Of a stretch of DNA of 64,000 bases, positions 1 to 64,000 are shown one piece after another. The notes under the pieces were generated by a model. That model made no database searches. It saw only the letters and a program-made list of their open reading frames with translations, and was not told the DNA's origin. Position numbers and translations under genes: made by a program. The stretch comes from Streptococcus sanguinis (lineage in GTDB: Bacteria; Bacillota; Bacilli; Lactobacillales; Streptococcaceae): the NCBI RefSeq assembly GCF_003943735.1, contig NZ_RJMV01000004.1:62001-126000 (forward strand), given 5' to 3'. The number at the start of each line of letters is the position of its first letter. Position 1 is the stretch's first letter.

Positions 1-636
1 GTGCTCCAAGGTCACATCTGGATAATCCTTGGCCACCTCATCTGCTACTCTGCGCCAGAGTTTGGATGTTGCTAGTACATTTTGCTTGTCAATACTGGTC
101 ACGCGCTTTCTGCGACCACGCGCAATGTCAAAAGCCTTACGGACAATTCGCTCCACCTCTTCGTAGCTGTAGTCATTGATATCACGCGCAGATCTGTCCT
201 CCAAAATATGCTCGCCAAAGTAAATCCCACCAGTCAGCTCACGCACGACCACGAAATCCACACCAGCAATTCTTTCAGCTTTCAAAGGCGACAAATGCTT
301 AAGAGCATCGAAAATCTTAACTGGACGGATATTGGCATAGAGTTCAAGCTCCTTCCGCAGAGCAAGCAATCCTTGCTCCGGTCGAACTGGGGCATTATCA
401 TACTGGGGACTGCCGATAGCTGCTAGGAGAATAGCATCCGCCTCCTTGGCCGCTTCTAGAGTTGACTGAGGGAGAGGATGACCTTCCGCATCAATACCAG
501 CACCCCCAAAAGCTTTCTCCGTGATATGATAAGCAAAACCGAACTTGTCCGCAACAGCAGCCAGTACTTGGAGACCAGCTTCCATGATTTCTGGACCGAT
601 ACCGTCACCCGCCAGAGCTACAATTTCTTTTGTCAT
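1..636 (-). CDS. leuB: 3-isopropylmalate dehydrogenase, 5' part (gene continues past window start)
   Basis: LeuB oxidatively decarboxylates 3-isopropylmalate to 2-oxoisocaproate with NAD, the third step of leucine synthesis, in the cytoplasm. About 212 N-terminal codons are visible. They open with MTKEIVALAGDGIGPEIM, the family's N-terminal nucleotide/substrate region, followed by the GGAGID and AILLAAIGSPQYD segments, the R-x-E-x-G-L-L-x-L-R substrate loop and VVRELTGGIYFG. The ATG at 636 has an AGAAGGAAG ribosome site and lies 12 nt behind the leuA stop, so the two are co-transcribed. The reading frame is open to base 1; leuC and leuD are expected beyond the window but not seen. Confidence 0.95.
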   Translation of the reverse strand, partial: MTKEIVALAGDGIGPEIMEAGLQVLAAVADKFGFAYHITEKAFGGAGIDAEGHPLPQSTLEAAKEADAILLAAIGSPQYDNAPVRPEQGLLALRKELELYANIRPVKIFDALKHLSPLKAERIAGVDFVVVRELTGGIYFGEHILEDRSARDINDYSYEEVERIVRKAFDIARGRRKRVTSIDKQNVLATSKLWRRVADEVAKDYPDVTLEH

Positions 637-648
637 AGTCGCTTCCTT

Positions 649-2217
649 CTAATTACTTGCAGGCAGATCGCGGTAGGATACCTGGTGGCCGATTTCACCC
701 GCATTTTCCTTTTGCACAAAGGTGTTGGCATGGATATAGGCAATGGCGCTGGCCTTAAGAACATCAAAGTCAATACCAGAGGAGTTGAAAATTGTATCTG
801 TATCCGTATTTTCAACAGCTACCAAGACGCGAGCCTGAGAGTCAATACCATCCGTCACCGCCTCGATGTTATAAGATAAAAGCTGAACAGACTGGTTAAA
901 GAATTGGTCAATGGCATTAAAGATAGCTTCAACGCTTCCTTTACCTTCTGCCACACAGCTAACCGTCTCGCCGTCACCATTAACCAGCTGCACATCCGCT
1001 GTGATGGTATGGTCGTCATTGGTCGTCAACTGCAGATCATCAAAGTGGAAGCCTTCAGGATTTTCGACAGTCGTTCCGGCAATCAGAGCCCGAATGTCAG
1101 CGTCTGTGACTTCATTTTTCTTATCAGCCAAGACCTTAAACTTAGCAAAGAGATCATTAATTTCAGATTCTGCAAAGTCCAGAGCCAATTCTTTGAGTTT
1201 TTCGACAAAGGCATGGCGGCCAGACAGCTTGCCAAGCGGTAGTGAATTGCTCTTGACTCCAACCAGCTCAGGTGTGATGATTTCATAGGTCAGTGGATTC
1301 TTAAGAACGCCATCCTGATGGATACCGGACTCATGAGAGAAGGCATTGCCACCAACGACTGCCTTGTTCTTAGGCACTGGAATACCTGAGAAGCGGGATA
1401 CCAGCTCAGAAGTGTTAATAGTTTCATTAAGGACGACATCCGACTCAACCTGATAGTAGTCCTGACGAATTTCTAAGGCAACTGCTACTTCTTCCAATGC
1501 TACATTTCCAGCCCGCTCACCGATTCCATTGATAGTTCCCTGAACACGACCAGCACCGTGCTTGATAGCCGTCAAAGTATTGGCTGTTGCCATACCAAGG
1601 TCATCATGACAATGAACACCAAATACCACCTTATGATCAGAAGTCACATTTGCCACTAGGTAGTCGAAAATATTTGCAAACTCTTCCGGAGTAGTAAAGC
1701 CGACTGTATCTGGAATATTGATATAAGTCGCACCTGCATCAACCGCTGTTTGTACCACCTGAAAAAGGAAATCTAGCTCTGTTCTTGTTGCATCCTCTGG
1801 TGAAAACTCGACTATATCGAACTTGGAGCGCGCGTAGGAGACATGCTCTTTCACAGCTTCTAAAATCTCTTCCTTGGACTTTTTCAGCTTGAACTCTCTG
1901 TGAATAGGACTGGTCGCAATGAAGACATGAATCTGTGGATGCTTGGCATCCTTGAGCGCCTCGTAGCAGGCATCAATGTCAGATTTAACCGAACGCGCCA
2001 GACCAGTGACGGAAGCTTTAGTGATGACTTTAGCAATCTCCTGCACCGCCGCAAAAGAATCTGGACTCGCAGCAGGGAAACCGGCTTCAATGACTGAAAT
2101 CCCCCACTTCTCTAACTGCTTGGCAATAGCCACCTTTTCCTTGATAGAGAAATTCACTCCTGGTGTCTGCTCGCCATCCCGGAGGCTGGTATCAAAAAAC
2201 TCAACTTTGCGTGTCAT
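649..2217 (-). CDS. leuA: 2-isopropylmalate synthase
   Basis: LeuA condenses acetyl-CoA with 2-oxoisovalerate, the committed and leucine-inhibited step of leucine synthesis. The 522-residue length is normal for the long bacterial form. Visible motifs are DTSLRDGEQTPGVNF near residue 10 (metal and substrate site), HCHDDLGMATANT (metal-binding HxH) and GNAFSHESGIHQDG in the linker, with the C-terminal regulatory domain in the last 140 or so residues. I chose the ATG at 2217 because the family starts at MxRKxEFFDTSLRDGEQ and it has an AAGGAG site. The frame stays open upstream to 2367 (see findings). First structural gene of the leu operon, downstream of an attenuator. Confidence 0.95.
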   Translation of the reverse strand: MTRKVEFFDTSLRDGEQTPGVNFSIKEKVAIAKQLEKWGISVIEAGFPAASPDSFAAVQEIAKVITKASVTGLARSVKSDIDACYEALKDAKHPQIHVFIATSPIHREFKLKKSKEEILEAVKEHVSYARSKFDIVEFSPEDATRTELDFLFQVVQTAVDAGATYINIPDTVGFTTPEEFANIFDYLVANVTSDHKVVFGVHCHDDLGMATANTLTAIKHGAGRVQGTINGIGERAGNVALEEVAVALEIRQDYYQVESDVVLNETINTSELVSRFSGIPVPKNKAVVGGNAFSHESGIHQDGVLKNPLTYEIITPELVGVKSNSLPLGKLSGRHAFVEKLKELALDFAESEINDLFAKFKVLADKKNEVTDADIRALIAGTTVENPEGFHFDDLQLTTNDDHTITADVQLVNGDGETVSCVAEGKGSVEAIFNAIDQFFNQSVQLLSYNIEAVTDGIDSQARVLVAVENTDTDTIFNSSGIDFDVLKASAIAYIHANTFVQKENAGEIGHQVSYRDLPASN

Positions 2218-2400
2218 AGACAACTCCTTTTCTAAGATACATAGACCATTTAGGAAAAACTCTTCCCCAACTTCTAGGTCGTGTTCAATGACTGAGACGG
2301 TATGAGACAAATTGATTTCAGAAAAATCAAGATGCATTCCCACTCCCGTCGCTCCTTTAGAAACCATTTCTTCCTCATCAGAGCTTGAGGTAAGATAGGT

Positions 2401-2485
2401 GAAATAAAAAACATCTCACTTGAGGAACAAGCGAGATGTTGATTTACTCCCGCTTGGTAAGCCAAACAGGACTAATGCTTTTGCA
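2401..2485 (-). promoter_or_regulatory. Leucine attenuator: competing antiterminator and terminator hairpins
   Basis: Reading the minus strand, the terminator stem is ACATCTCGCTTG / CAAGTGAGATGT (2411-2439) followed by a T-rich run (2402-2410). Upstream, CAAGCGGGAG (about 2448-2457) can instead pair with CTCGCTTG of the terminator's 5' arm, giving an exclusive antiterminator. GAGTAA at about 2445-2450 can in turn pair with TTACTC inside the leader ORF. A further small hairpin, CTAGTGC AAAA GCATTAG, follows the leader stop. Stalling at the Leu codons would mask TTACTC and favour the antiterminator. Confidence 0.75.
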
Positions 2486-2539
2486 CTAGCCCGAGTAACG
2501 CAACAACAAAGCAAAGTTTGAAGATTGGGTTGACTTCAT
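2486..2539 (-). CDS. leu operon leader peptide, 17 aa
   Basis: A 17-residue ORF, MKSTQSSNFALLLRYSG, starts at 2539 with an AAAGGAG site 10 nt upstream. It carries three consecutive leucine codons (all TTG) at residues 11-13 and lies between the leu promoter and a terminator hairpin. This is the layout of a ribosome-mediated attenuation leader, as known for the leu operon of Lactococcus lactis. The codons just after the Leu run (TTACTC) can pair with GAGTAA some 50 nt downstream. Function is inferred from layout; the ORF, site and pairings are seen directly. Confidence 0.8.
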   Translation of the reverse strand: MKSTQSSNFALLLRYSG

Positions 2540-2581
2540 GTTTGACTAACTCCTTTTTGAGATGGTTTCTTATTGTTTAGT

Positions 2582-2610
2582 ATTTTAACACAGTATCATA
2601 AACCTGTCAA
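2582..2610 (-). promoter_or_regulatory. leu operon promoter
   Basis: Minus-strand TTGACA (2605-2610), 17-bp spacer, TAAAAT (2582-2587). The -35 is perfect and the -10 has one mismatch. It lies about 43 nt upstream of the leader peptide start, and no competing promoter is obvious. Confidence 0.85.
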
Positions 2611-2688
2611 GAAAAAGTCGATATTTTCTGAAAATTTTTAATATGCTGGATTATTTTTGAGGAGATTAGCAAAAATAAGAGAAAGAAA

Positions 2689-2714
2689 AAGAAGCAGGGT
2701 AAGTCTCACTTCTT
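2689..2714 (-). terminator. Weak terminator after T7SS locus 1
   Basis: On the minus strand AAGAAG and CTTCTT enclose a 14-nt loop and are followed by TTTTCTTTC. The stem is only 6 bp and the loop is large, so this is tentative. It sits just downstream of the last gene of T7SS locus 1. Confidence 0.35.
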
Positions 2715-2736
2715 CCAATTTTCTTAGTATTTTGAT

Positions 2737-3048
2737 TCATTTACTCACTTCATCCAGCTTATTCTGAAAGCGTCTGTTCTCCTGATAGCGAGCTTCTAGA
2801 ACATCGTCTATGCGCCTTTTGTATTGCTGATGGTATTGATCCAGATTATCCTCTATTTGAAAAATATAAGGTTGAACCGCTGTCAAAGGAACCTCTCTAC
2901 ATGCATAAGAAATCGCATCTAAGAGTTTGTTCGTCTCTCTGTCAAACTTATAGTAGTATGTATCTAAGTCTGTCTCTGCTCGATCAAACTCACGCATTTT
3001 TAGAGCATGTTCATCTTCCAGTTCCTGAAGCTTCTTTTTATTCAGCAT
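2737..3048 (-). CDS. Small helical T7SS partner protein, TlaA2/Lap2-like (locus 1)
   Basis: A 103-residue, charged, almost wholly helical protein with heptad character and no signal peptide or membrane segment. Its C-terminal end (YQENRRFQNKLDEV) resembles that of the protein encoded at 23531 in locus 2 (YHEENRIYNKKLEEL), and both open with a conserved D/E-D-x-H near residue 14. By analogy with the partners of the S. aureus T7SS lipase TslA and the Lap2 proteins of LXG toxins, it probably binds the effector's helical export domain. Good ribosome site (GGAGGTGAGGCA before ATG). Last gene of a five-gene co-directional locus. Family assignment is by context and shape, not by a recognised motif. 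Confidence 0.7.
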   Translation of the reverse strand: MLNKKKLQELEDEHALKMREFDRAETDLDTYYYKFDRETNKLLDAISYACREVPLTAVQPYIFQIEDNLDQYHQQYKRRIDDVLEARYQENRRFQNKLDEVSK

Positions 3049-3059
3049 TGCCTCACCTC

Positions 3060-3374
3060 CTAACCCTTAATCGGGCTATCCAAAGAAGGCATCTGCATCG
3101 TCTGAGTTAGATGAGTTTCAGCAGCTTGCGCTGCCTTACCTTCAAATCCACCCTGAATGTTTTTAACATAGTTAGTAGAAGCATAATTTTTCATATCCAA
3201 AGCCGCCGCCTGTAGCTGAGTTGCTAACTCCGCTCCTTTAGCAAGAATAAGCTGCTCTTTGGCTGCTATCAAAGCCTTGATAGCTTGCCGCTCCTGCTCT
3301 TTCATCTTTTCTTTAAACTGTTTTGCCAACTCCGCTTTAGTTATGAGGGCATCATCATTTACTATCAGAACCAT
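3060..3374 (-). CDS. Small helical T7SS partner protein, TlaA1/Lap1-like (locus 1)
   Basis: A 104-residue helical protein rich in Ala, Lys and Gln. It shares with the locus 2 protein at 23866 the patterns QER-x-AI-x-x-LI-x-AK, MK-x-(Y/F)AST, a G-x-F-x-G-x-AA segment and a C-terminal L-x-SPI. Proteins of this size beside T7SS effectors are usually WXG100-like escorts that stack on the effector's helical domain; no WxG motif is present here. The ATG at 3374 lies inside the effector's last codons (20-nt overlap) and has a strong GGAGGGG site, so translation is coupled to the effector. Role is inferred from context. Confidence 0.7.
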   Translation of the reverse strand: MVLIVNDDALITKAELAKQFKEKMKEQERQAIKALIAAKEQLILAKGAELATQLQAAALDMKNYASTNYVKNIQGGFEGKAAQAAETHLTQTMQMPSLDSPIKG

Positions 3375-5070
3375 TCTTACCCCTCCATGTTCCTTTTACA
3401 TCTGCCAAGAGATTATTGAAATCCTCAGCTTGCTGAGTATCGACTGCTGCAAAATCTCCACTAGCTCTAACCAAAGTCATTCCCAACTGTTCAATCTCTG
3501 TCATAAAGCCTTTTGCAGATGTCTCTGTGTTGCTTTCAATCGTATCATCCCAAAAACGAGAAACATTAAAATCAGCCAATAAACTCGCTACCTCTGTACC
3601 ACTCAGATAGGTCACCATTCCCATCGCCTCTGTACTCGTATCCTTTACTGTATTTTGGACAAATTCTTTGGCATCCGACAATAAGGTTTGGACATGCTTA
3701 ACTTTATCTTCCATTTCAAAGATAGCCAGCTGTGCTGCAGTCTGAAGGAGACGAGCACGAACCAAAATTCTATCTTCTCCTGTAAGATTGCCATTTCCCA
3801 ACTGTTCCTGATAGCGAGTAATAGCTTCACGATCCCAAGCCATAGATTCCAAGCGAGCAACCCTAATAATTTCCTTGTATTCTGTCTCAAATTGATGATA
3901 GAAGGCATACCCCAAAACAGCCCTATCAGGAAGATCTCCTTTCATTAGAGAATTGAATATATTTGAAGCGGTTTCTTCATCAACTCCCAGTTTTCGAAGA
4001 GCATCCAGAGTTTTAGCAATTAGACGAGCTAGCTTTTCACCCGCTCTCAGCAGTTCTGGATGATAATCAGCAGAAGCGGTCAAAAAAGAACCTTTACCGT
4101 CTCCCTGAAAAACACCAAAATCATGGGCACTCTCAGAATCGAAACTCTGGGTATAGTATAAGGGAACCACAATATTAACTTTACCAACAGGTCCACCTTC
4201 ACCTCTTACATGATATTGCTCACCGTCCTCAGGTAAATGAGCAATTGTATATTCTCTATTAAGCATACTCACCATGTCAAAGGGATTGACATAATATTCA
4301 ATTTTTTTACCTATGGCTTTGATTTGATCGGGAGTTAATCCCATTTTTAAAAGGCTTTTGGTAGTATCCGGACCATCAAAGAGGACCACTCTTCCAATCT
4401 TATCTAAATCATTACTGCTCAATCCAGCTATTCCTTGAACCGTCACCATGGTCCCTAGCGAATGTGCTGAAAGATCCATTGTTGCATTAGGCGCTTTCTC
4501 TCTCATTTCTTGGATACGAGTTTTCATGGCCTCGGTTGCCAAAGGAGCTTGTGGAATATGGATGTGATTAAACGCAAACTGAGCGTCATTATCTATCCAA
4601 TCATTCAAATTTAGTGCTTTGATGCCCCGCTCAAGTATCTTATCTAAGTTAAAACCATCGCTACCTCGAATAGCCATATAAGTTTTCTTGGTATCTTTTC
4701 CCAACGTCGGCGTATCCGTTAAAAAATAAGAATTAAAGCCCGCTTTTTCGTCAGTCATTAACCCCTTTTGATAGCTGTCTACAATACGTGGCTCACGTCT
4801 CATACCGTTCGTATCAGGTACTGGTACGGTGGTAATTTTATTGACATCGTGCAAATCAGAATCAGGTTGTAAATAGACCCTGCCATCATAAGGAAGATTC
4901 TTACCTCCAGGGGTGATTTCTTCATCATAAATTACTTCTTTTGAGAAATCAAATACTTTTACTTTGGTTGAGTTATTTTTAGGTGGAAAATTATTAGGAC
5001 GACCAGTATAAGCCGACTGCGCTAAATCTCCATAAAAATTATCAAAAGTTTTTAAATTACTATTACTCAT
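3355..5070 (-). CDS. TslA-like T7SS lipase effector, N-terminal lipase and C-terminal export domain
   Basis: 571 residues. Residues about 95-320 look like an alpha/beta-hydrolase lipase: AHSLG gives nucleophile Ser204, with Asp265 (NPFDMVS) and His316 (SAHDFG) as candidate triad partners. Residues about 340-571 are helical, ending in an export-domain-like region with LSGTEVASLLADF, a W-D-D motif and AAVDTQQAEDF. This lipase-first, helices-last order is that of S. aureus TslA, a phospholipase A exported by T7SS, and is opposite to LXG toxins. The upstream gene is the likely immunity partner (8-nt overlap) and the two downstream genes the export partners. ATG 5070 is preferred over 5085 by ribosome-site spacing. 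Activity is inferred. Confidence 0.8.
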   Translation of the reverse strand: MSNSNLKTFDNFYGDLAQSAYTGRPNNFPPKNNSTKVKVFDFSKEVIYDEEITPGGKNLPYDGRVYLQPDSDLHDVNKITTVPVPDTNGMRREPRIVDSYQKGLMTDEKAGFNSYFLTDTPTLGKDTKKTYMAIRGSDGFNLDKILERGIKALNLNDWIDNDAQFAFNHIHIPQAPLATEAMKTRIQEMREKAPNATMDLSAHSLGTMVTVQGIAGLSSNDLDKIGRVVLFDGPDTTKSLLKMGLTPDQIKAIGKKIEYYVNPFDMVSMLNREYTIAHLPEDGEQYHVRGEGGPVGKVNIVVPLYYTQSFDSESAHDFGVFQGDGKGSFLTASADYHPELLRAGEKLARLIAKTLDALRKLGVDEETASNIFNSLMKGDLPDRAVLGYAFYHQFETEYKEIIRVARLESMAWDREAITRYQEQLGNGNLTGEDRILVRARLLQTAAQLAIFEMEDKVKHVQTLLSDAKEFVQNTVKDTSTEAMGMVTYLSGTEVASLLADFNVSRFWDDTIESNTETSAKGFMTEIEQLGMTLVRASGDFAAVDTQQAEDFNNLLADVKGTWRGKNGSDSK

Positions 5071-5497
5071 AAATATCCCATACATTGCCTTTCAAGACTC
5101 TTATCGGTTGCATTTCAGAAATTCTCTTAATATCAGGAATACTGTTTCTATTATGTTCTAGCGGGAAACCCAGAGTAAATTCAGAATCTTCAATATTATT
5201 AATTCTTCCGCTTAAAGTTAGTATATTCCCCCCACCTTGAGGAGTTCCGTTACCTATATCCTCAATTGTCAAACTACCCCAGTCAAACTGAACACTTTTA
5301 ACTTTAGGATTTCTGGATTTAACAAATTCAGCCATTTCTTCTTCATGCTTTTTTAAATAAGCTAGCTGTTTCTCTTTTGGACTTCTCAAATCGAAAGTCT
5401 CATCTGTGAATAAACTTTTGTTTTGAACTGTCATAATCGTCCCTCCTATGACTAGAGTGGTTGCTATCGCAAGAATAGCTAATCTATTTTTTTTCAT
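5063..5497 (-). CDS. Putative immunity protein, membrane-anchored (locus 1, copy adjacent to toxin)
   Basis: 144 residues with one N-terminal hydrophobic segment (residues 6-24) and an extracellular-facing remainder; no lipobox cysteine. Its first 55 residues are close to those of the protein at 5637 (shared KSLFTD, FDLRSP, EKQLAYLK and NPKV segments), and both contain GNGTPQG, while the C-terminal halves differ. Position directly before and overlapping the lipase gene, and outside-facing topology, fit an immunity protein against a lipase attacking the membrane surface (as TilA protects against TslA). I do not recognise the family. ATG 5497 has a GGAGG site and its own upstream -10. Confidence 0.65.
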   Translation of the reverse strand: MKKNRLAILAIATTLVIGGTIMTVQNKSLFTDETFDLRSPKEKQLAYLKKHEEEMAEFVKSRNPKVKSVQFDWGSLTIEDIGNGTPQGGGNILTLSGRINNIEDSEFTLGFPLEHNRNSIPDIKRISEMQPIRVLKGNVWDIYE

Positions 5498-5531
5498 TAT
5501 TTATCCTCCAAAGTAAAGAGAAGTTACTATT

Positions 5532-5540
5532 ATTATATCA
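5532..5540 (-). promoter_or_regulatory. Extended -10 promoter for immunity-toxin genes of locus 1
   Basis: Minus-strand TGATATAAT at 5532-5540, an extended -10, 35 nt upstream of the ATG at 5497; no good -35. It would let the adjacent immunity-toxin-partner genes be expressed without the upstream copy. Confidence 0.5.
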
Positions 5541-5548
5541 TGAATGCA

Positions 5549-5644
5549 TTAAAAAATAATTTTGAAAAGTATTCCGTAAAATATGAAATTTACAAACTGC
5601 GCTAAATTTGCGTAGAAATTATGAAAGTTTTTTAAATTACTCTT
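5549..5644 (-). pseudogene. Decayed 5' end of a second tslA-like toxin gene
   Basis: In the frame a toxin gene would use after the upstream immunity copy, the minus strand reads K-SNLKNFHNFYANLAQ; the intact effector begins M-SNSNLKTFDNFYGDLAQ. The DNA match runs over about 45 nt with few changes and includes the same immunity-stop/toxin-start overlap (GAGTAAT). The start codon position now reads AAG instead of ATG. Homology ends after LAQ and the frame stops at 5549. This is a direct sequence match, so loss of a former toxin gene here is well supported. Confidence 0.8.
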
Positions 5645-6080
5645 CGCCAAATCCTCTTCCTCCTACACGAAGCGGACTCCCACTTCCAATTCCTTCAATA
5701 AAATCTTCTTTATTGTTCTTTCCATCTTTTATGTAAACCAAAACACTCCAACTTGAATCTTTGATATGATTAAAACCACCAAAAACTCGAATAACATTAC
5801 CTTCACCCTGCGGTGTTCCATTTCCTATTTCTTCCCAACGTGTTTCTTCCCAAGCAATTTGAACAGACTCCACTTTAGGATTTAAAGACTTCACAAAATC
5901 TTCTATTTCTTTTTTATGCTCCTTCAAATAAGCTAGTTGTTTCTCTCTTGGACTTCTTAAATCGAAAATTCCATCTGTGAATAAACTTTTGTTTTGAACT
6001 GTCAGAATCGTCCCTCCTACGACCATAGAAGTGGTTAGCGCTACGATTGATAGAGTAGCCATTTTACTTTTTTTCATCAT
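5637..6080 (-). CDS. Putative orphan immunity protein (locus 1, upstream copy)
   Basis: 147 residues, one N-terminal membrane segment (residues about 8-27), outside-facing domain with GNGTPQG. It is a paralogue of the protein at 5063, nearly identical over the membrane segment and the region after it, and divergent after residue about 95. It is followed not by a toxin but by the decayed toxin start at 5597-5644, so it may now protect only against foreign relatives of the lost toxin. The first two codons are both ATG (6080 or 6077); the ribosome site is weak (AAGAAA). Immunity role inferred from position and paralogy. Confidence 0.6.
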   Translation of the reverse strand: MMKKSKMATLSIVALTTSMVVGGTILTVQNKSLFTDGIFDLRSPREKQLAYLKEHKKEIEDFVKSLNPKVESVQIAWEETRWEEIGNGTPQGEGNVIRVFGGFNHIKDSSWSVLVYIKDGKNNKEDFIEGIGSGSPLRVGGRGFGEE

Positions 6081-6162
6081 TTTTTCTTATATTCTACTAC
6101 TTTCTATGAATTTCACAGTATCACTTCTTAAGTCACTTCGTTTCTAAGAAGAATATACACCC

Positions 6163-6831
6163 TCATCTCCTCATATATTGAATGCCTCGGAAAAGGAGAA
6201 AGGCTGTTAGAATCAGGGAAACAAGCCAGATGGTCTTCAGGAGGTAAAATTGAATCAGATAGGTAGAGATGATGGCTCCAACTACAAAGCTTGCTAATAG
6301 GGCTACAAAGAAAAGGCCTTCTTTCAAATCTTTCCCTTTCTTGTTTCGAGCATAGTTGCCAAAAGCTACCATGGTTTTCTTGATATTCCCCGTCATAAAG
6401 GAGTTGTTGTAGACAATGCCATCCACCTCGCCAAAAGCGGTCGCAACTAGTCCCATGCAAAAAGCCAGTGGCGGCACGATATAGAGATGAGGCACATTTG
6501 CAGGCAAAAATCCAGCAACAGCTGTCGTCAATATCAAAGGAAAAACGCTGGACAGCCTGCGCCAAGAATGTTCAAAATGATGCTGAAAAACAGTCATCAG
6601 AAAAATCCCCAGCATAAAGGCCAGCATAGTTGCCAATTTAACTTCGATTCCTCTTGTCTCCTGATTGATAAGCTCAACCGAAAGGAAAACGACGTTTCCT
6701 GTCTGACCTGCCACCAAGGTCCCTCCCCGCTCAATGAAGGTATAGGCGTCGATAAATCCTGCACAAAAGGTCAAGAGACAGGCAAAAAATTTTGAACGAG
6801 AGTGAAACTCTCTTTTTACAAATTGTTTCAT
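6163..6831 (-). CDS. YoaK/DUF1275-family membrane protein
   Basis: 222 residues with about six hydrophobic segments. It carries the family's signature features: an N-terminal CAGFIDAYTFI segment, AGQTGNVVFLS near residue 40 and SFMTGNIKK near 145 (the paired TGN motifs). The molecular function of DUF1275 proteins is not established; they are six-helix inner-membrane proteins. The ATG at 6831 was chosen over the upstream in-frame ATG at 6918 because AGGTGG lies just before it and the family starts close to the first helix. It stands alone between T7SS locus 1 and udk. Confidence 0.85.
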   Translation of the reverse strand: MKQFVKREFHSRSKFFACLLTFCAGFIDAYTFIERGGTLVAGQTGNVVFLSVELINQETRGIEVKLATMLAFMLGIFLMTVFQHHFEHSWRRLSSVFPLILTTAVAGFLPANVPHLYIVPPLAFCMGLVATAFGEVDGIVYNNSFMTGNIKKTMVAFGNYARNKKGKDLKEGLFFVALLASFVVGAIISTYLIQFYLLKTIWLVSLILTAFLLFRGIQYMRR

Positions 6832-6995
6832 AAACCACCTACAAAATAAGGGAGTGACCAGACTACGAAAATCATAGATTTCAGTCCGTCCACTTCCCCT
6901 TGCTAGATTATATTTCAAAAATCTTGTAGCTACTGCGATTCACCAGATTCACAAACTTTTGTTTCCTCAAATGACCGAGCAGAAAGCTACGTGTG

Positions 6996-7631
6996 CTAGC
7001 CCTCTCTGGCTTCCTTAAGGATTTTTTCAATCTTGGTCGTAATCAGGTCAATAGCCACCTTGTTTGAAGCTCCCTCTGGAATGATGACATCCGCATAGCG
7101 CTTGGTCGGCTCGATGAACTGATGGTACATAGGCTTAACGACACCCAAATACTGTTCGATAACGCTATCCAAACTGCGGCCGCGCTCTTCCATGTCCCGC
7201 TTAATACGACGAATAATCCGAACGTCATCATCTGTGTCCACAAAGATCTTAATATCCATCAAATCTCTCAGGCGCTGGTCCTCTAAGACCAAAATCCCCT
7301 CAACGATGAACACATCCTGAGGCTCCTGACGATAGGTCTTTTTGCTGCGGGTATGCTCCGTATAGTCATAAGTGGGAATATCCACTGGTCGACCAGCCAA
7401 GAGCTCCTTGATTTGCTCAATCATCAGGTCGGTATCAAAGGCAAAAGGATGGTCATAGTTGGTCTTCACCCGCTCCTCAAAAGTCAGATGCGTCTGATCC
7501 TTATAGTAGGAGTCATGCTCAATCATGGCAATATTTTCGTTTGGAAAATTAGCCAAAATTGCTCGAGAAACGCTGGTCTTTCCGCCTCCAGAACCACCAG
7601 TTACACCAATAATAATAGGTCTATTTTGCAT
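6996..7631 (-). CDS. udk: Uridine kinase
   Basis: Udk phosphorylates uridine and cytidine with ATP or GTP in pyrimidine salvage. The 211-residue protein starts [20 protein letters not shown], containing the P-loop GGSGGGKTS. It continues with [18 protein letters not shown] (substrate-binding region), the DYTEHTR loop, VEGILVLED (Walker B-like) and [13 protein letters not shown] lid region. ATG 7631 has GGAG seven bases upstream; the ATG at 7643 is too close to that site. Monocistronic by appearance, divergent from the oxidoreductase gene at 7741. Confidence 0.96.
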
Positions 7632-7677
7632 TATAAGCTCCATCTCTTGTTATCTTATCTATTTTACCGCAATTCAT

Positions 7678-7685
7678 GTTATAAT
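7678..7685 (+). promoter_or_regulatory. Extended -10 promoter for the oxidoreductase-helicase pair
   Basis: TG-T-TATAAT, extended -10 with TATAAT at 7680-7685; the -35 is poor. It lies about 55 nt upstream of the ATG at 7741, which has an AAGGAGG site. Confidence 0.6.
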
Positions 7686-7740
7686 GAAAGAGCTAAAATA
7701 AAAAAAGTACATGCTTAAAAATAGAAAAAAGGAGGTTTTT

Positions 7741-8721
7741 ATGCTCAAACTTGGAATCATCGGAACAGGTTCTATTTCTCATGAGTTCATCAAGGCCGCT
7801 CACTCAACAGGCGACTATCAACTTGCTGCTGTCTACTCTCGGACTTTAACTTCTGCTGAGCGCTTTGTGCAAAACTATGAAAATACAGCCGTCTATACTG
7901 AAATGTTGGACTTTCTGTCGTCCGATATTGATGTCGTTTATATCGCCAGTCCCAACAGCCTGCATTTCAAGCATGCCAAGGTAGCTATTCTGGCTCGTAA
8001 ACATGCCATTGTTGAAAAGCCTGCGGTTTCTCGTCCCAAAGAATGGCGGGAATTGGTCAAGCTGGCTGACGAGCATCAAGTCTATCTCTTTGAAGCTGCC
8101 CGCAACTATCATGAGCAGGCCTTTGATACAATCAGTGATTTTCTCAAGGACAAGACCGTCTTGGGAGCCAACTTCACCTATGCCAAATATTCTTCAAAAA
8201 TGCAAGCTCTGCTTGCGGGAGAGCAGCCCAATGTTTTCTCAGCTAAGTTTTCTGGCGGCGCTTTGATGGATTTGGGTGTCTATCCCGTCTATGCGGCTAT
8301 CAGACTTTTCGGCCATCCGCGCTTCGCTCGCTACAGCGCCCAGCAGCTAGCTAATACGATTGATTTAAATGGAGCCGGCTGTCTTATCTATCCAGATTTT
8401 CAAGTTCAGATTCAGGCCGGTAAGAATATAAACAGCAATCTGCCTGCAGAGATTTACACAGATCAGGGAACTCTGACTTTAGATGGGATTGAATTTATCA
8501 GCTCTGCTATTTTCCAAAATCTGGACGGTCAAGAAGAGGTGCTGCCTATCCAGCGTGCTTCCCATACCATGCTGGAAGAAGCTCAGGCTTTCGCGCGAGT
8601 GCTCAAGGGCGGACAGGATGCGGCTTATGAGAAATGGTTGGATGCGGCAGCGGCTGTTCATGAAAGCTTATTTGCCATGCGAAAGGACGCTGGCATTAGA
8701 TTTGAGGTTGATGATGATTAA
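7741..8721 (+). CDS. Gfo/Idh/MocA-family NAD(P)-dependent oxidoreductase
   Basis: 326 residues. The N-terminal Rossmann fold begins LGIIGTGSISHEF (GxGxxS dinucleotide loop), followed by AAVYSRT, DVVYIASPNSLHFKHAK and the EKP motif (IVEKPAVSRP) typical of this family's active-site entrance. The C-terminal alpha/beta domain includes GGALMDLGVYPVYAAIRLFG, the region holding the catalytic histidine-equivalent segment in relatives. Substrate is not deducible; family members act on sugars, inositols and their derivatives. The start at 7741 follows AAGGAGG; the ATG at 7711 lacks a site. The gene overlaps the helicase start by 8 nt, so the two form an operon. Confidence 0.88.
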   Translation: MLKLGIIGTGSISHEFIKAAHSTGDYQLAAVYSRTLTSAERFVQNYENTAVYTEMLDFLSSDIDVVYIASPNSLHFKHAKVAILARKHAIVEKPAVSRPKEWRELVKLADEHQVYLFEAARNYHEQAFDTISDFLKDKTVLGANFTYAKYSSKMQALLAGEQPNVFSAKFSGGALMDLGVYPVYAAIRLFGHPRFARYSAQQLANTIDLNGAGCLIYPDFQVQIQAGKNINSNLPAEIYTDQGTLTLDGIEFISSAIFQNLDGQEEVLPIQRASHTMLEEAQAFARVLKGGQDAAYEKWLDAAAAVHESLFAMRKDAGIRFEVDDD

Positions 8722-9802
8722 GGAACAATTTCCCCCGAGCTGGCAAAATCAGCTGGCTCAGCTAGGCTTTGAAGATTTGACGGCTATTCAAGAGAAGATG
8801 TTTGATTCTGTTTCTGCAGGCGATACGGTGCTGGGAATCAGTCCGACTGGTACTGGTAAAACTCTGGCCTATCTCTTTCCCAGTCTGCTCAAACTGACAC
8901 CTAAAAAAGCCCAACAACTCTTGATTTTAGCTCCTAATACTGAGCTGGCTGGACAAATCTTTGAGGTCTGCAAGACTTGGGCGGAGCCTTTAGGGCTGAC
9001 AGCCCAGCTCCTGCTCTCCGGTTCCAGTCAGAAGCGACAAATCGAGCGCCTTAAGAAAGGTCCAGAAATTATCATCGGAACGCCTGGACGGATTTTTGAG
9101 TTGGCCAAGCTCAAGAAAATCAAGATGATGAATGTCGAAACCATTATTTTGGATGAATTTGACCAGCTGCTCAGCGATTCTCAGTATCACTTTGTCGATA
9201 AAATCACCCACTATGCGCCTCGTGACCACCAGCTGGTATATATGAGCGCCACCGCTAAGTTCGACCACGACAAGATTGCTGAAAATACTCTAGAAATCAG
9301 CATTGCCGACCAAGTTTTGGATAACATCCAGCATTTTTACATGCAAGTCGAAAAACGTGATAAAGTGGAGTTGCTGCGTAAGTTATCCAATGTTGAAGAT
9401 TTCCGCGGACTGGTCTTTTTCAACGCTCTGTCAGACCTAGGCAGTGCTGAGGAAAAACTCCAATATCATGAAGCCAATGCCGTTTCTCTTGCCAGCGATG
9501 TCAACGTTAAGTTCCGCAAGGTGATTTTGGATAAGTTCAAAGAGCATCAGATTACTCTCCTGCTAGCCACTGACCTAGTTGCTCGCGGCATTGATATTGA
9601 CTCCCTAGAATGCGTCGTCAATTATGAGCTTCCGCGCGATTTAGAAACCTATACCCACCGCTCTGGACGAACCGGCCGCATGGGCAAGGAAGGCTACGTG
9701 ATTACCTTCATCAGCCATACAGAAGAGCTGAAAACATTGAAAAAATACGCCACCGTCCGAGAAATTGTATTAAAAAATCAAGAGCTTTATGTAAGGAGTT
9801 AA
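8714..9802 (+). CDS. DEAD-box-type RNA helicase (DEFD variant)
   Basis: 362 residues, a minimal two-domain superfamily 2 helicase. Seen in order: Q motif (FEDLTAIQEKM), motif I (SPTGTGKTLAYL), Ia (LAPNTELAGQ), Ib (GTPGRI), motif II as DEFD rather than DEAD, motif III SAT, motif V (ATDLVARGIDI) and motif VI (HRSGRTGRMG). No C-terminal RNA-binding extension, so it resembles short accessory helicases of ribosome assembly or mRNA handling; the target is unknown. ATG 8714 has GAGG six nt upstream; 8711 is an alternative. Translationally coupled to the preceding oxidoreductase. Confidence 0.9.
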   Translation: MIKEQFPPSWQNQLAQLGFEDLTAIQEKMFDSVSAGDTVLGISPTGTGKTLAYLFPSLLKLTPKKAQQLLILAPNTELAGQIFEVCKTWAEPLGLTAQLLLSGSSQKRQIERLKKGPEIIIGTPGRIFELAKLKKIKMMNVETIILDEFDQLLSDSQYHFVDKITHYAPRDHQLVYMSATAKFDHDKIAENTLEISIADQVLDNIQHFYMQVEKRDKVELLRKLSNVEDFRGLVFFNALSDLGSAEEKLQYHEANAVSLASDVNVKFRKVILDKFKEHQITLLLATDLVARGIDIDSLECVVNYELPRDLETYTHRSGRTGRMGKEGYVITFISHTEELKTLKKYATVREIVLKNQELYVRS

Positions 9803-9803
9803 G

Positions 9804-9845
9804 CTAAAAAAGCTTTGGAAATCTCATGTTTCCAAAGCTTTTTGC
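9804..9845. terminator. Bidirectional terminator between helicase and pgdA
   Basis: AAAGCTTTGGAAA and TTTCCAAAGCTTT enclose a short loop, with A-rich and T-rich flanks on both sides. It separates the converging plus-strand helicase and minus-strand pgdA. Confidence 0.85.
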
Positions 9846-9894
9846 TTTTACTCATTGCCAACAAGAATTTCAAAAAACTAACCCCAAGACCGTC

Positions 9895-11292
9895 TTAGTC
9901 TCTGCCGTAATAAATACGATGCGGCTCTAGCTGGCCTTCCAGCAGCTCATCGACCGTTACCAAAGTATAGCCGTTACTCTTCAGATACTCGAGAACACTT
10001 GGCAGAGCGTCAATACTGGTCTGGTGAATATCATGCATGAGGATAATCGAGCCTGGCTGGGTTTTGGCAATCTCTTGCATAATGGCTTTAGTATTGCGTG
10101 TCTTCCAGTCTAGACTGTCTACATTCCACATGATAAAGGACTGGTCAACCGAATTTTGAATTGTAGCATTAATAGCTCCATAAGGAGGCCGCGTAATCGT
10201 TGGCTTGATGCCTATGACATTGTTAATAGCAGTCTGGGTATCAAGGATTTCTTTTTGGGCCGATTCCAGAGGAAGTTTGGTTAAGACTGGATGGTCCCAT
10301 GTATGAATCCCAATCTGATGACCTTCATTGTGCACGCGCTTGACGATCGCTTCATTACCAGCAATGTTTTGCCCAACCATAAAGAAGGTCGCCTTGGCAC
10401 CATATTTCTTGAGGATATCCAGAGCCTGCGGTGTTGTCTTAGGATCTGGACCGTCATCAAAGGTCAGAGCAACCATTTTCACATGCTTCTTAGCCTCGAA
10501 ACTCTGATAAGCTGCCAAGTCATCTCCAGTCAGATAGTTCGCATTGATCTGGTCATAAAAGCTAGACAAAGGAACGTCAATGCTGGTTAAGCCTTGCACT
10601 TCCTTACTCAGCTTAATAGAAAAATGGCTGTACTCATAACGGAAGGACCACTGACCCAATTCCGTTCCATTGAGGGTATTGAGAATTTCCGTCTGCACCG
10701 CCTCATCGGCCTGTCTAAAGGTCAGCTGGCTGGATATCTCGTTGATGAAGATTTCCTTAGCTACATCGGGATCCTGAAAGAGCTTATCCAGAGTGAAACG
10801 GCTGCCGTCTGCACCAAGGTAGCTGTCAGCAACTTCCCGCTCTTCTCCTTTACTGATTTTCATCTCTTTGACATGATAGTCCTTGCGATGCACCAGTACT
10901 TCTTTAACATCCTTCAGGCTCGTTTCTTTTTCCTCGGCATAGTAGAAGGTCAATTCCTCAATCTTATCGCCCTTCTTCTGATTATCCTTAATCGTCTGGC
11001 TATCTGCGTCCATCTGCTCCTTGACGCTTGCCACGACCTGTCCATCTAGCAGAGGATAAAAGGACTCCACATAGTGGCTGCCAATCATCTTGCTCTGCTT
11101 TTCAGTATTTTCAGCGTGGAGGGTCTCTTCTTGGGCAATCAGCACACTAACTTTCTCTTGCAGTTCCTTTTCTTGGAAAATAGCGTAAATTTTTACAGCA
11201 CCCAGAAATAGAGCAGCAACAAAAGCTAAACCTAGCAAGCTGAGAACAATGAGTGTTTTCTTACCGTGTTTCTTGTTATTTTGTCTTTTCAT
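9895..11292 (-). CDS. pgdA: Peptidoglycan N-acetylglucosamine deacetylase
   Basis: PgdA removes acetyl groups from GlcNAc in peptidoglycan, giving lysozyme resistance in streptococci. The 465-residue protein has an N-terminal membrane anchor (residues about 14-36), a long extracellular linker and a C-terminal NodB polysaccharide deacetylase domain. Visible active-site motifs are TFDDGPDPKTT (motif 1, catalytic base and metal Asp), HTWDHP (metal histidines), RPPYG (motif 3) and ILMHDIH near the end. Length and layout match pneumococcal PgdA. ATG at 11292. It stands alone, with a terminator at its 3' side. Confidence 0.93.
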   Translation of the reverse strand: MKRQNNKKHGKKTLIVLSLLGLAFVAALFLGAVKIYAIFQEKELQEKVSVLIAQEETLHAENTEKQSKMIGSHYVESFYPLLDGQVVASVKEQMDADSQTIKDNQKKGDKIEELTFYYAEEKETSLKDVKEVLVHRKDYHVKEMKISKGEEREVADSYLGADGSRFTLDKLFQDPDVAKEIFINEISSQLTFRQADEAVQTEILNTLNGTELGQWSFRYEYSHFSIKLSKEVQGLTSIDVPLSSFYDQINANYLTGDDLAAYQSFEAKKHVKMVALTFDDGPDPKTTPQALDILKKYGAKATFFMVGQNIAGNEAIVKRVHNEGHQIGIHTWDHPVLTKLPLESAQKEILDTQTAINNVIGIKPTITRPPYGAINATIQNSVDQSFIMWNVDSLDWKTRNTKAIMQEIAKTQPGSIILMHDIHQTSIDALPSVLEYLKSNGYTLVTVDELLEGQLEPHRIYYGRD

Positions 11293-11353
11293 ACACCTGT
11301 CCTAAATGAATAAAATTCATCATTTATCTTGCAAAATTAACTGCAGCTAGATG

Positions 11354-11740
11354 TTAGAGACTCTTCTCACGAATGACTTCCACCTTGTAGCCATCAGGAT
11401 CTTTTACAAAATAATAATTAGGCGGGTTGCCAGGAAGACCTTTTGGATCTGTCACTTCATAGCCTTTGGCCTTGTGCTCAGCGTGCAGACCTTCCAAGTC
11501 TGGCGTGCTAAGTGCCACATGAGCAAAACCGTCCCCAATCACATAAGGACCATGGTCATAGTTATAGGTCAGTTCAAGCTCATAATCATCACCTTCCAAA
11601 CCTAGATAAACGATAGTAAACTGATAATCTGGAAAATCCTTGCGACGAAGCTCCTTAAAACCAAAAGCCTCTGCATAAAAAGCAATAGACGCTTCCAAAT
11701 TCTCCACACGCAAACAAGTATGTAACATTTTTGATGCCAT
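11354..11740 (-). CDS. gloA: Lactoylglutathione lyase (glyoxalase I)
   Basis: GloA isomerises the hemithioacetal of methylglyoxal and a thiol to a lactoyl-thioester, detoxifying a glycolytic by-product. The 128 residues form two beta-alpha-beta-beta-beta modules of the VOC fold. The candidate metal ligands are all present: His in MLHTCLRV, Glu in YELELTYNYD, His in GFAHVALST and Glu in YKVEVIRE. KDPDGYKVEVI is the typical family end. Good ribosome site (GAGGTGAAATT). Single gene with its own terminator. Confidence 0.93.
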   Translation of the reverse strand: MASKMLHTCLRVENLEASIAFYAEAFGFKELRRKDFPDYQFTIVYLGLEGDDYELELTYNYDHGPYVIGDGFAHVALSTPDLEGLHAEHKAKGYEVTDPKGLPGNPPNYYFVKDPDGYKVEVIREKSL

Positions 11741-11828
11741 AATTTCACCTCATTCTTTCTTGTTTATTATTATACCCTATTTTAGGCAAAACTTATATTA
11801 AATTTTTAAAAAAGTAAATGGAAGTCAG

Positions 11829-11854
11829 GAAAAAGCAAGCCAATAAGGCCTGCT
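11829..11854 (-). terminator. Terminator between ciaH and gloA
   Basis: Minus-strand AGCAGGCC TTATT GGCTTGCT followed by TTTTT; one G-U in an 8-bp stem. It lies downstream of ciaH (ends at 11900) and before gloA, so it terminates the ciaRH operon. Confidence 0.75.
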
Positions 11855-11899
11855 AAGAATTGTTTTTCAAAAAATTTATCAATGAAAATCACTCTCCCG

Positions 11900-13291
11900 C
11901 TATTTTACAGAACGCTTTTTCGTTTCTTTCAGTAGCAGTTTAACTTCAAAGACCGTACCTTTTGGTTTGTTGTCCTTGACATAAATAGAGCCTTTGAAAG
12001 CATCGACAATCTGCTTGGCCAGAGAAAGTCCCAGACCAAAGCCACCTTTCTGACGGGTCCGAGCCTTGTCCACCCGATAAAAGCGATCAAAAATCTTCTT
12101 CTTATCTTCATCGCTGATACCAGGACCATTGTCCGCCACTCGGAAAATAAGGTAGCGATCTGTCGAAGTAGCCATGACACTGATTACGCCATCATCATCT
12201 GTATACTTGATAGCATTGTCAAATAGAATAGTCATCAGCTGTTTGAGAAAAATTTGATCGGTCACAATAGGGTGCTTGATCATATTTTCTGAATGAAAAG
12301 CTTTTTTATTCTCCCTTGCGATAATGCAGTAATTAGCAAAGGTCGTATCAAAAAATTCTGGTTCAACTTCACCATATTGAGGCTTAATGCCATCATCGCG
12401 ACGGGCCAGATTGAGCAGATTGGTCGTCAGCAAGCGCATATTGCGTACTTCATCCAAGCTAGAAGCAATATTTTCACTGCTCTGCATAATTGTAGCTTCA
12501 GGCTTACGAAAGAGCGTCTCTAAGCGACTCTGCAATACCGCCAGAGGAGTCCGTAGCTCGTGACTGGCATTTTCCACGAAAGCCTTCTGCTTCTGGATAC
12601 TTTCCAGCAGAGGCTTGACACTCATCCGAGCAAGGTAAATACTGGCAATCAGGGAAATTCCCCAAAAGCTGACCATGACCATGGCAATCAACTGCTCATG
12701 CTTGCTGCTGGTCTGCTCAAGCTGGCTGATACTAGTCATGACCACAGCATACTTGATATCAGGATACTCATTTTTAGGATCAATATCAAAGAGATACGCC
12801 CGATAGCTTTCTGTCTGACCAAAGCTGTTGCCAATCACAATTTCCTTGATTTGATTTAGATAGGACTTGTTAAACTCTAATGAATTAAAGTCTAGAAAAC
12901 CATCGCTCTTGCTGGTGGAAATATTTTTATAATCATCATCCAAAAGCAGGGCAAAAGTATTAGAGCTGACATTTGGCGTAGTTAGATTGTTAGGCTTAGG
13001 CTCTTCATCTGAATCACCATCTGGCTCTTTATTGTTTTTGGGACTTTTAGTATTGACCTTATTGCTCGGATCAGACTGCTGACCTGTCGTCCGATAAGCC
13101 AAATCAGCAACCGAACTAGGATCATTACTCAGATTCCTCAGATTTTCATCAACTGACGTATAAAGGCTGGAGCGCATAACCTGAATAATAATCAAGGTCA
13201 TGGCCGAGAAGATTAATGTAAACAACCCAAAATAGCGAATGAAATAAGAGAAATCATCCGCATAAAAGGTCTTCTTGATTTTATTCAGCAT
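11900..13291 (-). CDS. ciaH: Sensor histidine kinase of the CiaRH two-component system
   Basis: CiaH is the membrane sensor partner of CiaR, linked in streptococci to envelope stress, competence and beta-lactam tolerance. 463 residues: first membrane segment at about 18-40, an extracellular domain of about 150 residues with a Asn/Lys/Pro-rich stretch, a second membrane segment near 205-225, then the kinase. Motifs: H box [13 protein letters not shown] box [13 protein letters not shown]1 VADNGPGI, F box [13 protein letters not shown]2 [12 protein letters not shown]. Its start overlaps the ciaR end by 11 nt, so expression is coupled. Confidence 0.94.
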
Positions 13292-13955
13292 CTTTTAAAA
13301 TGTAGCCGACACTACGAAGAGTATGTAGGTTTTTCGCAAATGCCGTTCCTTTCAGTTTTTTACGAATCTTTGAAACGTACACTTCGACAACGGAAACAGT
13401 GGTATCACTGTCAAAGCCCCACAGACGGTCAAAAATTTGAGTCTTAGGCAAGATTACATTTTGATTTTGCAGGAAATAAACCAAGAGGTCGAACTCTTTA
13501 CCAAGCAACTCTACGTCTTTACCAGCCTTCGTGGTTGAATTTGTAGATAGGTTGACAGTTACATCACCATAAGAAAGAGTATTCTCGTTGAATTTACCAG
13601 CGCGTTTCAAGAGCGCTTGGATCCGCATTTTCAGTTCTTCCAAATAGAAAGGTTTTGTCAGATAGTCGTCAGCTCCGAGCTCAAAGCCATGTCCTTTGTC
13701 ATCCAAGCTTTCCTTAGCTGTCATGATGAGAACAGGTGTTGTGACTCCTTTCGCTCGGAGATCTTTCAGCACTTGGAAACCATCCTTTTCAGGCAGCATG
13801 AGATCCAGTAAGATGAGGTCATAAACACCGCTTTCTGCTTCATATAGACCTTCTTCGCCATCAAAAACCTGCATTACATCTGCAAAATCATCTAAAAAAT
13901 CAAAAACTGAGTTTGACAGTCCAAGGTCATCTTCTACCAATAGAATTTTAATCAT
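13281..13955 (-). CDS. ciaR: Response regulator of the CiaRH two-component system
   Basis: CiaR is an OmpR-type transcription factor binding TTTAAG direct repeats; in pneumococci it drives small csRNAs and envelope genes. 224 residues: receiver domain 1-120 with phospho-acceptor Asp51 (LILLDLML), Asp8/Asp9 and Lys in LTKPF; winged-helix domain from about 130 with [16 protein letters not shown] and [15 protein letters not shown]. The start at 13955 has GGAGGAAAG upstream and begins [10 protein letters not shown] as in relatives; an upstream in-frame ATG at 13970 overlaps the ribosome site. First gene of the ciaRH operon. Confidence 0.96.
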
Positions 13956-14021
13956 TTTTCTTTCCTCCAATAAAACTTTCCAAGATTATGTCTTTTGGTT
14001 TTTGTTTTATTTGCTATTCTT

Positions 14022-14030
14022 ATTATATCA
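14022..14030 (-). promoter_or_regulatory. Extended -10 promoter of ciaRH
   Basis: Minus-strand TG-A-TATAAT at 14022-14030, about 65 nt upstream of ciaR. No clear -35 and no TTTAAG repeat nearby. Confidence 0.6.
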
Positions 14031-14059
14031 TGACTTGGGTCAAAATCAGTAAGTTTTTT

Positions 14060-14533
14060 CTACGACTGCGACGTTTTATTTTCTTTTGTCGACTTATTAT
14101 TGTTCTTGTCCGATTGTTCGTTTGTGTTCGTTGAAGACTTTTTCTTGTTTTTCTTCCCGTTGTCATTTTGCTGAGCAGAAGAATTCTTGCTCTTGTCATT
14201 GTCAGACTGCTGGCCGTCTTGAGGCGGCATTCCTTGGTCTTGACCGTTCTGTCCTGGACCACCATCCTGCGGCGGCATTCCATTACCTGGTCCACCATTT
14301 TGACCATTCTGACCTGGTTGTGGTAGCATTCCATTTCCTGCATTCTGCCCCTGCTCCGGTGCTCCAGGCATAGTAGCTGTCTGTTGAATAGCTGATTGCT
14401 GATTGTTTGTACCGTGAATAGCTGTCGCAAGGCCATAGCCACCCATAAGTCCGACTGCTAGAGCACCACCCGTCGCAACTGTCAGCCACCATTTGGTGCT
14501 TTTTTCTACAACAATCATTTTTTCCATATCCAT
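14060..14533 (-). CDS. Pro/Gly/Asn/Gln-rich membrane-anchored protein of unknown function
   Basis: 157 residues. A short cytoplasmic N-terminus (MEKMIVVEKSTKWW) precedes one glycine-rich hydrophobic segment (residues about 17-38, ATGGALAVGLMGGYGLATAI). The rest is low-complexity: GNGM-P-P-Q, PGQNGQN and DQGMPPQDG repeats, then a Lys/Asn/Ser-rich basic tail. No cell-wall sorting signal. I recognise no family. The extracellular part is predicted disordered, as in wall-spanning stalks. It lies directly upstream of ciaR and downstream of a promoter resembling CiaR-activated ones, so membership of the Cia regulon is a reasonable guess. ATG at 14533. Confidence 0.7.
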   Translation of the reverse strand: MDMEKMIVVEKSTKWWLTVATGGALAVGLMGGYGLATAIHGTNNQQSAIQQTATMPGAPEQGQNAGNGMLPQPGQNGQNGGPGNGMPPQDGGPGQNGQDQGMPPQDGQQSDNDKSKNSSAQQNDNGKKNKKKSSTNTNEQSDKNNNKSTKENKTSQS

Positions 14534-14644
14534 TTAATACGATTCCTTCTTTCTTTTGTAAATTTTTCAATCTGTTTCTATCAAACAAGAAGCTAATGCA
14601 GCTTACAAGTCATCCCATACACATCCTTTCACTTGAATAGCATT

Positions 14645-14688
14645 ATCATATAGATTTTTACTTAAACAGGACTGAATTTTTTCTTAAA
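14645..14688 (-). promoter_or_regulatory. CiaR-like promoter: two TTTAAG repeats 22 bp apart before TATGAT
   Basis: Minus strand: TTTAAG (14683-14688), 16 bp, TTTAAG (14661-14666), 10 bp, TATGAT (14645-14650). CiaR-activated pneumococcal promoters have TTTAAG-N5-TTTAAG-N10 before the -10. Here the distance from the proximal repeat to the -10 is the canonical 10 bp, but the repeats are 22 bp apart (twice 11), with ATTCAG at the midway position. It would drive the gene at 14060. Confidence 0.55.
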
Positions 14689-14714
14689 AAAGGCTGAAAG
14701 ATAGGGAAAATGGA

Positions 14715-15518
14715 TTATGCAAAGTGCTTTTTCAATATACGGCTATATTTATCTAATAAAAGAAAATCAGCTAATCTTGAAGACAGAAGATTGAGTTTAG
14801 CAAACAAAGATGCCCCTCGCCCCATTAGGATGACTCTTCGATGAGACTTAATACCTTTTAGCAAAGCTAGGCAAACTTCGTCTGTAGTTGAAATCTTAAT
14901 TCCCATTTCTTTCCAAACAGGATGGTAAGGCTTTTCTGAGGGTGTGTCCGCAGCATTGGGACAAAAATAGGTTAAATACACCTTTTTCTGCTCCTGCTTT
15001 AATTCGCGATTCATTGATTCAATAAAAGAAAAAATCCCTGCGCGACTAGCCACATCTACGCTATAGTAAGGGAAAGCGAGCCGCCCATCTGCAAAACCGC
15101 CAGAATGCACAATTGTAGCACCTTTTTCATTTGCTAATAAGGGCAGAAAAATCTTGCTAATCAGAATGGCGCCAGATAAATTGATCAATAGTGTCTGCTC
15201 TATGTCCTCAAGGGAATGCGCTGACAAAGACTTTCTTACATCAAAACCAGTTGCATTGATAACAATATCTATACATTCCGACCACTCTTGTATCTCTGAT
15301 ACTACATTTTTTAGAGACTCTTCACTTGTTATATCCACTGAGCTTATTGGAATAAAAGACGAAAATTCTTGCACAAATATCTTTAACTTATCTATATCTC
15401 TTCCTAAGAGAAATAACCTAGCACCTGCTTGATGAAAAGCTTGTGTATAGACTCTTCCCAAACTACCACTTGCACCAATAATCACAACCTTTTTATTTTT
15501 AAAATAATTATCAAACAT
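14715..15518 (-). CDS. Short-chain dehydrogenase-like protein with non-canonical active site
   Basis: 267 residues with an SDR Rossmann fold: VVIIGASGSLGRVYTQAF (the TGxxxGxG equivalent), LFLLGRD, SSVDITSEES, DIVINATGF (NAG equivalent) and the ATIVHSGGFADG strand carrying a Ser. The YxxxK catalytic pair is not intact: the expected Lys four residues after the Tyr in YYSVDVASR is Val. A C-terminal basic amphipathic stretch follows. It may be an inactive homologue or use another residue; substrate unknown. ATG 15518 has GGAG upstream. It follows the SMR gene by 15 nt, so probably co-transcribed. Confidence 0.8.
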   Translation of the reverse strand: MFDNYFKNKKVVIIGASGSLGRVYTQAFHQAGARLFLLGRDIDKLKIFVQEFSSFIPISSVDITSEESLKNVVSEIQEWSECIDIVINATGFDVRKSLSAHSLEDIEQTLLINLSGAILISKIFLPLLANEKGATIVHSGGFADGRLAFPYYSVDVASRAGIFSFIESMNRELKQEQKKVYLTYFCPNAADTPSEKPYHPVWKEMGIKISTTDEVCLALLKGIKSHRRVILMGRGASLFAKLNLLSSRLADFLLLDKYSRILKKHFA

Positions 15519-15533
15519 ATAATTCTCCATTCT

Positions 15534-15860
15534 CTAGTGAGTCTTTTGTGATAAATTCAATAAAACAAGTCCGACAATAACTAGACTTATCCCTAAAAGA
15601 CTTACAGCTGTTACTTTTTCGTGCCAAAGCAGAATAGATAATATTGTTGTCCCTACTAGACCTATCCCAGACCAAATAGCGTAAGCTAGATTTACCTGAA
15701 TGCCCTTTAAAGATAGAGATAAAAAGAAAAAGCACAAGCCATAAAACATCAAAGCAAGGCAACCGAAAAATAGTTTCGAAAAACCTTGAGATAGTTTTAA
15801 AAGACTTGTGGCGGCAATTTCAAATAGAATTGCGAGAGATAAATAAAAATAGTAAAACAT
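15534..15860 (-). CDS. SMR-family small multidrug/guanidinium-type transporter
   Basis: 108 residues with four hydrophobic helices, the size of EmrE-like proteins. The essential membrane glutamate is present in the first helix (ILFEIAATSLLKLS, Glu14), as are the WSGIGLVGTTILS helix-3 signature and the closing IVGLVLLNLS. SMR proteins are proton-coupled antiporters acting as dimers on cationic toxic compounds or guanidinium; the substrate cannot be told. Located between the XRE gene at 15916 and the SDR gene, all on the same strand, suggesting a small regulated resistance operon. Confidence 0.88.
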   Translation of the reverse strand: MFYYFYLSLAILFEIAATSLLKLSQGFSKLFFGCLALMFYGLCFFFLSLSLKGIQVNLAYAIWSGIGLVGTTILSILLWHEKVTAVSLLGISLVIVGLVLLNLSQKTH

Positions 15861-15915
15861 TGTTCTCCTCCTAATATTCTAAATAACTAAAAAGTTAGCA
15901 GGAAAATCAATAGAA

Positions 15916-16200
15916 CTATCCGAGAGATGAAACAAAGTAAGTCCAAAGTGTACAGGCATTTGTCAAAATCATTGATTTTATGCTCGAATCTTTGGAGATA
16001 GATAAAGCTTTTCGACCACATAGCTCATCTAATGAAATCTGGTAAAAATCGGCTAGACGAATAAGACTTGCACTATCTAGAATCGTCTTATCATTTTCCC
16101 AGTTCGAGATGGTCTGCCGAGTCGTTCCTAATGATTCTGCAATCTGAGCTTGGCTATAGCCTCTTTGCTCCCGTATAAACTTCAATTGTTTTCCTAACAT
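15916..16200 (-). CDS. XRE-family helix-turn-helix regulator
   Basis: 94 residues. Residues 1-60 are a Cro/C1-type HTH: LKFIREQRGYSQAQIAESLG, TTRQTISNWENDKT, DSASLIRLADFYQISLDELC. The remaining 30 residues are short and include a hydrophobic stretch, ILTNACTLWTYFVSS, so the protein may lack the membrane or sensor domain found in longer relatives. AGGAGGAAAAG site before ATG 16200. Two 24-bp direct repeats upstream overlap its promoter and look like an autoregulatory operator. Likely regulates itself and the SMR/SDR genes. Confidence 0.88.
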   Translation of the reverse strand: MLGKQLKFIREQRGYSQAQIAESLGTTRQTISNWENDKTILDSASLIRLADFYQISLDELCGRKALSISKDSSIKSMILTNACTLWTYFVSSLG

Positions 16201-16247
16201 TATCTTTTCCTCCTCATCATACTTATTTTTTAGTTGTTTGGCTAGAT

Positions 16248-16303
16248 GAAATTCTTTAACATAGTGATTATTGTAGGTAAAAATTCTTTGACATGGCTAT
16301 TAT
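16248..16303 (-). promoter_or_regulatory. Direct-repeat operator upstream of the XRE gene
   Basis: Two imperfect 24-bp copies, 16248-16271 and 16280-16303, share AATTCTTTRACATRG and ATTAT. They are 32 bp apart and adjoin a minus-strand extended -10 (TGTTATAAT, 16299-16307). About 19 of 24 positions agree. The position fits autorepression by the XRE protein. Confidence 0.55.
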
Positions 16304-16387
16304 AACACGATTTACGTTTATCTTAAAATACTTGCCTATCTAAAACACTTGATACATCTATCAACCATTTGCTCAAAAAATCAGCTG

Positions 16388-16420
16388 CAAAAAAAGACTG
16401 GGACAAAATTGTCTCAGTCT
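16388..16420 (-). terminator. Terminator of the adhesin gene
   Basis: Minus-strand AGACTGAGACA ATTT TGTCCCAGTCT followed by seven Ts: an 11-bp stem with one G-U, 48 nt after the adhesin stop. Confidence 0.9.
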
Positions 16421-16467
16421 AAATTTATCATGTTCAAAAGCTCCGGATGCAGGAGTTGCTTATTTTT

Positions 16468-19400
16468 TTATGACTTTTTCTTAGAAAAGCGGAAACCAGC
16501 TGAAGCTAGCAAGGCCGCAAAGCCAAGATAGGTGAGAAGAGAGCTCGCATTGCTACCAGTTTTAGGCAATTGACCTTGTGTGGTTTGGTAGCTGACTGAT
16601 AGCAGCAAGTTACTTGCTTGCTTATTTGCAGAACTTTGATGCTGCAAAGTCTGATTTGACAGAGGCTCAAATTTCTGCGCTGTTTGAATAGTAATTTCTG
16701 CAGGAGGTGTCGAAACACTAACCTGATTGGACTCTATCCGGTATTGATTATTAATCAGCAAGCTGAAATGATTGGTATAGGTTCTGCCTGGATACAAGAG
16801 TCGGCCAACTGCTGCTGGAGCTAGGGTCTCGGTCGCAGTATTCAAGTCAGCATTGTAGCGTTCAAGTAGACCTGGTGCAGCAACAAAAGTCAAGACTCTG
16901 CTGCTCGGATCATAAGAAACCTCGTAACCAGGACTTTTCGCTCTAGTAGCTTCTAGATCCAATTCAAAACCTTCTGGCAGGCGTTCTTCCAATACGAAAG
17001 AATGAATTGGTAGGCGATAAGCAGGCAAAGCGTCCGTTACCAGATTAAGGACAGCAAAACTTCCCAGGCTAACCTCTTGTTGATGAATATTCTTCTTGGA
17101 CTCATCCTCCAACTCTTCTCTGACTTTTAACTGGATAAAGAGCTGGTTATAGTGATAAGTTTGAGTCGGCGCTTGAGGACAGCTTGGCAAAGCTTGATAG
17201 CTAGGCTCAGCCGGCTTTTGAGGAAGCTCTTGATAGGTCGGCTGATCTGGCTCCTCCATCAAAGGCAAGTCACTTTCTCTGACAGGTGACTGAGGCTCAG
17301 GCTGAAGAACTGGTTCTTGAGGGAGCTGAGGTTCCTGCATATAGCTTGGTTCCTGAGGCAGGTCCTCTAAAGCAATTTCTTCTTCATAAACAGGTGGTTT
17401 CGGGCCTTCTCCCGTGCTTGCTTCAGGATCTTTTTGAGGTTTTTTGGGTTCCTTCAAATAAGATGGTCGTTGTGGTTCCTGTGGCAGTGGATTTTCGACC
17501 GGAGCTTGCGGAAGGCTCAACAAGGGCTGCTCCTTCTCATAGGTCGGCTCTTCAACTGCAGTCGGCTCTGTCAATAGAGAAGGGGAGCTAGGTTCTTCTG
17601 GCACTTCCTGATAAACTGGCTTTTGAGGTTGAAGCGGCTCAGGCAGATAAGTTGGCTCTTGCGGCAGAAGTTCCAAATCTCTTTCCGGTAAAACTACTGG
17701 CTCCTCAGGCCGATTGGGAAGGGGAAGAGGTTGAGTTTCTGTCGGCTGTTTAGGAACTTCTTGATAGGTCGGCTGATCTGGCTCTTCTGGCAAAGGTTGA
17801 TAGACTGGCTGACTCGGAAGAGGCTGCAAGGCCTTGACTTCCTCATAAGCCGGTTCCTTAGGTTGAGCAACTTCTATCGGAGCAACAAGCTTGATTGGAA
17901 CACCTTTGGCTTTAATATCTGAGTTAAATACAAACCAAGCAGAACCCCGGTTTCGTGAACCAATATCAAAGGAAATGATATCGCCCTGTGCCTTACCGAC
18001 GATAGCGCCATACCAGTTATAGGGACTGTTCGGCGAGTCCCATTTGTTATACTCAAAGCGAGAGCCTTCCCGCTCAAAGTTAATAGAAATATCAGCGTGA
18101 ACACTAGTATCTGGGTGAACATTAATGGCAGAGCCTGTAATAGGAATATATTCACCATTAAAATTCTTGATATATTCAATCGCAACTTTATTCGTATTTA
18201 AAGACGAGAAGCTGACAAGCGAGCCTGTCATATCAAGCCTTTCTCCTGCCTCATCGAAAAACTCAGCTTGAACATTGACCCGAGAATGGCCATAAAAATC
18301 CAAGGTCCAGACAGTCAAGGTCGGATCCTTAACTAAGAAAACTGGAAGCTTATCCTGACTCTTCGTTGATTCTTTCAGAGTATAAGTGTAGACAACTTTA
18401 GCGATTTTCTTGCCCTGAATACTGGAATTTTTGATATTAGTATAAGTAGCTACCAGAGGCACATCTTTTTGTAAAATGACTTTAGTCTGATGTTCTTTCC
18501 CTTTTAAAACACTGGTCAAAGCAGTTATTCCTTGTTGATCCATTCCCCAAGAACGAACCTCATCAGTCAGCTCATCATTGGTATAGGTTCTAATAGAGGG
18601 ATCAAGCGTCAAGACAGCCTGGGGCTCAGATTTGAAAACAAAAGGCTGGCTTTCAACCTTACTGAGATAGCCTTCTTCATTTTTCTTAGCTTCAGCTTCC
18701 TGCAACTCTCTCTCAAAAGTTACAAGAGCTGCATCATACTTAGTTTTGGCTGTATCATAGGCAGCTTTTGCCTTCTTATATTCTTCTAAGAGCTTATCAT
18801 AGTCAGCTTTCAAGCGGGCATTTTTTTCCTTAATGCTTGCATTTTCCTGCTCAATCACTGCGTTCTGTGCTGAAATAGAAGCAAGGTTTGCCTCATAGTC
18901 TTCTTTTAGTCTTTGATTTTCTGCTTCAATCCTTGCAAGATTTCCTTGGTAGGTCGCCAAGGCTGCCTGATAAGCAGCTAATTTATTCTTGTTTTCTGTC
19001 TCAATCCGAGCAGTCGCCTCCTGATAGGTAAGTAAGGCTTTCTCATATGCTTCTCGACTTTTCTGATTGCTCTCGGTGATTCGAGCCACATCCTGCTCAT
19101 ATTGAGCTAATTGATTTTTATAAAGCTCTTGTTTTTCCTGATTTTGCTGACGAATCTGGGCGTTTTCAGCTTCAATGGCAGCATTACGGGCTGTTACTTC
19201 TGCTTTTTCTGTCTCATAGGCAGTTTGGCGCTTCTTATTTTCAGCTTGGACACGCTCAAGTTCAGATTGATAGGCAGTCAAAGCTGCTTGATGATCTCTC
19301 GCTTTGGCATCATTGGCCGCCTCGATTTCAGAGCGATTCTTTTGATAAGCAGCTAATTTGCTCTCATAGTCTTTCTCTGCCGCTTGTTTTTTTTGACGAA

Positions 19401-20658
19401 TCTCAGCCAATCGCTCTTGATAAGCAGCTAAATCAGCCTGATACTGCTCCTTCAAGGCTGCATTTTTCTGCTGGACTTCTTGATTTTTTGCCTCAATCTC
19501 CTTGTTCTGCTCTTGGATTTTAGCCAAGGCTGTCTCATAAGATTGTTTTGCTGCTTGATTGGCTCTTTGAATGCGTTCTACTTCCTGTTGGTAAGCCGTC
19601 AATTCTGACTGATACTGCTGCTCTAGCTCAGCATTTTCTTTTTGAACCCGAGCCAGTTCTTTTTCATAGTCAACCAAGGCAGCTTGATAAACAGCTTCTT
19701 TTTCCGACTTAACCTGAGCCAGTCTGGATACTTCAGCTTCATACTGCTTGACTGCTTCCTGATAAGCCTTTTCAGCTGCCTGATTTCGTTCTGCTATGGC
19801 TGCATTTTCAGCTTGGGCTGCTTTGTTGTGAGCTGAGACCTGAGCAAGCCTTTCTTCATAGCGACGCTTTGCTTGAGCATTCTTCTCCTGAGTAGCTTTC
19901 AGCTCTGTAGCATAGCTCTCCATAGCAGTTTGGTAGTCTGCTTTCGCTTGAGCATTTTCTTGTAAAATCCGTGAACGCTCCTCTTGATAAGCTTCTAAAG
20001 CTGCTTGATAGGAGGCTTCTTTCTCTTGATTGATTTTTACTATACGGCTCAATTCTGCTTGATAAGCCGTCCGTTTCTGCTCATTGTCTGCCTGAAGCTG
20101 AGCATTTTCAGCCTGAATGCGACTGGACTCTTGTTCATAGGAAGCCAGAGCCTTGTCATATTGGTCTTTCAAGGCTTGATTGGCAGACTCTTTCTGACTG
20201 AGTTCTTTCTCATAAGTCTTCAGTTGCTCTTGATAAGCTGCTGTGATTTCACGTATTTCCTTGACTTGGGTCGCATAATCTGTTAGCGCTTTCTCCCGTT
20301 TACTAGCAGCTTCTTCTGGATCTCTAGCTGTTCCTAAATCAACAGTCGGCTCCTGCTTTAGCTGAACTCCTGCTTTCCCGGCCTCTGCCAAAGCTTGGTC
20401 CATTTCCGCATGGGAAACCTCCAAGGGAAGCTTGCCTTGACTTACAGGCTCTGACTGAACAGGCGCAGCAGTTGGCTGGGGTGCTTCGGTTGGCGAAAGT
20501 GCAGCTTCAGAAAGGACAGACTGATTTGCTGCTTCAACTGCCTTTTCCTCAGCCTGAACCGACCCAGCAGCTAGCAACAAAGCTGCACCCAAAACAGCTC
20601 CGCACAAGCCCTTAGAAAGGCGGCTCTTGCGGAAGCCATAGACTATTTTCTTTTCCAT
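16468..20658 (-). CDS. Antigen I/II-type LPXTG cell-wall adhesin with GbpC-like domain
   Basis: 1396 residues. Signal peptide 1-36 with a KSRLSKGLCGAVLGAALLLA core, cleavage after VQA. Residues about 80-660 form an Ala-rich coiled coil of repeating YQ-A-x-L-x-x-YQ-x-E-L-x-R-I-Q-x-EN units. Residues about 680-930 are the variable GbpC/antigen I/II V-type domain (VLTLDPSIRTYTNDEL, FDIGSRNRGSAWFVF). Residues about 930-1160 are Pro-rich with many QPTYQEVP-like units. A single C-domain of about 165 residues (YHYNQLFIQLKV) precedes LPKTG at 1364, a hydrophobic segment and KKKS for sortase A. Classical SspA/B proteins carry three C-domains, so this is a shortened relative. It likely binds salivary or bacterial partners. 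ATG 20658 by GGAG spacing. Confidence 0.92.
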   Translation of the reverse strand: MEKKIVYGFRKSRLSKGLCGAVLGAALLLAAGSVQAEEKAVEAANQSVLSEAALSPTEAPQPTAAPVQSEPVSQGKLPLEVSHAEMDQALAEAGKAGVQLKQEPTVDLGTARDPEEAASKREKALTDYATQVKEIREITAAYQEQLKTYEKELSQKESANQALKDQYDKALASYEQESSRIQAENAQLQADNEQKRTAYQAELSRIVKINQEKEASYQAALEAYQEERSRILQENAQAKADYQTAMESYATELKATQEKNAQAKRRYEERLAQVSAHNKAAQAENAAIAERNQAAEKAYQEAVKQYEAEVSRLAQVKSEKEAVYQAALVDYEKELARVQKENAELEQQYQSELTAYQQEVERIQRANQAAKQSYETALAKIQEQNKEIEAKNQEVQQKNAALKEQYQADLAAYQERLAEIRQKKQAAEKDYESKLAAYQKNRSEIEAANDAKARDHQAALTAYQSELERVQAENKKRQTAYETEKAEVTARNAAIEAENAQIRQQNQEKQELYKNQLAQYEQDVARITESNQKSREAYEKALLTYQEATARIETENKNKLAAYQAALATYQGNLARIEAENQRLKEDYEANLASISAQNAVIEQENASIKEKNARLKADYDKLLEEYKKAKAAYDTAKTKYDAALVTFERELQEAEAKKNEEGYLSKVESQPFVFKSEPQAVLTLDPSIRTYTNDELTDEVRSWGMDQQGITALTSVLKGKEHQTKVILQKDVPLVATYTNIKNSSIQGKKIAKVVYTYTLKESTKSQDKLPVFLVKDPTLTVWTLDFYGHSRVNVQAEFFDEAGERLDMTGSLVSFSSLNTNKVAIEYIKNFNGEYIPITGSAINVHPDTSVHADISINFEREGSRFEYNKWDSPNSPYNWYGAIVGKAQGDIISFDIGSRNRGSAWFVFNSDIKAKGVPIKLVAPIEVAQPKEPAYEEVKALQPLPSQPVYQPLPEEPDQPTYQEVPKQPTETQPLPLPNRPEEPVVLPERDLELLPQEPTYLPEPLQPQKPVYQEVPEEPSSPSLLTEPTAVEEPTYEKEQPLLSLPQAPVENPLPQEPQRPSYLKEPKKPQKDPEASTGEGPKPPVYEEEIALEDLPQEPSYMQEPQLPQEPVLQPEPQSPVRESDLPLMEEPDQPTYQELPQKPAEPSYQALPSCPQAPTQTYHYNQLFIQLKVREELEDESKKNIHQQEVSLGSFAVLNLVTDALPAYRLPIHSFVLEERLPEGFELDLEATRAKSPGYEVSYDPSSRVLTFVAAPGLLERYNADLNTATETLAPAAVGRLLYPGRTYTNHFSLLINNQYRIESNQVSVSTPPAEITIQTAQKFEPLSNQTLQHQSSANKQASNLLLSVSYQTTQGQLPKTGSNASSLLTYLGFAALLASAGFRFSKKKS

Positions 20659-20679
20659 TATAATCTCCATTTCTCCTTT

Positions 20680-20695
20680 AAACAGTTACCTGTTT
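20680..20695. promoter_or_regulatory. Palindrome between adhesin promoter and start
   Basis: AAACAG TTAC CTGTTT, a perfect 6-bp inverted repeat with 4-bp centre, lies between the -10 and the ribosome site. A possible operator; no factor recognised. Confidence 0.35.
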
Positions 20696-20712
20696 ATTGT
20701 CCATATTGTTCT

Positions 20713-20741
20713 ATTTTATCAAAGCAAAGGCATATTAGCAA
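20713..20741 (-). promoter_or_regulatory. Adhesin gene promoter
   Basis: Minus-strand TTGCTA (20736-20741), 17 bp, TGA-TAAAAT with -10 at 20713-20718 and an extended-10 TG. About 55 nt upstream of the start codon. Confidence 0.7.
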
Positions 20742-20765
20742 TGTTTAAATACTCAAAATGATAAA

Positions 20766-20799
20766 TAAAAGCCTGAGATAGGATCATATCTCAGACTTT
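20766..20799 (-). terminator. pepN terminator
   Basis: Minus-strand GTCTGAGATA TGATCC TATCTCAGGC followed by TTTTATTTAT: a 10-bp stem, 23 nt after the pepN stop. Confidence 0.88.
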
Positions 20800-20821
20800 C
20801 TAGTCATTTTAATCAAATCTA

Positions 20822-23362
20822 TCAGATTGCAGCTTGAATTGCTTTTTCCACTGCTTCTTTCTCGCGGTTCACCAATTCAACACGCGCAGCGATTTCCTTG
20901 ATTCCCATGCTGATATTCCGGCTAATCGCCATATCATCCAACTGAGGCTCAAAGAAGGCTTTGTATTCTGCCAATCTCTCTTCTGTCTTGAAGACCACTG
21001 CTGGGCTAATGACAAAGCTATCAAAGCTCATGTCACCACCTAGCGCTGCCTTGATCCAATCCCAATTTTCACGCGCCCAAGTCCACACTGCTTCTTGAGT
21101 AAAATCTCGGCTGAGGAAACGGGCATACCAAGCTGACAAATCCTGCGGTTTCACAGTAAATTTATCCTTCCAAGTCGCTAACAGTTCATCCAAGGTTTCC
21201 TTGTTCTTCGTATAAGAAAGGGCTGTAGAAAGAGCATTTTTGAAGCTTCCATCATTTGAAGCAACATAGAGGTCCAGATAAAGCTTAGTCAGCTCCTTGC
21301 TTTCATGATGCTTGATTTGGTTGACCAGCACCTGCAGGCGAATAGCGGCAGGGAGTTTTTCCAAATTATCACGATAGCGGTCAAAAATCTGGCTAGCTTG
21401 AGTTTTAGCTGTCTCATCGTCCGCCTTAATCATATTGCCCACAATGAGCTGACGAACCATCTCATCCTCATCGCTTTCACCTTCCTGTTTTTCAAAACCA
21501 AGACGGTCGAAATTATTTTGACTGAGAATTTTCAGCAAGGTTTTGTAATCTTCTTCTGTCTGACTGCCTTCATCCACAAAGCGATTCAACCCTTCCAGCA
21601 CTTGGGAAACAGCTGAAACTACCATATAAGAAGTTTCGTTCGCCAGCTTGCTGATAACTGGCAGCAGGTCCGCATAGGAAATCTTACCTGACTCTGCCAG
21701 AAGTCGGCGCTCCTGCACGATTTGCAGTTTGCTGATATTGTCCAAAGAGCTGAGATTATTCAGAAGAGCATCCAACAACTCACCTTGATAATCTGTAATA
21801 TAGTGGGCTGTGTTTTCTGTATTGAGACGCAGAGCCCCATCATTTTGCGCTGCCAGGGCTGCATAATTCGGAATTTCCAGTCTTTCTGTCGTCAGAGTAT
21901 CAGGAAGTCCTTGCCAGTTACTGTTAAGAGGCACTGGCCATAGACGACCTTTGTCTTCGTGCTCTCCAATGAAGAACTGCTTCTGGGTCAAAATCAAGGA
22001 GTCATTTTCGACCTTGGCAGTGACAACTGGATAACCCGGCTGCTCCAGCCAAGCATCCATAAAGGCAGCTACATCACGGCCAGAAGCTTGAGAAAGAGCG
22101 TCCCAGAGGTCACGACCGATGGTATTTCCATACTGATGCTTCTCAAAATAGGCACCTAGCCCCTTACGAAATGCATCATCTCCCAGCCAACGGCGCAGCA
22201 TGTGCATGAGACGGCTGCCCTTGGCATAGACGATCGCCCCATCAAAAAGAGTATTGATTTCATCAGGGTGCTTGACCTCTACATGGACCGACTGGACGCC
22301 ATCTGTCGCGTCACGCTTGAGGGCATAAGGAACTCCGCTGGTCTGGAAATCTTCAAAAATCTTCCAGCTAGGCTCAATCGCATCAACTGAGACATACTCC
22401 ATCATATTGGCAAAGCTTTCATTGAGCCAAAGGTCGTCCCACCACTTCATGGTCACTAGATTTCCGAACCATTGGTGGGCTAATTCGTGTGCAACAACCA
22501 AGGCAACTGTCTGACGGCTCAGAGCTGTTGAATTTTCATCCACCAGCAGATAGATTTCCCGATAGGTCACCAAGCCCCAGTTTTCCATAGCTCCAGCAGA
22601 AAAGTCTGGCAGGGCCACATGAAGCGACTGAGGAATAGGATACTTGACTCCATAATATTCTTCGTAAAATTCAATACATCGAACCGCAATGTCCAAAGCA
22701 AACTCTAGATTGCTCTCTGGGTGGGCCTTGGTCGCATAAACTCCTACCAAAGTTCCATTCTTGGTTTTAGCAGTAATTCCTTGCATATCACCTACAGCAA
22801 AAGCCAAGAGATAGGAAGACATACGTGGAGTCGTTTCAAACTTCCAAACGCCAGTCGCTTTGCGGTTTTCAACATCAATTTCTGGCATATTAGACAGAGC
22901 CAACTCACCCTCTGCTTGGTCAAATTTCAAAGCCAAATCAAAAGTTGCCTTAGCCTCTGGCTCATCCACACTCGGAAAGGCTTCACGAGCAAAATGGCTC
23001 TCAAACTGTGTAGAAATGATTTCTTTTTTCACACCATCTACCGTGTAGTAGGATGGGTAAATCCCCGTCATATTGTCCGTAATCTTACCAGTATAAGTTA
23101 TTGTCACCACTACAGACCCAGCTGCTTCCAGCTTGATATAAAGAGCTTCATTGTCCTTATCAAGAGTAAAAGGACGTGCTTGACCAGCCACCTCTACAGC
23201 TTCAACTGTCAAATCTTTTTGATGTAGGGAAATCTTACTCGTCTTAGCTTCCCCAGTAATGGCCACCTTGCCTGAAAAAGTCTTGTCAGCACGATTCAAA
23301 TCCAAAAAGAGATCATAGTGCTCAGGAACAAATGTTTCAATAAAATGTTTAACTGCTTGCAT
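20822..23362 (-). CDS. pepN: Aminopeptidase N (lysyl aminopeptidase)
   Basis: PepN is a cytoplasmic zinc M1 peptidase that removes N-terminal residues from peptides taken up or released inside the cell. 846 residues. The exopeptidase motif GAMENWGLVTYRE and the zinc motif HELAHQ-x18-E (VVAHELAHQWFGN, then LWLNESFA) are intact. The N-terminal beta domain, the catalytic domain and the long helical ERAP1-like C-terminal domain are all present at normal length. ATG 23362 follows AGGAG; the upstream ATG at 23395 is not conserved-looking. Extended -10 TGATACAAT at 23435-23443. Monocistronic with terminators on both sides. Confidence 0.96.
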   Translation of the reverse strand: MQAVKHFIETFVPEHYDLFLDLNRADKTFSGKVAITGEAKTSKISLHQKDLTVEAVEVAGQARPFTLDKDNEALYIKLEAAGSVVVTITYTGKITDNMTGIYPSYYTVDGVKKEIISTQFESHFAREAFPSVDEPEAKATFDLALKFDQAEGELALSNMPEIDVENRKATGVWKFETTPRMSSYLLAFAVGDMQGITAKTKNGTLVGVYATKAHPESNLEFALDIAVRCIEFYEEYYGVKYPIPQSLHVALPDFSAGAMENWGLVTYREIYLLVDENSTALSRQTVALVVAHELAHQWFGNLVTMKWWDDLWLNESFANMMEYVSVDAIEPSWKIFEDFQTSGVPYALKRDATDGVQSVHVEVKHPDEINTLFDGAIVYAKGSRLMHMLRRWLGDDAFRKGLGAYFEKHQYGNTIGRDLWDALSQASGRDVAAFMDAWLEQPGYPVVTAKVENDSLILTQKQFFIGEHEDKGRLWPVPLNSNWQGLPDTLTTERLEIPNYAALAAQNDGALRLNTENTAHYITDYQGELLDALLNNLSSLDNISKLQIVQERRLLAESGKISYADLLPVISKLANETSYMVVSAVSQVLEGLNRFVDEGSQTEEDYKTLLKILSQNNFDRLGFEKQEGESDEDEMVRQLIVGNMIKADDETAKTQASQIFDRYRDNLEKLPAAIRLQVLVNQIKHHESKELTKLYLDLYVASNDGSFKNALSTALSYTKNKETLDELLATWKDKFTVKPQDLSAWYARFLSRDFTQEAVWTWARENWDWIKAALGGDMSFDSFVISPAVVFKTEERLAEYKAFFEPQLDDMAISRNISMGIKEIAARVELVNREKEAVEKAIQAAI

Positions 23363-23434
23363 AGGCTTCTCCTCATCTAGCGAACAACATGGCAAGATTA
23401 CTCCGACACCCTTGTCCGCTTATAATCTGTTATT

Positions 23435-23443
23435 ATTGTATCA
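23435..23443 (-). promoter_or_regulatory. Extended -10 promoter of pepN
   Basis: Minus-strand TG-A-TACAAT, with the -10 hexamer at 23435-23440, about 72 nt upstream of pepN. The -35 is weak. Confidence 0.5.
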
Positions 23444-23480
23444 TATTTAAAGGATTTCAGTGCAGAATAAATGCAAACAA

Positions 23481-23510
23481 AAAGACAGGGGAATAACCTG
23501 TCTTTTTGCT
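23481..23510. terminator. Terminator between T7SS locus 2 and pepN
   Basis: AAAAAGACAGG GGAATAA CCTGTCTTTTT, T-runs on both strands. It ends the T7SS locus 2 transcript on the minus strand. Confidence 0.88.
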
Positions 23511-23530
23511 TTATGATAATGGAAGAAAGG

Positions 23531-23857
23531 TCAAGAGTTCTTCTTTTCTTTCTCAAGCTCCTCTAATTTTTTGTTATAGATTCGATTTTCTTCGTGATAA
23601 GTTTTGTTTAGCCGTTCTTCATAACGCTGAATTTTTCTCTCGAAAATTTCTCTATCTTCTTCTATTTGTCTTAATTCATATGAGGGCACGGTATCAGGAC
23701 TATTGCAACAAAAAGATAATATCCATTCGCTCATTTGCTCTGAAACATTTTTAGCTTCTCGTCTCATATCCTGATAATCCCATTCATACTCACTAACTTT
23801 CTTTCGAAACGCTATGTGATCGTCATCGAGACGATCGATCTTTTTCTGAATATCCAT
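23531..23857 (-). CDS. Small helical T7SS partner protein, TlaA2/Lap2-like (locus 2)
   Basis: 108 residues, strongly charged, coiled-coil-like throughout, no signal peptide. Its C-terminal half (ERKIQRYEERLNKTYHEEN, then RIYNKKLEELEKEKK) parallels the locus 1 protein at 2737 in spacing and residues. Two adjacent cysteines (FCC) in the middle are unusual for this class. AGGAGG site before ATG 23857. Last gene of the five- to six-gene locus, 8 nt behind its sister partner. Proposed role, by position, is to bind the effector's C-terminal helices for export. Confidence 0.68.
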   Translation of the reverse strand: MDIQKKIDRLDDDHIAFRKKVSEYEWDYQDMRREAKNVSEQMSEWILSFCCNSPDTVPSYELRQIEEDREIFERKIQRYEERLNKTYHEENRIYNKKLEELEKEKKNS

Positions 23858-23865
23858 AAAGCCTC

Positions 23866-24162
23866 CTATAAGATAGGGCTGGCTAATTCAGGCTTTGGAA
23901 CAGCACCTAGTACCTCCTTGATGGAATCTGCTGCTCCACCTGTGAAGGCCCCAGATAAGTCCGCAGGTACTTGAGTAGAGGCAAAAGTTTTCATAGTCTC
24001 AGCTTGACTATCTAGCCAACTCTGCAAAGCTTGACTTTCTTCAAGAAGAATGGCTCTTTTAGCTGAAATCAAGCCACGAATAGCTGTGCGTTCCTGAATC
24101 TTTAAATATTCTTTTTTTATACGTTCGGCTTCAGCTCGATCTTCTGTATTTGGTTCAATCAT
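23866..24162 (-). CDS. Small helical T7SS partner protein, TlaA1/Lap1-like (locus 2)
   Basis: 98 residues. It shares QER-x-AI-x-x-LI-x-AK, MK-x-FAST and a final L-x-SPI with the locus 1 protein at 3060, so the two loci use the same type of partner. Mid-protein GAFTGGAAD forms a turn between two predicted helices, as in WXG100-like hairpins, but no WxG is present. I chose ATG 24162 (GGAGGAAACAC upstream) over the in-frame ATG at 24210, which would lie inside the effector gene. Eleven nt separate it from the effector stop. Confidence 0.7.
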   Translation of the reverse strand: MIEPNTEDRAEAERIKKEYLKIQERTAIRGLISAKRAILLEESQALQSWLDSQAETMKTFASTQVPADLSGAFTGGAADSIKEVLGAVPKPELASPIL

Positions 24163-24172
24163 GTGTTTCCTC

Positions 24173-25492
24173 CTATTTTTTTGTGAAAATCTGGGCGCCT
24201 TTTTGATCAATCGCTACGATATTATCAGCTGCCTTGTTTAAATTGCCAGCAATACCAGTCATTGTAGTCATATAAGAGTTTGCTGAGGCAAGGGTACTTG
24301 CTTCTTTTCCATCATTCCAAGCAGTTGACATGCTCAACTCAGATAATAAGCCCTCTACCTCATCAGCAGAAAGATTGTGGGCTAGGGTATAAGCTGCATC
24401 TCTCAGTTCTTTGATATGATTTTCAACACTAGATTTAGCACTTTTTATCTTATCTTTAATCTCTTGCTCATAGACCTCAGCCTGAAGCTGAACGGTTTGC
24501 GCACTTGTACGAACAAGCTCCTCTCTCAAACTAATCATTTTTTCGCCAGAACTAGTCTTCAAAGAGGCATGCAACTCATCAATTCGTTTCCTATTTATGG
24601 CGATTAAATCCTGCTTAGAAGGCTCAGGAGCAAAAGGTCCGTATTCTAATTCATAGCGTCTAATCAATTCTGGCCTAGCCATTGTTTTATAAGCATTATC
24701 AATACTAGATTTGCTTAATATTTTGTCAACAATTTTTTCAACTTGGCTCTTCGTCATTCCTGAACAAAAAAGACCATTTTTTTCATACCACTCAAAATCT
24801 GGACTATTACCTTTAATCTTGGGTAAACCGGCATTATGATGTTTACCTTCGACAGTAAACACTTTCCCATATGGAATAATCCCCCCGTGACCATCCATGC
24901 TTGTTAAATCTTTCCCTTTGTCACTGTATGAGTGTAAGTGCTTATTAAGATATGCTAATTCTTCATTACTAATCCCCTTGTAATCGGACGAATTCTTGTA
25001 CAAAGAAGCCCATGCACCCCAGTCCATGAAATTTGTAATCTTCTGGACTTTCATTTCCGCAGCTACTTTAGCAACAGCTGGTCCTGCTTGACTAAATCCA
25101 GACATATTACTAATATCAACTTCTTGTCCTGTTCCAGCCATTTTTTTAGCCTTAGATAATGATTGATTATAAAACTCCCGAACGTCCTTTGTCTGTTCTG
25201 TTAATTGAACTCTTGCTGTTACTGCATTGAATCCAGATTCTAAAACATGATTATTAATGTCTCCATCAGGAGCTTGAGTTCCGGCAACGACAATAGTCGT
25301 TTGAGTGTAATCTGGCTCACCTTCCTTATCAAGAGGCGCAACAGCAAGAGCTTGGGTGGTTTCATTTACTTCATTAATTATTTTGTACCTAATACCAGAA
25401 CTAGTCTCATAAACTCCACCCTCATCCTTTTTTTTTATAATTTTTAAAATATCTACTTGTAATTCTTGAACATTTTCATCGGTTAACGCCAT
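24173..25492 (-). CDS. Second reverse-architecture T7SS effector, lipase-like N-terminal domain
   Basis: 439 residues. The N-terminal half looks like an alpha/beta hydrolase of the DUF6792 lipase-like type: TTIVVAGTQAPDGD, then SGFSQAG with candidate nucleophile Ser134 (GxSxA rather than GxSxG), NFMDWGA with Asp157 and GKHHNAG with His218/219. Residues about 280-439 are helical and end with LSADEVEGLLSEL, S-x-x-W-N-D and IVAIDQKGAQIF, matching the C-terminal pattern of the locus 1 effector. Thus the export domain is C-terminal here too. The gene overlaps the preceding immunity-like gene by 10 nt. A lipase activity is inferred, not proven by a full motif set. Confidence 0.7.
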   Translation of the reverse strand: MALTDENVQELQVDILKIIKKKDEGGVYETSSGIRYKIINEVNETTQALAVAPLDKEGEPDYTQTTIVVAGTQAPDGDINNHVLESGFNAVTARVQLTEQTKDVREFYNQSLSKAKKMAGTGQEVDISNMSGFSQAGPAVAKVAAEMKVQKITNFMDWGAWASLYKNSSDYKGISNEELAYLNKHLHSYSDKGKDLTSMDGHGGIIPYGKVFTVEGKHHNAGLPKIKGNSPDFEWYEKNGLFCSGMTKSQVEKIVDKILSKSSIDNAYKTMARPELIRRYELEYGPFAPEPSKQDLIAINRKRIDELHASLKTSSGEKMISLREELVRTSAQTVQLQAEVYEQEIKDKIKSAKSSVENHIKELRDAAYTLAHNLSADEVEGLLSELSMSTAWNDGKEASTLASANSYMTTMTGIAGNLNKAADNIVAIDQKGAQIFTKK

Positions 25493-26115
25493 TCTCTCTC
25501 ATCCCCTTTTTTTATTTCATCATTATATACCACATCTAAATCAGCGCTTCCTTTTGAATCTTTTTTAACCCCTTCAATCTGTTTATCTTGAATCAAAGCT
25601 TCAAGATTCTCATCTACTTTACGACTCACCGTAAGTTTAGCTTCTAGTGGCAGATGTTGAAAACCAGATACATCAATTAACTTTTCATCGCTAGTTCTTA
25701 ATTCAATGATTTCTTCATCCCAGCCATTAAAATCCATTCTTACATCCCAAACATTATTATAAGTTGGATAAGTAATATCTCCTATTGTTCCACCAAAATA
25801 TGCCTTATTTTGATTCTTATCATAAACAGAAAAAACAATATTAGCGCTGAACATAGTCTGTCCGTTTCCTCCTTGGACAAAAATTGGTGAAAACTCTATT
25901 TTACTGACACCAGAGTAATGCTCTTTAATGTAAGTTGCCAGTTGTTCTTCCAACAAACGAAATCCTCGTTTGTAAAGTTTCACTCCTTTGTCGTCTAAAA
26001 CGTCACTAACATTATATGGAGAGTTTTTGTGTTCAATCCATTTTGTCATACAATATACTCCTCCTGAAATTAAAACTATAAGAACTGCAATGATCGCAAA
26101 TTTTTTTTTCTTCAT
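25483..26115 (-). CDS. Putative immunity protein, membrane-anchored (locus 2, copy adjacent to toxin)
   Basis: 210 residues, N-terminal hydrophobic segment 5-23 then an outside-facing domain. No proper lipobox, although a Cys (GVYCM) lies at the end of the segment. Residues about 28-95 are nearly identical to the copy at 27114 (NSPYNVSDVLDDKG, KIEFSPIFVQGG), the rest is related but diverged. Its stop overlaps the effector start, the usual immunity-toxin arrangement in these loci. Good GAGGTAGG site. Family not recognised; a surface-facing neutraliser of the lipase is the likely role. Confidence 0.65.
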   Translation of the reverse strand: MKKKKFAIIAVLIVLISGGVYCMTKWIEHKNSPYNVSDVLDDKGVKLYKRGFRLLEEQLATYIKEHYSGVSKIEFSPIFVQGGNGQTMFSANIVFSVYDKNQNKAYFGGTIGDITYPTYNNVWDVRMDFNGWDEEIIELRTSDEKLIDVSGFQHLPLEAKLTVSRKVDENLEALIQDKQIEGVKKDSKGSADLDVVYNDEIKKGDEREWR

Positions 26116-26135
26116 TGTTTACCTACCTCACATCT

Positions 26136-26232
26136 TTATAAAAACGCTTTTATTTTTAATTATAGTATATCATAATATTTCTAGTCATACCATTATTTCT
26201 GGTCTCATTCATTTTTTATAAAAGCGCTCTTA
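26136..26232. repeat. Pair of TTATAAAARCGCTYTTA repeats in the immunity gene upstream region
   Basis: Two 17-bp near-identical copies, 26136-26152 and 26216-26232, 80 bp apart, flank the presumed promoter of the gene at 25483. Each has a weak cre-like core (AAARCGCTYTT) but misses the TG and CA ends of a good CcpA site. Confidence 0.35.
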
Positions 26233-26280
26233 ATTATCTGTTTATAATATATGGAGTCTTTTACATAAAGAAGTTTTATT

Positions 26281-26370
26281 TCAAATCCTATAAATAACTT
26301 CGCTTTCATTCTTTACGTCTTTCTTAAGATCTAACTACATTCTTCGAACTTCTTGATCAGACAAAATCAT
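26281..26370 (-). pseudogene. Decayed 5' end of a toxin gene after immunity copy 2
   Basis: Starting at 26370 the minus strand reads MILSDQEVRRM, then TAG, then LDLKKDVKNESEVIYRI and TGA. The intact effector starts MALTDENVQEL, then Q, V, then DILKIIKKKDEGGVYE, so similarity runs on both sides of the in-frame stop in one frame. It begins 2 nt behind the immunity stop. This is a toxin N-terminus that has lost everything after about 30 codons. Confidence 0.7.
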
Positions 26371-26371
26371 A

Positions 26372-26965
26372 TCATTCTTCTCCTTTGCTTAGCTTAACAT
26401 TGTAAATGATTTCAGCTTCTGGGCTTCCCTTTTCATCCTTAACAACATCTTTTAGCTGACCGACTTCTACTAACATTTGAATATTTATATCTATACTTTT
26501 TGCATCTGTTAATTTAGCTTCTTTAGGTAATTTCTTTGCATTCAAAACATCAATACTATTATCTTCTGAATCTAACAACTCAATTACTTCATTACCACTC
26601 CAATCAAAATCAAGAACAAGATCTGCTTCAATCCCAAAACTATTTGGGACATATTTTTTTATTTGCGTACCCAAAGTAGCGTTATCTCCATATTTATCAT
26701 AAATAGTCGGACGTACATAAGCATTCAGCATAGAAGATCCGTCATCCCCCGTAACATAAACTGGAGAAAATTCAATCTTCTCTATACCTTTATAGTGTTC
26801 TTTGATATAGGTTCCAATTTGTTCCTCTAAAAATCGAAAGCCTCGCTGATAGAGCTTGGTTGTTTTGAAACCTAAGTTGGGTTTAGTCAGTTTATTATAG
26901 ACAAAGATCCCACCAGATACCAAGACAAGAATAAGGACAAGTGTCGTAAAAATTTTTTTCTTCAT
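26372..26965 (-). CDS. Putative orphan immunity protein (locus 2, middle copy)
   Basis: 197 residues from ATG 26965 (GAGA site; the ATG at 27007 adds a non-membrane leader and lacks a site). N-terminal segment KKKIFTTLVLILVLVSGGIFV, then an outside-facing domain. It shares LYQRGFRFLEEQIGTYIKEHYKG and IEKIEFSPVYV spacing with its neighbours but lacks their NSPYNVSD segment and is the most diverged of the three. The following DNA holds a broken toxin start. Likely a retained immunity gene without its toxin. Confidence 0.6.
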   Translation of the reverse strand: MKKKIFTTLVLILVLVSGGIFVYNKLTKPNLGFKTTKLYQRGFRFLEEQIGTYIKEHYKGIEKIEFSPVYVTGDDGSSMLNAYVRPTIYDKYGDNATLGTQIKKYVPNSFGIEADLVLDFDWSGNEVIELLDSEDNSIDVLNAKKLPKEAKLTDAKSIDINIQMLVEVGQLKDVVKDEKGSPEAEIIYNVKLSKGEE

Positions 26966-27090
26966 CAGTCTCTTATGTTCTGTAAAAAATTTGTAATTAG
27001 AACGCATATATAAGGATTATAACAACAAGGTAAGATTCATAATGTTTATGACTTAACTTTTTGCAAATTATTAGCCTTGCTAAGCGTTAT

Positions 27091-27123
27091 TTAATATAAA
27101 CAATGCCATTCTATCAACGCCAT
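27091..27123 (-). pseudogene. Possible decayed toxin start after immunity copy 1
   Basis: The immunity stop region again contains the overlap ATGGCGTT used by the intact effector start (MAL), but the frame ends after MALIEWHCLY. Beyond the stop the same frame continues ITLSKANNLQKV, resembling SLSKAKKM near residue 111 of the effector. This would fit a deletion remnant. The match is short, so tentative. Confidence 0.4.
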
Positions 27124-27743
27124 TTGAAATGATCTCCTTTTCTAATTTGAGTATTAAATTTCACTTTAGCATTAGGGCTTCCGTTTTCATTCTTTTCTAT
27201 ATCCTTTATATGTCCAGCTTTAATCAAAGCTGATATATTATTATCAATTCGTTTGCTTGTTGATAATTTTGCTTTTTCAGGCAATTTCTCACTATTTGAG
27301 ATATTGAGATAGCCGTCATCCGACTTTATTTCAATAATTTCATTATCGTGCCCATCAAAGTTAAGTTGAATACTTCCACTACTTGTAAAACGCCCAAAAT
27401 CTTCTTCTCCAACAAAACGTCCCAAATAAGCCTTGTTACCATGATTATCATAAATGACAGGTACAATTGTTGCACGAAACATGCTCTGCCCATCCCCACC
27501 TTGAACAAAAATTGGTGAAAACTCAATTTTACTAACTCCTGAATAGTGTTCTTTGATGTAAGTCGCCAGTTGTTCTTCTAACAAACGAAATCCTCGTTTG
27601 TAAAGTTTTACTCCTTTATCGTCTAAAACATCACTAACATTATAGGGTGAGTTTTGGTGTTCAATCCACTTTCTCACACCAAAGATTCCACCTGGAATGA
27701 GAAGTACCAGAACTGCCAAGGTGAAAATGATCTTTTTCTTCAT
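27114..27743 (-). CDS. Putative orphan immunity protein (locus 2, first copy)
   Basis: 209 residues from ATG 27743 (GGAG 7 nt upstream). N-terminal membrane segment followed by an outside-facing domain; the first 90 residues are almost the same as in the copy at 25483, and both end in x-W-R, while the middle and C-terminal thirds differ. It is the first gene of the locus and has an extended -10 (TGTTATACT) at about 27802. The pattern of identical head and variable tail suggests recombination among copies. Immunity role is inferred. Confidence 0.6.
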   Translation of the reverse strand: MKKKIIFTLAVLVLLIPGGIFGVRKWIEHQNSPYNVSDVLDDKGVKLYKRGFRLLEEQLATYIKEHYSGVSKIEFSPIFVQGGDGQSMFRATIVPVIYDNHGNKAYLGRFVGEEDFGRFTSSGSIQLNFDGHDNEIIEIKSDDGYLNISNSEKLPEKAKLSTSKRIDNNISALIKAGHIKDIEKNENGSPNAKVKFNTQIRKGDHFKWR

Positions 27744-27868
27744 AAACATTCTCCATTATGTACTCATATAAAAATATATAAACTTTAACTCTACTCTTGT
27801 AGTATAACATAGTTAGTTGTAAGTTAAAACACAAAACAGAATGCTAACCATACTTGAGATTATACAAA

Positions 27869-27899
27869 AAAGACACGAAATAAATCGTACCTTTTTTAT
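27869..27899. terminator. Terminator after phoU
   Basis: AAAAAG-GT-ACGA TTTAT TCGT-GT-CTTTTT on the minus strand directly behind the phoU stop; symmetrical internal GT/GT mismatch, T-runs on both sides. Confidence 0.6.
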
Positions 27900-27901
27900 T
27901 A

Positions 27902-28555
27902 TTACAACTCAATAATTTTACCTGTTTCAAAGTAGACAACCCATTCACAGATATTCTTGGCATAATCGCCGATTCGTTCCAAGTAAGAGATAACTTGGAA
28001 GTAGTCACGGCCAGTTACAATCAGTTCTGGATTTTGTTTGATTTCCTCTGTAGCAAGATCGCGGATATCATCAAAATATTGGTTGATTTTCTCATCCATA
28101 GCTGCTACGGCATAAGCTTGGTCTACATTCCCATTGAGGTAGACGTTAAGAGTTTCTTCGACGAAATTCTTAACATCACGCCCCATCTTGCTGATGGCAT
28201 CCTCTACGGACTCGATGCGGACTTCTCCCTTCATCCGAACAGTCGCTTTGGCGATAGATACGGCATGGTCACCCATGCGTTCCAAGTCACTGCTGGCTTT
28301 CAGCACGGTGATAACGGTCCGCAAATCCTGAGACACAGGCTGTTGTAAGGCGATGATTTCCAGAGATTTTTTCTCCAGTTTGACCTCGTAGTCATTGACT
28401 TCAGCATCGTCTTCAATGACCTGACGAGCCAGTTCACGGTCATGCGTGACAAAGGCACGTACAGTCCGGTTAATCTGCGATAGAACTTCGTTTCCCATCG
28501 CGTAGAATTGATTATGAAGTTTTTCTAAATCTTCTTCAAATTGTACTCTAAGCAT
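27902..28555 (-). CDS. phoU: Phosphate transport regulator PhoU
   Basis: PhoU is a cytoplasmic helical-bundle protein that couples the Pst transporter to phosphate signalling and limits uptake. 217 residues, two three-helix repeats. Visible signatures are the metal-binding E-x-x-x-D-x-x-x-D type motifs (VIEDDAEVNDYEVKLE and the LERMGDHAVSIA / LERIGDYAKNICEW pair). The latter two, at about 90 and 195, mark the duplicated PhoU domains. Last gene of the pst operon, 14 nt after pstB2. Confidence 0.96.
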   Translation of the reverse strand: MLRVQFEEDLEKLHNQFYAMGNEVLSQINRTVRAFVTHDRELARQVIEDDAEVNDYEVKLEKKSLEIIALQQPVSQDLRTVITVLKASSDLERMGDHAVSIAKATVRMKGEVRIESVEDAISKMGRDVKNFVEETLNVYLNGNVDQAYAVAAMDEKINQYFDDIRDLATEEIKQNPELIVTGRDYFQVISYLERIGDYAKNICEWVVYFETGKIIEL

Positions 28556-28569
28556 AAGATTCCTTTCTG

Positions 28570-29328
28570 TTATCCGAATTTACCAGTAATATAGTCTTCG
28601 GTCTCTTTATGGGCTGGATTGAGGAATATCTTCTTGGTTTCATTAAATTCAATCAAGTCTCCACCAAGGAAGAAGCCTGTTTTTTCAGAAATCCGAGACG
28701 CCTGCTGCATGGAGCGAGTGACCAAAAGCATGGTATATTTGTCTTTTAGACTGTAGAGGGTTTCCTCGATTTTCCCAGCTGAGATTGGATCCAAGGCTGA
28801 TGTCGGCTCGTCCAAGAGAATGATCTTAGGACTAGTAGCTAGCACGCGGGCCACACAAACCCGTTGCTGCTGACCACCAGAAAGACCGATAGCGGAATCA
28901 TGCAGACGGTCCTTGACCTCGTCCCAGATAGAAGCACCAATAAGGGAGCGCTCTACTGCTTCGTCCAAAACTGCCTTGTCCTTGACACCATTAATCCGAA
29001 GTCCATAAACTACATTTTCATAGATAGTCATAGGAAAGGGATTGGGCTGCTGGAAGACCATTCCGATTTCCTTGCGAAGCTCTACCGTATCTGTCCTCGG
29101 ACCATAGATATTGTGACTGTTATAAATGACCGTTCCTGTAGTCGTTACTTCTGGATTCAGGTCGCCCATTCGGTTGATGGCCTTGAGCAAGGTTGACTTA
29201 CCTGAGCCTGACGGTCCAATCAAAGCTGTAATCTCATTTGGCATGAAATCAAGTGAAACGCTATTAAGGGCTTTCTTTTTATTATAATAAACCGACAAGT
29301 CCTTGACTTGCAAAATAGGTTCTGTCAT
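28570..29328 (-). CDS. pstB2: Phosphate ABC transporter ATP-binding protein, PstB2-like
   Basis: 252 residues, nucleotide-binding subunit for phosphate import. Walker [11 protein letters not shown] loop [10 protein letters not shown], signature LSGGQQQR, Walker [13 protein letters not shown]. Where other PstB proteins have THNMQQ, this one has VTRSMQQ: the switch histidine is replaced by Arg. The neighbouring PstB1 keeps the histidine, so the pair may function as an asymmetric heterodimer. Start taken at MTEP (29328) rather than 29343 for homology; a ribosome site AAGGAA precedes. Part of the pstSCAB1B2-phoU operon. Confidence 0.92.
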
Positions 29329-29403
29329 ACGTTTTTCCTTCATTTTATTTTACATTCAACCAAAGACTAAGCTTGTTGAATCGTGATGAATATGGACAGC
29401 TGC

Positions 29404-30207
29404 TTAACCAAAATGACCTGAAACATAGTCATTAGTGGACTGAAGCTTGGCGTTTTGGAAAATATTAGCCGTCTTATCATACTCAATCAAGTCGCCCAGA
29501 TAGAAGAATCCAGTGTAGTCACTAGCACGGGCAGCCTGCTGCATATTGTGGGTCACAATGATAATGGTATAGTTATTCTTAAGTTCGAACATGGTTTCTT
29601 CCAGCTGCATGGTCGCAATCGGATCCAAGGCTGACGCTGGCTCATCCATGAGCAGAATGTTTGGCTTGACCGAGATAGCACGGGCAATGCAGAGCCGCTG
29701 CTGCTGACCGCCAGAGAGAGTCAGGGCTGACTTGTGCAAGTCATCTTTGACTTGGTCCCAAAGCGCCGCTTGCTTGAGCGAAGTCTCCACAATTTCATCT
29801 AGAACCTTTCTATCTCTGACACCAGCCCGTTCATGAGCAAAAGTGATATTTCGATAGATGGATTTGGCAAAAGGATTTGGCCGTTGGAAAACCATGCCGA
29901 TATGCTTGCGCATTTCATAAACATTGATTTCAGGGCGGTTGACATCAATCCCCTCATAGAGAATCTCTCCAGTCACATTGGCAATATCAATGGTATCGTT
30001 CATGCGGTTGAGGCTGCGAAGATAGGTTGATTTCCCTGATCCTGACGGGCCAATCAAAGCAGTGATTTTATTTTTTTCAAACTGCATATCAATGCCCTTG
30101 ATGGATTCCTTTTTACCATAGTAAACATGTAAATCCTTGGTTGACAGGGCTACCTTTTCTTCAGGAAAAGTAATGATATGTTTTTCATTCCAATTATATT
30201 CTGTCAT
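29404..30207 (-). CDS. pstB1: Phosphate ABC transporter ATP-binding protein, PstB1-like
   Basis: 267 residues. A short N-terminal extension (MTEYNWNEKHIITFPEEK) precedes the ABC core: Walker [14 protein letters not shown] loop VFQRPNPFAKS, signature [12 protein letters not shown], Walker B ILLMDEPASALD and an intact switch motif VTHNMQQAAR. It energises PstA/PstC. Ten nt separate it from the pstA stop. A 60-nt gap to pstB2 holds nothing recognisable. Confidence 0.95.
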   Translation of the reverse strand: MTEYNWNEKHIITFPEEKVALSTKDLHVYYGKKESIKGIDMQFEKNKITALIGPSGSGKSTYLRSLNRMNDTIDIANVTGEILYEGIDVNRPEINVYEMRKHIGMVFQRPNPFAKSIYRNITFAHERAGVRDRKVLDEIVETSLKQAALWDQVKDDLHKSALTLSGGQQQRLCIARAISVKPNILLMDEPASALDPIATMQLEETMFELKNNYTIIIVTHNMQQAARASDYTGFFYLGDLIEYDKTANIFQNAKLQSTNDYVSGHFG

Positions 30208-30217
30208 TTCTTCTCCT

Positions 30218-31102
30218 TTAAGCAGAGGTTAATTTCTTATGTAGATAGCTGCCCAGTTTGCGGGCTCCCAGATTGAAAATCAAAATGAAGATCAGGAGAA
30301 CTGCTGCTGAACCAGCAGAAACAGCCGTTCCATCAGGAATTGTTCCCTCGCTATTGACCTTCCAGATATGGACAGCCAAGGTTTCAGCCTGACGGAAGAT
30401 AGAGATAGGACTAGTGACACTGAAAATATTCCAGTTGGACCAGTCCAGAGCCGGAGCTGACTGACCTGCTGTATAAATCAAGGCTGCAGCCTCACCAAAG
30501 ATACGACCGGAAGCCAGTACAATCCCTGTTACAATACTAGGCAAAGCTTCTGGGATGACCACATGCAGGACCGTTTCCCAGCGAGAAATTCCCAAGGCCA
30601 AACCAGCTTCACGCTGGGTGTGGTGGACATGGCGCAGGCTATCTTCGACGTTCCGCGTCATCTGAGGCAGATTAAAGACTGTCAAAGCCAAGGCACCAGA
30701 AATGATTGAAAAGCCATACTCGAACTGGACAACAAAGATCAAATAACCAAAGAGCCCGACTACTACCGAAGGCAGTGAAGACAGAATTTCAATACAGGTG
30801 CGGACAAAGTTGGTCACTGGGCCTTTCTTAGCATACTCTGACAGATAAACCCCAGCCCCCATAGAAAGAGGCACAGAGATAATCAGAGTAATTACCAGCA
30901 GGAAGAAGGAATTGTATAGCTGAATCCCAATACCACCACCAGCTTGGTAAGAAGAGGATTTCCCTGTCAAGAAAGACCAGGAAACATGTGGCAGACCTCT
31001 AACTAAGATATAGAGGATGAGAGAGGCAAGGATGGCAACAATGATACTCGCTATTGTGTAGAGAACACCAGTCGCCAATTTATCTAATTTCTTAGCGTGC
31101 AT
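30218..31102 (-). CDS. pstA: Phosphate ABC transporter permease PstA
   Basis: 294 residues with six hydrophobic segments. The permease coupling loop is seen as EAGLALGISRWETVLHVVIPEALPSIVTG (EAA motif) and the first long loop carries YQAGGGIGIQLYNS, typical of PstA. Forms the membrane channel with PstC. Its start overlaps the pstC end by 11 nt. ATG at 31102. Confidence 0.96.
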   Translation of the reverse strand: MHAKKLDKLATGVLYTIASIIVAILASLILYILVRGLPHVSWSFLTGKSSSYQAGGGIGIQLYNSFFLLVITLIISVPLSMGAGVYLSEYAKKGPVTNFVRTCIEILSSLPSVVVGLFGYLIFVVQFEYGFSIISGALALTVFNLPQMTRNVEDSLRHVHHTQREAGLALGISRWETVLHVVIPEALPSIVTGIVLASGRIFGEAAALIYTAGQSAPALDWSNWNIFSVTSPISIFRQAETLAVHIWKVNSEGTIPDGTAVSAGSAAVLLIFILIFNLGARKLGSYLHKKLTSA

Positions 31103-32009
31103 AGTTTTTCTTACCTCTTTCTTTTGTAATTAGTTTAATCACACTGTTAAAGGCTAAGCTCATCATCAAGAGCACCAGAGCCAGAGACCAGAGAACGTTA
31201 TTATCCACTGTTCCCATAACGGTATTTCCGATTCCCATGGTCAAGACAGAGGTCAGTGTAGCTGCTGGTGTTGTCAAAGAGGTTGGAATCACCGCAGAGT
31301 TCCCAACAACCATCTGGATAGCTAGGGCTTCACCGAAGGCACGCGCCATTCCAAAGACTACAGCTGTAAAAATACCTGAGCGAGCAGCCTTGAGTGTTAC
31401 CCGCCAAATGGTCTGCCAGCGCGTTGCGCCCATAGCCAGACTAGCTTCACGGTAGTGGCGTGGCACAGCACGCAGACTGTCCGTCGTCATAAAGGTTACT
31501 GTCGGCAAAATCATGACAAAAAGCACAAAAATACCAGACAAAATCCCAAAACCAGTCCCGCCAAAGACTGTACGGACAAAAGGAACCACGATTTGCAGAC
31601 CGATAAATCCATAAACAACAGACGGAATACCAACTAAAAGTTCAATCGCCGGTTGCAATATCTTTGCTCCTTTTGGAGACACCTCTGTCATAAAGACAGC
31701 TGCACCAATCGCAAAGGGAGTTGCTATCAGGGCTGACAGAATGGTAACGATAAAAGAGCCTAAAATCATTGGCAGGGCACCGAATTCCTTACCAGAAGGA
31801 TTCCAGACACCACCAAAAAGAAAATCAAAAACATTAACGCCGTTGACAAAGAAAGTAGATAGACCTTTCTGAGCAACGAAGATTAGAATCATAGCCACAA
31901 TCACCACAATCAGTGACAGACAGGCAAAAGTTAGATAGCGGCCAAACTTCTCCAAGCGAGAATTTTTAGAAGGCGATAACAACTTTTTGGTTAATTCCTC
32001 ATTTTTCAT
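31092..32009 (-). CDS. pstC: Phosphate ABC transporter permease PstC
   Basis: 305 residues, six membrane segments after a cytoplasmic N-terminus. It has the PstC features [21 protein letters not shown] and an EAA-type loop [25 protein letters not shown]. It pairs with PstA. The ATG overlaps the pstS stop (ATGA arrangement), indicating coupled translation. Confidence 0.96.
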
Positions 32010-32887
32010 TTTGAATCTCCTTCTATTGCTGTGACATTCCCATCAGCATCCTTGCTGACTTTCATATCGTTGATTGAGATATAGCCCATGCTAGTAACAA
32101 CGCCTTTTTGAACATCGTCTGACAGCATGTATTCCAGAAACTCAGCAGCCAGACCAGTCGGCTTGCCCAGTGTATACATATGCTCATAAGACCAGAGCGA
32201 CCAATTATTAGTAGCAACATTTTCAGCTGTTGGCTCATAGTTATTGAGTTTCAAGGTTTTTACAGACTCATCAACATAGGCAAAGGCTAGGTAAGAAATC
32301 GCACCAGGAGTTTGCGAAACGATATTTTTCACCATACCGTTGGAATCCTGTTCCTGACTCTGCACAGCTGATTTCCCATCCATGATGACACTGTCAAAGG
32401 TTGCGCGGGACCCAGAGCTAGCCGCACGATTGATAATTGAAATTTCCAAGTCTTTACCACCCAGCTCTTTCCAGTTGGTTATTTCACCAGTGAAAATTTT
32501 CTGCAGCTGCTCGGACGTCAGATTATCCACGTTCACTTCTTTATTAACAATCACAGCAATACCGGCCACAGCGACCTTATGGTCCACCAAGTCAGACGCT
32601 TTGATTCCTTCCTTCTCTTCAGCGAAAACATCAGAGTTCCCAATTTCAACAGCTCCTGACTGCACTTGAGACAGACCTGTGCCAGATCCCCCCCCCTGAA
32701 CATTGACAGTTTTACCGATGTTGTTAGAGCCAAAGTCATCAGCTGCTGCTTCAACTAAGGGCTGCAGAGCAGTTGACCCTACTGCTGTCATGGATTCACC
32801 ACGGTCAATCCAAGATGAGCAAGCTGATAAGGTGAGTCCTAAGCTCAGAGCTGTCAGCGCTAAAGCAAATTTTTTCAATTTGTTCAA
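32006..32887 (-). CDS. pstS: Phosphate-binding lipoprotein PstS (TTG start)
   Basis: Extracellular phosphate receptor of the Pst system. 293 residues: signal peptide with lipobox LSAC (Cys about 23), then [10 protein letters not shown], the [11 protein letters not shown] phosphate-binding loop, GNSDVFAEE and [21 protein letters not shown], the usual PBP type II contact segments. The start is TTG at 32887 with AAAGGAG seven nt upstream; no in-frame ATG fits. The phosphate-loop codons form a run of nine G (C on plus, 32688-32696). First gene of the operon. Confidence 0.95.
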
Positions 32888-33017
32888 AAGATTTCTCCTT
32901 TAATAAAATCAAGAGGATGGGAAGTATCTTTAGTATTTCTTACTTAGCAGAAAGAAGCTTTTTTCAATACATTCACATCTTCAACTATATCATATAATAC
33001 CAGCTTTTCCTAATATT

Positions 33018-34322
33018 TTATCTAAATCTCAGGCCTTTTGGGAAATAATTTTTCAGGGTTTTTCCAGTGACTTTTGCAAAGCCCAAACCATTACCGCCAA
33101 GGACTAGTTGGTACCAGCCGTTTAGCCGCGGTTCTGCCAGTTCAATCGTCTCTCCTGCCGCATATTTCTTGAAGTCCTGATTATTTATTTCAACTCTATT
33201 TAGAACTTCGCTGGGCTTTATAGCCAAGCCTAGGGCAAAGCTAGGCTCAAAGCGATTCTTCTTAAACGTTCCTAGATGCAAACCGTTACGGGCAATCTTT
33301 AGCTTGGAGAGGTCTGGCAATCCAGCTGGCAACAAATAAAGATTGTCCCCAAAGGTCTGCAAGTCTCCAGTCAAGACTGTTTTTAAATGCTTTGTCTCGA
33401 AATCCTGCCAGAGTTTTCTTTGCTCGCTCGTCAAGCGATGCTTAGCTGATTTAATCTTCTTGCAGCTATTCTCATCCGTAAAGCGAAAATGGGCTGCAAA
33501 CTGACCTTCACCTTTGAAGCGATGCGGATACATCCGAGCTGTCTCAGGAAAGCCAATTCCTTCAGTCATCCCGTTTATCTTAGGAATATCAATCAGTTCA
33601 AGAGGAAATTCATCCAGTAACCAGGCAACAATTTCTTCATTTTCTTCAGGAGCCCAAGTACAGGTCGAATAAACTAGGCGACCGTCCTTGGCAAGCATGC
33701 TCATAGCAGCTGTTAAAATCTCTCGCTGGAGCTGGGCGCATTGGGCTGGATAATCCGGAGTCCAATACTGAGTAGCATCCGGCTGCTTACGAAACATGCC
33801 CTCACCTGAGCAAGGTGCATCTAGCACAATCAAATCAAAATAACCTTCAAAGACCTGAGCCAGTCGGTCAGCAGATTCATTGGTAACAAGCACATTTCTG
33901 GCACCAAAGCGCTCAATGTTCTCCACTAAGATTTTTGAGCGTTTGCTGTTGATTTCATTGGAAACCAATAAGCCAGTATTATCTAAAAAAGATAAAAGAT
34001 GGGTGGACTTGCCACCTGGAGCCGCCGCCAAATCTAGGACCTTCATACCCTTAGATGGTGCTGCTATCTGAGCCACCATCTGAGCTGCTGGCTCCTGCGA
34101 ATAAACCAGACCAGTCACATGCTCAGCAGACTTGCCAGAAACCTTGCCATAAAAGCCCCAGTCTGTCTGAGGAATGGCATCTGAGAAATTCTGCTGGCCT
34201 TCTTTCAGAGGATTGCTGCGAAAGGCCGAAATCGGCTCCTCGTCAAAAGTCGCAAAAAAATCCGCCGCTTCTGCGCCTAAAATCTGCTCATATTTTTCTT
34301 TAAAACCTTTAGGAAAGTCCAT
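33018..34322 (-). CDS. rsmF: rRNA cytosine-C5 methyltransferase, RsmF type
   Basis: 434 residues of the NOL1/NOP2/Sun family, which methylates C5 of cytosine in 16S rRNA using SAM. Motif I is DLAAAPGGKSTHL, motif IV is DAPCSGEGMFRK with the release cysteine, and motif VI is YSTCTWAPEENEE with the catalytic cysteine. C-terminal RsmF-specific domains occupy residues about 280-434, ending VTGKTLKNYFPKGLR. The exact target base is not known here. ATG 34322 abuts the IMPase stop, so the two are translationally linked. Confidence 0.9.
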   Translation of the reverse strand: MDFPKGFKEKYEQILGAEAADFFATFDEEPISAFRSNPLKEGQQNFSDAIPQTDWGFYGKVSGKSAEHVTGLVYSQEPAAQMVAQIAAPSKGMKVLDLAAAPGGKSTHLLSFLDNTGLLVSNEINSKRSKILVENIERFGARNVLVTNESADRLAQVFEGYFDLIVLDAPCSGEGMFRKQPDATQYWTPDYPAQCAQLQREILTAAMSMLAKDGRLVYSTCTWAPEENEEIVAWLLDEFPLELIDIPKINGMTEGIGFPETARMYPHRFKGEGQFAAHFRFTDENSCKKIKSAKHRLTSEQRKLWQDFETKHLKTVLTGDLQTFGDNLYLLPAGLPDLSKLKIARNGLHLGTFKKNRFEPSFALGLAIKPSEVLNRVEINNQDFKKYAAGETIELAEPRLNGWYQLVLGGNGLGFAKVTGKTLKNYFPKGLRFR

Positions 34323-35093
34323 CTACTGCTTCCCCTTTTCTAAATAAGGCTTCAGAGCCGATAGTTTGCACTTAGGCGCCATCATGACAGGCTGCCGAGT
34401 CTGGAAATTTAGCTGACTGCCATCCAAGGTCTGGACGACAAAGCCCAACTTCTCCGCCATAATCGAAGCCGCTGCATAATCCCAGGGCCAGTTGTAGGAG
34501 AAATAAGCCAAGAGACCGCCTGACAGCACCTTGCTAAAGCTAATCCCAGCACTGCCATAAACCCGAACCCCTAAACACTCCCGAGCCAAGTCTGACAAGC
34601 CCCAATCATTGGCTTGCAGCATACCGGCATTAGAAGCCATGAGAAAATCTTGAAAAGGCCGGTTCTCAAAAGCAGGAAGTTTCCGTTCGTTACAATAGAC
34701 ATCAAAGTCCCCGCCACCATGATAGAGCTGATCTCTAGCCACGTCATAAATCAAGCCAAATCGACCAATTCCCTTTTCAAAATAGGCAATCATGACTGCA
34801 AAATCAGCCTTCTGAGTGATAAAATTAGTGGTCCCATCGATCGGATCTATCACCCAGACATTGCCATCAGCAATATTATGTCGGAGTCCATTTTCCTCCG
34901 CTAAAATAGCATCCTGGGGATAGCGGGCTAGAATCTTAGCCACCAAATCATCCTGAACCTTCCGGTCCATCTGGGTGACTAAGTCAGTGGCACTGGTCTT
35001 TTGTCTCACATCCAAATCATCATAGAGATGTTCTCTCAAAAAAGCACCAGCTTGGTAGATGATTTCTTTAGCAAAATGAAATTTATTTTCCAA
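34323..35093 (-). CDS. Inositol monophosphatase family protein (TTG start)
   Basis: 256 residues. Metal-binding motifs of the family are intact: [19 protein letters not shown] and [11 protein letters not shown]. Such proteins in Firmicutes hydrolyse inositol phosphate or related small phosphates; the physiological substrate is unknown. The start is set at TTG 35093, inside the last codons of the UPF0223 gene, because GGAAG lies 8 nt upstream and the family begins just before [10 protein letters not shown]; the open frame reaching 35228 is mostly overlap. Same operon as rsmF and UPF0223. Confidence 0.88.
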
Positions 35094-35361
35094 GAGAAAT
35101 GCTTCCTTTACCTTTACTTTTTGCCTCTTGAACAGCACGATAAAGCGAATAACCGCTGACGTTTTCAAACTCTCGGTCGATTCGCTTCTCTTGACCCTTG
35201 CTCGGAACAACTTGCTTGAAAGCCGCATAGGACTTCAGGAGCTTTTCCGCTTGGACTTTCTGTTCATAAGCTGCTTCTACATCATTAAAAAAAGAGAGCA
35301 CCGAAGCAAGCTCTTCAGTGCTCCACGATAAATCTAGTGGGTAACTATAATTTTTGTTCAT
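35083..35361 (-). CDS. UPF0223 family protein
   Basis: 92 residues, small acidic-basic helical cytoplasmic protein of a conserved Firmicute family with no known function. Recognised by [20 protein letters not shown] at the N-terminus and [13 protein letters not shown] at the C-terminus. Two nt separate it from spxA1 and it overlaps the IMPase gene by 11 nt, so it sits in the middle of a four-gene unit whose order is conserved in streptococci. Confidence 0.9.
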
Positions 35362-35363
35362 CT

Positions 35364-35765
35364 TTACTGAATATCTGCCCGCATGGTTGCGGATCTTAAC
35401 TCTTCCTTACGATAACTCCGAGGCAGAAAAGCACGAATTTCATCCTCGTTAAAGCCGATTTGCATCCGTTTGCCGTCTAAAATAATTGGGCGTCGCAAAA
35501 GACTGGGATTTTCCTCAATCAACTGAATCAAGGTTGAAATGGACAAATCCTCCACATCCAAATCTAATTTCTGAAAAATTTTTGAGCGAGTTGAAATAAT
35601 GTCGTCTGTACCGTTCTCTGTCAGAGAAAGAATGTGTTGCAATTCGGGAGCTGACAGAGGGCTCGTCATGATATTATGTTCCTGAAAGGGCACTTCATGA
35701 TTTAGCAGCCAAGCACGCGCCTTACGGCAAGAAGTACAACTCGGCGATAAAAATAATGTAATCAT
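35364..35765 (-). CDS. spxA1: Spx-family transcriptional regulator
   Basis: 133 residues of the ArsC/Spx fold. Spx binds RNA polymerase alpha subunit and redirects transcription under thiol stress. The redox switch CTSC is at residues 10-13; [26 protein letters not shown] is the conserved C-terminal signature. The opening [20 protein letters not shown] matches the paralogue called SpxA1 in S. mutans and S. sanguinis, where it affects hydrogen peroxide production; numbering differs between species. Own promoter at 35802-35830. Confidence 0.9.
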
Positions 35766-35801
35766 GCGTTTCTCTTCTAATTCTGTATAATAACTACCTC
35801 T

Positions 35802-35830
35802 ATTATACTAAATTTTATTTGGCTTGACTA
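35802..35830 (-). promoter_or_regulatory. spxA1 promoter
   Basis: Minus-strand TAGTCA (35825-35830), 17 bp, TATAAT (35802-35807). The -10 is perfect and the -35 matches at four of six. About 37 nt upstream of the start. Confidence 0.65.
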
Positions 35831-35876
35831 TATTTTTTTGAAAATTACTGCCGAATGTCATGAAAATATAAATTTT

Positions 35877-36806
35877 TCAGCTATTTCGATAAGTAGTCCA
35901 ACTTCTAGCGATCCGTTCATCGCTCTGCAGCTGAGCAATCAAGCTGTCAATACCATCAAACTTAACCATCTCGCGAATCTTATCCAGCCAGAAAATCCGA
36001 ATGGTATCGCCATAGATATCCTGAGAAAAATCAAACATATTGACCTCAAAACGGAGTTCATCCCCGTCAAAAGTTACATTTTTCCCAACACTAGCCATAC
36101 CACGATAGCGCTGACCATTGTGCTCAACATCCGCGACATAGACGCCATCTCCTGGGAGATGGACTCGATCTAAGGGAGCTAGATTGGCTGTTGGATAGCC
36201 AATCGTCCGTCCTCTGGCATTGCCATGAACCACGATACCGCGAGTGGACAAAGGATAGCCCAGCAATTCTTGAGTTTTCAGCATATCTCCAGCTGCAATC
36301 GTCTCCCGAATCCGAGTGGAAGAAATTTTCCGATTATCCAGATTAACCGAAGGAACGATAACAATCTTACCGTTAAAATAATCTCTCAGCTCATGTGACT
36401 CTTTGCGGTCTGAGCCAAAATGATAGTCAAAGCCAGCTACCACGGCTTTGGCACGCAGACGAGATACATACTTCTCAAAAAAGTCCCGAGCTGTATTGCC
36501 CGCAAAATGGCTAGTAAAATCAATCAGGTAAAGATAGTCAACACCTAAACTTTCCAGCTGCGCCATCCGGTCTTCAGGACTAGCCAGATGCAGCATGAGT
36601 TCAGGCTGATAGCGGACAAAGGCCAGCTTAGGAGACTCTGGGAAGGTTAGTACTGCAATCTTGAGATCTTGCTCCGTTGCAATCTCTCTCGCTTTCTCAA
36701 AGAGTGCCTGATGCCCCTTATGCAGTCCATCGAAATAGCCTAGAACAAGGACCGTATCTTCTGTCTGATCAATCCCTTTTTCATCTATAATTCTCTTGGT
36801 TATCAT
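35877..36806 (-). CDS. ribF: Bifunctional riboflavin kinase / FAD synthetase
   Basis: RibF converts riboflavin to FMN and FMN to FAD. 309 residues: N-terminal adenylyltransferase domain with LGYFDGLHKGHQAL (HxGH-type motif) and SSTRIRETI; C-terminal flavokinase with GYPTANL (PTAN motif) and DGVYVADVEHNGQRYRGMASVGKNVTF. The second of two ATGs (36806) is better spaced from GAGG than 36809. Consensus-like promoter immediately upstream. No FMN riboswitch is seen. Confidence 0.95.
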   Translation of the reverse strand: MITKRIIDEKGIDQTEDTVLVLGYFDGLHKGHQALFEKAREIATEQDLKIAVLTFPESPKLAFVRYQPELMLHLASPEDRMAQLESLGVDYLYLIDFTSHFAGNTARDFFEKYVSRLRAKAVVAGFDYHFGSDRKESHELRDYFNGKIVIVPSVNLDNRKISSTRIRETIAAGDMLKTQELLGYPLSTRGIVVHGNARGRTIGYPTANLAPLDRVHLPGDGVYVADVEHNGQRYRGMASVGKNVTFDGDELRFEVNMFDFSQDIYGDTIRIFWLDKIREMVKFDGIDSLIAQLQSDERIARSWTTYRNS

Positions 36807-36815
36807 CATTCCTCT

Positions 36816-36844
36816 ATTTTACTACGCATTTGCTATTTTTACAA
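36816..36844 (-). promoter_or_regulatory. ribF promoter
   Basis: Minus-strand TTGTAA (36839-36844), 17 bp, TAAAAT (36816-36821); only about 10 nt from the start codon, so the 5' untranslated region would be very short. Confidence 0.65.
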
Positions 36845-36927
36845 TATCCGTTCCGTGCTAAACTGCAAAATATTCAAAAAGATTTGACTGCTCTAGTCAG
36901 GGCGTTTGTCAAAATCGAAAAAAAGCA

Positions 36928-36972
36928 AAACAAAAGGACAGCAGTTGTGCAGTTGCTGTCCTTTTGTGAGGT
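36928..36972. terminator. Strong terminator after truB
   Basis: CAAAAGGACAGCA and TGCTGTCCTTTTG form a 13-bp stem around a TTG/TGCAG/TTG-type loop, with A/T runs at both edges. It ends the truB transcript. Confidence 0.88.
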
Positions 36973-37053
36973 TTAATGAAATTATTATAACATGCAAGCG
37001 CACATTTCATATTACAAAAGAGTAACAATCTTTTGACAATTCTACTGCGGATA

Positions 37054-37932
37054 TTAAAGGAAGACTTTGCGGGGCTTGTAGGCGGCTTCCCGCTTTTCCA
37101 AAATGGCTACTAACTTCTCCTTATAAAAGCCAGCTAGATCCGCTTCTTCTGACATCAAGCTGATAAAACGACCGTTTCTCACATCCTCAACCTGCTCGTC
37201 TGAGAGCTCAACCTTCAGTAGATCTCCGATTCCTAATTCGAGTGGTTGGAGGAAGGAAAAATCATCTACTGCTACTCGCTCTGCTATTTCATCCAGAGTC
37301 AAGGCATCATCTAAGCTCATACCTGCCGAGGAAGTCCGTGTCAGCTGGGACATGTGACTGGCAAAGCCAAGCTTAGCTCCCAAATCAACAGACAGGGTTC
37401 GGACATAGGTCCCCTTGCTGCACTTGACTCGAAAACGAAAGCGGGCTTGCTCATCTTCATAGGAAATCGGACTGGTGCGCTCGAAACTATAGATGGTCAC
37501 CTGCCGCTCTGGCCGCTCCACTTCTTGACCCGCTCTAGCATACTCATAAAGCTTGCGGCCATTGACCTTGACTGCAGAGTACATGGGCGGAATCTGGCGA
37601 ATCTCACCAGTCATGGACTCCATCGCTTCATCGATAAGGGCTTCTTCTAAAAGCTCTGTCACTGGCGTCCGCTCTAAGATGTCTCCGCTGGCATCCTCTG
37701 TCGTCGTTGAGCAGCCTAGAGTAATCTCCCCCTCGTAGACCTTGCCTTCCTCCTGCATAAACTCGACCAAGCGCGTCGCCTTGCCCACAGCAATCGGAAG
37801 CACCCCTACTACATCTGGATCCAAGGTTCCCCCATGACCGATTTTCTTGGTTTTTAAAATTTTGCGCAGCTTAAATACCGCATCGTGCGAGGTCATACCC
37901 GCTTCTTTTCTTAAGTTGATAATTCCGTTCAT
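37054..37932 (-). CDS. truB: tRNA pseudouridine-55 synthase
   Basis: TruB forms pseudouridine 55 in the T loop of tRNAs. 292 residues with [26 protein letters not shown] (catalytic Asp in GTLDP), [19 protein letters not shown] and [20 protein letters not shown]-terminal TruB-II/PUA-like region. Starts ATG 37932, three nt after the hydrolase stop, so likely co-transcribed with the hydrolase and acetyltransferase upstream. Length normal. Confidence 0.96.
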
Positions 37933-37935
37933 TGG

Positions 37936-38739
37936 TTAACTTTCTAAAAATACTAAAACTCTCTTTTGGAAATCTTTATGCCCTTCATAGAGTGCGTGGC
38001 CACAATCTGACAAAATAGTGAGCTGGCTATCTTTGATATGGTGATGCAATTCGAGCGAAGCTTCTACACCTAGAACGTCATCTTCTTCTGCTCCGATGAC
38101 TAGTGTAGGACAGTTGATCTTTTCCAGGACTGCCATACTATCATGTCTTAAGCAAGATATGGCCTGAATAGCAATCCGATGTTTATCTTTAATGCGACCT
38201 AAGATTCCCATTATTCGATAAAGGTATTTAAACTTTCCAAAGGATTTAGGTGTATAAGAGTGACTTGCAATATCCAACATCAGTTCCTTATAGGATCCCG
38301 TCTGACTCAACTCAAGCCAGCAAGTAATCCTCTCCCTACCAAGATTATTCAGTTTCGCAGTAGTAACTGTCAAAATCAATTTTTCAACTCTTTCTGGGAA
38401 ATCTGATGCCAACCATTGGGCAATCATACCGCCTTGGGAAATTCCTAGGACAGCTACCGTTTTCAGACCTAAAACCTCCATAGCTTCAGCAATATCAGTC
38501 GCCATATCTCGTGTTGTATAATTTTCTGGCAACTCATTGATTCTGCTAAAAACATAGACCTGGTAAGCTGTTGCGAAGCTCCTATAAGATAGGGCAAGCA
38601 TTTGCGCCATTCCCTTCACAGTCGCCAAACCATCCCCTAGACCTGGAATGACGAGCAGCGGCTTCTTCCCTTTTCCAAAGGTCACATAATCCATGCTCTT
38701 ATCGTTAAAATATAAGGTTTTCCCTTTTGTTGAAGACAT
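37936..38739 (-). CDS. Alpha/beta-fold hydrolase
   Basis: 267 residues. LLVIPGLGDG is the oxyanion-hole strand, LGISQGGMIAQWLA the nucleophile elbow (Ser about 108), ADFPERVEKLIL follows as in the family, LVIGAEEDDVLG holds the acid and DCGHALYEG the histidine. All triad elements are present, so it is probably an active esterase or peptidase-like hydrolase, substrate unknown. Cytoplasmic; no signal peptide. Between an acetyltransferase gene and truB. Confidence 0.85.
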   Translation of the reverse strand: MSSTKGKTLYFNDKSMDYVTFGKGKKPLLVIPGLGDGLATVKGMAQMLALSYRSFATAYQVYVFSRINELPENYTTRDMATDIAEAMEVLGLKTVAVLGISQGGMIAQWLASDFPERVEKLILTVTTAKLNNLGRERITCWLELSQTGSYKELMLDIASHSYTPKSFGKFKYLYRIMGILGRIKDKHRIAIQAISCLRHDSMAVLEKINCPTLVIGAEEDDVLGVEASLELHHHIKDSQLTILSDCGHALYEGHKDFQKRVLVFLES

Positions 38740-38769
38740 TACTTCGTTTCCATTACTATTTTATCATGT

Positions 38770-39213
38770 TTATTCATGTTGACTTTTTAAATGCAGTGCA
38801 AAGCCGGCAGTCACTTTTTCAAATCCAACCGCCTGATAAAACTGATGTGCAGCATTTCGTTCAGAAGTTAATCCACTATTTAGAGTCAGTGCCTTAACTC
38901 CTTCTTTTACCGCTTGTTTTTTCAATTCATCGATTAGCCTACTAGCAATTCCTTGTCGTCTTGCTTCTTTTGCAACTGACAAAGCTAAAATACGATAGTA
39001 AGATCCATCTGCTTCAAAAAAGAATAGCTTTGCATAACCTAAGAAACCTAAAATTTCTCCGTTTCTTTCAGCTAAAAGACAGCCATAATGCGGCTGAGAA
39101 AGAATCGTTTCTAAACGTCGAGCCAGCTTAGAAGCGGTCGTTGGATAGCCCAAGTCTTCGTATAAAGACAGTAAGACTTCAGCATCTTTCATGGTTGCTT
39201 TTCGTATCTGCAT
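38770..39213 (-). CDS. GNAT family N-acetyltransferase
   Basis: 147 residues. The acetyl-CoA motif A is seen as LALSVAKEARRQGIASRLIDEL (R/Q-x-x-G-x-A), followed by LNSGLTSERNAAHQFYQAVGFEK, the motif B region. Substrate not deducible. Starts at ATG 39213, nine nt after the DUF2130 gene stop; AGGAGG site. Part of the run 40947-37054. Confidence 0.88.
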   Translation of the reverse strand: MQIRKATMKDAEVLLSLYEDLGYPTTASKLARRLETILSQPHYGCLLAERNGEILGFLGYAKLFFFEADGSYYRILALSVAKEARRQGIASRLIDELKKQAVKEGVKALTLNSGLTSERNAAHQFYQAVGFEKVTAGFALHLKSQHE

Positions 39214-39222
39214 AGGATCCTC

Positions 39223-40494
39223 CTAGTCACCCTTCAAAGCTTCAAACTTTGCTTTCATGGTAGGATTTTTGCGCGTCAATTTTTTGACAGAGACATCGTC
39301 CAGTTTGTTGTTTGCCAAGCGCAGCTGATTTTCAGAGGTCGTCAGGAATTTCTTGATTTCCTCCATCCGGCGGATAGCCTTGTCAATCTCCTCGATAGCT
39401 TTGCCAAAGTTGGTCGAAGCAGACTGATAGTTCTTAGCGAAAGCTACTTTAAAAGCATCCAAATCTTCCTCAAAATGCGTAATATCAATGTTCTGCTCCC
39501 GCACCAAGGCCAGCTCCTGCTTGTACTGGAGCGAGTTAAGCGCAGCATTACGCAGGAGGGTAATCATGGGCAAAAAGAACTGTGGCCGGATAACATACAT
39601 CTTCTCATAGGCATAGGACACATCGACAATACCCGAATTGTAGAGCTCGCTATCAGCCTCAAGAAGTGTCACCAAAATGGCATACTCACAGCCTTTCTCC
39701 CGCCGGTCCTTATCCAGCTCTTTGAAAAAATGCTCGTTTTTCTTCTTGGTCGCTGTCTCATCGCCTTCATTTTTCATCTCAAACATTATGGAGAGGATTT
39801 CTACACCATTTTCATCCACCTCACGGTAAATGTAGTCACCCTTGCTGCCTGTTCTGGCATCATTGTCCTTGCCAAACTCCGCTCGTGGAAACATGGCCAT
39901 ACGGTTCTTGTTAAACTCGTACTCACAGTGCTGTTCCAAACTCTCGCCAATCATCTTAGTGGACTGCTTGGCTTTAAAATCCTTGTAGAACTCTATGGTC
40001 TCATCCTTCTGACGCAGCTCTACCTCATAGCGCTCTTTGAGAGAGGTCTGAGCCAGCGCTGCTTCCTTTTCTTGCAAGACTAGCTGATTCTTAACCTCGT
40101 CTCGCTCTTTTTTCAGCGCTGACAAGGTTTTTTGAAGTTGATTTTCATGCTCCAAGCGCAGAGTTGTCAACTGACTTTCCAATTGATGAACTTCCTTATC
40201 CTTCTCCTGCAATTGAAGACTAGCTGCCTGCTCCGCCTCTTTCTTTGCCAATTCCTGCTGGGTCTCAAACTGAGAAATCTGACTTTGAAGATTGCTAATT
40301 TCCTGCTCTTTCTGCGATAGCAAAGCTTGTTGGGCATTCTGGGATTTTTGCTCTGCTAAAGCCAGTTCCTGCTCAATCCGAGCATGAATCTCCTTGTCAA
40401 ACTCTGCAGTCCGAACCTGCGACAAAAGCTCACTATACTGACTCTCATTGACTGTAAAAACCTCCCCACAGTTGGGGCATTTGATTTCGTTCAT
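39223..40494 (-). CDS. DUF2130 family protein with N-terminal zinc-ribbon-like motif
   Basis: 423 residues. CPNCGEVF at residues 5-12 is a half zinc ribbon. Residues about 30-190 are a long Gln/Glu/Lys coiled coil, followed by the DUF2130 core (GESLEQHCEYEFN, GSKGDYIYRE, SIMFEMKNEGDET, and EYAILVTLLEADSELYN). The E-M-K and D-Y residues resemble a restriction-endonuclease-like (PD-(D/E)xK) active site, but function in this family is unproven. C-terminal helices to 423. ATG 40494. Confidence 0.85.
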   Translation of the reverse strand: MNEIKCPNCGEVFTVNESQYSELLSQVRTAEFDKEIHARIEQELALAEQKSQNAQQALLSQKEQEISNLQSQISQFETQQELAKKEAEQAASLQLQEKDKEVHQLESQLTTLRLEHENQLQKTLSALKKERDEVKNQLVLQEKEAALAQTSLKERYEVELRQKDETIEFYKDFKAKQSTKMIGESLEQHCEYEFNKNRMAMFPRAEFGKDNDARTGSKGDYIYREVDENGVEILSIMFEMKNEGDETATKKKNEHFFKELDKDRREKGCEYAILVTLLEADSELYNSGIVDVSYAYEKMYVIRPQFFLPMITLLRNAALNSLQYKQELALVREQNIDITHFEEDLDAFKVAFAKNYQSASTNFGKAIEEIDKAIRRMEEIKKFLTTSENQLRLANNKLDDVSVKKLTRKNPTMKAKFEALKGD

Positions 40495-40524
40495 GGGGTA
40501 CCTCTTTCTCTGTAGTTAAACTCT

Positions 40525-40947
40525 TTATTCTTTTTCTTTTCCGACACGACAGTTCATGCAGCCTTCATACATTATTTGGAGCTGACAAGGAAAAATCTTA
40601 TTTCCCATTGATAATTCTCCCTGCCAAAGACACTTTTTATCACTGTAATATTCGTGAATAATTGTAATAATAAATTGCGGATATTCTTTTAGAAAATGTT
40701 CTAATGGATAGTAAACACCAGTGAATGCCCGATTTTCTTGACTGTCCAAAATGTAGATTTGACAATAATCAAGCTCAACATTTTCAAAGCAAATGCCAGC
40801 TTCATAATACTTTTCGCCCTCCTGACTATAATCAATCATATAATCAAACTGAACATGCAAATGATTGCTTTCCAGCCAAATCTTCCGAGTGCTCAAATCA
40901 TGCAAACTAAAGGCCCGGCCAGGAGGCTGTTTCTCTGCTCTTTCCAT
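40525..40947 (-). CDS. Hypothetical protein, 140 aa
   Basis: No family recognised. A soluble, acidic protein rich in Tyr and Glu with predicted beta content (HVQFDYMIDYSQEGEKYYEAG, CQIYILDSQENRAF). A C-terminal CMNCRVGKEKE with two cysteines and two more (CLWQG, CQLQ) could form disulfides or bind metal. No signal peptide. TAGGAGAAAG before ATG 40947 and 30 nt before the DUF2130 gene, so probably the first gene of that run. Confidence 0.7.
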   Translation of the reverse strand: MERAEKQPPGRAFSLHDLSTRKIWLESNHLHVQFDYMIDYSQEGEKYYEAGICFENVELDYCQIYILDSQENRAFTGVYYPLEHFLKEYPQFIITIIHEYYSDKKCLWQGELSMGNKIFPCQLQIMYEGCMNCRVGKEKE

Positions 40948-41003
40948 CTTTCTCCTACTTCTGCTCGTTAATCTTTATGATTATTATACCATCCTTTCTC
41001 GAA

Positions 41004-41035
41004 ATTAAAAACAGCAAGCCAAATAGCTTGCTGTA
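41004..41035. terminator. Terminator of the ABC exporter operon
   Basis: ACAGCAAGC CAAATA GCTTGCTGT with TTTTTAATTT after it on the minus strand; 9-bp perfect stem just after the stop at 41044. Confidence 0.9.
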
Positions 41036-41043
41036 TCATTTTA

Positions 41044-42789
41044 TCACTCCCCCATCTCAATCCGCCAGCTGGCGGCTGTTTTTCTTTCTTGGATAAACTT
41101 ACTGTAAATGCCTTGTTTGGCTAGTAAGTCTTGGTGTTTGCCTTGCTCGACAATACGACCTTGATCCAGCACCAAAATCTGGTCAGCATGCTCAACCGTC
41201 TTGAGTCGGTGGGCAATCATGATAATGGTCTTATCGCGAGTCAGAGCCTGAATAGCCTGCATGAGGGCTTCTTCGTTTTCTGGGTCAACATTGGCTGTTG
41301 CTTCATCCAGAATGATAATAGGAGCATCCTTGATAATAGCCTGTGCGATGGAAATGCGCTGACGCTCACCTCCAGAAAGACTGGCACCTCCTTCACCAAT
41401 CTTGGTGTCATAGCCATCAGGCAGTGAGAGGATAAAGTCATGACAGGCAGCTTTCTTGGCAGCCTCTATTACTTCTTCCTGACTGGCCTCCGGCTTGCCA
41501 AAACGAATGTTATTAGCAATGGTATCCTCAAAGAGATAGACGCTTTGGAAGACAAAGCTGAAATTACGAATCAGACTGTCATAGCTGTAATCTCTAACAT
41601 CGTGTCCGTCCAGACTGATACTTCCTTGGTCCACATCCCAGAAGCGGGCAATGAGGTTGCAGAGCGTTGTTTTGCCTGATCCAGAAGGTCCAACCAGGGC
41701 AGTTGTTGTTTTTTCGGGAATGGTGAGGGAAACCTGGTCAATGATTTTCTTATTTCCATAAGAGAAGCTAACATTTCTCAGATCAATCCGGCTACTCTTA
41801 AGATCAATATCCTGACCACTGATGTCCATCGGCTGGATAGCTAAGACTTGATTGACCATATCAACCGACAGATCAACAATGCGCAGGAGAGAAGAGAAAG
41901 AGCCAACGCCGTCTAGATTTTCATAAATCATAAAACCACTGACAATCATCATAATGGTTACCAGCAGCTCCATACTGCCATTGAGATAAAAATAGATAGA
42001 GAAAAGCCCCATAAAGAGACCCGTCAGCTTGGTCACCATGCCCTGGAGGGCAATGTAAGGTGAGGTCACGAGTGTCATTTTAGTATCTAGCTGACTCTTG
42101 CCTTCAATAGCCTTGGACAGCTTCTTGGCAGAACGGTTAACCAGATTGTAGTTCTTAACTTCAGCAATCCCTTGGCTGTACTCTAAAACAACGGCTACCA
42201 GGTCCATATCCGCCTGATACTTGTCATCAGAAACCTTGCCAACTTGCCAACGCATGAGGGTATTTGGCAGGAGAAAGAGGACGAGACCCACCAAGAGAAC
42301 CAGTCCAACCCGCCAGTCATAGAGAAAGACCAAAATAGTGATGAGACCAGTCGTCAGAAAGCCCTGCACAGTCATCATAACCACTCGCGTAGCTACATCA
42401 GACAACCCTTCCAGCGTATTAGTCGTAACACTGGTAATTTTGCCCAAACTATTTTGATTAAAGTAACCCATGGGCAGATAGCGCATGTGCTCGGCAATTT
42501 CAATCCGCTTCTGAGCACAGGTATGATAACCTGCTTCCGTCTGCAGCATGGTAATTTTCAGGGTAATCCAGACGTTTAGCACAGTGGATATCAGCATGAT
42601 ACCCAGAGCTAGCCAGAAGGTCTGCATAGAGAGATTCTTCTCAATCAGTCCCATGACGACTAGACCGATAGCTGGAATACGTAGAGCAATGATAAAGGAC
42701 TTGACGATGCCCAGATAAATGGATTGATAAAATTTCCTACGGTCCTCTGCCGTACAGAAATCAAAGAATTTCTTCAGTATGTTAAGCAT
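41044..42789 (-). CDS. ABC exporter half-transporter, subunit 2
   Basis: 581 residues. An exporter-type six-helix membrane domain (about 15-310) is fused to an ATPase domain: Walker A VGPSGSGKTTLCN, Q loop FVFQSVYLF, signature LSGGERQRISIAQ, Walker B IIILDEATANVDPENE, switch IAHRLKT. Its start overlaps the end of the partner gene by 8 nt, so the two form a heterodimeric exporter. Both nucleotide sites look complete. Substrate unknown; TetR control suggests a drug or other toxic compound. Confidence 0.9.
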   Translation of the reverse strand: MLNILKKFFDFCTAEDRRKFYQSIYLGIVKSFIIALRIPAIGLVVMGLIEKNLSMQTFWLALGIMLISTVLNVWITLKITMLQTEAGYHTCAQKRIEIAEHMRYLPMGYFNQNSLGKITSVTTNTLEGLSDVATRVVMMTVQGFLTTGLITILVFLYDWRVGLVLLVGLVLFLLPNTLMRWQVGKVSDDKYQADMDLVAVVLEYSQGIAEVKNYNLVNRSAKKLSKAIEGKSQLDTKMTLVTSPYIALQGMVTKLTGLFMGLFSIYFYLNGSMELLVTIMMIVSGFMIYENLDGVGSFSSLLRIVDLSVDMVNQVLAIQPMDISGQDIDLKSSRIDLRNVSFSYGNKKIIDQVSLTIPEKTTTALVGPSGSGKTTLCNLIARFWDVDQGSISLDGHDVRDYSYDSLIRNFSFVFQSVYLFEDTIANNIRFGKPEASQEEVIEAAKKAACHDFILSLPDGYDTKIGEGGASLSGGERQRISIAQAIIKDAPIIILDEATANVDPENEEALMQAIQALTRDKTIIMIAHRLKTVEHADQILVLDQGRIVEQGKHQDLLAKQGIYSKFIQERKTAASWRIEMGE

Positions 42790-44548
42790 GAGTCAGCCCT
42801 CCTTCCATCTCACTATTATCCCTGGTAGCAATATGGGCCCGCCACATGGAAGCATAAAGCGCACTAGCTGCAAGCAATTCTTCATGCCGGCCCCTTGCTT
42901 CAATCCGACCATCATTGACCAGAACTATCTGGTCTGCACTCATAATCGTAGACAATCGGTGGGCAATGACAATCAAGGTCCGTCCTTCAATCAGACGAGC
43001 CAGACTGGACTGAATCCGTGCTTCATTTTCAGGATCTGTATAAGCAGTCGCTTCATCCAAGATAAGAATCGGCGCATCCTTAAGCATGGCACGGGCGATG
43101 GCAATCCGCTGACGCTCCCCACCAGATAGATGACCGCCACCAGAGCCTACCTGAGTCTCAAATCCGTTTTCTAAGTTCATGATAAAGTCATAACAGCCAC
43201 AACGACGGGCAATTTCGATGACCTCTTCATCAGAAGCTGCTGGATTTCCCATTCGGATATTTTCCATAATGGTCTCATCAAAGAGATAGTTATCTTGGGT
43301 CACGTAAGCAATCTGCCGACTGTAATAGTCTAGCGGAAGCTGACGAATATCCAAGCCACCATAGGTAATCTGACCAGAAGTGACATCCCAGAAAGAAGCT
43401 AGAAGCTTGGCAATTGTAGACTTACCTGAGCCTGATGGCCCAACTAAAGCATTGATGCTGCCAGCCTTAATATCTAGCGAAATACCATGGAGTACTTCCT
43501 CTTCATCTGTATAGCCAAAGCTGACATCCGTCATGACCAGTTCCCTTCCTTTTGGAAGTTCTCTCAGCTCCTGAGGCCTTTCCAAATCAGGCTTTTCCAA
43601 AATATCAATGACTTGGCCAAAAATAGTGCCGATTTTCCGTAAATCGTCCATATAGCTAGCCACTAAAATCAGAGGAGTCAGAAGACTGAGCGAAAGAATA
43701 ATCATCAGAATAAAATTGCTGGCAGTCAAACTGCCTTGCAGATAGAAATAACAGCCAGCCGGTAGTAGAAAGAGCAAGCCTGATGGCAGAAAAGCAGTCA
43801 CAATCCCCATCTCCAGATTGAACTTGCGCATCCACTCAATAAAGCAGTCTGCTCCTTCTCTAGCAGCTGTCACAAACTTATCATAAGAAAATTTTTCCTT
43901 GCCAAAGACCTTGATAACCTCAATCCCATTGATGTATTCGACCGCTGTATCATTGAGCTTTTTGGTCTTGACCAGAGTATTTTGATAGTCCGCTTCGCTA
44001 TTGGCAGCCATCCGAACATAGGCCAGCACCACAATAGGAATAGTCAGGAGAGACAGCAAGGTCAGCCGCCAATCAATGATCAGCATGGCAATGAGGACAA
44101 TAATCGGACCAAAAATCCCAGCGGTAAACTCTGGAATCAGGTGAGCCAAGGTCGTTTCGGTCGCATCCACCCGCTCAACGATAATGTTCTTATAACTTCC
44201 TGATGACTGACTGAGTACTGTACCTAGAGGCAGCCTCGCTAGCTTGTCTGTCAGGCGATGCCGCATTTCCGCTAGAATCTTAAAAGTAGCCGTATGCGAC
44301 AGCATGGTGGAAATACCGTGAAATCCCCAGTAGCCAATCCAGGCCAGACCTGCCCACGCTGACTGCTGCAGGTAAAAATCCCAGTTTTTATTGCCAGCCA
44401 AGAGCTGATTAATCATTCCACCAATAAAGAAATAAGGCAGAAATCCTGAAATCACAGAGGCAAAGGCAAAGATCAGACTGAGCACAAAATATATCTTATG
44501 AAGGGAAACAAAGTCCCAGATCCAAGCAAGGACAGATTTTTTCTTCAT
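42782..44548 (-). CDS. ABC exporter half-transporter, subunit 1
   Basis: 588 residues, six-helix membrane domain (about 15-300) then ATPase: [23 protein letters not shown] as Q loop, HLSGGERQRIAIARAM, ILILDEATAYTDPENE, VIAHRLST. Walker B ends DEAT-A-Y-T-D, as in exporters. Paired with the gene at 41044 by overlap. The TetR gene lies 18 nt upstream on the same strand, so the three share the promoter at 45219-45247. Confidence 0.9.
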   Translation of the reverse strand: MKKKSVLAWIWDFVSLHKIYFVLSLIFAFASVISGFLPYFFIGGMINQLLAGNKNWDFYLQQSAWAGLAWIGYWGFHGISTMLSHTATFKILAEMRHRLTDKLARLPLGTVLSQSSGSYKNIIVERVDATETTLAHLIPEFTAGIFGPIIVLIAMLIIDWRLTLLSLLTIPIVVLAYVRMAANSEADYQNTLVKTKKLNDTAVEYINGIEVIKVFGKEKFSYDKFVTAAREGADCFIEWMRKFNLEMGIVTAFLPSGLLFLLPAGCYFYLQGSLTASNFILMIILSLSLLTPLILVASYMDDLRKIGTIFGQVIDILEKPDLERPQELRELPKGRELVMTDVSFGYTDEEEVLHGISLDIKAGSINALVGPSGSGKSTIAKLLASFWDVTSGQITYGGLDIRQLPLDYYSRQIAYVTQDNYLFDETIMENIRMGNPAASDEEVIEIARRCGCYDFIMNLENGFETQVGSGGGHLSGGERQRIAIARAMLKDAPILILDEATAYTDPENEARIQSSLARLIEGRTLIVIAHRLSTIMSADQIVLVNDGRIEARGRHEELLAASALYASMWRAHIATRDNSEMEGGLTHA

Positions 44549-44566
44549 AGAATTTCCTTCTTTCTA

Positions 44567-45178
44567 TCAAAAACCTAGCAAACCTCCCCAGTCAAACAAG
44601 TCCATGATGGAATGGCAAAATTCCAGCGCCTGCTCTTGGGGCCAGTCTTGAGCCAAGGGCTCAAATACAGCAGTGTAATAAGCTGTCATGCACGATCGCA
44701 GAAACTCATGTTTGACCAAATGATTGATCTTACCCTCTTTGTATGCCAGCTCCAAATAGCGATAAGTCTCGTCTGCAGCCAAATGAGGCAGACGCATCCT
44801 GAAGTCCGCTTGCGAAGATCCCTGAGATTTAAAGAGCAAGAGCTGCATAATATCCTTATGTTCATAGAGAATCCGCATCAGGGACTGGAGATCCTCCAAG
44901 CGATGGGCCCACATATCAGACAGGTGTCCCTCTTCTAGGAAAGCATAGTCACGTCGCTTCTGCTCTTGTCCATACTGGTCTAAGGCTGTCAAAGTAGGCT
45001 CAAGCAGGGCAACAAAGAGACTGTCCTTACTCTCATAGCGCTTATAAAGAGCCCCAGTCGTCAAGCCTGCAGCGCGACAAATTCTCCGCAGTGAAGCATT
45101 CTGATAGCCATAAGCTAAGAACTCACTCCTCGCGCTTTCCAAGATTTTTTCGTTTAACTCATCTGTTTCTTTTTTCAT
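44567..45178 (-). CDS. TetR-family regulator of the ABC exporter
   Basis: 203 residues. HTH at 10-55: KILESARSEFLAYGYQNASLRRICRAAGLTTGALYKRYESKDSLF. The C-terminal ligand domain is typical of TetR_C families and ends DLFDWGGLLGF. The 17-bp palindrome CGATAACACCGTTATCG lies between its promoter and start, so it probably represses itself and the exporter until a substrate binds. Ribosome site is weak. ATG 45178. Confidence 0.9.
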   Translation of the reverse strand: MKKETDELNEKILESARSEFLAYGYQNASLRRICRAAGLTTGALYKRYESKDSLFVALLEPTLTALDQYGQEQKRRDYAFLEEGHLSDMWAHRLEDLQSLMRILYEHKDIMQLLLFKSQGSSQADFRMRLPHLAADETYRYLELAYKEGKINHLVKHEFLRSCMTAYYTAVFEPLAQDWPQEQALEFCHSIMDLFDWGGLLGF

Positions 45179-45188
45179 GGTTTCAATT

Positions 45189-45205
45189 CGATAACACCGT
45201 TATCG
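45189..45205. promoter_or_regulatory. Perfect palindromic operator for the TetR regulator
   Basis: CGATAAC ACC GTTATCG, a 7-bp inverted repeat with a 3-bp centre, 14 bp downstream of the -10 of the regulator's promoter. A classic TetR autorepression site by form and position. Confidence 0.75.
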
Positions 45206-45218
45206 CCTTTCTTATTTT

Positions 45219-45247
45219 ATTATAAATTCTGATAATTTAACTGTCAA
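45219..45247 (-). promoter_or_regulatory. TetR-ABC exporter promoter
   Basis: Minus-strand TTGACA (45242-45247), 17 bp, TATAAT (45219-45224): both hexamers perfect consensus. A strong promoter held by an operator just downstream. Confidence 0.9.
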
Positions 45248-45250
45248 GGA

Positions 45251-45286
45251 AAAACAAAAGAGACCGAGAAATATTTTCATCGGTCT
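45251..45286 (-). terminator. Terminator upstream of TetR gene, ending the 45509 acetyltransferase transcript
   Basis: Minus-strand AGACCGA, 12-nt loop, TCGGTCT, then CTTTTGTTTTT. It lies beyond the structured repeat and isolates the TetR promoter. Confidence 0.75.
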
Positions 45287-45323
45287 AGTTCTACTTCCCT
45301 TTTCCTCTTGTGAACATGACAAA

Positions 45324-45500
45324 AGAGGCTGGGACAAAAGTCCTAGCCTCTCAATTGTCTTTGTATTGTCGAGCAAGACGCAGTGGTTGAGTGGGCTCTA
45401 CTACGCTGATTTCATCAGCTTTTACAGACCTACTCAACTGTGCGGAGGTGGGACGACGAAATCGAATTCTAACGAATTACCGATTTCTGTCCCACTCTCT
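45324..45500. repeat. Structured intergenic repeat with GGGACA-type ends
   Basis: 177 bp bounded by imperfect inverted ends AGAGGCTGGGACA and its counterpart TGTCCCACTCTCT. It contains four nested hairpins: GAGGCTGGGAC / GTCCTAGCCTC (45325-45350); GTTGAGTGGG (45386-45395) with CCTACTCAAC (45429-45438); GCTGAT ttc ATCAGC (45405-45419); and GTGGGAC (45448-45454) with GTCCCAC (45489-45495), reinforced by GAAATCG / CGATTTC. I have seen similar GCTGGGACAAAA elements in oral streptococcal genomes, but copy number cannot be tested here. No ORF. Confidence 0.65.
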
Positions 45501-45508
45501 CTATAATT

Positions 45509-45928
45509 TTACTTTTTATCAGGTGCATAAATCATGCCCGTACAGTCGAAATCTTCCTGTCGGCGAAAGCCGAGCTCTCGATAAAACGCTAGATTTTTAT
45601 CTGACTGCTCCGTTGCCAACTGGATTTGGTAAACATCCTTAAAACTTTCCAACGTCTGCTGAAGAAGACTCCGTCCAATCCCCTGACGCTGGTAGTGTGG
45701 ATACACCAGCAAATCCTGAATAAAGACAATGGTAAGCCCATCTCCGACCACTCGGATCAAACCAACCAACTCTTCATCGTCATCGTAGGCTGCCATCACA
45801 AACAAGGACTGATGGAAGGCTTGCTCTAACCGCCGAGGATGATTGGTGTAATTGCTCCAACCAACCGAAGCATAGAGATCTAGTACAGCAGCAAAATCCA
45901 GCTGTGGATTTATTTTATAATGAATCAT
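45509..45928 (-). CDS. GNAT family N-acetyltransferase
   Basis: 139 residues. Acetyl-CoA motif IQDLLVYPHYQRQGIGRSLLQ (Q/R-x-x-G-I-G) near residue 75, then QLATEQSDKNLAFYRELGFRR. The N-terminal LYASVGWSNYTNHPRRLEQAF is common in YhbS/PA4534-type members. Substrate unknown. Single gene, minus strand, followed by the structured repeat and a terminator. Confidence 0.88.
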   Translation of the reverse strand: MIHYKINPQLDFAAVLDLYASVGWSNYTNHPRRLEQAFHQSLFVMAAYDDDEELVGLIRVVGDGLTIVFIQDLLVYPHYQRQGIGRSLLQQTLESFKDVYQIQLATEQSDKNLAFYRELGFRRQEDFDCTGMIYAPDKK

Positions 45929-46089
45929 GGCTATCTCCTTGTTTTTTAACTTCTACTAATACATTAAATCACTTCTATAGAAACTTAATCGATGCCAAGC
46001 TGGCCTCCAGTTACTATTTTTCAGCTTTATTATTTGTATCAAAAATAATAAAAAATATGATTTTCTTTTGTTCTAAAAAAATTATTATC

Positions 46090-46299
46090 CTATCTTAGGT
46101 AGTATCCCAGTCGTCCGCCCGACTTCGTTTTGTAATCAAAACTATCATATCGTTCAATTATTTCATGTTCTGTCTTGCCAATAATATACTAGTCATCATA
46201 TTTACAAGATATTCGATTAGAAAAATAGAAAGAAACTGAAATAACAATCGTTCCAAAGAATAGAAGAAATAATGCAATGTTACCTTTATCACTCGCCAT
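46090..46299 (-). pseudogene. Broken small membrane protein gene with in-frame TAG
   Basis: From ATG 46299 the minus strand reads a signal-anchor (GNIALFLLFFGTIVISVSFY) and NRISCKYDD, then TAG at 46189-46191, then in the same frame YIIGKTEHEIIERYDSFDY, continuing KTKSGGRLGYYLR and TAG at 46090. The IIGKT-x-x-EIIERY-x-x-F-D pattern continues the pre-stop part naturally and is known from small Firmicute membrane or lipoproteins, so one gene seems interrupted and probably truncated at its 3' end. It lies beside T7SS locus 3. Confidence 0.65.
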
Positions 46300-46318
46300 G
46301 TGCTTCTTTTTATTATTT

Positions 46319-46393
46319 TCATAATGTAGGTTTGTGATTCATCATTTCATTAATCATCTTAGCCCCCTTAAATGAAGCTGTACTGTTGATTGC
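46319..46393 (-). pseudogene. Coding debris after the LXG immunity gene
   Basis: Directly after the immunity stop, in the same frame, the minus strand encodes KAINSTASFKGAKMINEMM-NHKPTL then TGA. The composition is protein-like and a GGGGG ribosome-like tract falls inside. It may be a 3' fragment of a toxin or of a longer immunity gene. Too short to assign. Confidence 0.35.
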
Positions 46394-46396
46394 CTT

Positions 46397-46996
46397 TCAC
46401 TCAGTTTCATTTTTTTGAAGTACAGCACCTTCTCGATTATCGACGTGGCTTTGAATGACTGTAATACCTTTAGATACATTCTTGATTTTGATCTTGTAAG
46501 TTTCTCCTCGTGCGGAAACATCAAACATCCGTTTTCCTTGATATTGCACAATTATACCATCGTCAGCCAAGTAAACTTCATTTCTTTTATCATTAGGGAT
46601 TATTTTTTCAGTCATTTCATCGCCATAAGATACTAAGTACTTGTTTTTTCTCTTGATGTCATATATAACTGCCTCCTCCGAATCTGAATTAAAGTAGTCC
46701 ATATAGTCATCATAAGGGTTGCCCCAAACTTCTTGACCAGATAATTTTATTTTGGTCTTATCAAATTTAATTAAATAAAATTGAGAGCTAGCACCTTCTT
46801 GATCTGGAGTACTAACAATCACTTGTGTTTCCTGTCCTGGAAAAAGTATTCTAAATCCTGATATTAGATAGACAGTAATAATAGTATACAATCCAATCCC
46901 AATCATCACCCAAAGTAATACCCTTTTTTTCTTTTTAAATCTAGTTAGACCATCACTTGCTTGCACCGAATAATTAGTCTGAATGTCTCTTTGCAT
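46397..46996 (-). CDS. Putative immunity protein for the LXG toxin
   Basis: 199 residues. A cytoplasmic N-terminal part with KKKKR is followed by one membrane segment (VLLWVMIGIGLYTIITVYLI, about 26-45) and an outside-facing beta-rich domain. No family recognised. It starts inside the toxin's last codons (ATG 46996, GGAG 9 nt upstream; the ATG at 47011 has no site), the normal place of an LXG immunity gene. If the toxin acts in the cytoplasm, a membrane-anchored outward domain would be unusual and might block entry. Immunity is inferred. Confidence 0.6.
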   Translation of the reverse strand: MQRDIQTNYSVQASDGLTRFKKKKRVLLWVMIGIGLYTIITVYLISGFRILFPGQETQVIVSTPDQEGASSQFYLIKFDKTKIKLSGQEVWGNPYDDYMDYFNSDSEEAVIYDIKRKNKYLVSYGDEMTEKIIPNDKRNEVYLADDGIIVQYQGKRMFDVSARGETYKIKIKNVSKGITVIQSHVDNREGAVLQKNETE

Positions 46997-48662
46997 AATC
47001 TTCTGCTCCATCTTGAATCATTTTTGCATCACCAGAATTATCCCCAAATTCGCCTCTATAAAGGCTCATCTCATAATCAATTAACTCCAATCCAACTTTA
47101 TTAGGAAATGTGGTTAACCATTCCGAATAAGGAATTCCCATTACCCTATAGGATTCTGGGTCTTTTTTTATATCATTATAACTATTTTTGAGATCTGACT
47201 GTAACTGTGCTGCACCAGCTGCTGTCTTCAAATAGTTAGCTCGATTCTGTCCTTTACCAACCGGTACATACCCATTCCCAACATATCCATATAGATAATT
47301 TCCGGCATAATCCGCCTTAACACCTCCACCCCAGTCTCTAGCCCAAATTGAATACTCAGCACGATCTGTTCCAAGAACTCGACTTTTCAAATCAAGTGGT
47401 TTACCAGTCTGAACCATGTTATAGAAATTCAGATGAGAAGCAACCTCATAAGCTCCAGCTTCTCCAATTAGATCCAAATAGTTTAAATTTTTAGATTTTA
47501 AAAGTTCTTTCCATCTAGTATTTGCTTTATCGTTTTTATTTACCTCCAGAACATCATCTCCCAAATCTTGAAGAACCTGTTTCATATCAATGCCTGATTT
47601 TGACAAAGATTTCTTCAAATTCTTCTCTGCATAAAAAGCTTTCTTTTGTTTACTTGTCCCATTCTTTTTAGGATCCCACTCTTTTCCAATTTCTTTTCTT
47701 ATTTCGTTATACTTTAAAAAAGCATCCTTGTTATTAGAAAAGTTATAAAGATAATCCTCATAAGCTTTTACAATCGCTTCAGTTTTTTTACCTTCGGAAA
47801 GATTGCTCTTTTTGATTTCTTCGACTTTTTTCTTCAAGTTATGCGTCTTAACTAGATTTGTTGTCTCAAGATTTAATTTTCCCTCTACTATTTTAGGCAA
47901 TTCTTTATTAGGGTATCGTTCTGCATATGCTTGAAGAGCTTTTATATCTTTTTCACTTAACTTCTCACCCTTTTCTAATTTTTTGAGCGCCTTAAGATAA
48001 CTCTTATTGAGTTCATCTCGTTTTTTGAATTCTTTATTTACCTTATTTACCCACTTCATCTTCCCAGCACTGGGCAGTTTGAAGGTACCATTAAAGCTAG
48101 CGAAATTATCCGTCATCAGAGCCAAAGCTTGACTGAGAGCAAATTTGAGACTATCCATACTGTCGAAGATACTAGGAGAGCTAGCATCAAAAGCGATTAG
48201 GTTATCCAACTTTTGTCGAAGCTCGTCTCGCTTACTCTGAATAGCATCAATACTAGATTGAATGCTTTCCTTAGTAGTAGCTGATACTCCTTTTTGCTTA
48301 TTAGCAACATCTAAAACCGCCTGTTGGGCGGCAATCACTTGGTCATAAGCATCAATCTGGCTCTGTAATATATCCTGATCCAGACTCTCTACATCGACTT
48401 CAGTGATATAGCGACTAGGAAGATTATTGATAGACTCTGCCACCCCCTCTTCATAGAGGATTGCTACCTGAAAAAGTGGCACAAACATCTCCTTAGCATA
48501 TGTCCGAGCACTACCATAGGCACGGCCTTTAAGTTCCTGCTCAGAGATAAAACCATAAATAGCTGTTAAAGCTGATTCATAACTTGCAACACGACTTTGC
48601 GAAGCAGAAGAAACTGATGATGCTTGGGTATTTGAAGCACTTAAATCCATCTTAATTCCCAT
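46974..48662 (-). CDS. LXG-type T7SS toxin with C-terminal polymorphic toxin type 44-like domain
   Basis: 562 residues. Residues 1-190 form an LXG-like helical export domain (MDLSASNTQASS, then repeated helices including YITEVDVESLDQDILQSQID). Residues about 190-385 are a Lys-rich linker. The C-terminal about 175 residues (YLDLIGEAGAYEVASHLNFYNMV, RDWGGGVKADYAGNYLYGYV, DAKMIQDGAEDY) resemble polymorphic toxin type 44, a predicted nuclease-like toxin domain. Its two small partners precede it, as in streptococcal lap1-lap2-tel operons. Target and mode are not shown. GGAG site before ATG 48662. Confidence 0.8.
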   Translation of the reverse strand: MGIKMDLSASNTQASSVSSASQSRVASYESALTAIYGFISEQELKGRAYGSARTYAKEMFVPLFQVAILYEEGVAESINNLPSRYITEVDVESLDQDILQSQIDAYDQVIAAQQAVLDVANKQKGVSATTKESIQSSIDAIQSKRDELRQKLDNLIAFDASSPSIFDSMDSLKFALSQALALMTDNFASFNGTFKLPSAGKMKWVNKVNKEFKKRDELNKSYLKALKKLEKGEKLSEKDIKALQAYAERYPNKELPKIVEGKLNLETTNLVKTHNLKKKVEEIKKSNLSEGKKTEAIVKAYEDYLYNFSNNKDAFLKYNEIRKEIGKEWDPKKNGTSKQKKAFYAEKNLKKSLSKSGIDMKQVLQDLGDDVLEVNKNDKANTRWKELLKSKNLNYLDLIGEAGAYEVASHLNFYNMVQTGKPLDLKSRVLGTDRAEYSIWARDWGGGVKADYAGNYLYGYVGNGYVPVGKGQNRANYLKTAAGAAQLQSDLKNSYNDIKKDPESYRVMGIPYSEWLTTFPNKVGLELIDYEMSLYRGEFGDNSGDAKMIQDGAEDYAKRHSD

Positions 48663-48690
48663 CTTTGTAACTCCTTATCTTTCTCTCTTC

Positions 48691-49032
48691 TTAATTAAGC
48701 ACTTTATTATATTCTCTCTGAAGATTCTCAAGCCTTTCTTCTAAAGCTCTCTCTTCTTTCTTAAGTTCAATTCTCTTATTTTCTACATCCAAGCTCAGCA
48801 GATGATGATTACGCTGCACTGATAAAAGAATGTCTTGAAAATCATAGACATCCAGTCGATTCATGGGTAAATTCTCGATTTGGCTGAGAGAGAAAACAGC
48901 ATTTCCATACAAACCATCTATTTCCTCCTCAAAACGATTCACTTGTCGAACCTCAATATCAATCTGATTCCAACGCTGAAAGGCTTGCTGCCGTTCTTTC
49001 AAAATAGTATCTGAATTTCTTCTACAACTCAT
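48691..49032 (-). CDS. Lap2/DUF3958-like LXG partner protein
   Basis: 113 residues, entirely helical and charged: ERQQAFQRWNQIDIEVRQVNRFEEEID, then a long C-terminal coil KRIELKKEERALEERLENL. Matches the size, position and character of DUF3958 (Lap2) proteins that bind LXG domains in streptococci. Starts 5 nt after the first partner and precedes the toxin by 28 nt. Confidence 0.75.
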   Translation of the reverse strand: MSCRRNSDTILKERQQAFQRWNQIDIEVRQVNRFEEEIDGLYGNAVFSLSQIENLPMNRLDVYDFQDILLSVQRNHHLLSLDVENKRIELKKEERALEERLENLQREYNKVLN

Positions 49033-49037
49033 TAAGT

Positions 49038-49316
49038 TTATCCCCCATTGATAGATTGAGCAACCGCTTGATCTACTGCCTCAAAATCCTGAGCAACACT
49101 ATGTAATAGGTTTATAAAAGTGGACAACTGTTCTGAAATCGTTGTTGCTGTAGTTGCAGAATCATCAATGTAAGTACTAGCCACCTCATTTCCTTGAAGC
49201 ACACTACTTGAATCTTTGATTACCCCTATTCCTGTTGCAATAGAGCTAGCATTACTACTGAGAGTGCTAGCATGAGTAGAAGCTACGCTAATATCACTTT
49301 GAATCTGGTTGCTCAT
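49038..49316 (-). CDS. Lap1/DUF3130-like (TIGR04197-type) LXG partner protein
   Basis: 92 residues, Ser/Thr/Ala-rich helical hairpin: NQIQSDISVASTHASTLSSN, then a turn and TATTISEQLSTFINLLHSVAQDFEAVDQAVAQS. The ending F-x-x-x-D-x-x-x-A is the type of export motif found in TIGR04197/Lap1 proteins. ATG 49316 has GGGGA upstream; the ATG at 49364 lies within the promoter. First gene of the LXG operon. Confidence 0.8.
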   Translation of the reverse strand: MSNQIQSDISVASTHASTLSSNASSIATGIGVIKDSSSVLQGNEVASTYIDDSATTATTISEQLSTFINLLHSVAQDFEAVDQAVAQSINGG

Positions 49317-49355
49317 TATCTTCCCCTTTTTAATACATTTCGTTATCATATCTAT

Positions 49356-49383
49356 GATATACAAAAAAAGATAAACCTGTCAA
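49356..49383 (-). promoter_or_regulatory. Promoter of T7SS locus 3
   Basis: Minus-strand TTGACA (49378-49383), 16 bp, TATATC (49356-49361), 40 nt before the lap1-like start. Its -35 lies inside the 3' arm of the upstream terminator hairpin. Confidence 0.6.
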
Positions 49384-49432
49384 CGATAAACAGGTTTCCT
49401 ATAAATGGTTTAAATTGTTTGCTTAAACCATT
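49365..49432 (-). terminator. Double terminator of the HrtBA-like operon
   Basis: Two hairpins on the minus strand: AATGGTTTAA / TTAAACCATT (49404-49432), then AAACCTG / CAGGTTT (about 49374-49396) followed by ATCTTTTTTT. Just after the ATPase stop at 49441. Confidence 0.75.
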
Positions 49433-49440
49433 CTAACGCT

Positions 49441-50106
49441 TTATCGAACTTGAGTCAGCACTCCATCTTGCATCTCATAGACCTTGTCAACCTCGTCCAG
49501 CAGGCGGGTATCATGTGTAATCATGACCACGCTCTTATGGAATTTCTGGGTCACCTCTTTGAGCAAATGGACCACGCGCTTGGCCCGCTCCGTATCCAGA
49601 CTAGCTGTCGGCTCATCAGCCAAGATAATATCAGGACTGTTGTAAAGTGCTCGGGCGATAGCAGCTCTCTGCCGTTCTCCGCCAGACAATTCTTTCGGAT
49701 ACTGCTTGAGAGTTCCTTTAAGATCTAGCAACTCAACCAGACTGTCTAGATCCGTCCTTTCCTTTTTAGATAAGCGGTCAATCAGCTGAAACTGGTCTTC
49801 GATTTTCAGAAAAGGAATGAGATTGGAAGCCTGCAAAATAAAGCCGAAATCATTGAAACGCAGAGCAGCCCGTTCCTTTTCCTTGAGCTGGGAAGTATCT
49901 TTCCCATGCAGGAGAATCTGTCCTTTTGAGGGAGTTTGTAAATGCCCCATCAAGGTCAGAAAGGTTGTTTTACCCGATCCTGATGGCCCAATAATAGCTA
50001 CAAACTGCCCTGCTTCCAATCGGAAATCAGTTGGTTTCAGGGCTTGAACCAGCGTATGCCCTTGACCATATTCTTTTGTAACCCCTTTTAGTTCTATGAT
50101 TGACAT
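49441..50106 (-). CDS. HrtA-like ABC exporter ATP-binding protein
   Basis: 221 residues of the MacB/LolD/HrtA class: Walker [15 protein letters not shown] loop FGFILQASNLIPF, signature LSGGERQRAAIARAL, Walker B DIILADEPTASLD, switch ITHDTRL. It abuts the permease gene (start 1 nt after its stop). Genes of this type with a 350-residue FtsX permease and TetR regulator include hrtBA, which exports haem in Lactococcus; peptide or antibiotic export is also possible. Confidence 0.85.
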   Translation of the reverse strand: MSIIELKGVTKEYGQGHTLVQALKPTDFRLEAGQFVAIIGPSGSGKTTFLTLMGHLQTPSKGQILLHGKDTSQLKEKERAALRFNDFGFILQASNLIPFLKIEDQFQLIDRLSKKERTDLDSLVELLDLKGTLKQYPKELSGGERQRAAIARALYNSPDIILADEPTASLDTERAKRVVHLLKEVTQKFHKSVVMITHDTRLLDEVDKVYEMQDGVLTQVR

Positions 50107-51168
50107 TTATTCACCTCCAATCGCTGTGATAGGGTCAATTTTCAGAACCCGGTGAATGGACAAAAGTCCGCCAGCCAGTGACATGAAAACAATCAGGACA
50201 ATCAATCCAGCATAAGCTCGCCAGTCACTGTAAAAAGGCATAGAAGCTGGCAAGACTAGCTGGGTTCCCAAAAGAGCCAAGACAGCTAAGCTGATTCCCA
50301 GAGTGGACAGGATGAAAATCTGCCAAAAAATAGAAGCAATAATCTTCCCACTGGCAATCCCTTGGGCGCGCATAATGCCGTAAAGATGCGTCTTTTGGAT
50401 GGTAATGATGTACATGAAAATTCCCAATACCAAAAATGTAATCAGAACCATGGCACCAATCATAAAGGAAAAAGTCAGTACCTGAGGCTGATAACCAGGG
50501 ATATTTTCTATAAAATCGCTCATAGAGAGCTGACTAAGTCCAGCTTCTTCAATCTTCTGACCATCCTTGACCACAAGTGCACTGATATTCTTAACCTGAC
50601 TAGAGCCGTACTTTAATTCCCTGAAATCATCTAGATCCATAAAAATTACAGGTTGCGTAAAGAAGCTATTATCCTCTGTGAAACCAACAACCTGATAGAG
50701 GCGCTCACTTCCATTAAGCTGAAGCTGGTCGCCTAGTTTCACACCTTTTTGCTGCAGACGCTTATCCGCAATGACTTCATAAGCAGTCTCAGCAGGACGT
50801 CCCTCAATAATGTCAGGCGCTAGAAAACTATCCCAAGAGAGACCAAAAACCTGAGCATTGAGTTTATCAGTCCCATCTTCATAATTGGCCACTGCTGACG
50901 TCTGACCTAAAGCCGCAATTGAGTCCCCTTGAAGCAGACGGCTGTATTCCTCTTCCTTGAGAGTCGAAGCTATTAGATTCTTATTGGCATACTCCGACAA
51001 GACGATCGACTCAGCCTGCCATTGGTCCAAAGCCAAGCGATTGAGCCTAGCCAAACCGACGGAAAGACTGGATAAAAAGAAAACCATATAGGTAATGAGA
51101 AAGACCACAGCAACCACTAAACGATAGCGTCCGCGACTGTAGACAATCTCTTTAAAAGCTAAAAACAA
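50107..51168 (-). CDS. HrtB-like FtsX-family ABC permease (TTG start)
   Basis: 353 residues: one N-terminal membrane helix (about 18-40), a large extracellular domain (about 45-230) and three C-terminal helices, the four-helix MacB/FtsX layout. KTHLYGIMRAQGIASGKI after helix 2 is the usual coupling region, and LKIDPITAIGG the end signature. Start is TTG 51168 after AGGAGGACAGC. An extended -10 (TGGTATAAT) lies about 40 nt upstream. Length and topology match HrtB. Confidence 0.85.
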   Translation of the reverse strand: MFLAFKEIVYSRGRYRLVVAVVFLITYMVFFLSSLSVGLARLNRLALDQWQAESIVLSEYANKNLIASTLKEEEYSRLLQGDSIAALGQTSAVANYEDGTDKLNAQVFGLSWDSFLAPDIIEGRPAETAYEVIADKRLQQKGVKLGDQLQLNGSERLYQVVGFTEDNSFFTQPVIFMDLDDFRELKYGSSQVKNISALVVKDGQKIEEAGLSQLSMSDFIENIPGYQPQVLTFSFMIGAMVLITFLVLGIFMYIITIQKTHLYGIMRAQGIASGKIIASIFWQIFILSTLGISLAVLALLGTQLVLPASMPFYSDWRAYAGLIVLIVFMSLAGGLLSIHRVLKIDPITAIGGE

Positions 51169-51236
51169 AGCTGTCCTCCTTTGAGATATTCGAGACTATT
51201 ATACCATACAAGAAGCAAGCTGGAAAAACTATCCTG

Positions 51237-51845
51237 TCAATCCCCCTGCATATGCTCTCTGACAAAGCCCGCCAGACCGACAGCGGTCACCCTAGCATGA
51301 AAATCACTCATTTGCTGAGCCTTATAGCGAGGATGAGCCAGCCAGTAAGTCAGGGTTCCCATAAAGGACGCGGCTTGATGATTCAGGAGCAAGTCCACCT
51401 CTACCTCCTCTAAATGTGGATCAGCCAAGGAAATACTCTGCCAGAAAATCTCCCTCAAAGCTTCCTGCAATCGCCGCGAACTAGTTGGACTGCAATTCGG
51501 TCCCAAAAGAATGGCTAAGTCTTCCAAGTAAGGCTCAAAAAAATGAAAAAGATTTTGTTTCTCATGGATATAGTCAGCCACCTTAAAATCCTTTTCTAAC
51601 TTGAACAAGCAAGCAGATTCTCGTGCCTCTTGATAATAGGCCTGCAAATCACCTAGCAAACTGTCTTCTATCTTCTCCAGCAGATCATATTTATCCAAAT
51701 AATACCGATAAAAAGTACTGCGATTCACCTCCGCCAAGTCAATCAATTGGCGAATGCTGATTGTCTCAAAAGTCTGCTCTTTCATCAACTGCAGCAAGCT
51801 AGTCTCTATCCGCTTTTCTGTCTCTCTTCTTTTTTTCTCATACAT
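51237..51845 (-). CDS. TetR-family regulator (HrtR-like position)
   Basis: 202 residues from ATG 51845 (GAGG site). HTH at 5-50: ETEKRIETSLLQLMKEQTFETISIRQLIDLAEVNRSTFYRYYLDKYDLLEKIED, typical of the TetR group with a C-terminal TetR_C_8-like domain. It lies upstream of the permease on the same strand and divergent from the gene at 51955, so it may control both. In Lactococcus the regulator of hrtBA is also a TetR protein; that is the basis for the label. Confidence 0.85.
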   Translation of the reverse strand: MYEKKRRETEKRIETSLLQLMKEQTFETISIRQLIDLAEVNRSTFYRYYLDKYDLLEKIEDSLLGDLQAYYQEARESACLFKLEKDFKVADYIHEKQNLFHFFEPYLEDLAILLGPNCSPTSSRRLQEALREIFWQSISLADPHLEEVEVDLLLNHQAASFMGTLTYWLAHPRYKAQQMSDFHARVTAVGLAGFVREHMQGD

Positions 51846-51887
51846 GCCATTCACCTCAAAATGCAACAGTCTATCTAAAATTGATGC

Positions 51888-51917
51888 TTGTCTACCATCC
51901 AGCTCCCACTATATAAT
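51888..51917 (+). promoter_or_regulatory. Promoter of the 51955 gene
   Basis: TTGTCT (51888-51893), 18 bp, TATAAT (51912-51917), 38 nt upstream of the start. Lies in the divergent region with the TetR gene. Confidence 0.55.
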
Positions 51918-51954
51918 AAATATAAGCAGAAGGCAAGAACAGGAGGATTAAAAG

Positions 51955-52680
51955 ATGAAGATTATGATCAATCAAAAGGAAGTCAGTCAAGAAAGAATTG
52001 AGCAATGGCGGAAGCAGAGAATCTACAAAGCAGCTAAGATACTTAATCTACAGCTGCCTAATACTGACAACACGGAGATTATAGACCAAGCCCTACTGGA
52101 AGCAAAAATGAAGCTGACATACGAAGTGCTAATCCAGCAAATCGGAACCAAACTCAAATGGAGCCAATATTTGATGAAATGGGCAGCCAAATGGTCCAAG
52201 AAACCACGAAAACGAGCTGTTGTAACGATTTTTGCAAGTGGACTGACTGCTGCTTCTTTCAGTATAATGCTAGAAAAGTTGATGTTAGAAAAGTCAGATG
52301 TTCATAAACGAGTCAATCTTGGTGCCTGTCCAGACCATTATGCCTTGCAGCCGCACGACAGCAAACTGGAAGTCATTGAAACTGCAGGAAACAGCCCGCT
52401 GCCGACACAGTTTTTCCTTGACCTTGGTGGTGAAGCAGAAATAGAGGAGCCTCGTGATGCGTCTTATCCCTTCCAAACTGTCGGTGCCGCCAGTCTAGCG
52501 AATGGTTGCAATATCGGTGGTATTCGCCATCAGTTTCGCGACACAGAAAAAGGCCTAGAAGCCCGATTCTGTGTTGAATTCCCCAGCCTTTGTCCAGACA
52601 GCCTTATCAAAGAACACCAGCTCCACCTGGCTGCCGAATGGTCAAAGTGGATAGCTTGGTGCAAAGAGCATAAAGAATGA
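51955..52680 (+). CDS. Hypothetical protein, 241 aa
   Basis: Not recognised. Residues 1-80 are basic and helical (QERIEQWRKQRIYKAAKIL, KWSKKPRKR), followed by a weakly hydrophobic stretch AVVTIFASGLTAASFSIMLEKLML (about 87-110), possibly a membrane segment. The C-terminal half is globular, with four Cys (GACPDHY, NGCNIGG, RFCVEF, SLCPDSL) and conserved-looking SYPFQTVGAASLANGCNIGG. AGGAGG before ATG. Divergent from the TetR gene, so perhaps under its control; no function proposed. Confidence 0.75.
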   Translation: MKIMINQKEVSQERIEQWRKQRIYKAAKILNLQLPNTDNTEIIDQALLEAKMKLTYEVLIQQIGTKLKWSQYLMKWAAKWSKKPRKRAVVTIFASGLTAASFSIMLEKLMLEKSDVHKRVNLGACPDHYALQPHDSKLEVIETAGNSPLPTQFFLDLGGEAEIEEPRDASYPFQTVGAASLANGCNIGGIRHQFRDTEKGLEARFCVEFPSLCPDSLIKEHQLHLAAEWSKWIAWCKEHKE

Positions 52681-52714
52681 ATTTCCTTTCATGAAAAGAA
52701 CTACCAAGCCATGC

Positions 52715-52761
52715 AAAAACAGCCCACTGCCATCTTAAAGAGACCGCAGCAAGGCTGTTTT
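52715..52761. terminator. Terminator between the 51955 gene and the alcohol dehydrogenase gene
   Basis: AAAACAGCC and GGCTGTTTT enclose about 28 nt that contain a second pairing ACTGC / GCAG. Serves both converging genes. Confidence 0.7.
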
Positions 52762-52770
52762 CTTCCTTAC

Positions 52771-53808
52771 CTAATCAAAGACAATCATGGACTTAATGGT
52801 CTTGCGTTCATCCATGTCCTTATAAGCTTGGTCAATCTCATCCAGTCTGTACTCACTTGTAAAGACCTTGCCTGGATTAATATCACCATCAAGAACTGCC
52901 TTGAGCAAGATTTGCTTGTCGTAAGTCGTGACAGAGGCCGCACCGCCTGCCACTGTAATATTTTGAGCAAAGGTAGAACCGAGCGCTCGGTTATTATAGT
53001 GAGGCACACCGACAAAGCCTAAGCGCCCGCCGTTGTGAAGGACTCCCAGAGCTTGATCAACAGCAGCTTCTGTTCCAACACATTCCAAAGCTGCATCTGC
53101 CCCACCACCTAGAATCTCACGCACTTTGGCAATTCCTTCTTCGCCACGTTCTGCAACAACAGCTGTCGCACCTGACTCTAAGGCCATTTTTTGTCGATCT
53201 TCGTGACGGCTCATGAGAACGATTTGGGAAGCACCACGCATTTTAGCAGCAATCACAGCGCATTGTCCAACGGCTCCGTCACCAATAACGACCACCTTAT
53301 CACCACGCTTGACATCTGCCACACGTGCAGCATGATAGCCAGTTGGCATGACATCGGCCAGTGTCAAGAGTGATTTGAGCATCCCTTCTGTATAATCAGA
53401 AGGCTGACCCGGAATTTTGATAAGAGCCCAGTTAGCAAATTCGAAGCGGATATATTCTGCTTGCACCCCATTTGACCAATTATTCCCAATATGAGAATCA
53501 CAAGTGCCATCAAATCCTGCCAGGCAGGCATCACATTGCCCGCATCCATGAGTAAATGGCGCAATAACAAAATCGCCAGGTTTAACAGTCGTTACTGCAT
53601 CGCCAATTTCCTCGACAATTCCAATCGCTTCGTGCCCACTATTTTGATGGCCTGCTTCAATATCTGGACTGCGGTAGCGCCATAGGTCAGAACCACAGAC
53701 ACAGGTCCGAACAATCCGAATAATGGCATCATCTGCCTCAATGATTTGCGGACGATCAATCTCAGTCAGTCCAACTTGACCTGCTTTTGTATAAACTGCC
53801 AATTTCAT
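52771..53808 (-). CDS. Zinc-dependent alcohol dehydrogenase family protein
   Basis: 345 residues of the medium-chain dehydrogenase family. Catalytic zinc ligands CVCGSDL (Cys) and GHEAIGIV (His-Glu), structural zinc cysteines CGQCDACLAGFDGTC, and the Rossmann loop VVIGDGAVGQCAV. All motifs are intact, so an active NAD(P)-dependent alcohol or aldehyde reductase is expected; substrate unknown. ATG 53808 has AAAGGAG; an in-frame ATG at 53850 is too far upstream. Single gene. Confidence 0.92.
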   Translation of the reverse strand: MKLAVYTKAGQVGLTEIDRPQIIEADDAIIRIVRTCVCGSDLWRYRSPDIEAGHQNSGHEAIGIVEEIGDAVTTVKPGDFVIAPFTHGCGQCDACLAGFDGTCDSHIGNNWSNGVQAEYIRFEFANWALIKIPGQPSDYTEGMLKSLLTLADVMPTGYHAARVADVKRGDKVVVIGDGAVGQCAVIAAKMRGASQIVLMSRHEDRQKMALESGATAVVAERGEEGIAKVREILGGGADAALECVGTEAAVDQALGVLHNGGRLGFVGVPHYNNRALGSTFAQNITVAGGAASVTTYDKQILLKAVLDGDINPGKVFTSEYRLDEIDQAYKDMDERKTIKSMIVFD

Positions 53809-53904
53809 CGTTTCTTCTCCTTTGATATCTTTATAGTAACTATTATACAACTTAGAGCACCCTTCAAGTCAAATTTTTGACATCATTTAAGATAAAATTC
53901 TTAT

Positions 53905-53934
53905 AAAAAAGGAAACTCCTTTCTCAGAGTTTCC
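53905..53934 (-). terminator. Terminator of the lipoprotein gene
   Basis: Minus-strand GGAAACTC TGAGAAAG GAGTTTCC TTTTTT, 8-bp perfect stem, downstream of the lipoprotein stop at 53989. Confidence 0.9.
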
Positions 53935-53988
53935 TAGTTAGATTCCCTCACTGCTCATCCTGTTGTCCTGAGCAGAATGAAAAGCTCT

Positions 53989-54459
53989 TTACTGCTTGGT
54001 AAAGGTCAGAGTGTCTGGATCATCATCCAATTCGTCCACAATCAGCTGATTGCCATTTTGGCGGTAACTCTTGACATCATCACCGACAATCAGTCTTTGG
54101 TTAGCAGCATCTACTTGTACCTGCTTGATTTCCTTACTGCCATCAACCTCGGTCTCAGTCCAGGTACCAGTCGTACCATTGATTTCCAGGACATGCTGGT
54201 CACCATCATGGTCGGTTGCTTGATAGCGCCCGTCTAGATTAGTAGCCTGCCCTGCATTTGATGATGAAGAAGGCTGATTAGAGGAAGATGTGGCTGATGA
54301 CTGCGAAGTCTGATTTTGCGCAGATTGTGATGTCTGGCCTTGTGTATTCTGTGATGAACTAGTATTCCCTCCTTGGTTGGTATTGCCTGAGCAAGCAGCC
54401 AATAGGACTGCTGCTGTCAGAGATAGAATTCCGATAAAGGCTTTTTTTGTAATAGTCAT
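53989..54459 (-). CDS. Small Ser/Gln/Asn-rich lipoprotein under a cop-box-like promoter
   Basis: 156 residues. Signal peptide with lipobox LAAC (Cys 23), then a Ser/Gln/Asn-rich linker (about 24-72) and a C-terminal beta-rich domain of about 80 residues (LDGRYQATDHDGDQHVLEI, GTWTETEVDG, YRQNGNQLIVDEL). No known family; the domain looks like a small lipocalin-like or DUF-type barrel, which is only a guess from alternating patterns. Two TACANNTGTA-type sites overlap its promoter, suggesting control by a CopY/BlaI-type repressor, hence possibly copper. AAAGGAG site before ATG. Confidence 0.8.
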   Translation of the reverse strand: MTITKKAFIGILSLTAAVLLAACSGNTNQGGNTSSSQNTQGQTSQSAQNQTSQSSATSSSNQPSSSSNAGQATNLDGRYQATDHDGDQHVLEINGTTGTWTETEVDGSKEIKQVQVDAANQRLIVGDDVKSYRQNGNQLIVDELDDDPDTLTFTKQ

Positions 54460-54478
54460 ATCGCTTTCTCCTTTTTTC

Positions 54479-54539
54479 TACATTTGTAGTTTATACTTAT
54501 ATTCTACACTTGTCTGTTTCATTTGTCAAGAAAAAGCAG
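54479..54539 (-). promoter_or_regulatory. Lipoprotein promoter with two CopY-type boxes
   Basis: Minus-strand TTGACA (54534-54539), 17 bp, TAGAAT (54511-54516). Box 1, CTACATTTGTAG (54478-54489), is a perfect palindrome with core TACANNTGTA. Box 2, GACAAGTGTA on the minus strand (54515-54524), overlaps the -10 and fits KACANNTGTA. A degenerate third copy (GACAAATGAA, 54528-54537) overlaps the -35. The consensus is that of CopY/CopR and related BlaI/MecI repressors. Confidence 0.6.
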
Positions 54540-54636
54540 TTTTTATTATAAGGAAATACACCTTGCCTAAATCAATCACTCTGACTGACCTTTGCTATTC
54601 AGACGCTACTTGTTCTGTTAATCTTTCCGAGCTCTC

Positions 54637-54664
54637 TTGACAAAATAGTTCCCTATCGTATAAT
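54637..54664 (+). promoter_or_regulatory. Promoter of the 54694 acetyltransferase
   Basis: TTGACA (54637-54642), 16 bp, TATAAT (54659-54664): both hexamers perfect, 30 nt upstream of the start codon. Confidence 0.85.
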
Positions 54665-54693
54665 GATTCTATAAAAGATAAAAGGAGAAAATT

Positions 54694-55161
54694 ATGCCAA
54701 TCAGAAAAGCCCAAGTCAGCGATATTCCTGCACTACAAGGACTCCTCCAGCAAATTCTGCTTGTCCACCATCAAGCTCGGCCAGACATTTTCAAGGACAA
54801 AGGAAGCAAGTTTAGCAATGAAGAGCTAGAGAAGATTCTGGGACAAGAGTCCACCCCTATTTTCGTCTTTGAAAGCGAATCCGGAGAAATCCTCGGTCAC
54901 CTCTTTTGCTCCATCAAGGAACCTGTCAGTCCTGTACTTAATCCCATCAAGACACTTTTTATCGAGGATTTATGTGTAGATGAGAAAGCCAGAGGGCAAA
55001 AGGTTGGCGAGCAACTTTACCGCTTTGCGGAAGACTATGCTCGGAAAATCGGCTGCTATAATCTGACTCTCAATGTTTGGAACGACAATGTCGGAGCCCT
55101 GCGTTTCTATGAGCGATTAGGGCTTCAGCCTCAGGAAACTGTGATGGAGAAGATTCTTTGA
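54694..55161 (+). CDS. GNAT family N-acetyltransferase
   Basis: 155 residues. LFIEDLCVDEKARGQKVGEQLYRFAEDYAR holds the acetyl-CoA-binding R-G-x-K-V-G loop near residue 100; LTLNVWNDNVGALRFYERLGLQPQETVMEKIL is the usual motif B and C-terminus. Close in pattern to RimI-like or aminoglycoside-type small-molecule acetyltransferases, substrate unknown. AAAGGAG site and a consensus promoter suggest good expression. Confidence 0.9.
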   Translation: MPIRKAQVSDIPALQGLLQQILLVHHQARPDIFKDKGSKFSNEELEKILGQESTPIFVFESESGEILGHLFCSIKEPVSPVLNPIKTLFIEDLCVDEKARGQKVGEQLYRFAEDYARKIGCYNLTLNVWNDNVGALRFYERLGLQPQETVMEKIL

Positions 55162-55293
55162 TCTTGAAAGACAAATTTTAGGAAGCGCTAGCAATAGTTT
55201 TCGGATATACCCTACCAGCAGAATTAACTATTTTATTTGCCGAGAAATTTTCGATACAATAGATAGTAATAGGTAATGAAAGTGAGAAATCTT

Positions 55294-56439
55294 ATGACAA
55301 AATCAAAATTTCAACTGGTTGGATCTCTTCTGCGCCCAGAAAATCTCCGCCAGTATAAGACAGAAATTGAGCACCGCGATGATATTCAATATCCCTTCTA
55401 CGACAGCTTCCCAGGCTACCATGAGACGGAGACAGCTGACATCAAGGAGATTGTTGCTGAGCAAAAGGCAAAGGGAATTGACATCCTGACAGATGGAGAA
55501 TACTCCAAGTCCATGTGGCATCTGGACTTTGTCTGGGGACTTAAGGGAATTGAGCGCTACATTGCTGACCACGGCTATACCTTCAAGGACCACGACGGTG
55601 GGCAATATGAGACTCGGAAAGATATTGGTATCCGCATCACAGCACCACTCTCTGGTAAAAATCATCACTTTATTGAGATTTATAAGCTAGTCAAGGATGA
55701 GGCTGCTGGCCAAGATACCAAGCTGACTGTCTGGGGACCTGCCCATGCTTATACTGAGTTAGCTGTCTTTGACCGCTTGGCGGGACCAGGACAAGTTTAT
55801 GAGACCAATGAAGATTTGAAAAAAGGCTTGATTCAAGCCTACAAGGAATTTTTGGACGACTATAAGGCTGCTGGCGGACAGATTATCCAGTTTGACGACT
55901 GTCTCTGGGAGCTTTTTGACGAGTCCAATCCTGCCAGCTTCTTTGCAGAGGGCAATGCTAGTCTAGCTGACTTAGCAGACGAGTTTGTCGCCATCAACAA
56001 TGAAGTCGTAGACTACGCTCATGAGCTAGGACTGACTGTCTGGACCCACAACTGCCGTGGCAACTACGAAAGCCGCTCTGCTGCCGAGGGTACCTACGAA
56101 GCTATCGCGGAAAAATTCCTGCGCGACCAACACTATGATCGCTACTTCCTAGAGTGGGACAGCGATGTAGCTGGTGATGTATCAGCCCTAGCAGCTTTGA
56201 AAGACAAGGATGCGGAAGTTGTTTTAGGACTGCTTTCCAGTAAGACGACAGGCTTGGATGACGAAAAACGCGTCCTAGACCTGCTCGAGAAAGCAGCAAC
56301 CGTTTTACCAAAAGAGCGACTCCTACTCTCCCACCAATGCGGCTTCGCCTCTTGTGACTCTGGAAACGAACTCACCATTGAGCAACAATGGGCCAAAATT
56401 AAACAAGGCCAAGAAATCGCCCAAAAATTCTGGGGATAA
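55294..56439 (+). CDS. MetE C-terminal-domain-like protein (YxjG/YxjH type)
   Basis: 381 residues, about half the length of MetE, corresponding to its catalytic C-terminal barrel. Zinc-ligand motifs are visible: THNCRGN (His and Cys) and HQCGFAS (Cys), plus ILTDGEYSKSMW and QFDDCLWELF. MetE transfers a methyl group from methyltetrahydrofolate to homocysteine; stand-alone barrels such as Bacillus YxjG/YxjH are thought to use other methyl donors. No S-box or T-box is seen upstream. ATG 55294 has GTGAG; ATG 55276 is an alternative. Confidence 0.85.
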   Translation: MTKSKFQLVGSLLRPENLRQYKTEIEHRDDIQYPFYDSFPGYHETETADIKEIVAEQKAKGIDILTDGEYSKSMWHLDFVWGLKGIERYIADHGYTFKDHDGGQYETRKDIGIRITAPLSGKNHHFIEIYKLVKDEAAGQDTKLTVWGPAHAYTELAVFDRLAGPGQVYETNEDLKKGLIQAYKEFLDDYKAAGGQIIQFDDCLWELFDESNPASFFAEGNASLADLADEFVAINNEVVDYAHELGLTVWTHNCRGNYESRSAAEGTYEAIAEKFLRDQHYDRYFLEWDSDVAGDVSALAALKDKDAEVVLGLLSSKTTGLDDEKRVLDLLEKAATVLPKERLLLSHQCGFASCDSGNELTIEQQWAKIKQGQEIAQKFWG

Positions 56440-56444
56440 TAAGC

Positions 56445-56469
56445 AAAAAAGCGGTATGACCGCTTTTTT
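56445..56469. terminator. Terminator after the MetE-like gene
   Basis: AAAAAAGCGG TATGA CCGCTTTTTT, 10-bp stem with T-runs on both strands, 5 nt after the stop. Confidence 0.92.
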
Positions 56470-56562
56470 CTATGATTTTAAAATCAATGTTGGGCTGAAT
56501 TAGATTTCTTTGATGAACTCCAGTTTCATCTGCATCTGTTCAACATATTAAATCTTTTAGTA

Positions 56563-57375
56563 TCAGGAAAGTTCAATTCGCTTGAGCCAATTTTCAACCA
56601 AGGCCGTAAAGAGAGCCTCTTGATCTATCTGTGCATTGTGACCAGCAAGATCCATTACAGCATGAGTTGCCCTTGGATAATAGTGAGACAGTTGCGCTAA
56701 CTGCTGGAAGCCCACGACTTGGTCCTGCTTCCCTGCTATAAAAAGGCTGGGCTTATCGTAGCCCTTTTCCTGTATCTCTTGATCCACTTCAAACGAAATA
56801 GCATAGTTTTCTTGCAACTTTTGGACAAAGGGAGCATTCATCATCTGAATCCCTGCTAGGATTTCTTTTTCAAACCGTTGATAAGTTTCTTTAGTCTGTA
56901 AAATCGCTAAATCAACGAAATCTTCGCTTTTGCCTGCTATATCAAAACCTACCTCTCTAATTAGCAGAGTATCTTTAGGCAAAATTCTTTCTTGCGGATT
57001 GGGTACAACTACTGGACAAATAAGCAGCAAACCATCAATCTTTGACCTTTTCTTAGCCAAAATTCCTCGAGCGAGATAACCACCATAAGACTCTCCAGCT
57101 AAGAGAAAAGTTTGTTCGCTGATTACAGTCTCTATAAAGTTCAAGAGCATCTCTAAAGTCGCATCCGCACTTGCAAAAGCAGGATTGGCATCAGACCTAC
57201 CCATGCCAGGTAAATCTAAATAAATCCTTTTAAAGCCAGCATATTTCTCAAAAATAGGTTCCAAACATCCTTCCATCAATTCAGATGAACAGCCCAAACC
57301 ATGAATTGCCAAGACTGGCTTTCCTTGACCAATCACTTTATAATATAATTTATTTCCCTGATAAGTAAAAAACAT
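56563..57375 (-). CDS. Alpha/beta-fold hydrolase
   Basis: 270 residues. AIHGLGCSSELM gives the oxyanion loop (HG), LDLPGMGRSDANP follows as in lipase/epoxide-hydrolase-like members, LLAGESYGGYLARGIL is the nucleophile elbow (GxSxG, Ser about 98), AGKQDQVVGFQQ holds the acid and AGHNAQIDQ the histidine. A complete triad, so enzymatically active by appearance; substrate unknown. ATG 57375 by GGAG spacing; no signal peptide. Single gene. Confidence 0.87.
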   Translation of the reverse strand: MFFTYQGNKLYYKVIGQGKPVLAIHGLGCSSELMEGCLEPIFEKYAGFKRIYLDLPGMGRSDANPAFASADATLEMLLNFIETVISEQTFLLAGESYGGYLARGILAKKRSKIDGLLLICPVVVPNPQERILPKDTLLIREVGFDIAGKSEDFVDLAILQTKETYQRFEKEILAGIQMMNAPFVQKLQENYAISFEVDQEIQEKGYDKPSLFIAGKQDQVVGFQQLAQLSHYYPRATHAVMDLAGHNAQIDQEALFTALVENWLKRIELS

Positions 57376-57540
57376 TTTTTCTCCAATCATACCTTAAAGA
57401 CACGTTTTGCTCAAGGTGGATTCTTTATCGAAACTAGTCAAAATAATATTGTTTATGAGCCTAACAAATTATTCTTATCATCTACACCCATCAAAGCTTC
57501 TAGATGAGCAAGCTTATTCTTTCCCCTTGATTTCAGAGCT

Positions 57541-57933
57541 TCATGCCTCATTCCCAAATATCAAGGTCGACTGCTGCAGATAAGGGTTGGGATACTTGAC
57601 TAGCAGGTTCCTTACAACTCTTACCAAGTCTTTCTGCTCAGCCTGACCGGATTGGTAACGAAGCAAAAGATGCATAAAATCTTCTTTTTCAGTTGTACTG
57701 GCTTTTTTCTTAAAATAGCCCCAAACATGCTGAAAGGCATTGCAGACCTGACCGCGGTTTTCAGGCAAGGCTACCGCCTGGTCAATCAAGCCTTGAACAT
57801 GTGCTGCTTCCACCGAGTCGCTTTTTAGATACTGACGGATTTCTAGATAGATCTTACTAGAATGACTGAGAACCAGATATTTATTTCTAGCCCAAAGAGT
57901 CTGACATTGGGAGATTTGGTTTACATTTTCCAT
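57541..57933 (-). CDS. YbgA/DUF1722 family protein
   Basis: 130 residues matching the stand-alone DUF1722 domain: LWARNKYLVLSHSSKIYLEI at the N-terminus, NAFQHVWGYFKKKAS and LLVKYPNPYLQQSTLIF towards the end (the family's final PxPxYLxxQ-like signature). In many bacteria the domain is fused to DUF523. Biochemical role is unknown, though it is often near photolyase genes; none is here. Poor ribosome site. Single gene on the minus strand. Confidence 0.87.
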   Translation of the reverse strand: MENVNQISQCQTLWARNKYLVLSHSSKIYLEIRQYLKSDSVEAAHVQGLIDQAVALPENRGQVCNAFQHVWGYFKKKASTTEKEDFMHLLLRYQSGQAEQKDLVRVVRNLLVKYPNPYLQQSTLIFGNEA

Positions 57934-58060
57934 GATTACTTTCCCTACTGATTTTCAATTTCGAATTCTTCTCGTTTCGTCTACATCATTGCTCGCATCC
58001 TAGTAAGACAGAAAACAAATCAACTATGATTGGAATAAAATTTCGAAGAGTATTAATCAA

Positions 58061-58087
58061 AATCCCCAATCACATGACTGGGGAATC
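58061..58087 (-). terminator. pheT terminator
   Basis: Minus-strand ATTCCCCA GTCATGTGAT TGGGGAT TTT; 7-bp stem only six nt after the pheT stop. Confidence 0.75.
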
Positions 58088-58092
58088 GTTCA

Positions 58093-60498
58093 TTAGCGTA
58101 CTTCTGCTCCGAGTTTTTCGGTCAGGGATTTTTCGATTTTTTCCATGTATTTAGCCACTTCTTCGTCAGTCAAGCTGGCTTCTGGATTTCGGAAAGTCAG
58201 GCTGTAGGCCATAGATTTGAGGCCGACACCTAGCTTGTCACCAGAGAAGATATCAAAGAGCTTAATATCTGTCAAGCGTTTAACACCAGCTGCTAGGATT
58301 GCATCAAGGACCTCTTGATGAGTGATTTCAGTCTTGAGCAAGAGGGCCACATCACGGCTGACAGCTGGGAATTTAGTGATTTCCGTAAATGGCTGTGCTG
58401 GCTGGAGCTGCTCTTCGATAGCAGACAGGTTGAGCTCAGCTACATAAGTTTCAGGAATATCGTAAGCCTTGGCTGTCGCAGGATGGACCTGGCCGACAAA
58501 GCCGACAGGCTGGCCATTGATAGAGATTAAAGCAGTCCGTCCAGGGTGCATGCTCTTAATCTGGTTGCTAGCCGCGTATTCAGCTGTCAAGCCCAACTTA
58601 TCAAAGAGCGCTTCCACTACACCCTTTGCATAGAAGAAATCAACTGCTACTGGCTTGGTCTGGAAGTCTTTTTCATTAACCAAACCTGTCAAAGCAAAGG
58701 CAAAGCTATTGATTTCATTTGGCAGGTCTTCCTTAGGATTGCCAGTCTGCTCAAAGACTTTTCCAATCTCATAGAGGGCTAGATTCTTATTTTTCCGAGC
58801 TACATTGTAGGCTAGGGAGTCCAAAATGCCAGAAACCATGTTCTGACGGAGAACAGAGCGCTCCACTGTCATCGGCCACATGAGCTCAGTCAAGTTACTA
58901 GGATTGAGAGTAAACTCAATCGCCTTTTCTGGTGTCGTCAAAGCGTAGGTGATGATTTCTGTCAGCCCAGCTCCCTCTGCTAAGGTCCGTACTTGACGGC
59001 GCAGTTGTTGCGTTGCAGTCAATTCACCAGCAGTCCCGTCATCTTTTGGCAGGCTAGCTGGCAATTTGTCATAGCCGTAAATACGGGCAATTTCTTCATA
59101 GAGGTCCGCTTCGATTAAAATATCCCAGCGACGGCGAGGTACACTGACAGTGAACTGTTCAGCATTTCCTGACAAGCCAAAGCCAAGTCTGCGGAAGACA
59201 TCCACAATATCTGTATAAAGTAAATCTGTTCCCAGCACACGGTTGACATCTGCAAGACTAGACACCACTTCTACATCGCTAGTGTCTAAGCTACCAGCTG
59301 ATACGATACCAGCCTGAACAGTCGCTCCTGCCAAGTCCGCAATCATGCTTGCTGCCGCATCCAAAGCCTCATTAACAGTTGCCACATTGATGCCTTTTTC
59401 AAAACGGGAAGATGATTCCGAGCGCAGGTTAAGGCGACCGCTGGTCTTGCGGATTGATTTACCATCAAAGACAGCTGCTTCCAGAACAACACGAGTGGAC
59501 TGGCCAGAGATTTCGGTCGCTGCTCCTCCCATGACACCAGCCAAAGCCACTGGCTTATCTGCCACAGTAATGACTAAGTCGCTAACTTCCAGCTCCCGCT
59601 CTTCTCCGTCCAGCGTCACCAGCTTTTCACCAGCACGCGCTTCCCGCACAACAATCTGGTCGCCCTCAAACGTATCCAGATCAAATGCATGCATGGGCTG
59701 ACCAAAGTAGAGCAGGATGTAGTTGGTCACGTCCACTACATTGTTAATCGGACGGATACCTTCGTTCATGAGGAGATTTTGCAGCCACTGAGGACTTGGG
59801 GCGATGGTAACATTTTCCAAGATACGAGCCGCATAGTAAGGGGCTTTCTCTGTCTCAAGGGCTACTGAAAGACTGTCAGCTGCCTGCTTTTGATTTTCCA
59901 CCAGCGAAAAATCTTTGAAATGTACTGACTTATCATAAATCGCAGCCACTTCATGAGCCACCCCACGCATAGACAGAGCATCAGCTCGGTTTGGTGTGAT
60001 GGAAAGCTCGATAATCTCATCGTCCAAGTCCAGATAAGAGAAGACTTCCTCACCTGGCACTGCTTCTTCAGGCAGGATTTGAATGCCATCCGCAAATTCC
60101 TTTGGCACGACAGAATCAGAAATGCCCAGCTCACCGAGAGAGCAGATCATGCCCAGTGACTCCAAGCCACGGATTTTTCCTTTTTTAATCTTATAATTGT
60201 CGGCAATGCGAGCACCTGGCAAAGCCACCATAACCTTGATGTCTGCGCGAACATTTGGAGCACCACAGACAATCTGACGGTTCACCTCTTCTCCGACATT
60301 GACTTGACAGACATGCAGGTGAGTATCTGGAACATCCTCACACGATACCACCTCACCAACAACAATTTTCGACAGGCCAGCAGCTGGTGATGTCACACCT
60401 TCCACTTCAATTCCTGTCGTTGACATTTTCTCAGCCAGCTCAGCGCTTGCCACATCAATGTCCACTAACTCTTTTAACCACTTATAACTTACTAGCAT
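58093..60498 (-). CDS. pheT: Phenylalanyl-tRNA synthetase beta subunit
   Basis: 801 residues, the normal length. Domains in order: tRNA-binding EMAP-II-like fold (about 40-150, [24 protein letters not shown]), B3/B4 editing domain (about 210-390, with [25 protein letters not shown]), B5 domain (about 400-475), catalytic-like core, and C-terminal FDX-ACB anticodon-binding domain (about 705-801, [17 protein letters not shown]). Forms an alpha2-beta2 enzyme with PheS. Separated from pheS by an acetyltransferase gene, an order also found in pneumococcus. ATG 60498. Confidence 0.97.
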
Positions 60499-60656
60499 AT
60501 TTAAGATACCAAGGGCGTCAAAAACGACTGAAAAATAGGAGATTGGCTAAGCATTCGATGAATGATTGCAGATCTATCTTTTTTCCGAGTTTTTAGCCCG
60601 GGTTCAATTCCTTTCTCTATTCTATTGCTGAGGAACTTGACCGACCAAATTTTAGG

Positions 60657-60690
60657 GATTTGTCTGAAATCCTGATTTCAGAAACAAATC
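60657..60690. other. Unexplained hairpin between the acetyltransferase and pheT
   Basis: GATTTGT-CTGAAATC CT GATTTCAG-AA-ACAAATC: a 15-bp stem with a 2-nt bulge and a 2-nt loop. No T-run follows on either strand, so it is not a standard terminator. The 246-nt gap (60499-60744) holds nothing else I can name. Confidence 0.5.
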
Positions 60691-60744
60691 ATTTCAATTT
60701 AGAGCTTTTAGGTCGTATCATTTCCTCTCTTTAAATTTTCTTGT

Positions 60745-61254
60745 TTATTTCAATTTCTTGCGCAGCAGCCAGTCTGTGTCTACCGTCTCACCAGTGATAT
60801 AGTCGTGCTGGCTGAATTTTTCAAAGCCGTATTTGAAGTAAAAATCTTGAGCTCTAAAATTCTTTTCCCAAACGCCCAGCCAGACCCAGTCAAAGCCTCG
60901 TTTCTCGGCTTCTTCCAAGGCAAATTCAAACATTTCCTTGCCCAAGCCTTGACCATGATAGGCTTTCAAGACATAGATTCGCTGAACCTCAAAGGCCTGT
61001 GGCAGTTCTTGCTCCGTTTGAGCCTGTCCCCAGTTAAACTTGAGAAAACCAGCAATTTCACCATCTTTGACAACAAAATAAGTCTCTGACTCAGGATCTG
61101 CCAGCTCCTTTTCGATAGTCGCAAGCGACAGCTCATTGTCAAAATAATGAGCCATATCAGCTTCCTTGATAAATGGACCAAAGGTTTCTTGATAGGTCGC
61201 GACCTCCAACTCCCGCAGGAGGCTCGCTTCTTCTTTTTTGACTCTGACTAACAT
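60745..61254 (-). CDS. GNAT family N-acetyltransferase within the phe operon
   Basis: 169 residues. VQRIYVLKAYHGQGLGKEMFEFALEEAEKRG carries the acetyl-CoA loop (Q-G-L-G), followed by WLGVWEKNFRAQDFYFKYGFEKF. Related to the spermine/spermidine-type and PaiA-like acetyltransferases in pattern. The gene lies between pheS and pheT on the same strand, as in S. pneumoniae, so it is under the same T-box control; whether its substrate is linked to translation is unknown. Confidence 0.9.
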   Translation of the reverse strand: MLVRVKKEEASLLRELEVATYQETFGPFIKEADMAHYFDNELSLATIEKELADPESETYFVVKDGEIAGFLKFNWGQAQTEQELPQAFEVQRIYVLKAYHGQGLGKEMFEFALEEAEKRGFDWVWLGVWEKNFRAQDFYFKYGFEKFSQHDYITGETVDTDWLLRKKLK

Positions 61255-61299
61255 ACTGCACTCCCTTCTCAGAAAAGCTGCATTTATGAATACAGGTTT

Positions 61300-62349
61300 C
61301 TACTTAAACTGCTGAGAAAAACGAATATCTCCTTGGTAGAAGCCACGAATGTCGTTGATACCGTAGCGAAGCATAGCTACCCGCTCTTGACCAAGACCAA
61401 AGGCAAATCCAGAATATTTCTCTGCATCAATGCCGCTCATTTCCAGTACTCGCGGATGCACCATACCAGCTCCCATAATCTCAATCCAGCCAGTCTTCTT
61501 GCAGACATTACAGCCGGCACCACCACACTTGAAGCAGGAAACATCCACTTCAACAGATGGCTCTGTGAATGGGAAGTATGACGGACGCAGTCGGATACTG
61601 CGGTCCTCGCCAAACATCTTCTGGACAATCAGCTGCAGCGTTCCTTGCAGGTTTGCCATGGAAATATTTTCTCCAACCACCAAGCCTTCAATCTGATGGA
61701 ATTGGTGGGAGTGAGTCGCATCATCGGTATCCCGACGGAAAACGCGTCCTGGTGAGATCATCTTGAGTGGCCCTTTAGAAAAGTCATGAGCGTCCATAGC
61801 TCGCGCCTGCACCGGACTGGTGTGGGTTCTGAGCAGGATCTCCTCTGTAATGTAGAAAGTGTCCTGCATATCCCGTGCTGGGTGATCCTTAGGCAGATTC
61901 ATCCGCTCAAAGTTGTAATAGTCCTTCTCCACTTCAAAGCCGTCTACGACCTGATAGCCCATCCCGATGAAAATATCTTCAATTTCTTCACTAGTCTGGC
62001 TGAGAATATGTCGGTTCCCTACTGGAATTCGACGGCCTGGTAGAGTCACATCCAAGGATTCCTCAGCCAGTTTCAGAGCTACTAATTGCTCTTCCATCTC
62101 TTGAGCAGTCTTTTCAAAGGCTGCTGTCAGAATATCACGCGCTTCATTGACATGCTTCCCGATAATCGGCCGCATTTCAGCTGAAATGTCCTTCATCCCT
62201 TTCAGGACTTCAGTCAGCGAACCCTTTTTCCCCAAGACAGCTACACGCAAATCTTGCAGTTCCTTTTGATTCTCAGCCTTGAGCTGCTTAAGAGAAGCTA
62301 GAGTCTCTTCACGCAGGCTTTTCAGTTGTTCTTCAATCGTTTTCGTCAT
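61300..62349 (-). CDS. pheS: Phenylalanyl-tRNA synthetase alpha subunit
   Basis: 349 residues. N-terminal coiled coil (about 1-85) that binds tRNA, then the class II core: motif 1 region [30 protein letters not shown], motif 2 [22 protein letters not shown], the zinc-type cysteine cluster [17 protein letters not shown] (found in Firmicute PheS) and motif 3 [18 protein letters not shown]. Start ATG 62349 with GGAGGG. First gene behind the Phe T-box. Confidence 0.97.
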
Positions 62350-62361
62350 TTTCCCTCCAAA

Positions 62362-62560
62362 ATAAAAAGCGCGCCAATCTCCATAAGCGGAGCGTTGACA
62401 CGCGGTACCATCCGTTTTTTATCTGGCAAGCCAGACCTTACTTATCAATCCTAGAGCAAGTGAATTCGCCTAGCTTTCATCTAGAGAGCTTTCAGTCGCT
62501 GGCTCCCCTCCCTGTTAAACTTCCCCTAGGTTACTGGTCTTGCGGATTGCTATTTAGTTA
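62362..62560 (-). promoter_or_regulatory. T-box riboswitch controlling pheS (Phe specifier)
   Basis: The minus strand holds the conserved T-box core GGATGGTACCGCG (62401-62413) and a terminator, CGCGTGTCAA-GC-CTCC / GGAG-A-TTGGCGCG (about 62369-62405), with a T-rich tail. The core overlaps the terminator's 5' arm, as required for the antiterminator switch. A TTC-A triplet in GGCGAATTCA (62462-62464) is the likely Phe specifier in stem I. Uncharged tRNA-Phe would favour read-through. Confidence 0.9.
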
Positions 62561-62566
62561 TATTTC

Positions 62567-62595
62567 ATTCTAACAGATTTCTAAATATTTCGCAA
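62567..62595 (-). promoter_or_regulatory. pheS operon promoter
   Basis: Minus-strand TTGCGA (62590-62595), 17 bp, TG-T-TAGAAT with -10 at 62567-62572. It sits just upstream of the T-box leader. Confidence 0.8.
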
Positions 62596-62630
62596 GCTAA
62601 TCCAGCTGAATTCTAGATTGAACTAAACCT

Positions 62631-63371
62631 CTACCCTTTCATCCTCTTTTTGAAAATCCAGACAGAAGGGATAAAGAATAGGAAAGCATAAAGCAAAACC
62701 CAAAACAGATGAGGCAAAAGTGAATTCAAATCTTGAGCCAATGCTAGCTGAACAGCCTTGGCTGCATGGGCAAATGGCAAAGCATTGCAAAATGCTTCAA
62801 AACCACCTCCTATCATCTCAATCGGAAGCACTGCTCCACTGAGAAAAACCGTGGCATTGACAAGAATAGTTCCAAAACCACTGACTGCATTACTGCTAGA
62901 GAAAGCTGAGCCTAAAAGTAAGCCCAACGAAATAAAGAGCAGAGCTACTGGAATCAAAACCAAGAGTGCGTAAAAAGTTCCCAGATTTAAGGATAAGCCA
63001 AAAATCATTGCAGTTGCAAAACTAGCTATGCCCTGTAAAAGAGCCAGAGGCAGAACTGGAATCGAATACCCTAAGATATAATCCACACTTCTAAGCGGTG
63101 TAGATAGCAGCCGCATGAGAAAAGAGCTATTGCGGTCTGTTGTCATTAGACTGCCAACAAAAATAGTTAGCCAGGAAGCACCAAACACCATCATACTTGG
63201 AGCAAAATTTTCAATGGAAAATATAGCTGGCATCCCTTTGAGGCTCTGTTTCATAAGGGACAGGGCGATAATCAGAAAGACAGGAAAACCAATTCCCATC
63301 AGACTGCTGACATAATCACGCATGATTTCTTTGAAATTGCGCTTTGCAAAAATGAAGGCTCTCATGCTCAT
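62631..63371 (-). CDS. ABC-2 type transporter permease
   Basis: 246 residues (244 if translation begins at the second ATG, 63365, which is better spaced from AAGGAGG). Six hydrophobic segments in the ABC-2 layout, with STPLRSVDYILGY after the second helix and GFGTILVNATVFLSGAVLPIEM before the fifth, the family's conserved LSG-x-x-P motif. Its ATG overlaps the ATPase stop. Substrate not deducible; such pairs export drugs, peptides or polysaccharide precursors. Confidence 0.88.
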   Translation of the reverse strand: MSMRAFIFAKRNFKEIMRDYVSSLMGIGFPVFLIIALSLMKQSLKGMPAIFSIENFAPSMMVFGASWLTIFVGSLMTTDRNSSFLMRLLSTPLRSVDYILGYSIPVLPLALLQGIASFATAMIFGLSLNLGTFYALLVLIPVALLFISLGLLLGSAFSSSNAVSGFGTILVNATVFLSGAVLPIEMIGGGFEAFCNALPFAHAAKAVQLALAQDLNSLLPHLFWVLLYAFLFFIPSVWIFKKRMKG

Positions 63372-64000
63372 TCCCCTCCTTCCGTATAGGACAAAAAGGC
63401 CTCTTCAAAATCCTTCTTACCGGAAGCTTGGATAATTTCCTCGGCTGTCCCCAAGATCTGCACCACTCCCTTATCCATAATGCAAAGTCGGTCGGCCAAA
63501 GCCTCGGCTTCTTCTAGATAATGTGTGGTCAGAATCACTGTAACTTTTCCCTTTAGTTGCTCAATATTCTTCCATAACTCCCTTCTAGCCCGTACATCTA
63601 GTCCCAAGGTCGGTTCGTCCAGAAACAAAATCTTGGGCTGACTGATTAGAGCCATTGCAATACTGAGCTTGCGCTGCCAGCCACCTGACAAGGATTTGGC
63701 CTGATCATGCTGTTTATCCGTCAGGTCAAATGTCTCCATCAGATGCTCTGTCTTTTGCACCGCTTCTTCCTTAGAAAATCCATATAAACGAGCAATCATC
63801 TCCAGATTTTCCTTGACTGTCAGCTTGGGAGCAACAGCTGTTTCCTGAGGCGAAACATTAATCATTTCCTTGACAGCATCTTCCTCCTTGCGAATGCTAT
63901 AGCCTAGCATTAAGGCATCTCCTGCTGTCGGCTCAACTAGACAGGACAGCATCTTAATCGTTGTTGTTTTCCCCGCACCATTAGAGCCCAGCATGGCAAA
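63368..64000 (-). CDS. ABC transporter ATP-binding protein, N-terminus beyond window end
   Basis: 210 codons visible; the frame is open to the window edge and the N-terminal about 30 residues are missing. Walker A LGSNGAGKTTTIKM, Q loop NVSPQETAVAP, signature SLSGGWQRKLSIAMAL (LSGGW instead of LSGGQ), Walker B ILFLDEPTLGLD, switch TTHYLEEAE. This is the drug-export (DRA/CcmA) class that pairs with ABC-2 permeases. Coupled to the permease by a 4-nt overlap. Confidence 0.9.
   Translation of the reverse strand, partial: FAMLGSNGAGKTTTIKMLSCLVEPTAGDALMLGYSIRKEEDAVKEMINVSPQETAVAPKLTVKENLEMIARLYGFSKEEAVQKTEHLMETFDLTDKQHDQAKSLSGGWQRKLSIAMALISQPKILFLDEPTLGLDVRARRELWKNIEQLKGKVTVILTTHYLEEAEALADRLCIMDKGVVQILGTAEEIIQASGKKDFEEAFLSYTEGGE

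Follow-up and report, generated by a model that had tools for sequence, protein, structure and literature searches.

The gene of an SP_0198-family lipoprotein in Streptococcus sanguinis is very probably regulated by a BlaI-type repressor encoded elsewhere in the genome, as judged from the operators at its promoter. Sequence comparisons point to a small envelope regulon, in which this gene would be accompanied by the blaI-blaR1-like genes and a VTC-DUF4956 operon. The window, i.e., the whole stretch of 64,000 nucleotides analyzed here, is part of contig C4 of a 2.39-Mb genome, and all the features of the lipoprotein gene described below lie on its minus strand. A promoter scan identified a -35 element TTGACA (54524-54529) and, after a 17-base spacer, a -10 element TAGAAT (54501-54506), which together agree with 11 of 12 consensus bases. 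The scan covered 901 bases and found two such promoters, where 2.3 are expected from shuffled sequence, so a match of this quality carries no significance of its own. Operator 1, read from the sequence as GACAAGTGTA (54505-54514), shares the bases TA with the -10 element, and its extended form GACAAGTGTAGAAT is identical to the site at the blaI promoter. Operator 2, CTACATTTGTAG (54478-54489; CTACAAATGTAG on the minus strand), is located downstream of the -10 element, 26 bp from operator 1, at what would be approximately the transcription start of the lipoprotein gene. The initial annotation had described a perfect palindrome and a KACANNTGTA site at a near-consensus promoter. Both sites and the promoter were recovered, and the word "perfect" applies only to the 5-base arms (CTACA/TGTAG) of the 12-mer, whose two middle bases are TT on one strand and AA on the opposite one, giving a 5+2+5 structure. 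A putative ribosome-binding site, AAGGAG (54468-54473), was recognized by eye. On the 3' side of the gene, a terminator-like hairpin with a 10-pair stem and a T-rich tail (53910-53935) suggests a one-gene transcript; two terminator-like sites were found against 0.6 expected in shuffles. Elsewhere in the window, a 12/12 match to a sigma-70-type promoter with a 16-base spacer (54637-54664) precedes a GNAT acetyltransferase gene.

The lipoprotein gene (53989-54459) is an open reading frame of 156 amino acids, with a lipobox (LLAAC) identified by eye, a Ser/Gln-rich linker, and a DUF3642 domain (Pfam, 5e-14). Described initially as an unknown lipoprotein, the protein can be assigned to the SP_0198 family (NF040528 of NCBIfam, 165.7 bits against a cut-off of 100), which has solved structures (3ge2 and 5cyb); no paper on DUF3642 was found in the open-licence literature. 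It is 96 to 99% identical to seven named S. sanguinis copies and represents a second copy (paralogue) of the family in this genome. The other copy (C2:106179-106640, 183.2 bits) is 48% identical and showed no such operator site in the 2 kb examined. Likewise, among 22 other SP_0198-family loci hand-picked from the family matches, 21 had no KACANNTGTM site within the 1.5 to 2 kb examined, and the only site found, in the remaining locus, was inside the reading frame.

A profile search of the genome gave three matches to PF03965, on contigs C11, C1, and C5, in agreement with the earlier statement that no copY gene is in the window. The third match is weak (22.7 bits against a cut-off of 22.6, in a 798-residue frame), and the clear PF03965 repressors are two, CopY and a BlaI-like protein. 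The genome-wide search for a copY gene located it on C11, followed by copA-like and copZ-like genes (named by eye); its product scored 129.9 bits against the TIGR02698 cut-off of 121.95 and has two CxC motifs. The BlaI-like protein scored 71.1 bits against the same cut-off, contains no cysteine, and has no C-terminal CxC, and its assignment as a CopY/TcrY repressor was ruled out on these grounds. On C1, blaI comes first in a row of four genes (7173-10836 of the extracted locus), the next being those of a BlaR1-like M56 protease, a VTC-domain protein, and a DUF4956 protein; dnaG-like and rpoD-like genes are nearby (by eye). This adjacency of a PF03965 repressor (88.1 bits) and an M56 protease (161.1 bits) is that of BlaI/MecI-type systems. 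The protease carries the HExxH motif as HELTH at residue 204, and the motif is present in 21 of 23 other BlaR1-like loci (20 HELTH and 1 HELVH), the exceptions being L168 and L169. Furthermore, repressor gene and target share an operator, as GACAAGTGTAGAAT is found at both the blaI and the lipoprotein promoters. The search for other site pairs found the double arrangement once more, at the VTC operon, with the same layout as that of the lipoprotein promoter (TTGACA-17-TAGAAT and two sites 26 bp apart); upstream of the VTC-domain gene there are two CTACATTTGTAG sites and one GACAATTGTAGAAT, and the remaining GACAAGTGTAGAAT sits over the promoter of blaI. A second VTC-domain gene (C6:41318-41971) overlaps the gene of an exported Ser/Gly-rich protein with a lipobox-like motif.

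The BlaR1-like protein (585 residues) matched the blaR1_generic model only over residues 4 to 336, with 146.8 bits against a cut-off of 400. Only its M56 domain passed the Pfam cut-off, and no C-terminal penicillin-binding domain of the BlaR1/MecR1 sensor type was recognized. In the 86 residues following the protease half, PF03413 (PepSY) was matched at E values up to 1 in 9 of 12 orthologues, with a best value of 8e-6; the match in this genome's own protein is weak (E 0.04, under Pfam's cut-off). The structure model of this 86-residue domain shows one helix followed by four strands (mean pLDDT 72.7, pTM 0.50). A fold search with it gave a best E value of 0.0069, with none at 0.001, and the presence of YpeB C-terminal and DUF2874 structures in its top ten is suggestive only. 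The tail of the protein is Asp-rich. BLASTP between the BlaR1-like external domain and the PepSY-repeat protein of the same locus detected no similarity. A beta-lactam signal is unlikely, because the BlaR1 match is limited to the protease half and is followed by a PepSY-like domain and an Asp-rich tail; the envelope signal proposed to activate the BlaR1-like protein is probably of another kind.

The co-occurrence of the sites with this repressor was evaluated in a sample of 147 genomes of the genus, in which this blaI was defined by at least 55% identity. It was found in 24 genomes (15 at 89% identity or more, 7 at 66 to 69%, one at 55%, and one, G035, with a frameshift); the next BlaI match by score was 30% identical, and none exceeded 37% among the other matches listed. 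The double-site promoter was present in 21 of the 147 genomes, every one of them belonging to the 24 with this blaI, and was absent from all 123 others (Fisher p about 1e-22, a value that ignores shared ancestry and overstates independence). Because all the sequences are related and come from one genus, the counts are not independent. The 29 double-site places were distributed between the lipoprotein gene (15) and the VTC-type operon (14), and the exact double site was absent in three blaI genomes (G102, G023, and G130). A lipoprotein orthologue with at least 72% identity occurred in 16 of the 147 genomes, all 16 among the 24 with blaI, the other matches listed being at most 55% identical; the remaining 8 blaI genomes had no close orthologue. 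In 17 named lipoprotein loci from 16 genomes (S. sanguinis, S. cristatus, Streptococcus sp. Marseille-P6264, S. sinensis, and S. gordonii), at least one site was present in 17/17 and both sites, 26 bp apart, in 16/17, a copy from S. sinensis (L067) having lost the second one. A second lipoprotein match in S. sinensis HKU4 (L070) has both operators. In the 9 of 19 aligned sequences viewed, the region upstream of the -35 element had diverged and operator 2 was nearly unchanged, as compared by eye.

Some of these genomes show partial decay of the system. Both operator 1 and the -35 element have decayed in G102, to GATAAATGTA and TGGACA, respectively. The loci of G102 (L168) and G008 (L169) have lost much of the BlaR1-like gene, including HExxH, and also VTC, and VTC is lost in G017 (L170) as well; blaI is retained in all three, as are sites at the lipoprotein gene of these genomes. 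G035 has a frameshift in blaI and intact operators, possibly representing a natural derepressed strain or a sequencing error. Additionally, in two loci read from the group with 66 to 69% identity in blaI, the double promoter is followed by a gene of an exported PepSY-repeat-type protein and then by VTC-DUF4956 (Pfam on one of them).

Operators of the CopY and BlaI classes were distinguishable by their sequence. The CopY consensus is RNYKACANNYGTMRNY (PMC7253601), and the two CopY operators of this genome, TACAAATGTA, read GATTACAAATGTAAA and are 29 bp apart. All 17 CopY-class sites matched the consensus with 0 mismatches, and all 119 BlaI-class sites (blaI 24, VTC 64, and lipoprotein 31) had at least one; the CopY-class set came from already-collected loci only and was reduced to 10 distinct promoters (including one in front of a P-type ATPase-like gene, not copY), and the BlaI-class sites were counted per locus. 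In the window, operator 1 has two mismatches to this consensus and operator 2 has one. The flank TGTAGAA was found in 118 of 119 BlaI-class sites (lipoprotein 30/31, blaI 24/24, and VTC 64/64) and 0/17 of the CopY class, a comparison biased by the choice of the CopY-class first sites with TGTA[AG]ACT fixed. Counted as distinct 18-mers, the flank was present in 4/5 for the lipoprotein, 6/6 for blaI, and 22/22 for VTC (32/33 counted per class) and in 0/12 of the CopY class. As the first-site flank TAGAAT doubles as the -10 element, a fairer comparison is given by the sites that lie outside it and by a pattern open to both classes. At the downstream sites, outside the -10 element, TGTAGAA was present in VTC 41/41 and lipoprotein 13/14 and in 0/7 CopY second sites. 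The pattern open to both classes gave 84 matches in the 24 blaI genomes against 5 for the reversed control, and 55 of them, at blaI (22), the VTC operon (18), and the lipoprotein gene (15), all end in TGTAGAAT, as does one of the other 29. This lone promoter (L227, G023:C1:887768) precedes a UDP-GlcNAc 2-epimerase-like gene (by eye), which is not a member of the regulon proposed here, and may be an extra target or chance.

Across the genome, counts of the 10-base box by itself do not exceed chance, unlike those of the paired, extended arrangement. KACANNTGTA gave six strand-matches at four places in the window against 2.08 expected, a number reached by 5 of 100 shuffles, and the 10-mer NKACANNTGTMN occurred 114 times in the whole genome against 113 for the reversed control, so it is not evidence by itself; genome counts of the bare KACANNTGTM were dropped for the same lack of excess. 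In contrast to the bare box, CTACANNTGTAG occurred once in the window against 0.03 expected (present in 3 of 100 shuffles), and the double arrangement GACAANTGTAGAAT-N8-16-CTACANNTGTAG occurred twice in the genome, at the lipoprotein promoter and the VTC operon. Exact matches to GACAANTGTAGAAT were three (the blaI, VTC-DUF4956, and lipoprotein promoters), and CTACATTTGTAG was also found three times, at the lipoprotein promoter and twice upstream of the VTC operon, with one match in the reversed control. Allowing up to two mismatches to GACAANTGTAGAAT gave 74 matches against 54 in the control, and only the three perfect matches were kept as the strong set. The one-mismatch matches were C7:4439 (inside a helicase-like frame, named by eye), C7:32824, and C8:11983; operator 2 and the pair of CTACATTTGTAG sites upstream of the VTC operon are among those with two mismatches. 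The lack of enrichment of the 10-mer would be expected if the sites were chance palindromes without a regulatory role. This explanation is nevertheless extremely improbable, as the reversed control of the double arrangement was found in 0 of the 147 genomes and both sites persist in S. sanguinis, S. cristatus, and S. gordonii and in one S. sinensis copy out of two despite the divergence upstream of the -35 element (by eye).

The repression of the lipoprotein gene by CopY, which would make it a member of the copper regulon, is also very unlikely. The genome does contain copY with its two TACAAATGTA operators, the 10-base core of operator 2 is the same as that of CopY with a single mismatch to the consensus, and in S. 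pneumoniae, too, TGTA is followed by G in the CopY operator, ATTGACAAATGTAGAT (PMC7253601). On the contrary, the consensus that fits every CopY-class site fits 0/31 lipoprotein sites, and at position 3 of the consensus operator 1 carries an A; replacing T with A at this position eliminated the binding of pneumococcal CopY (PMC7253601). Seven candidate sites of S. pneumoniae (10-mer with one variation allowed) were also unbound by CopY (PMC7253601). According to the Discussion of the same paper, the search for an expanded CopY motif in several streptococcal species gave no additional sites, which fits lipoprotein sites belonging to another repressor. Moreover, some match to the BlaI query exists in 144 of 147 genomes, mostly weak (25 to 37% among the matches listed), and the double site tracks the specific blaI. 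An equally small probability is given to a joint action, with BlaI as the main regulator and CopY acting weakly on operator 2, through which the lipoprotein would be tied to copper stress; in favor of it, operator 2 departs from the consensus at a single position, and CopY proteins are able to recognize certain operators from other species (PMC7253601), but the TGTAGAA flank is common to the second operators of VTC and the lipoprotein and absent from the seven CopY second sites examined. Copper as the main signal was rejected on the operator flanks. Consequently, of the suggested copper (or BlaI-type) regulon, the BlaI-type part is sustained by the extended site also found over the blaI promoter and the copper part is mostly not, given the mismatches to the CopY consensus; the CopY/BlaI-type class of the sites and the extra regulon member both hold up. 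Another Ser-rich lipoprotein-like gene lies shortly after copYAZ (5480-6082 of locus L023) and is a possible member of the copper operon.

BlaI-type control of the lipoprotein gene has its closest known counterparts in the staphylococcal BlaI-BlaR1 and MecI-MecR1 systems, where a PF03965 repressor also adjoins an M56 HExxH membrane protease and TACA-N2-TGTA operators are located at the promoter. Structure matches linked the repressor to MecI (1okr, E 9e-12) and the protease to BlaR1 (8exp, E 5e-12); both proteins score below the NCBIfam cut-offs for BlaI, MecI, and BlaR1. In contrast to BlaR1/MecR1, the streptococcal protease has a PepSY-like domain and an Asp-rich tail and no recognizable penicillin-binding sensor, and the proposed targets are the lipoprotein gene and the VTC-DUF4956 operon instead of beta-lactamase or PBP2a. 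The streptococcal CopY-copYAZ system shares PF03965, the 10-base core, and the presence of two operators, one of them running into the -10 element, and differs in the operator flanks, the spacing (29 bp against 26 bp), and the CxC motif, absent from BlaI. CotH-polyphosphate polymerase-DUF4956 accessory genes adjoin pel clusters in streptococci and clostridia (PMC7112168). They share with our locus a VTC-type polymerase with DUF4956, which here adjoins blaI-blaR1-like genes, and no CotH or pel gene was seen by eye among the open reading frames around it.

From these data we infer the binding of BlaI, its cleavage, the signal, and the direction of regulation as follows. BlaI would bind as dimers to operator 1, over the -10 element, and to operator 2, near the transcription start, and block RNA polymerase. 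An envelope signal would activate the BlaR1-like M56 protease through its external PepSY-like domain, and the activated protease would cleave BlaI, leading to the joint induction of the lipoprotein gene, the blaI-blaR1-like genes, and the neighboring VTC-DUF4956 operon. Such proteolytic relief of repression by the M56 protease appears reasonably likely. Induction of this kind cannot work in G102 and G008, because the BlaR1-like gene is broken there.

In the open-licence literature, we found no published description of this regulon and no paper relating BlaI to polyphosphate. A broader reading, which we propose tentatively and with slightly less than even confidence, is that oral streptococci have converted the BlaI/BlaR1-like pair into an envelope-signal switch, with a PepSY-like domain in place of the penicillin sensor. 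The targets of this switch would be exported proteins (the SP_0198-type lipoprotein in the sanguinis group and the PepSY-repeat protein in another) and a VTC-DUF4956 operon making or handling a polyanionic polymer such as polyphosphate. The ambiguity of repressors sharing a 10-base core has already been warned of (PMC7253601), and the flank rule described here (TGTAGAA against mostly TGTAAA) separates two such repressors within one genome. With this system, streptococci would offer an example of BlaI-type control in which no beta-lactam sensor is recognizable. Finally, the SP_0198-type lipoprotein gains a candidate regulator and partner genes, and thus its role becomes testable genetically.
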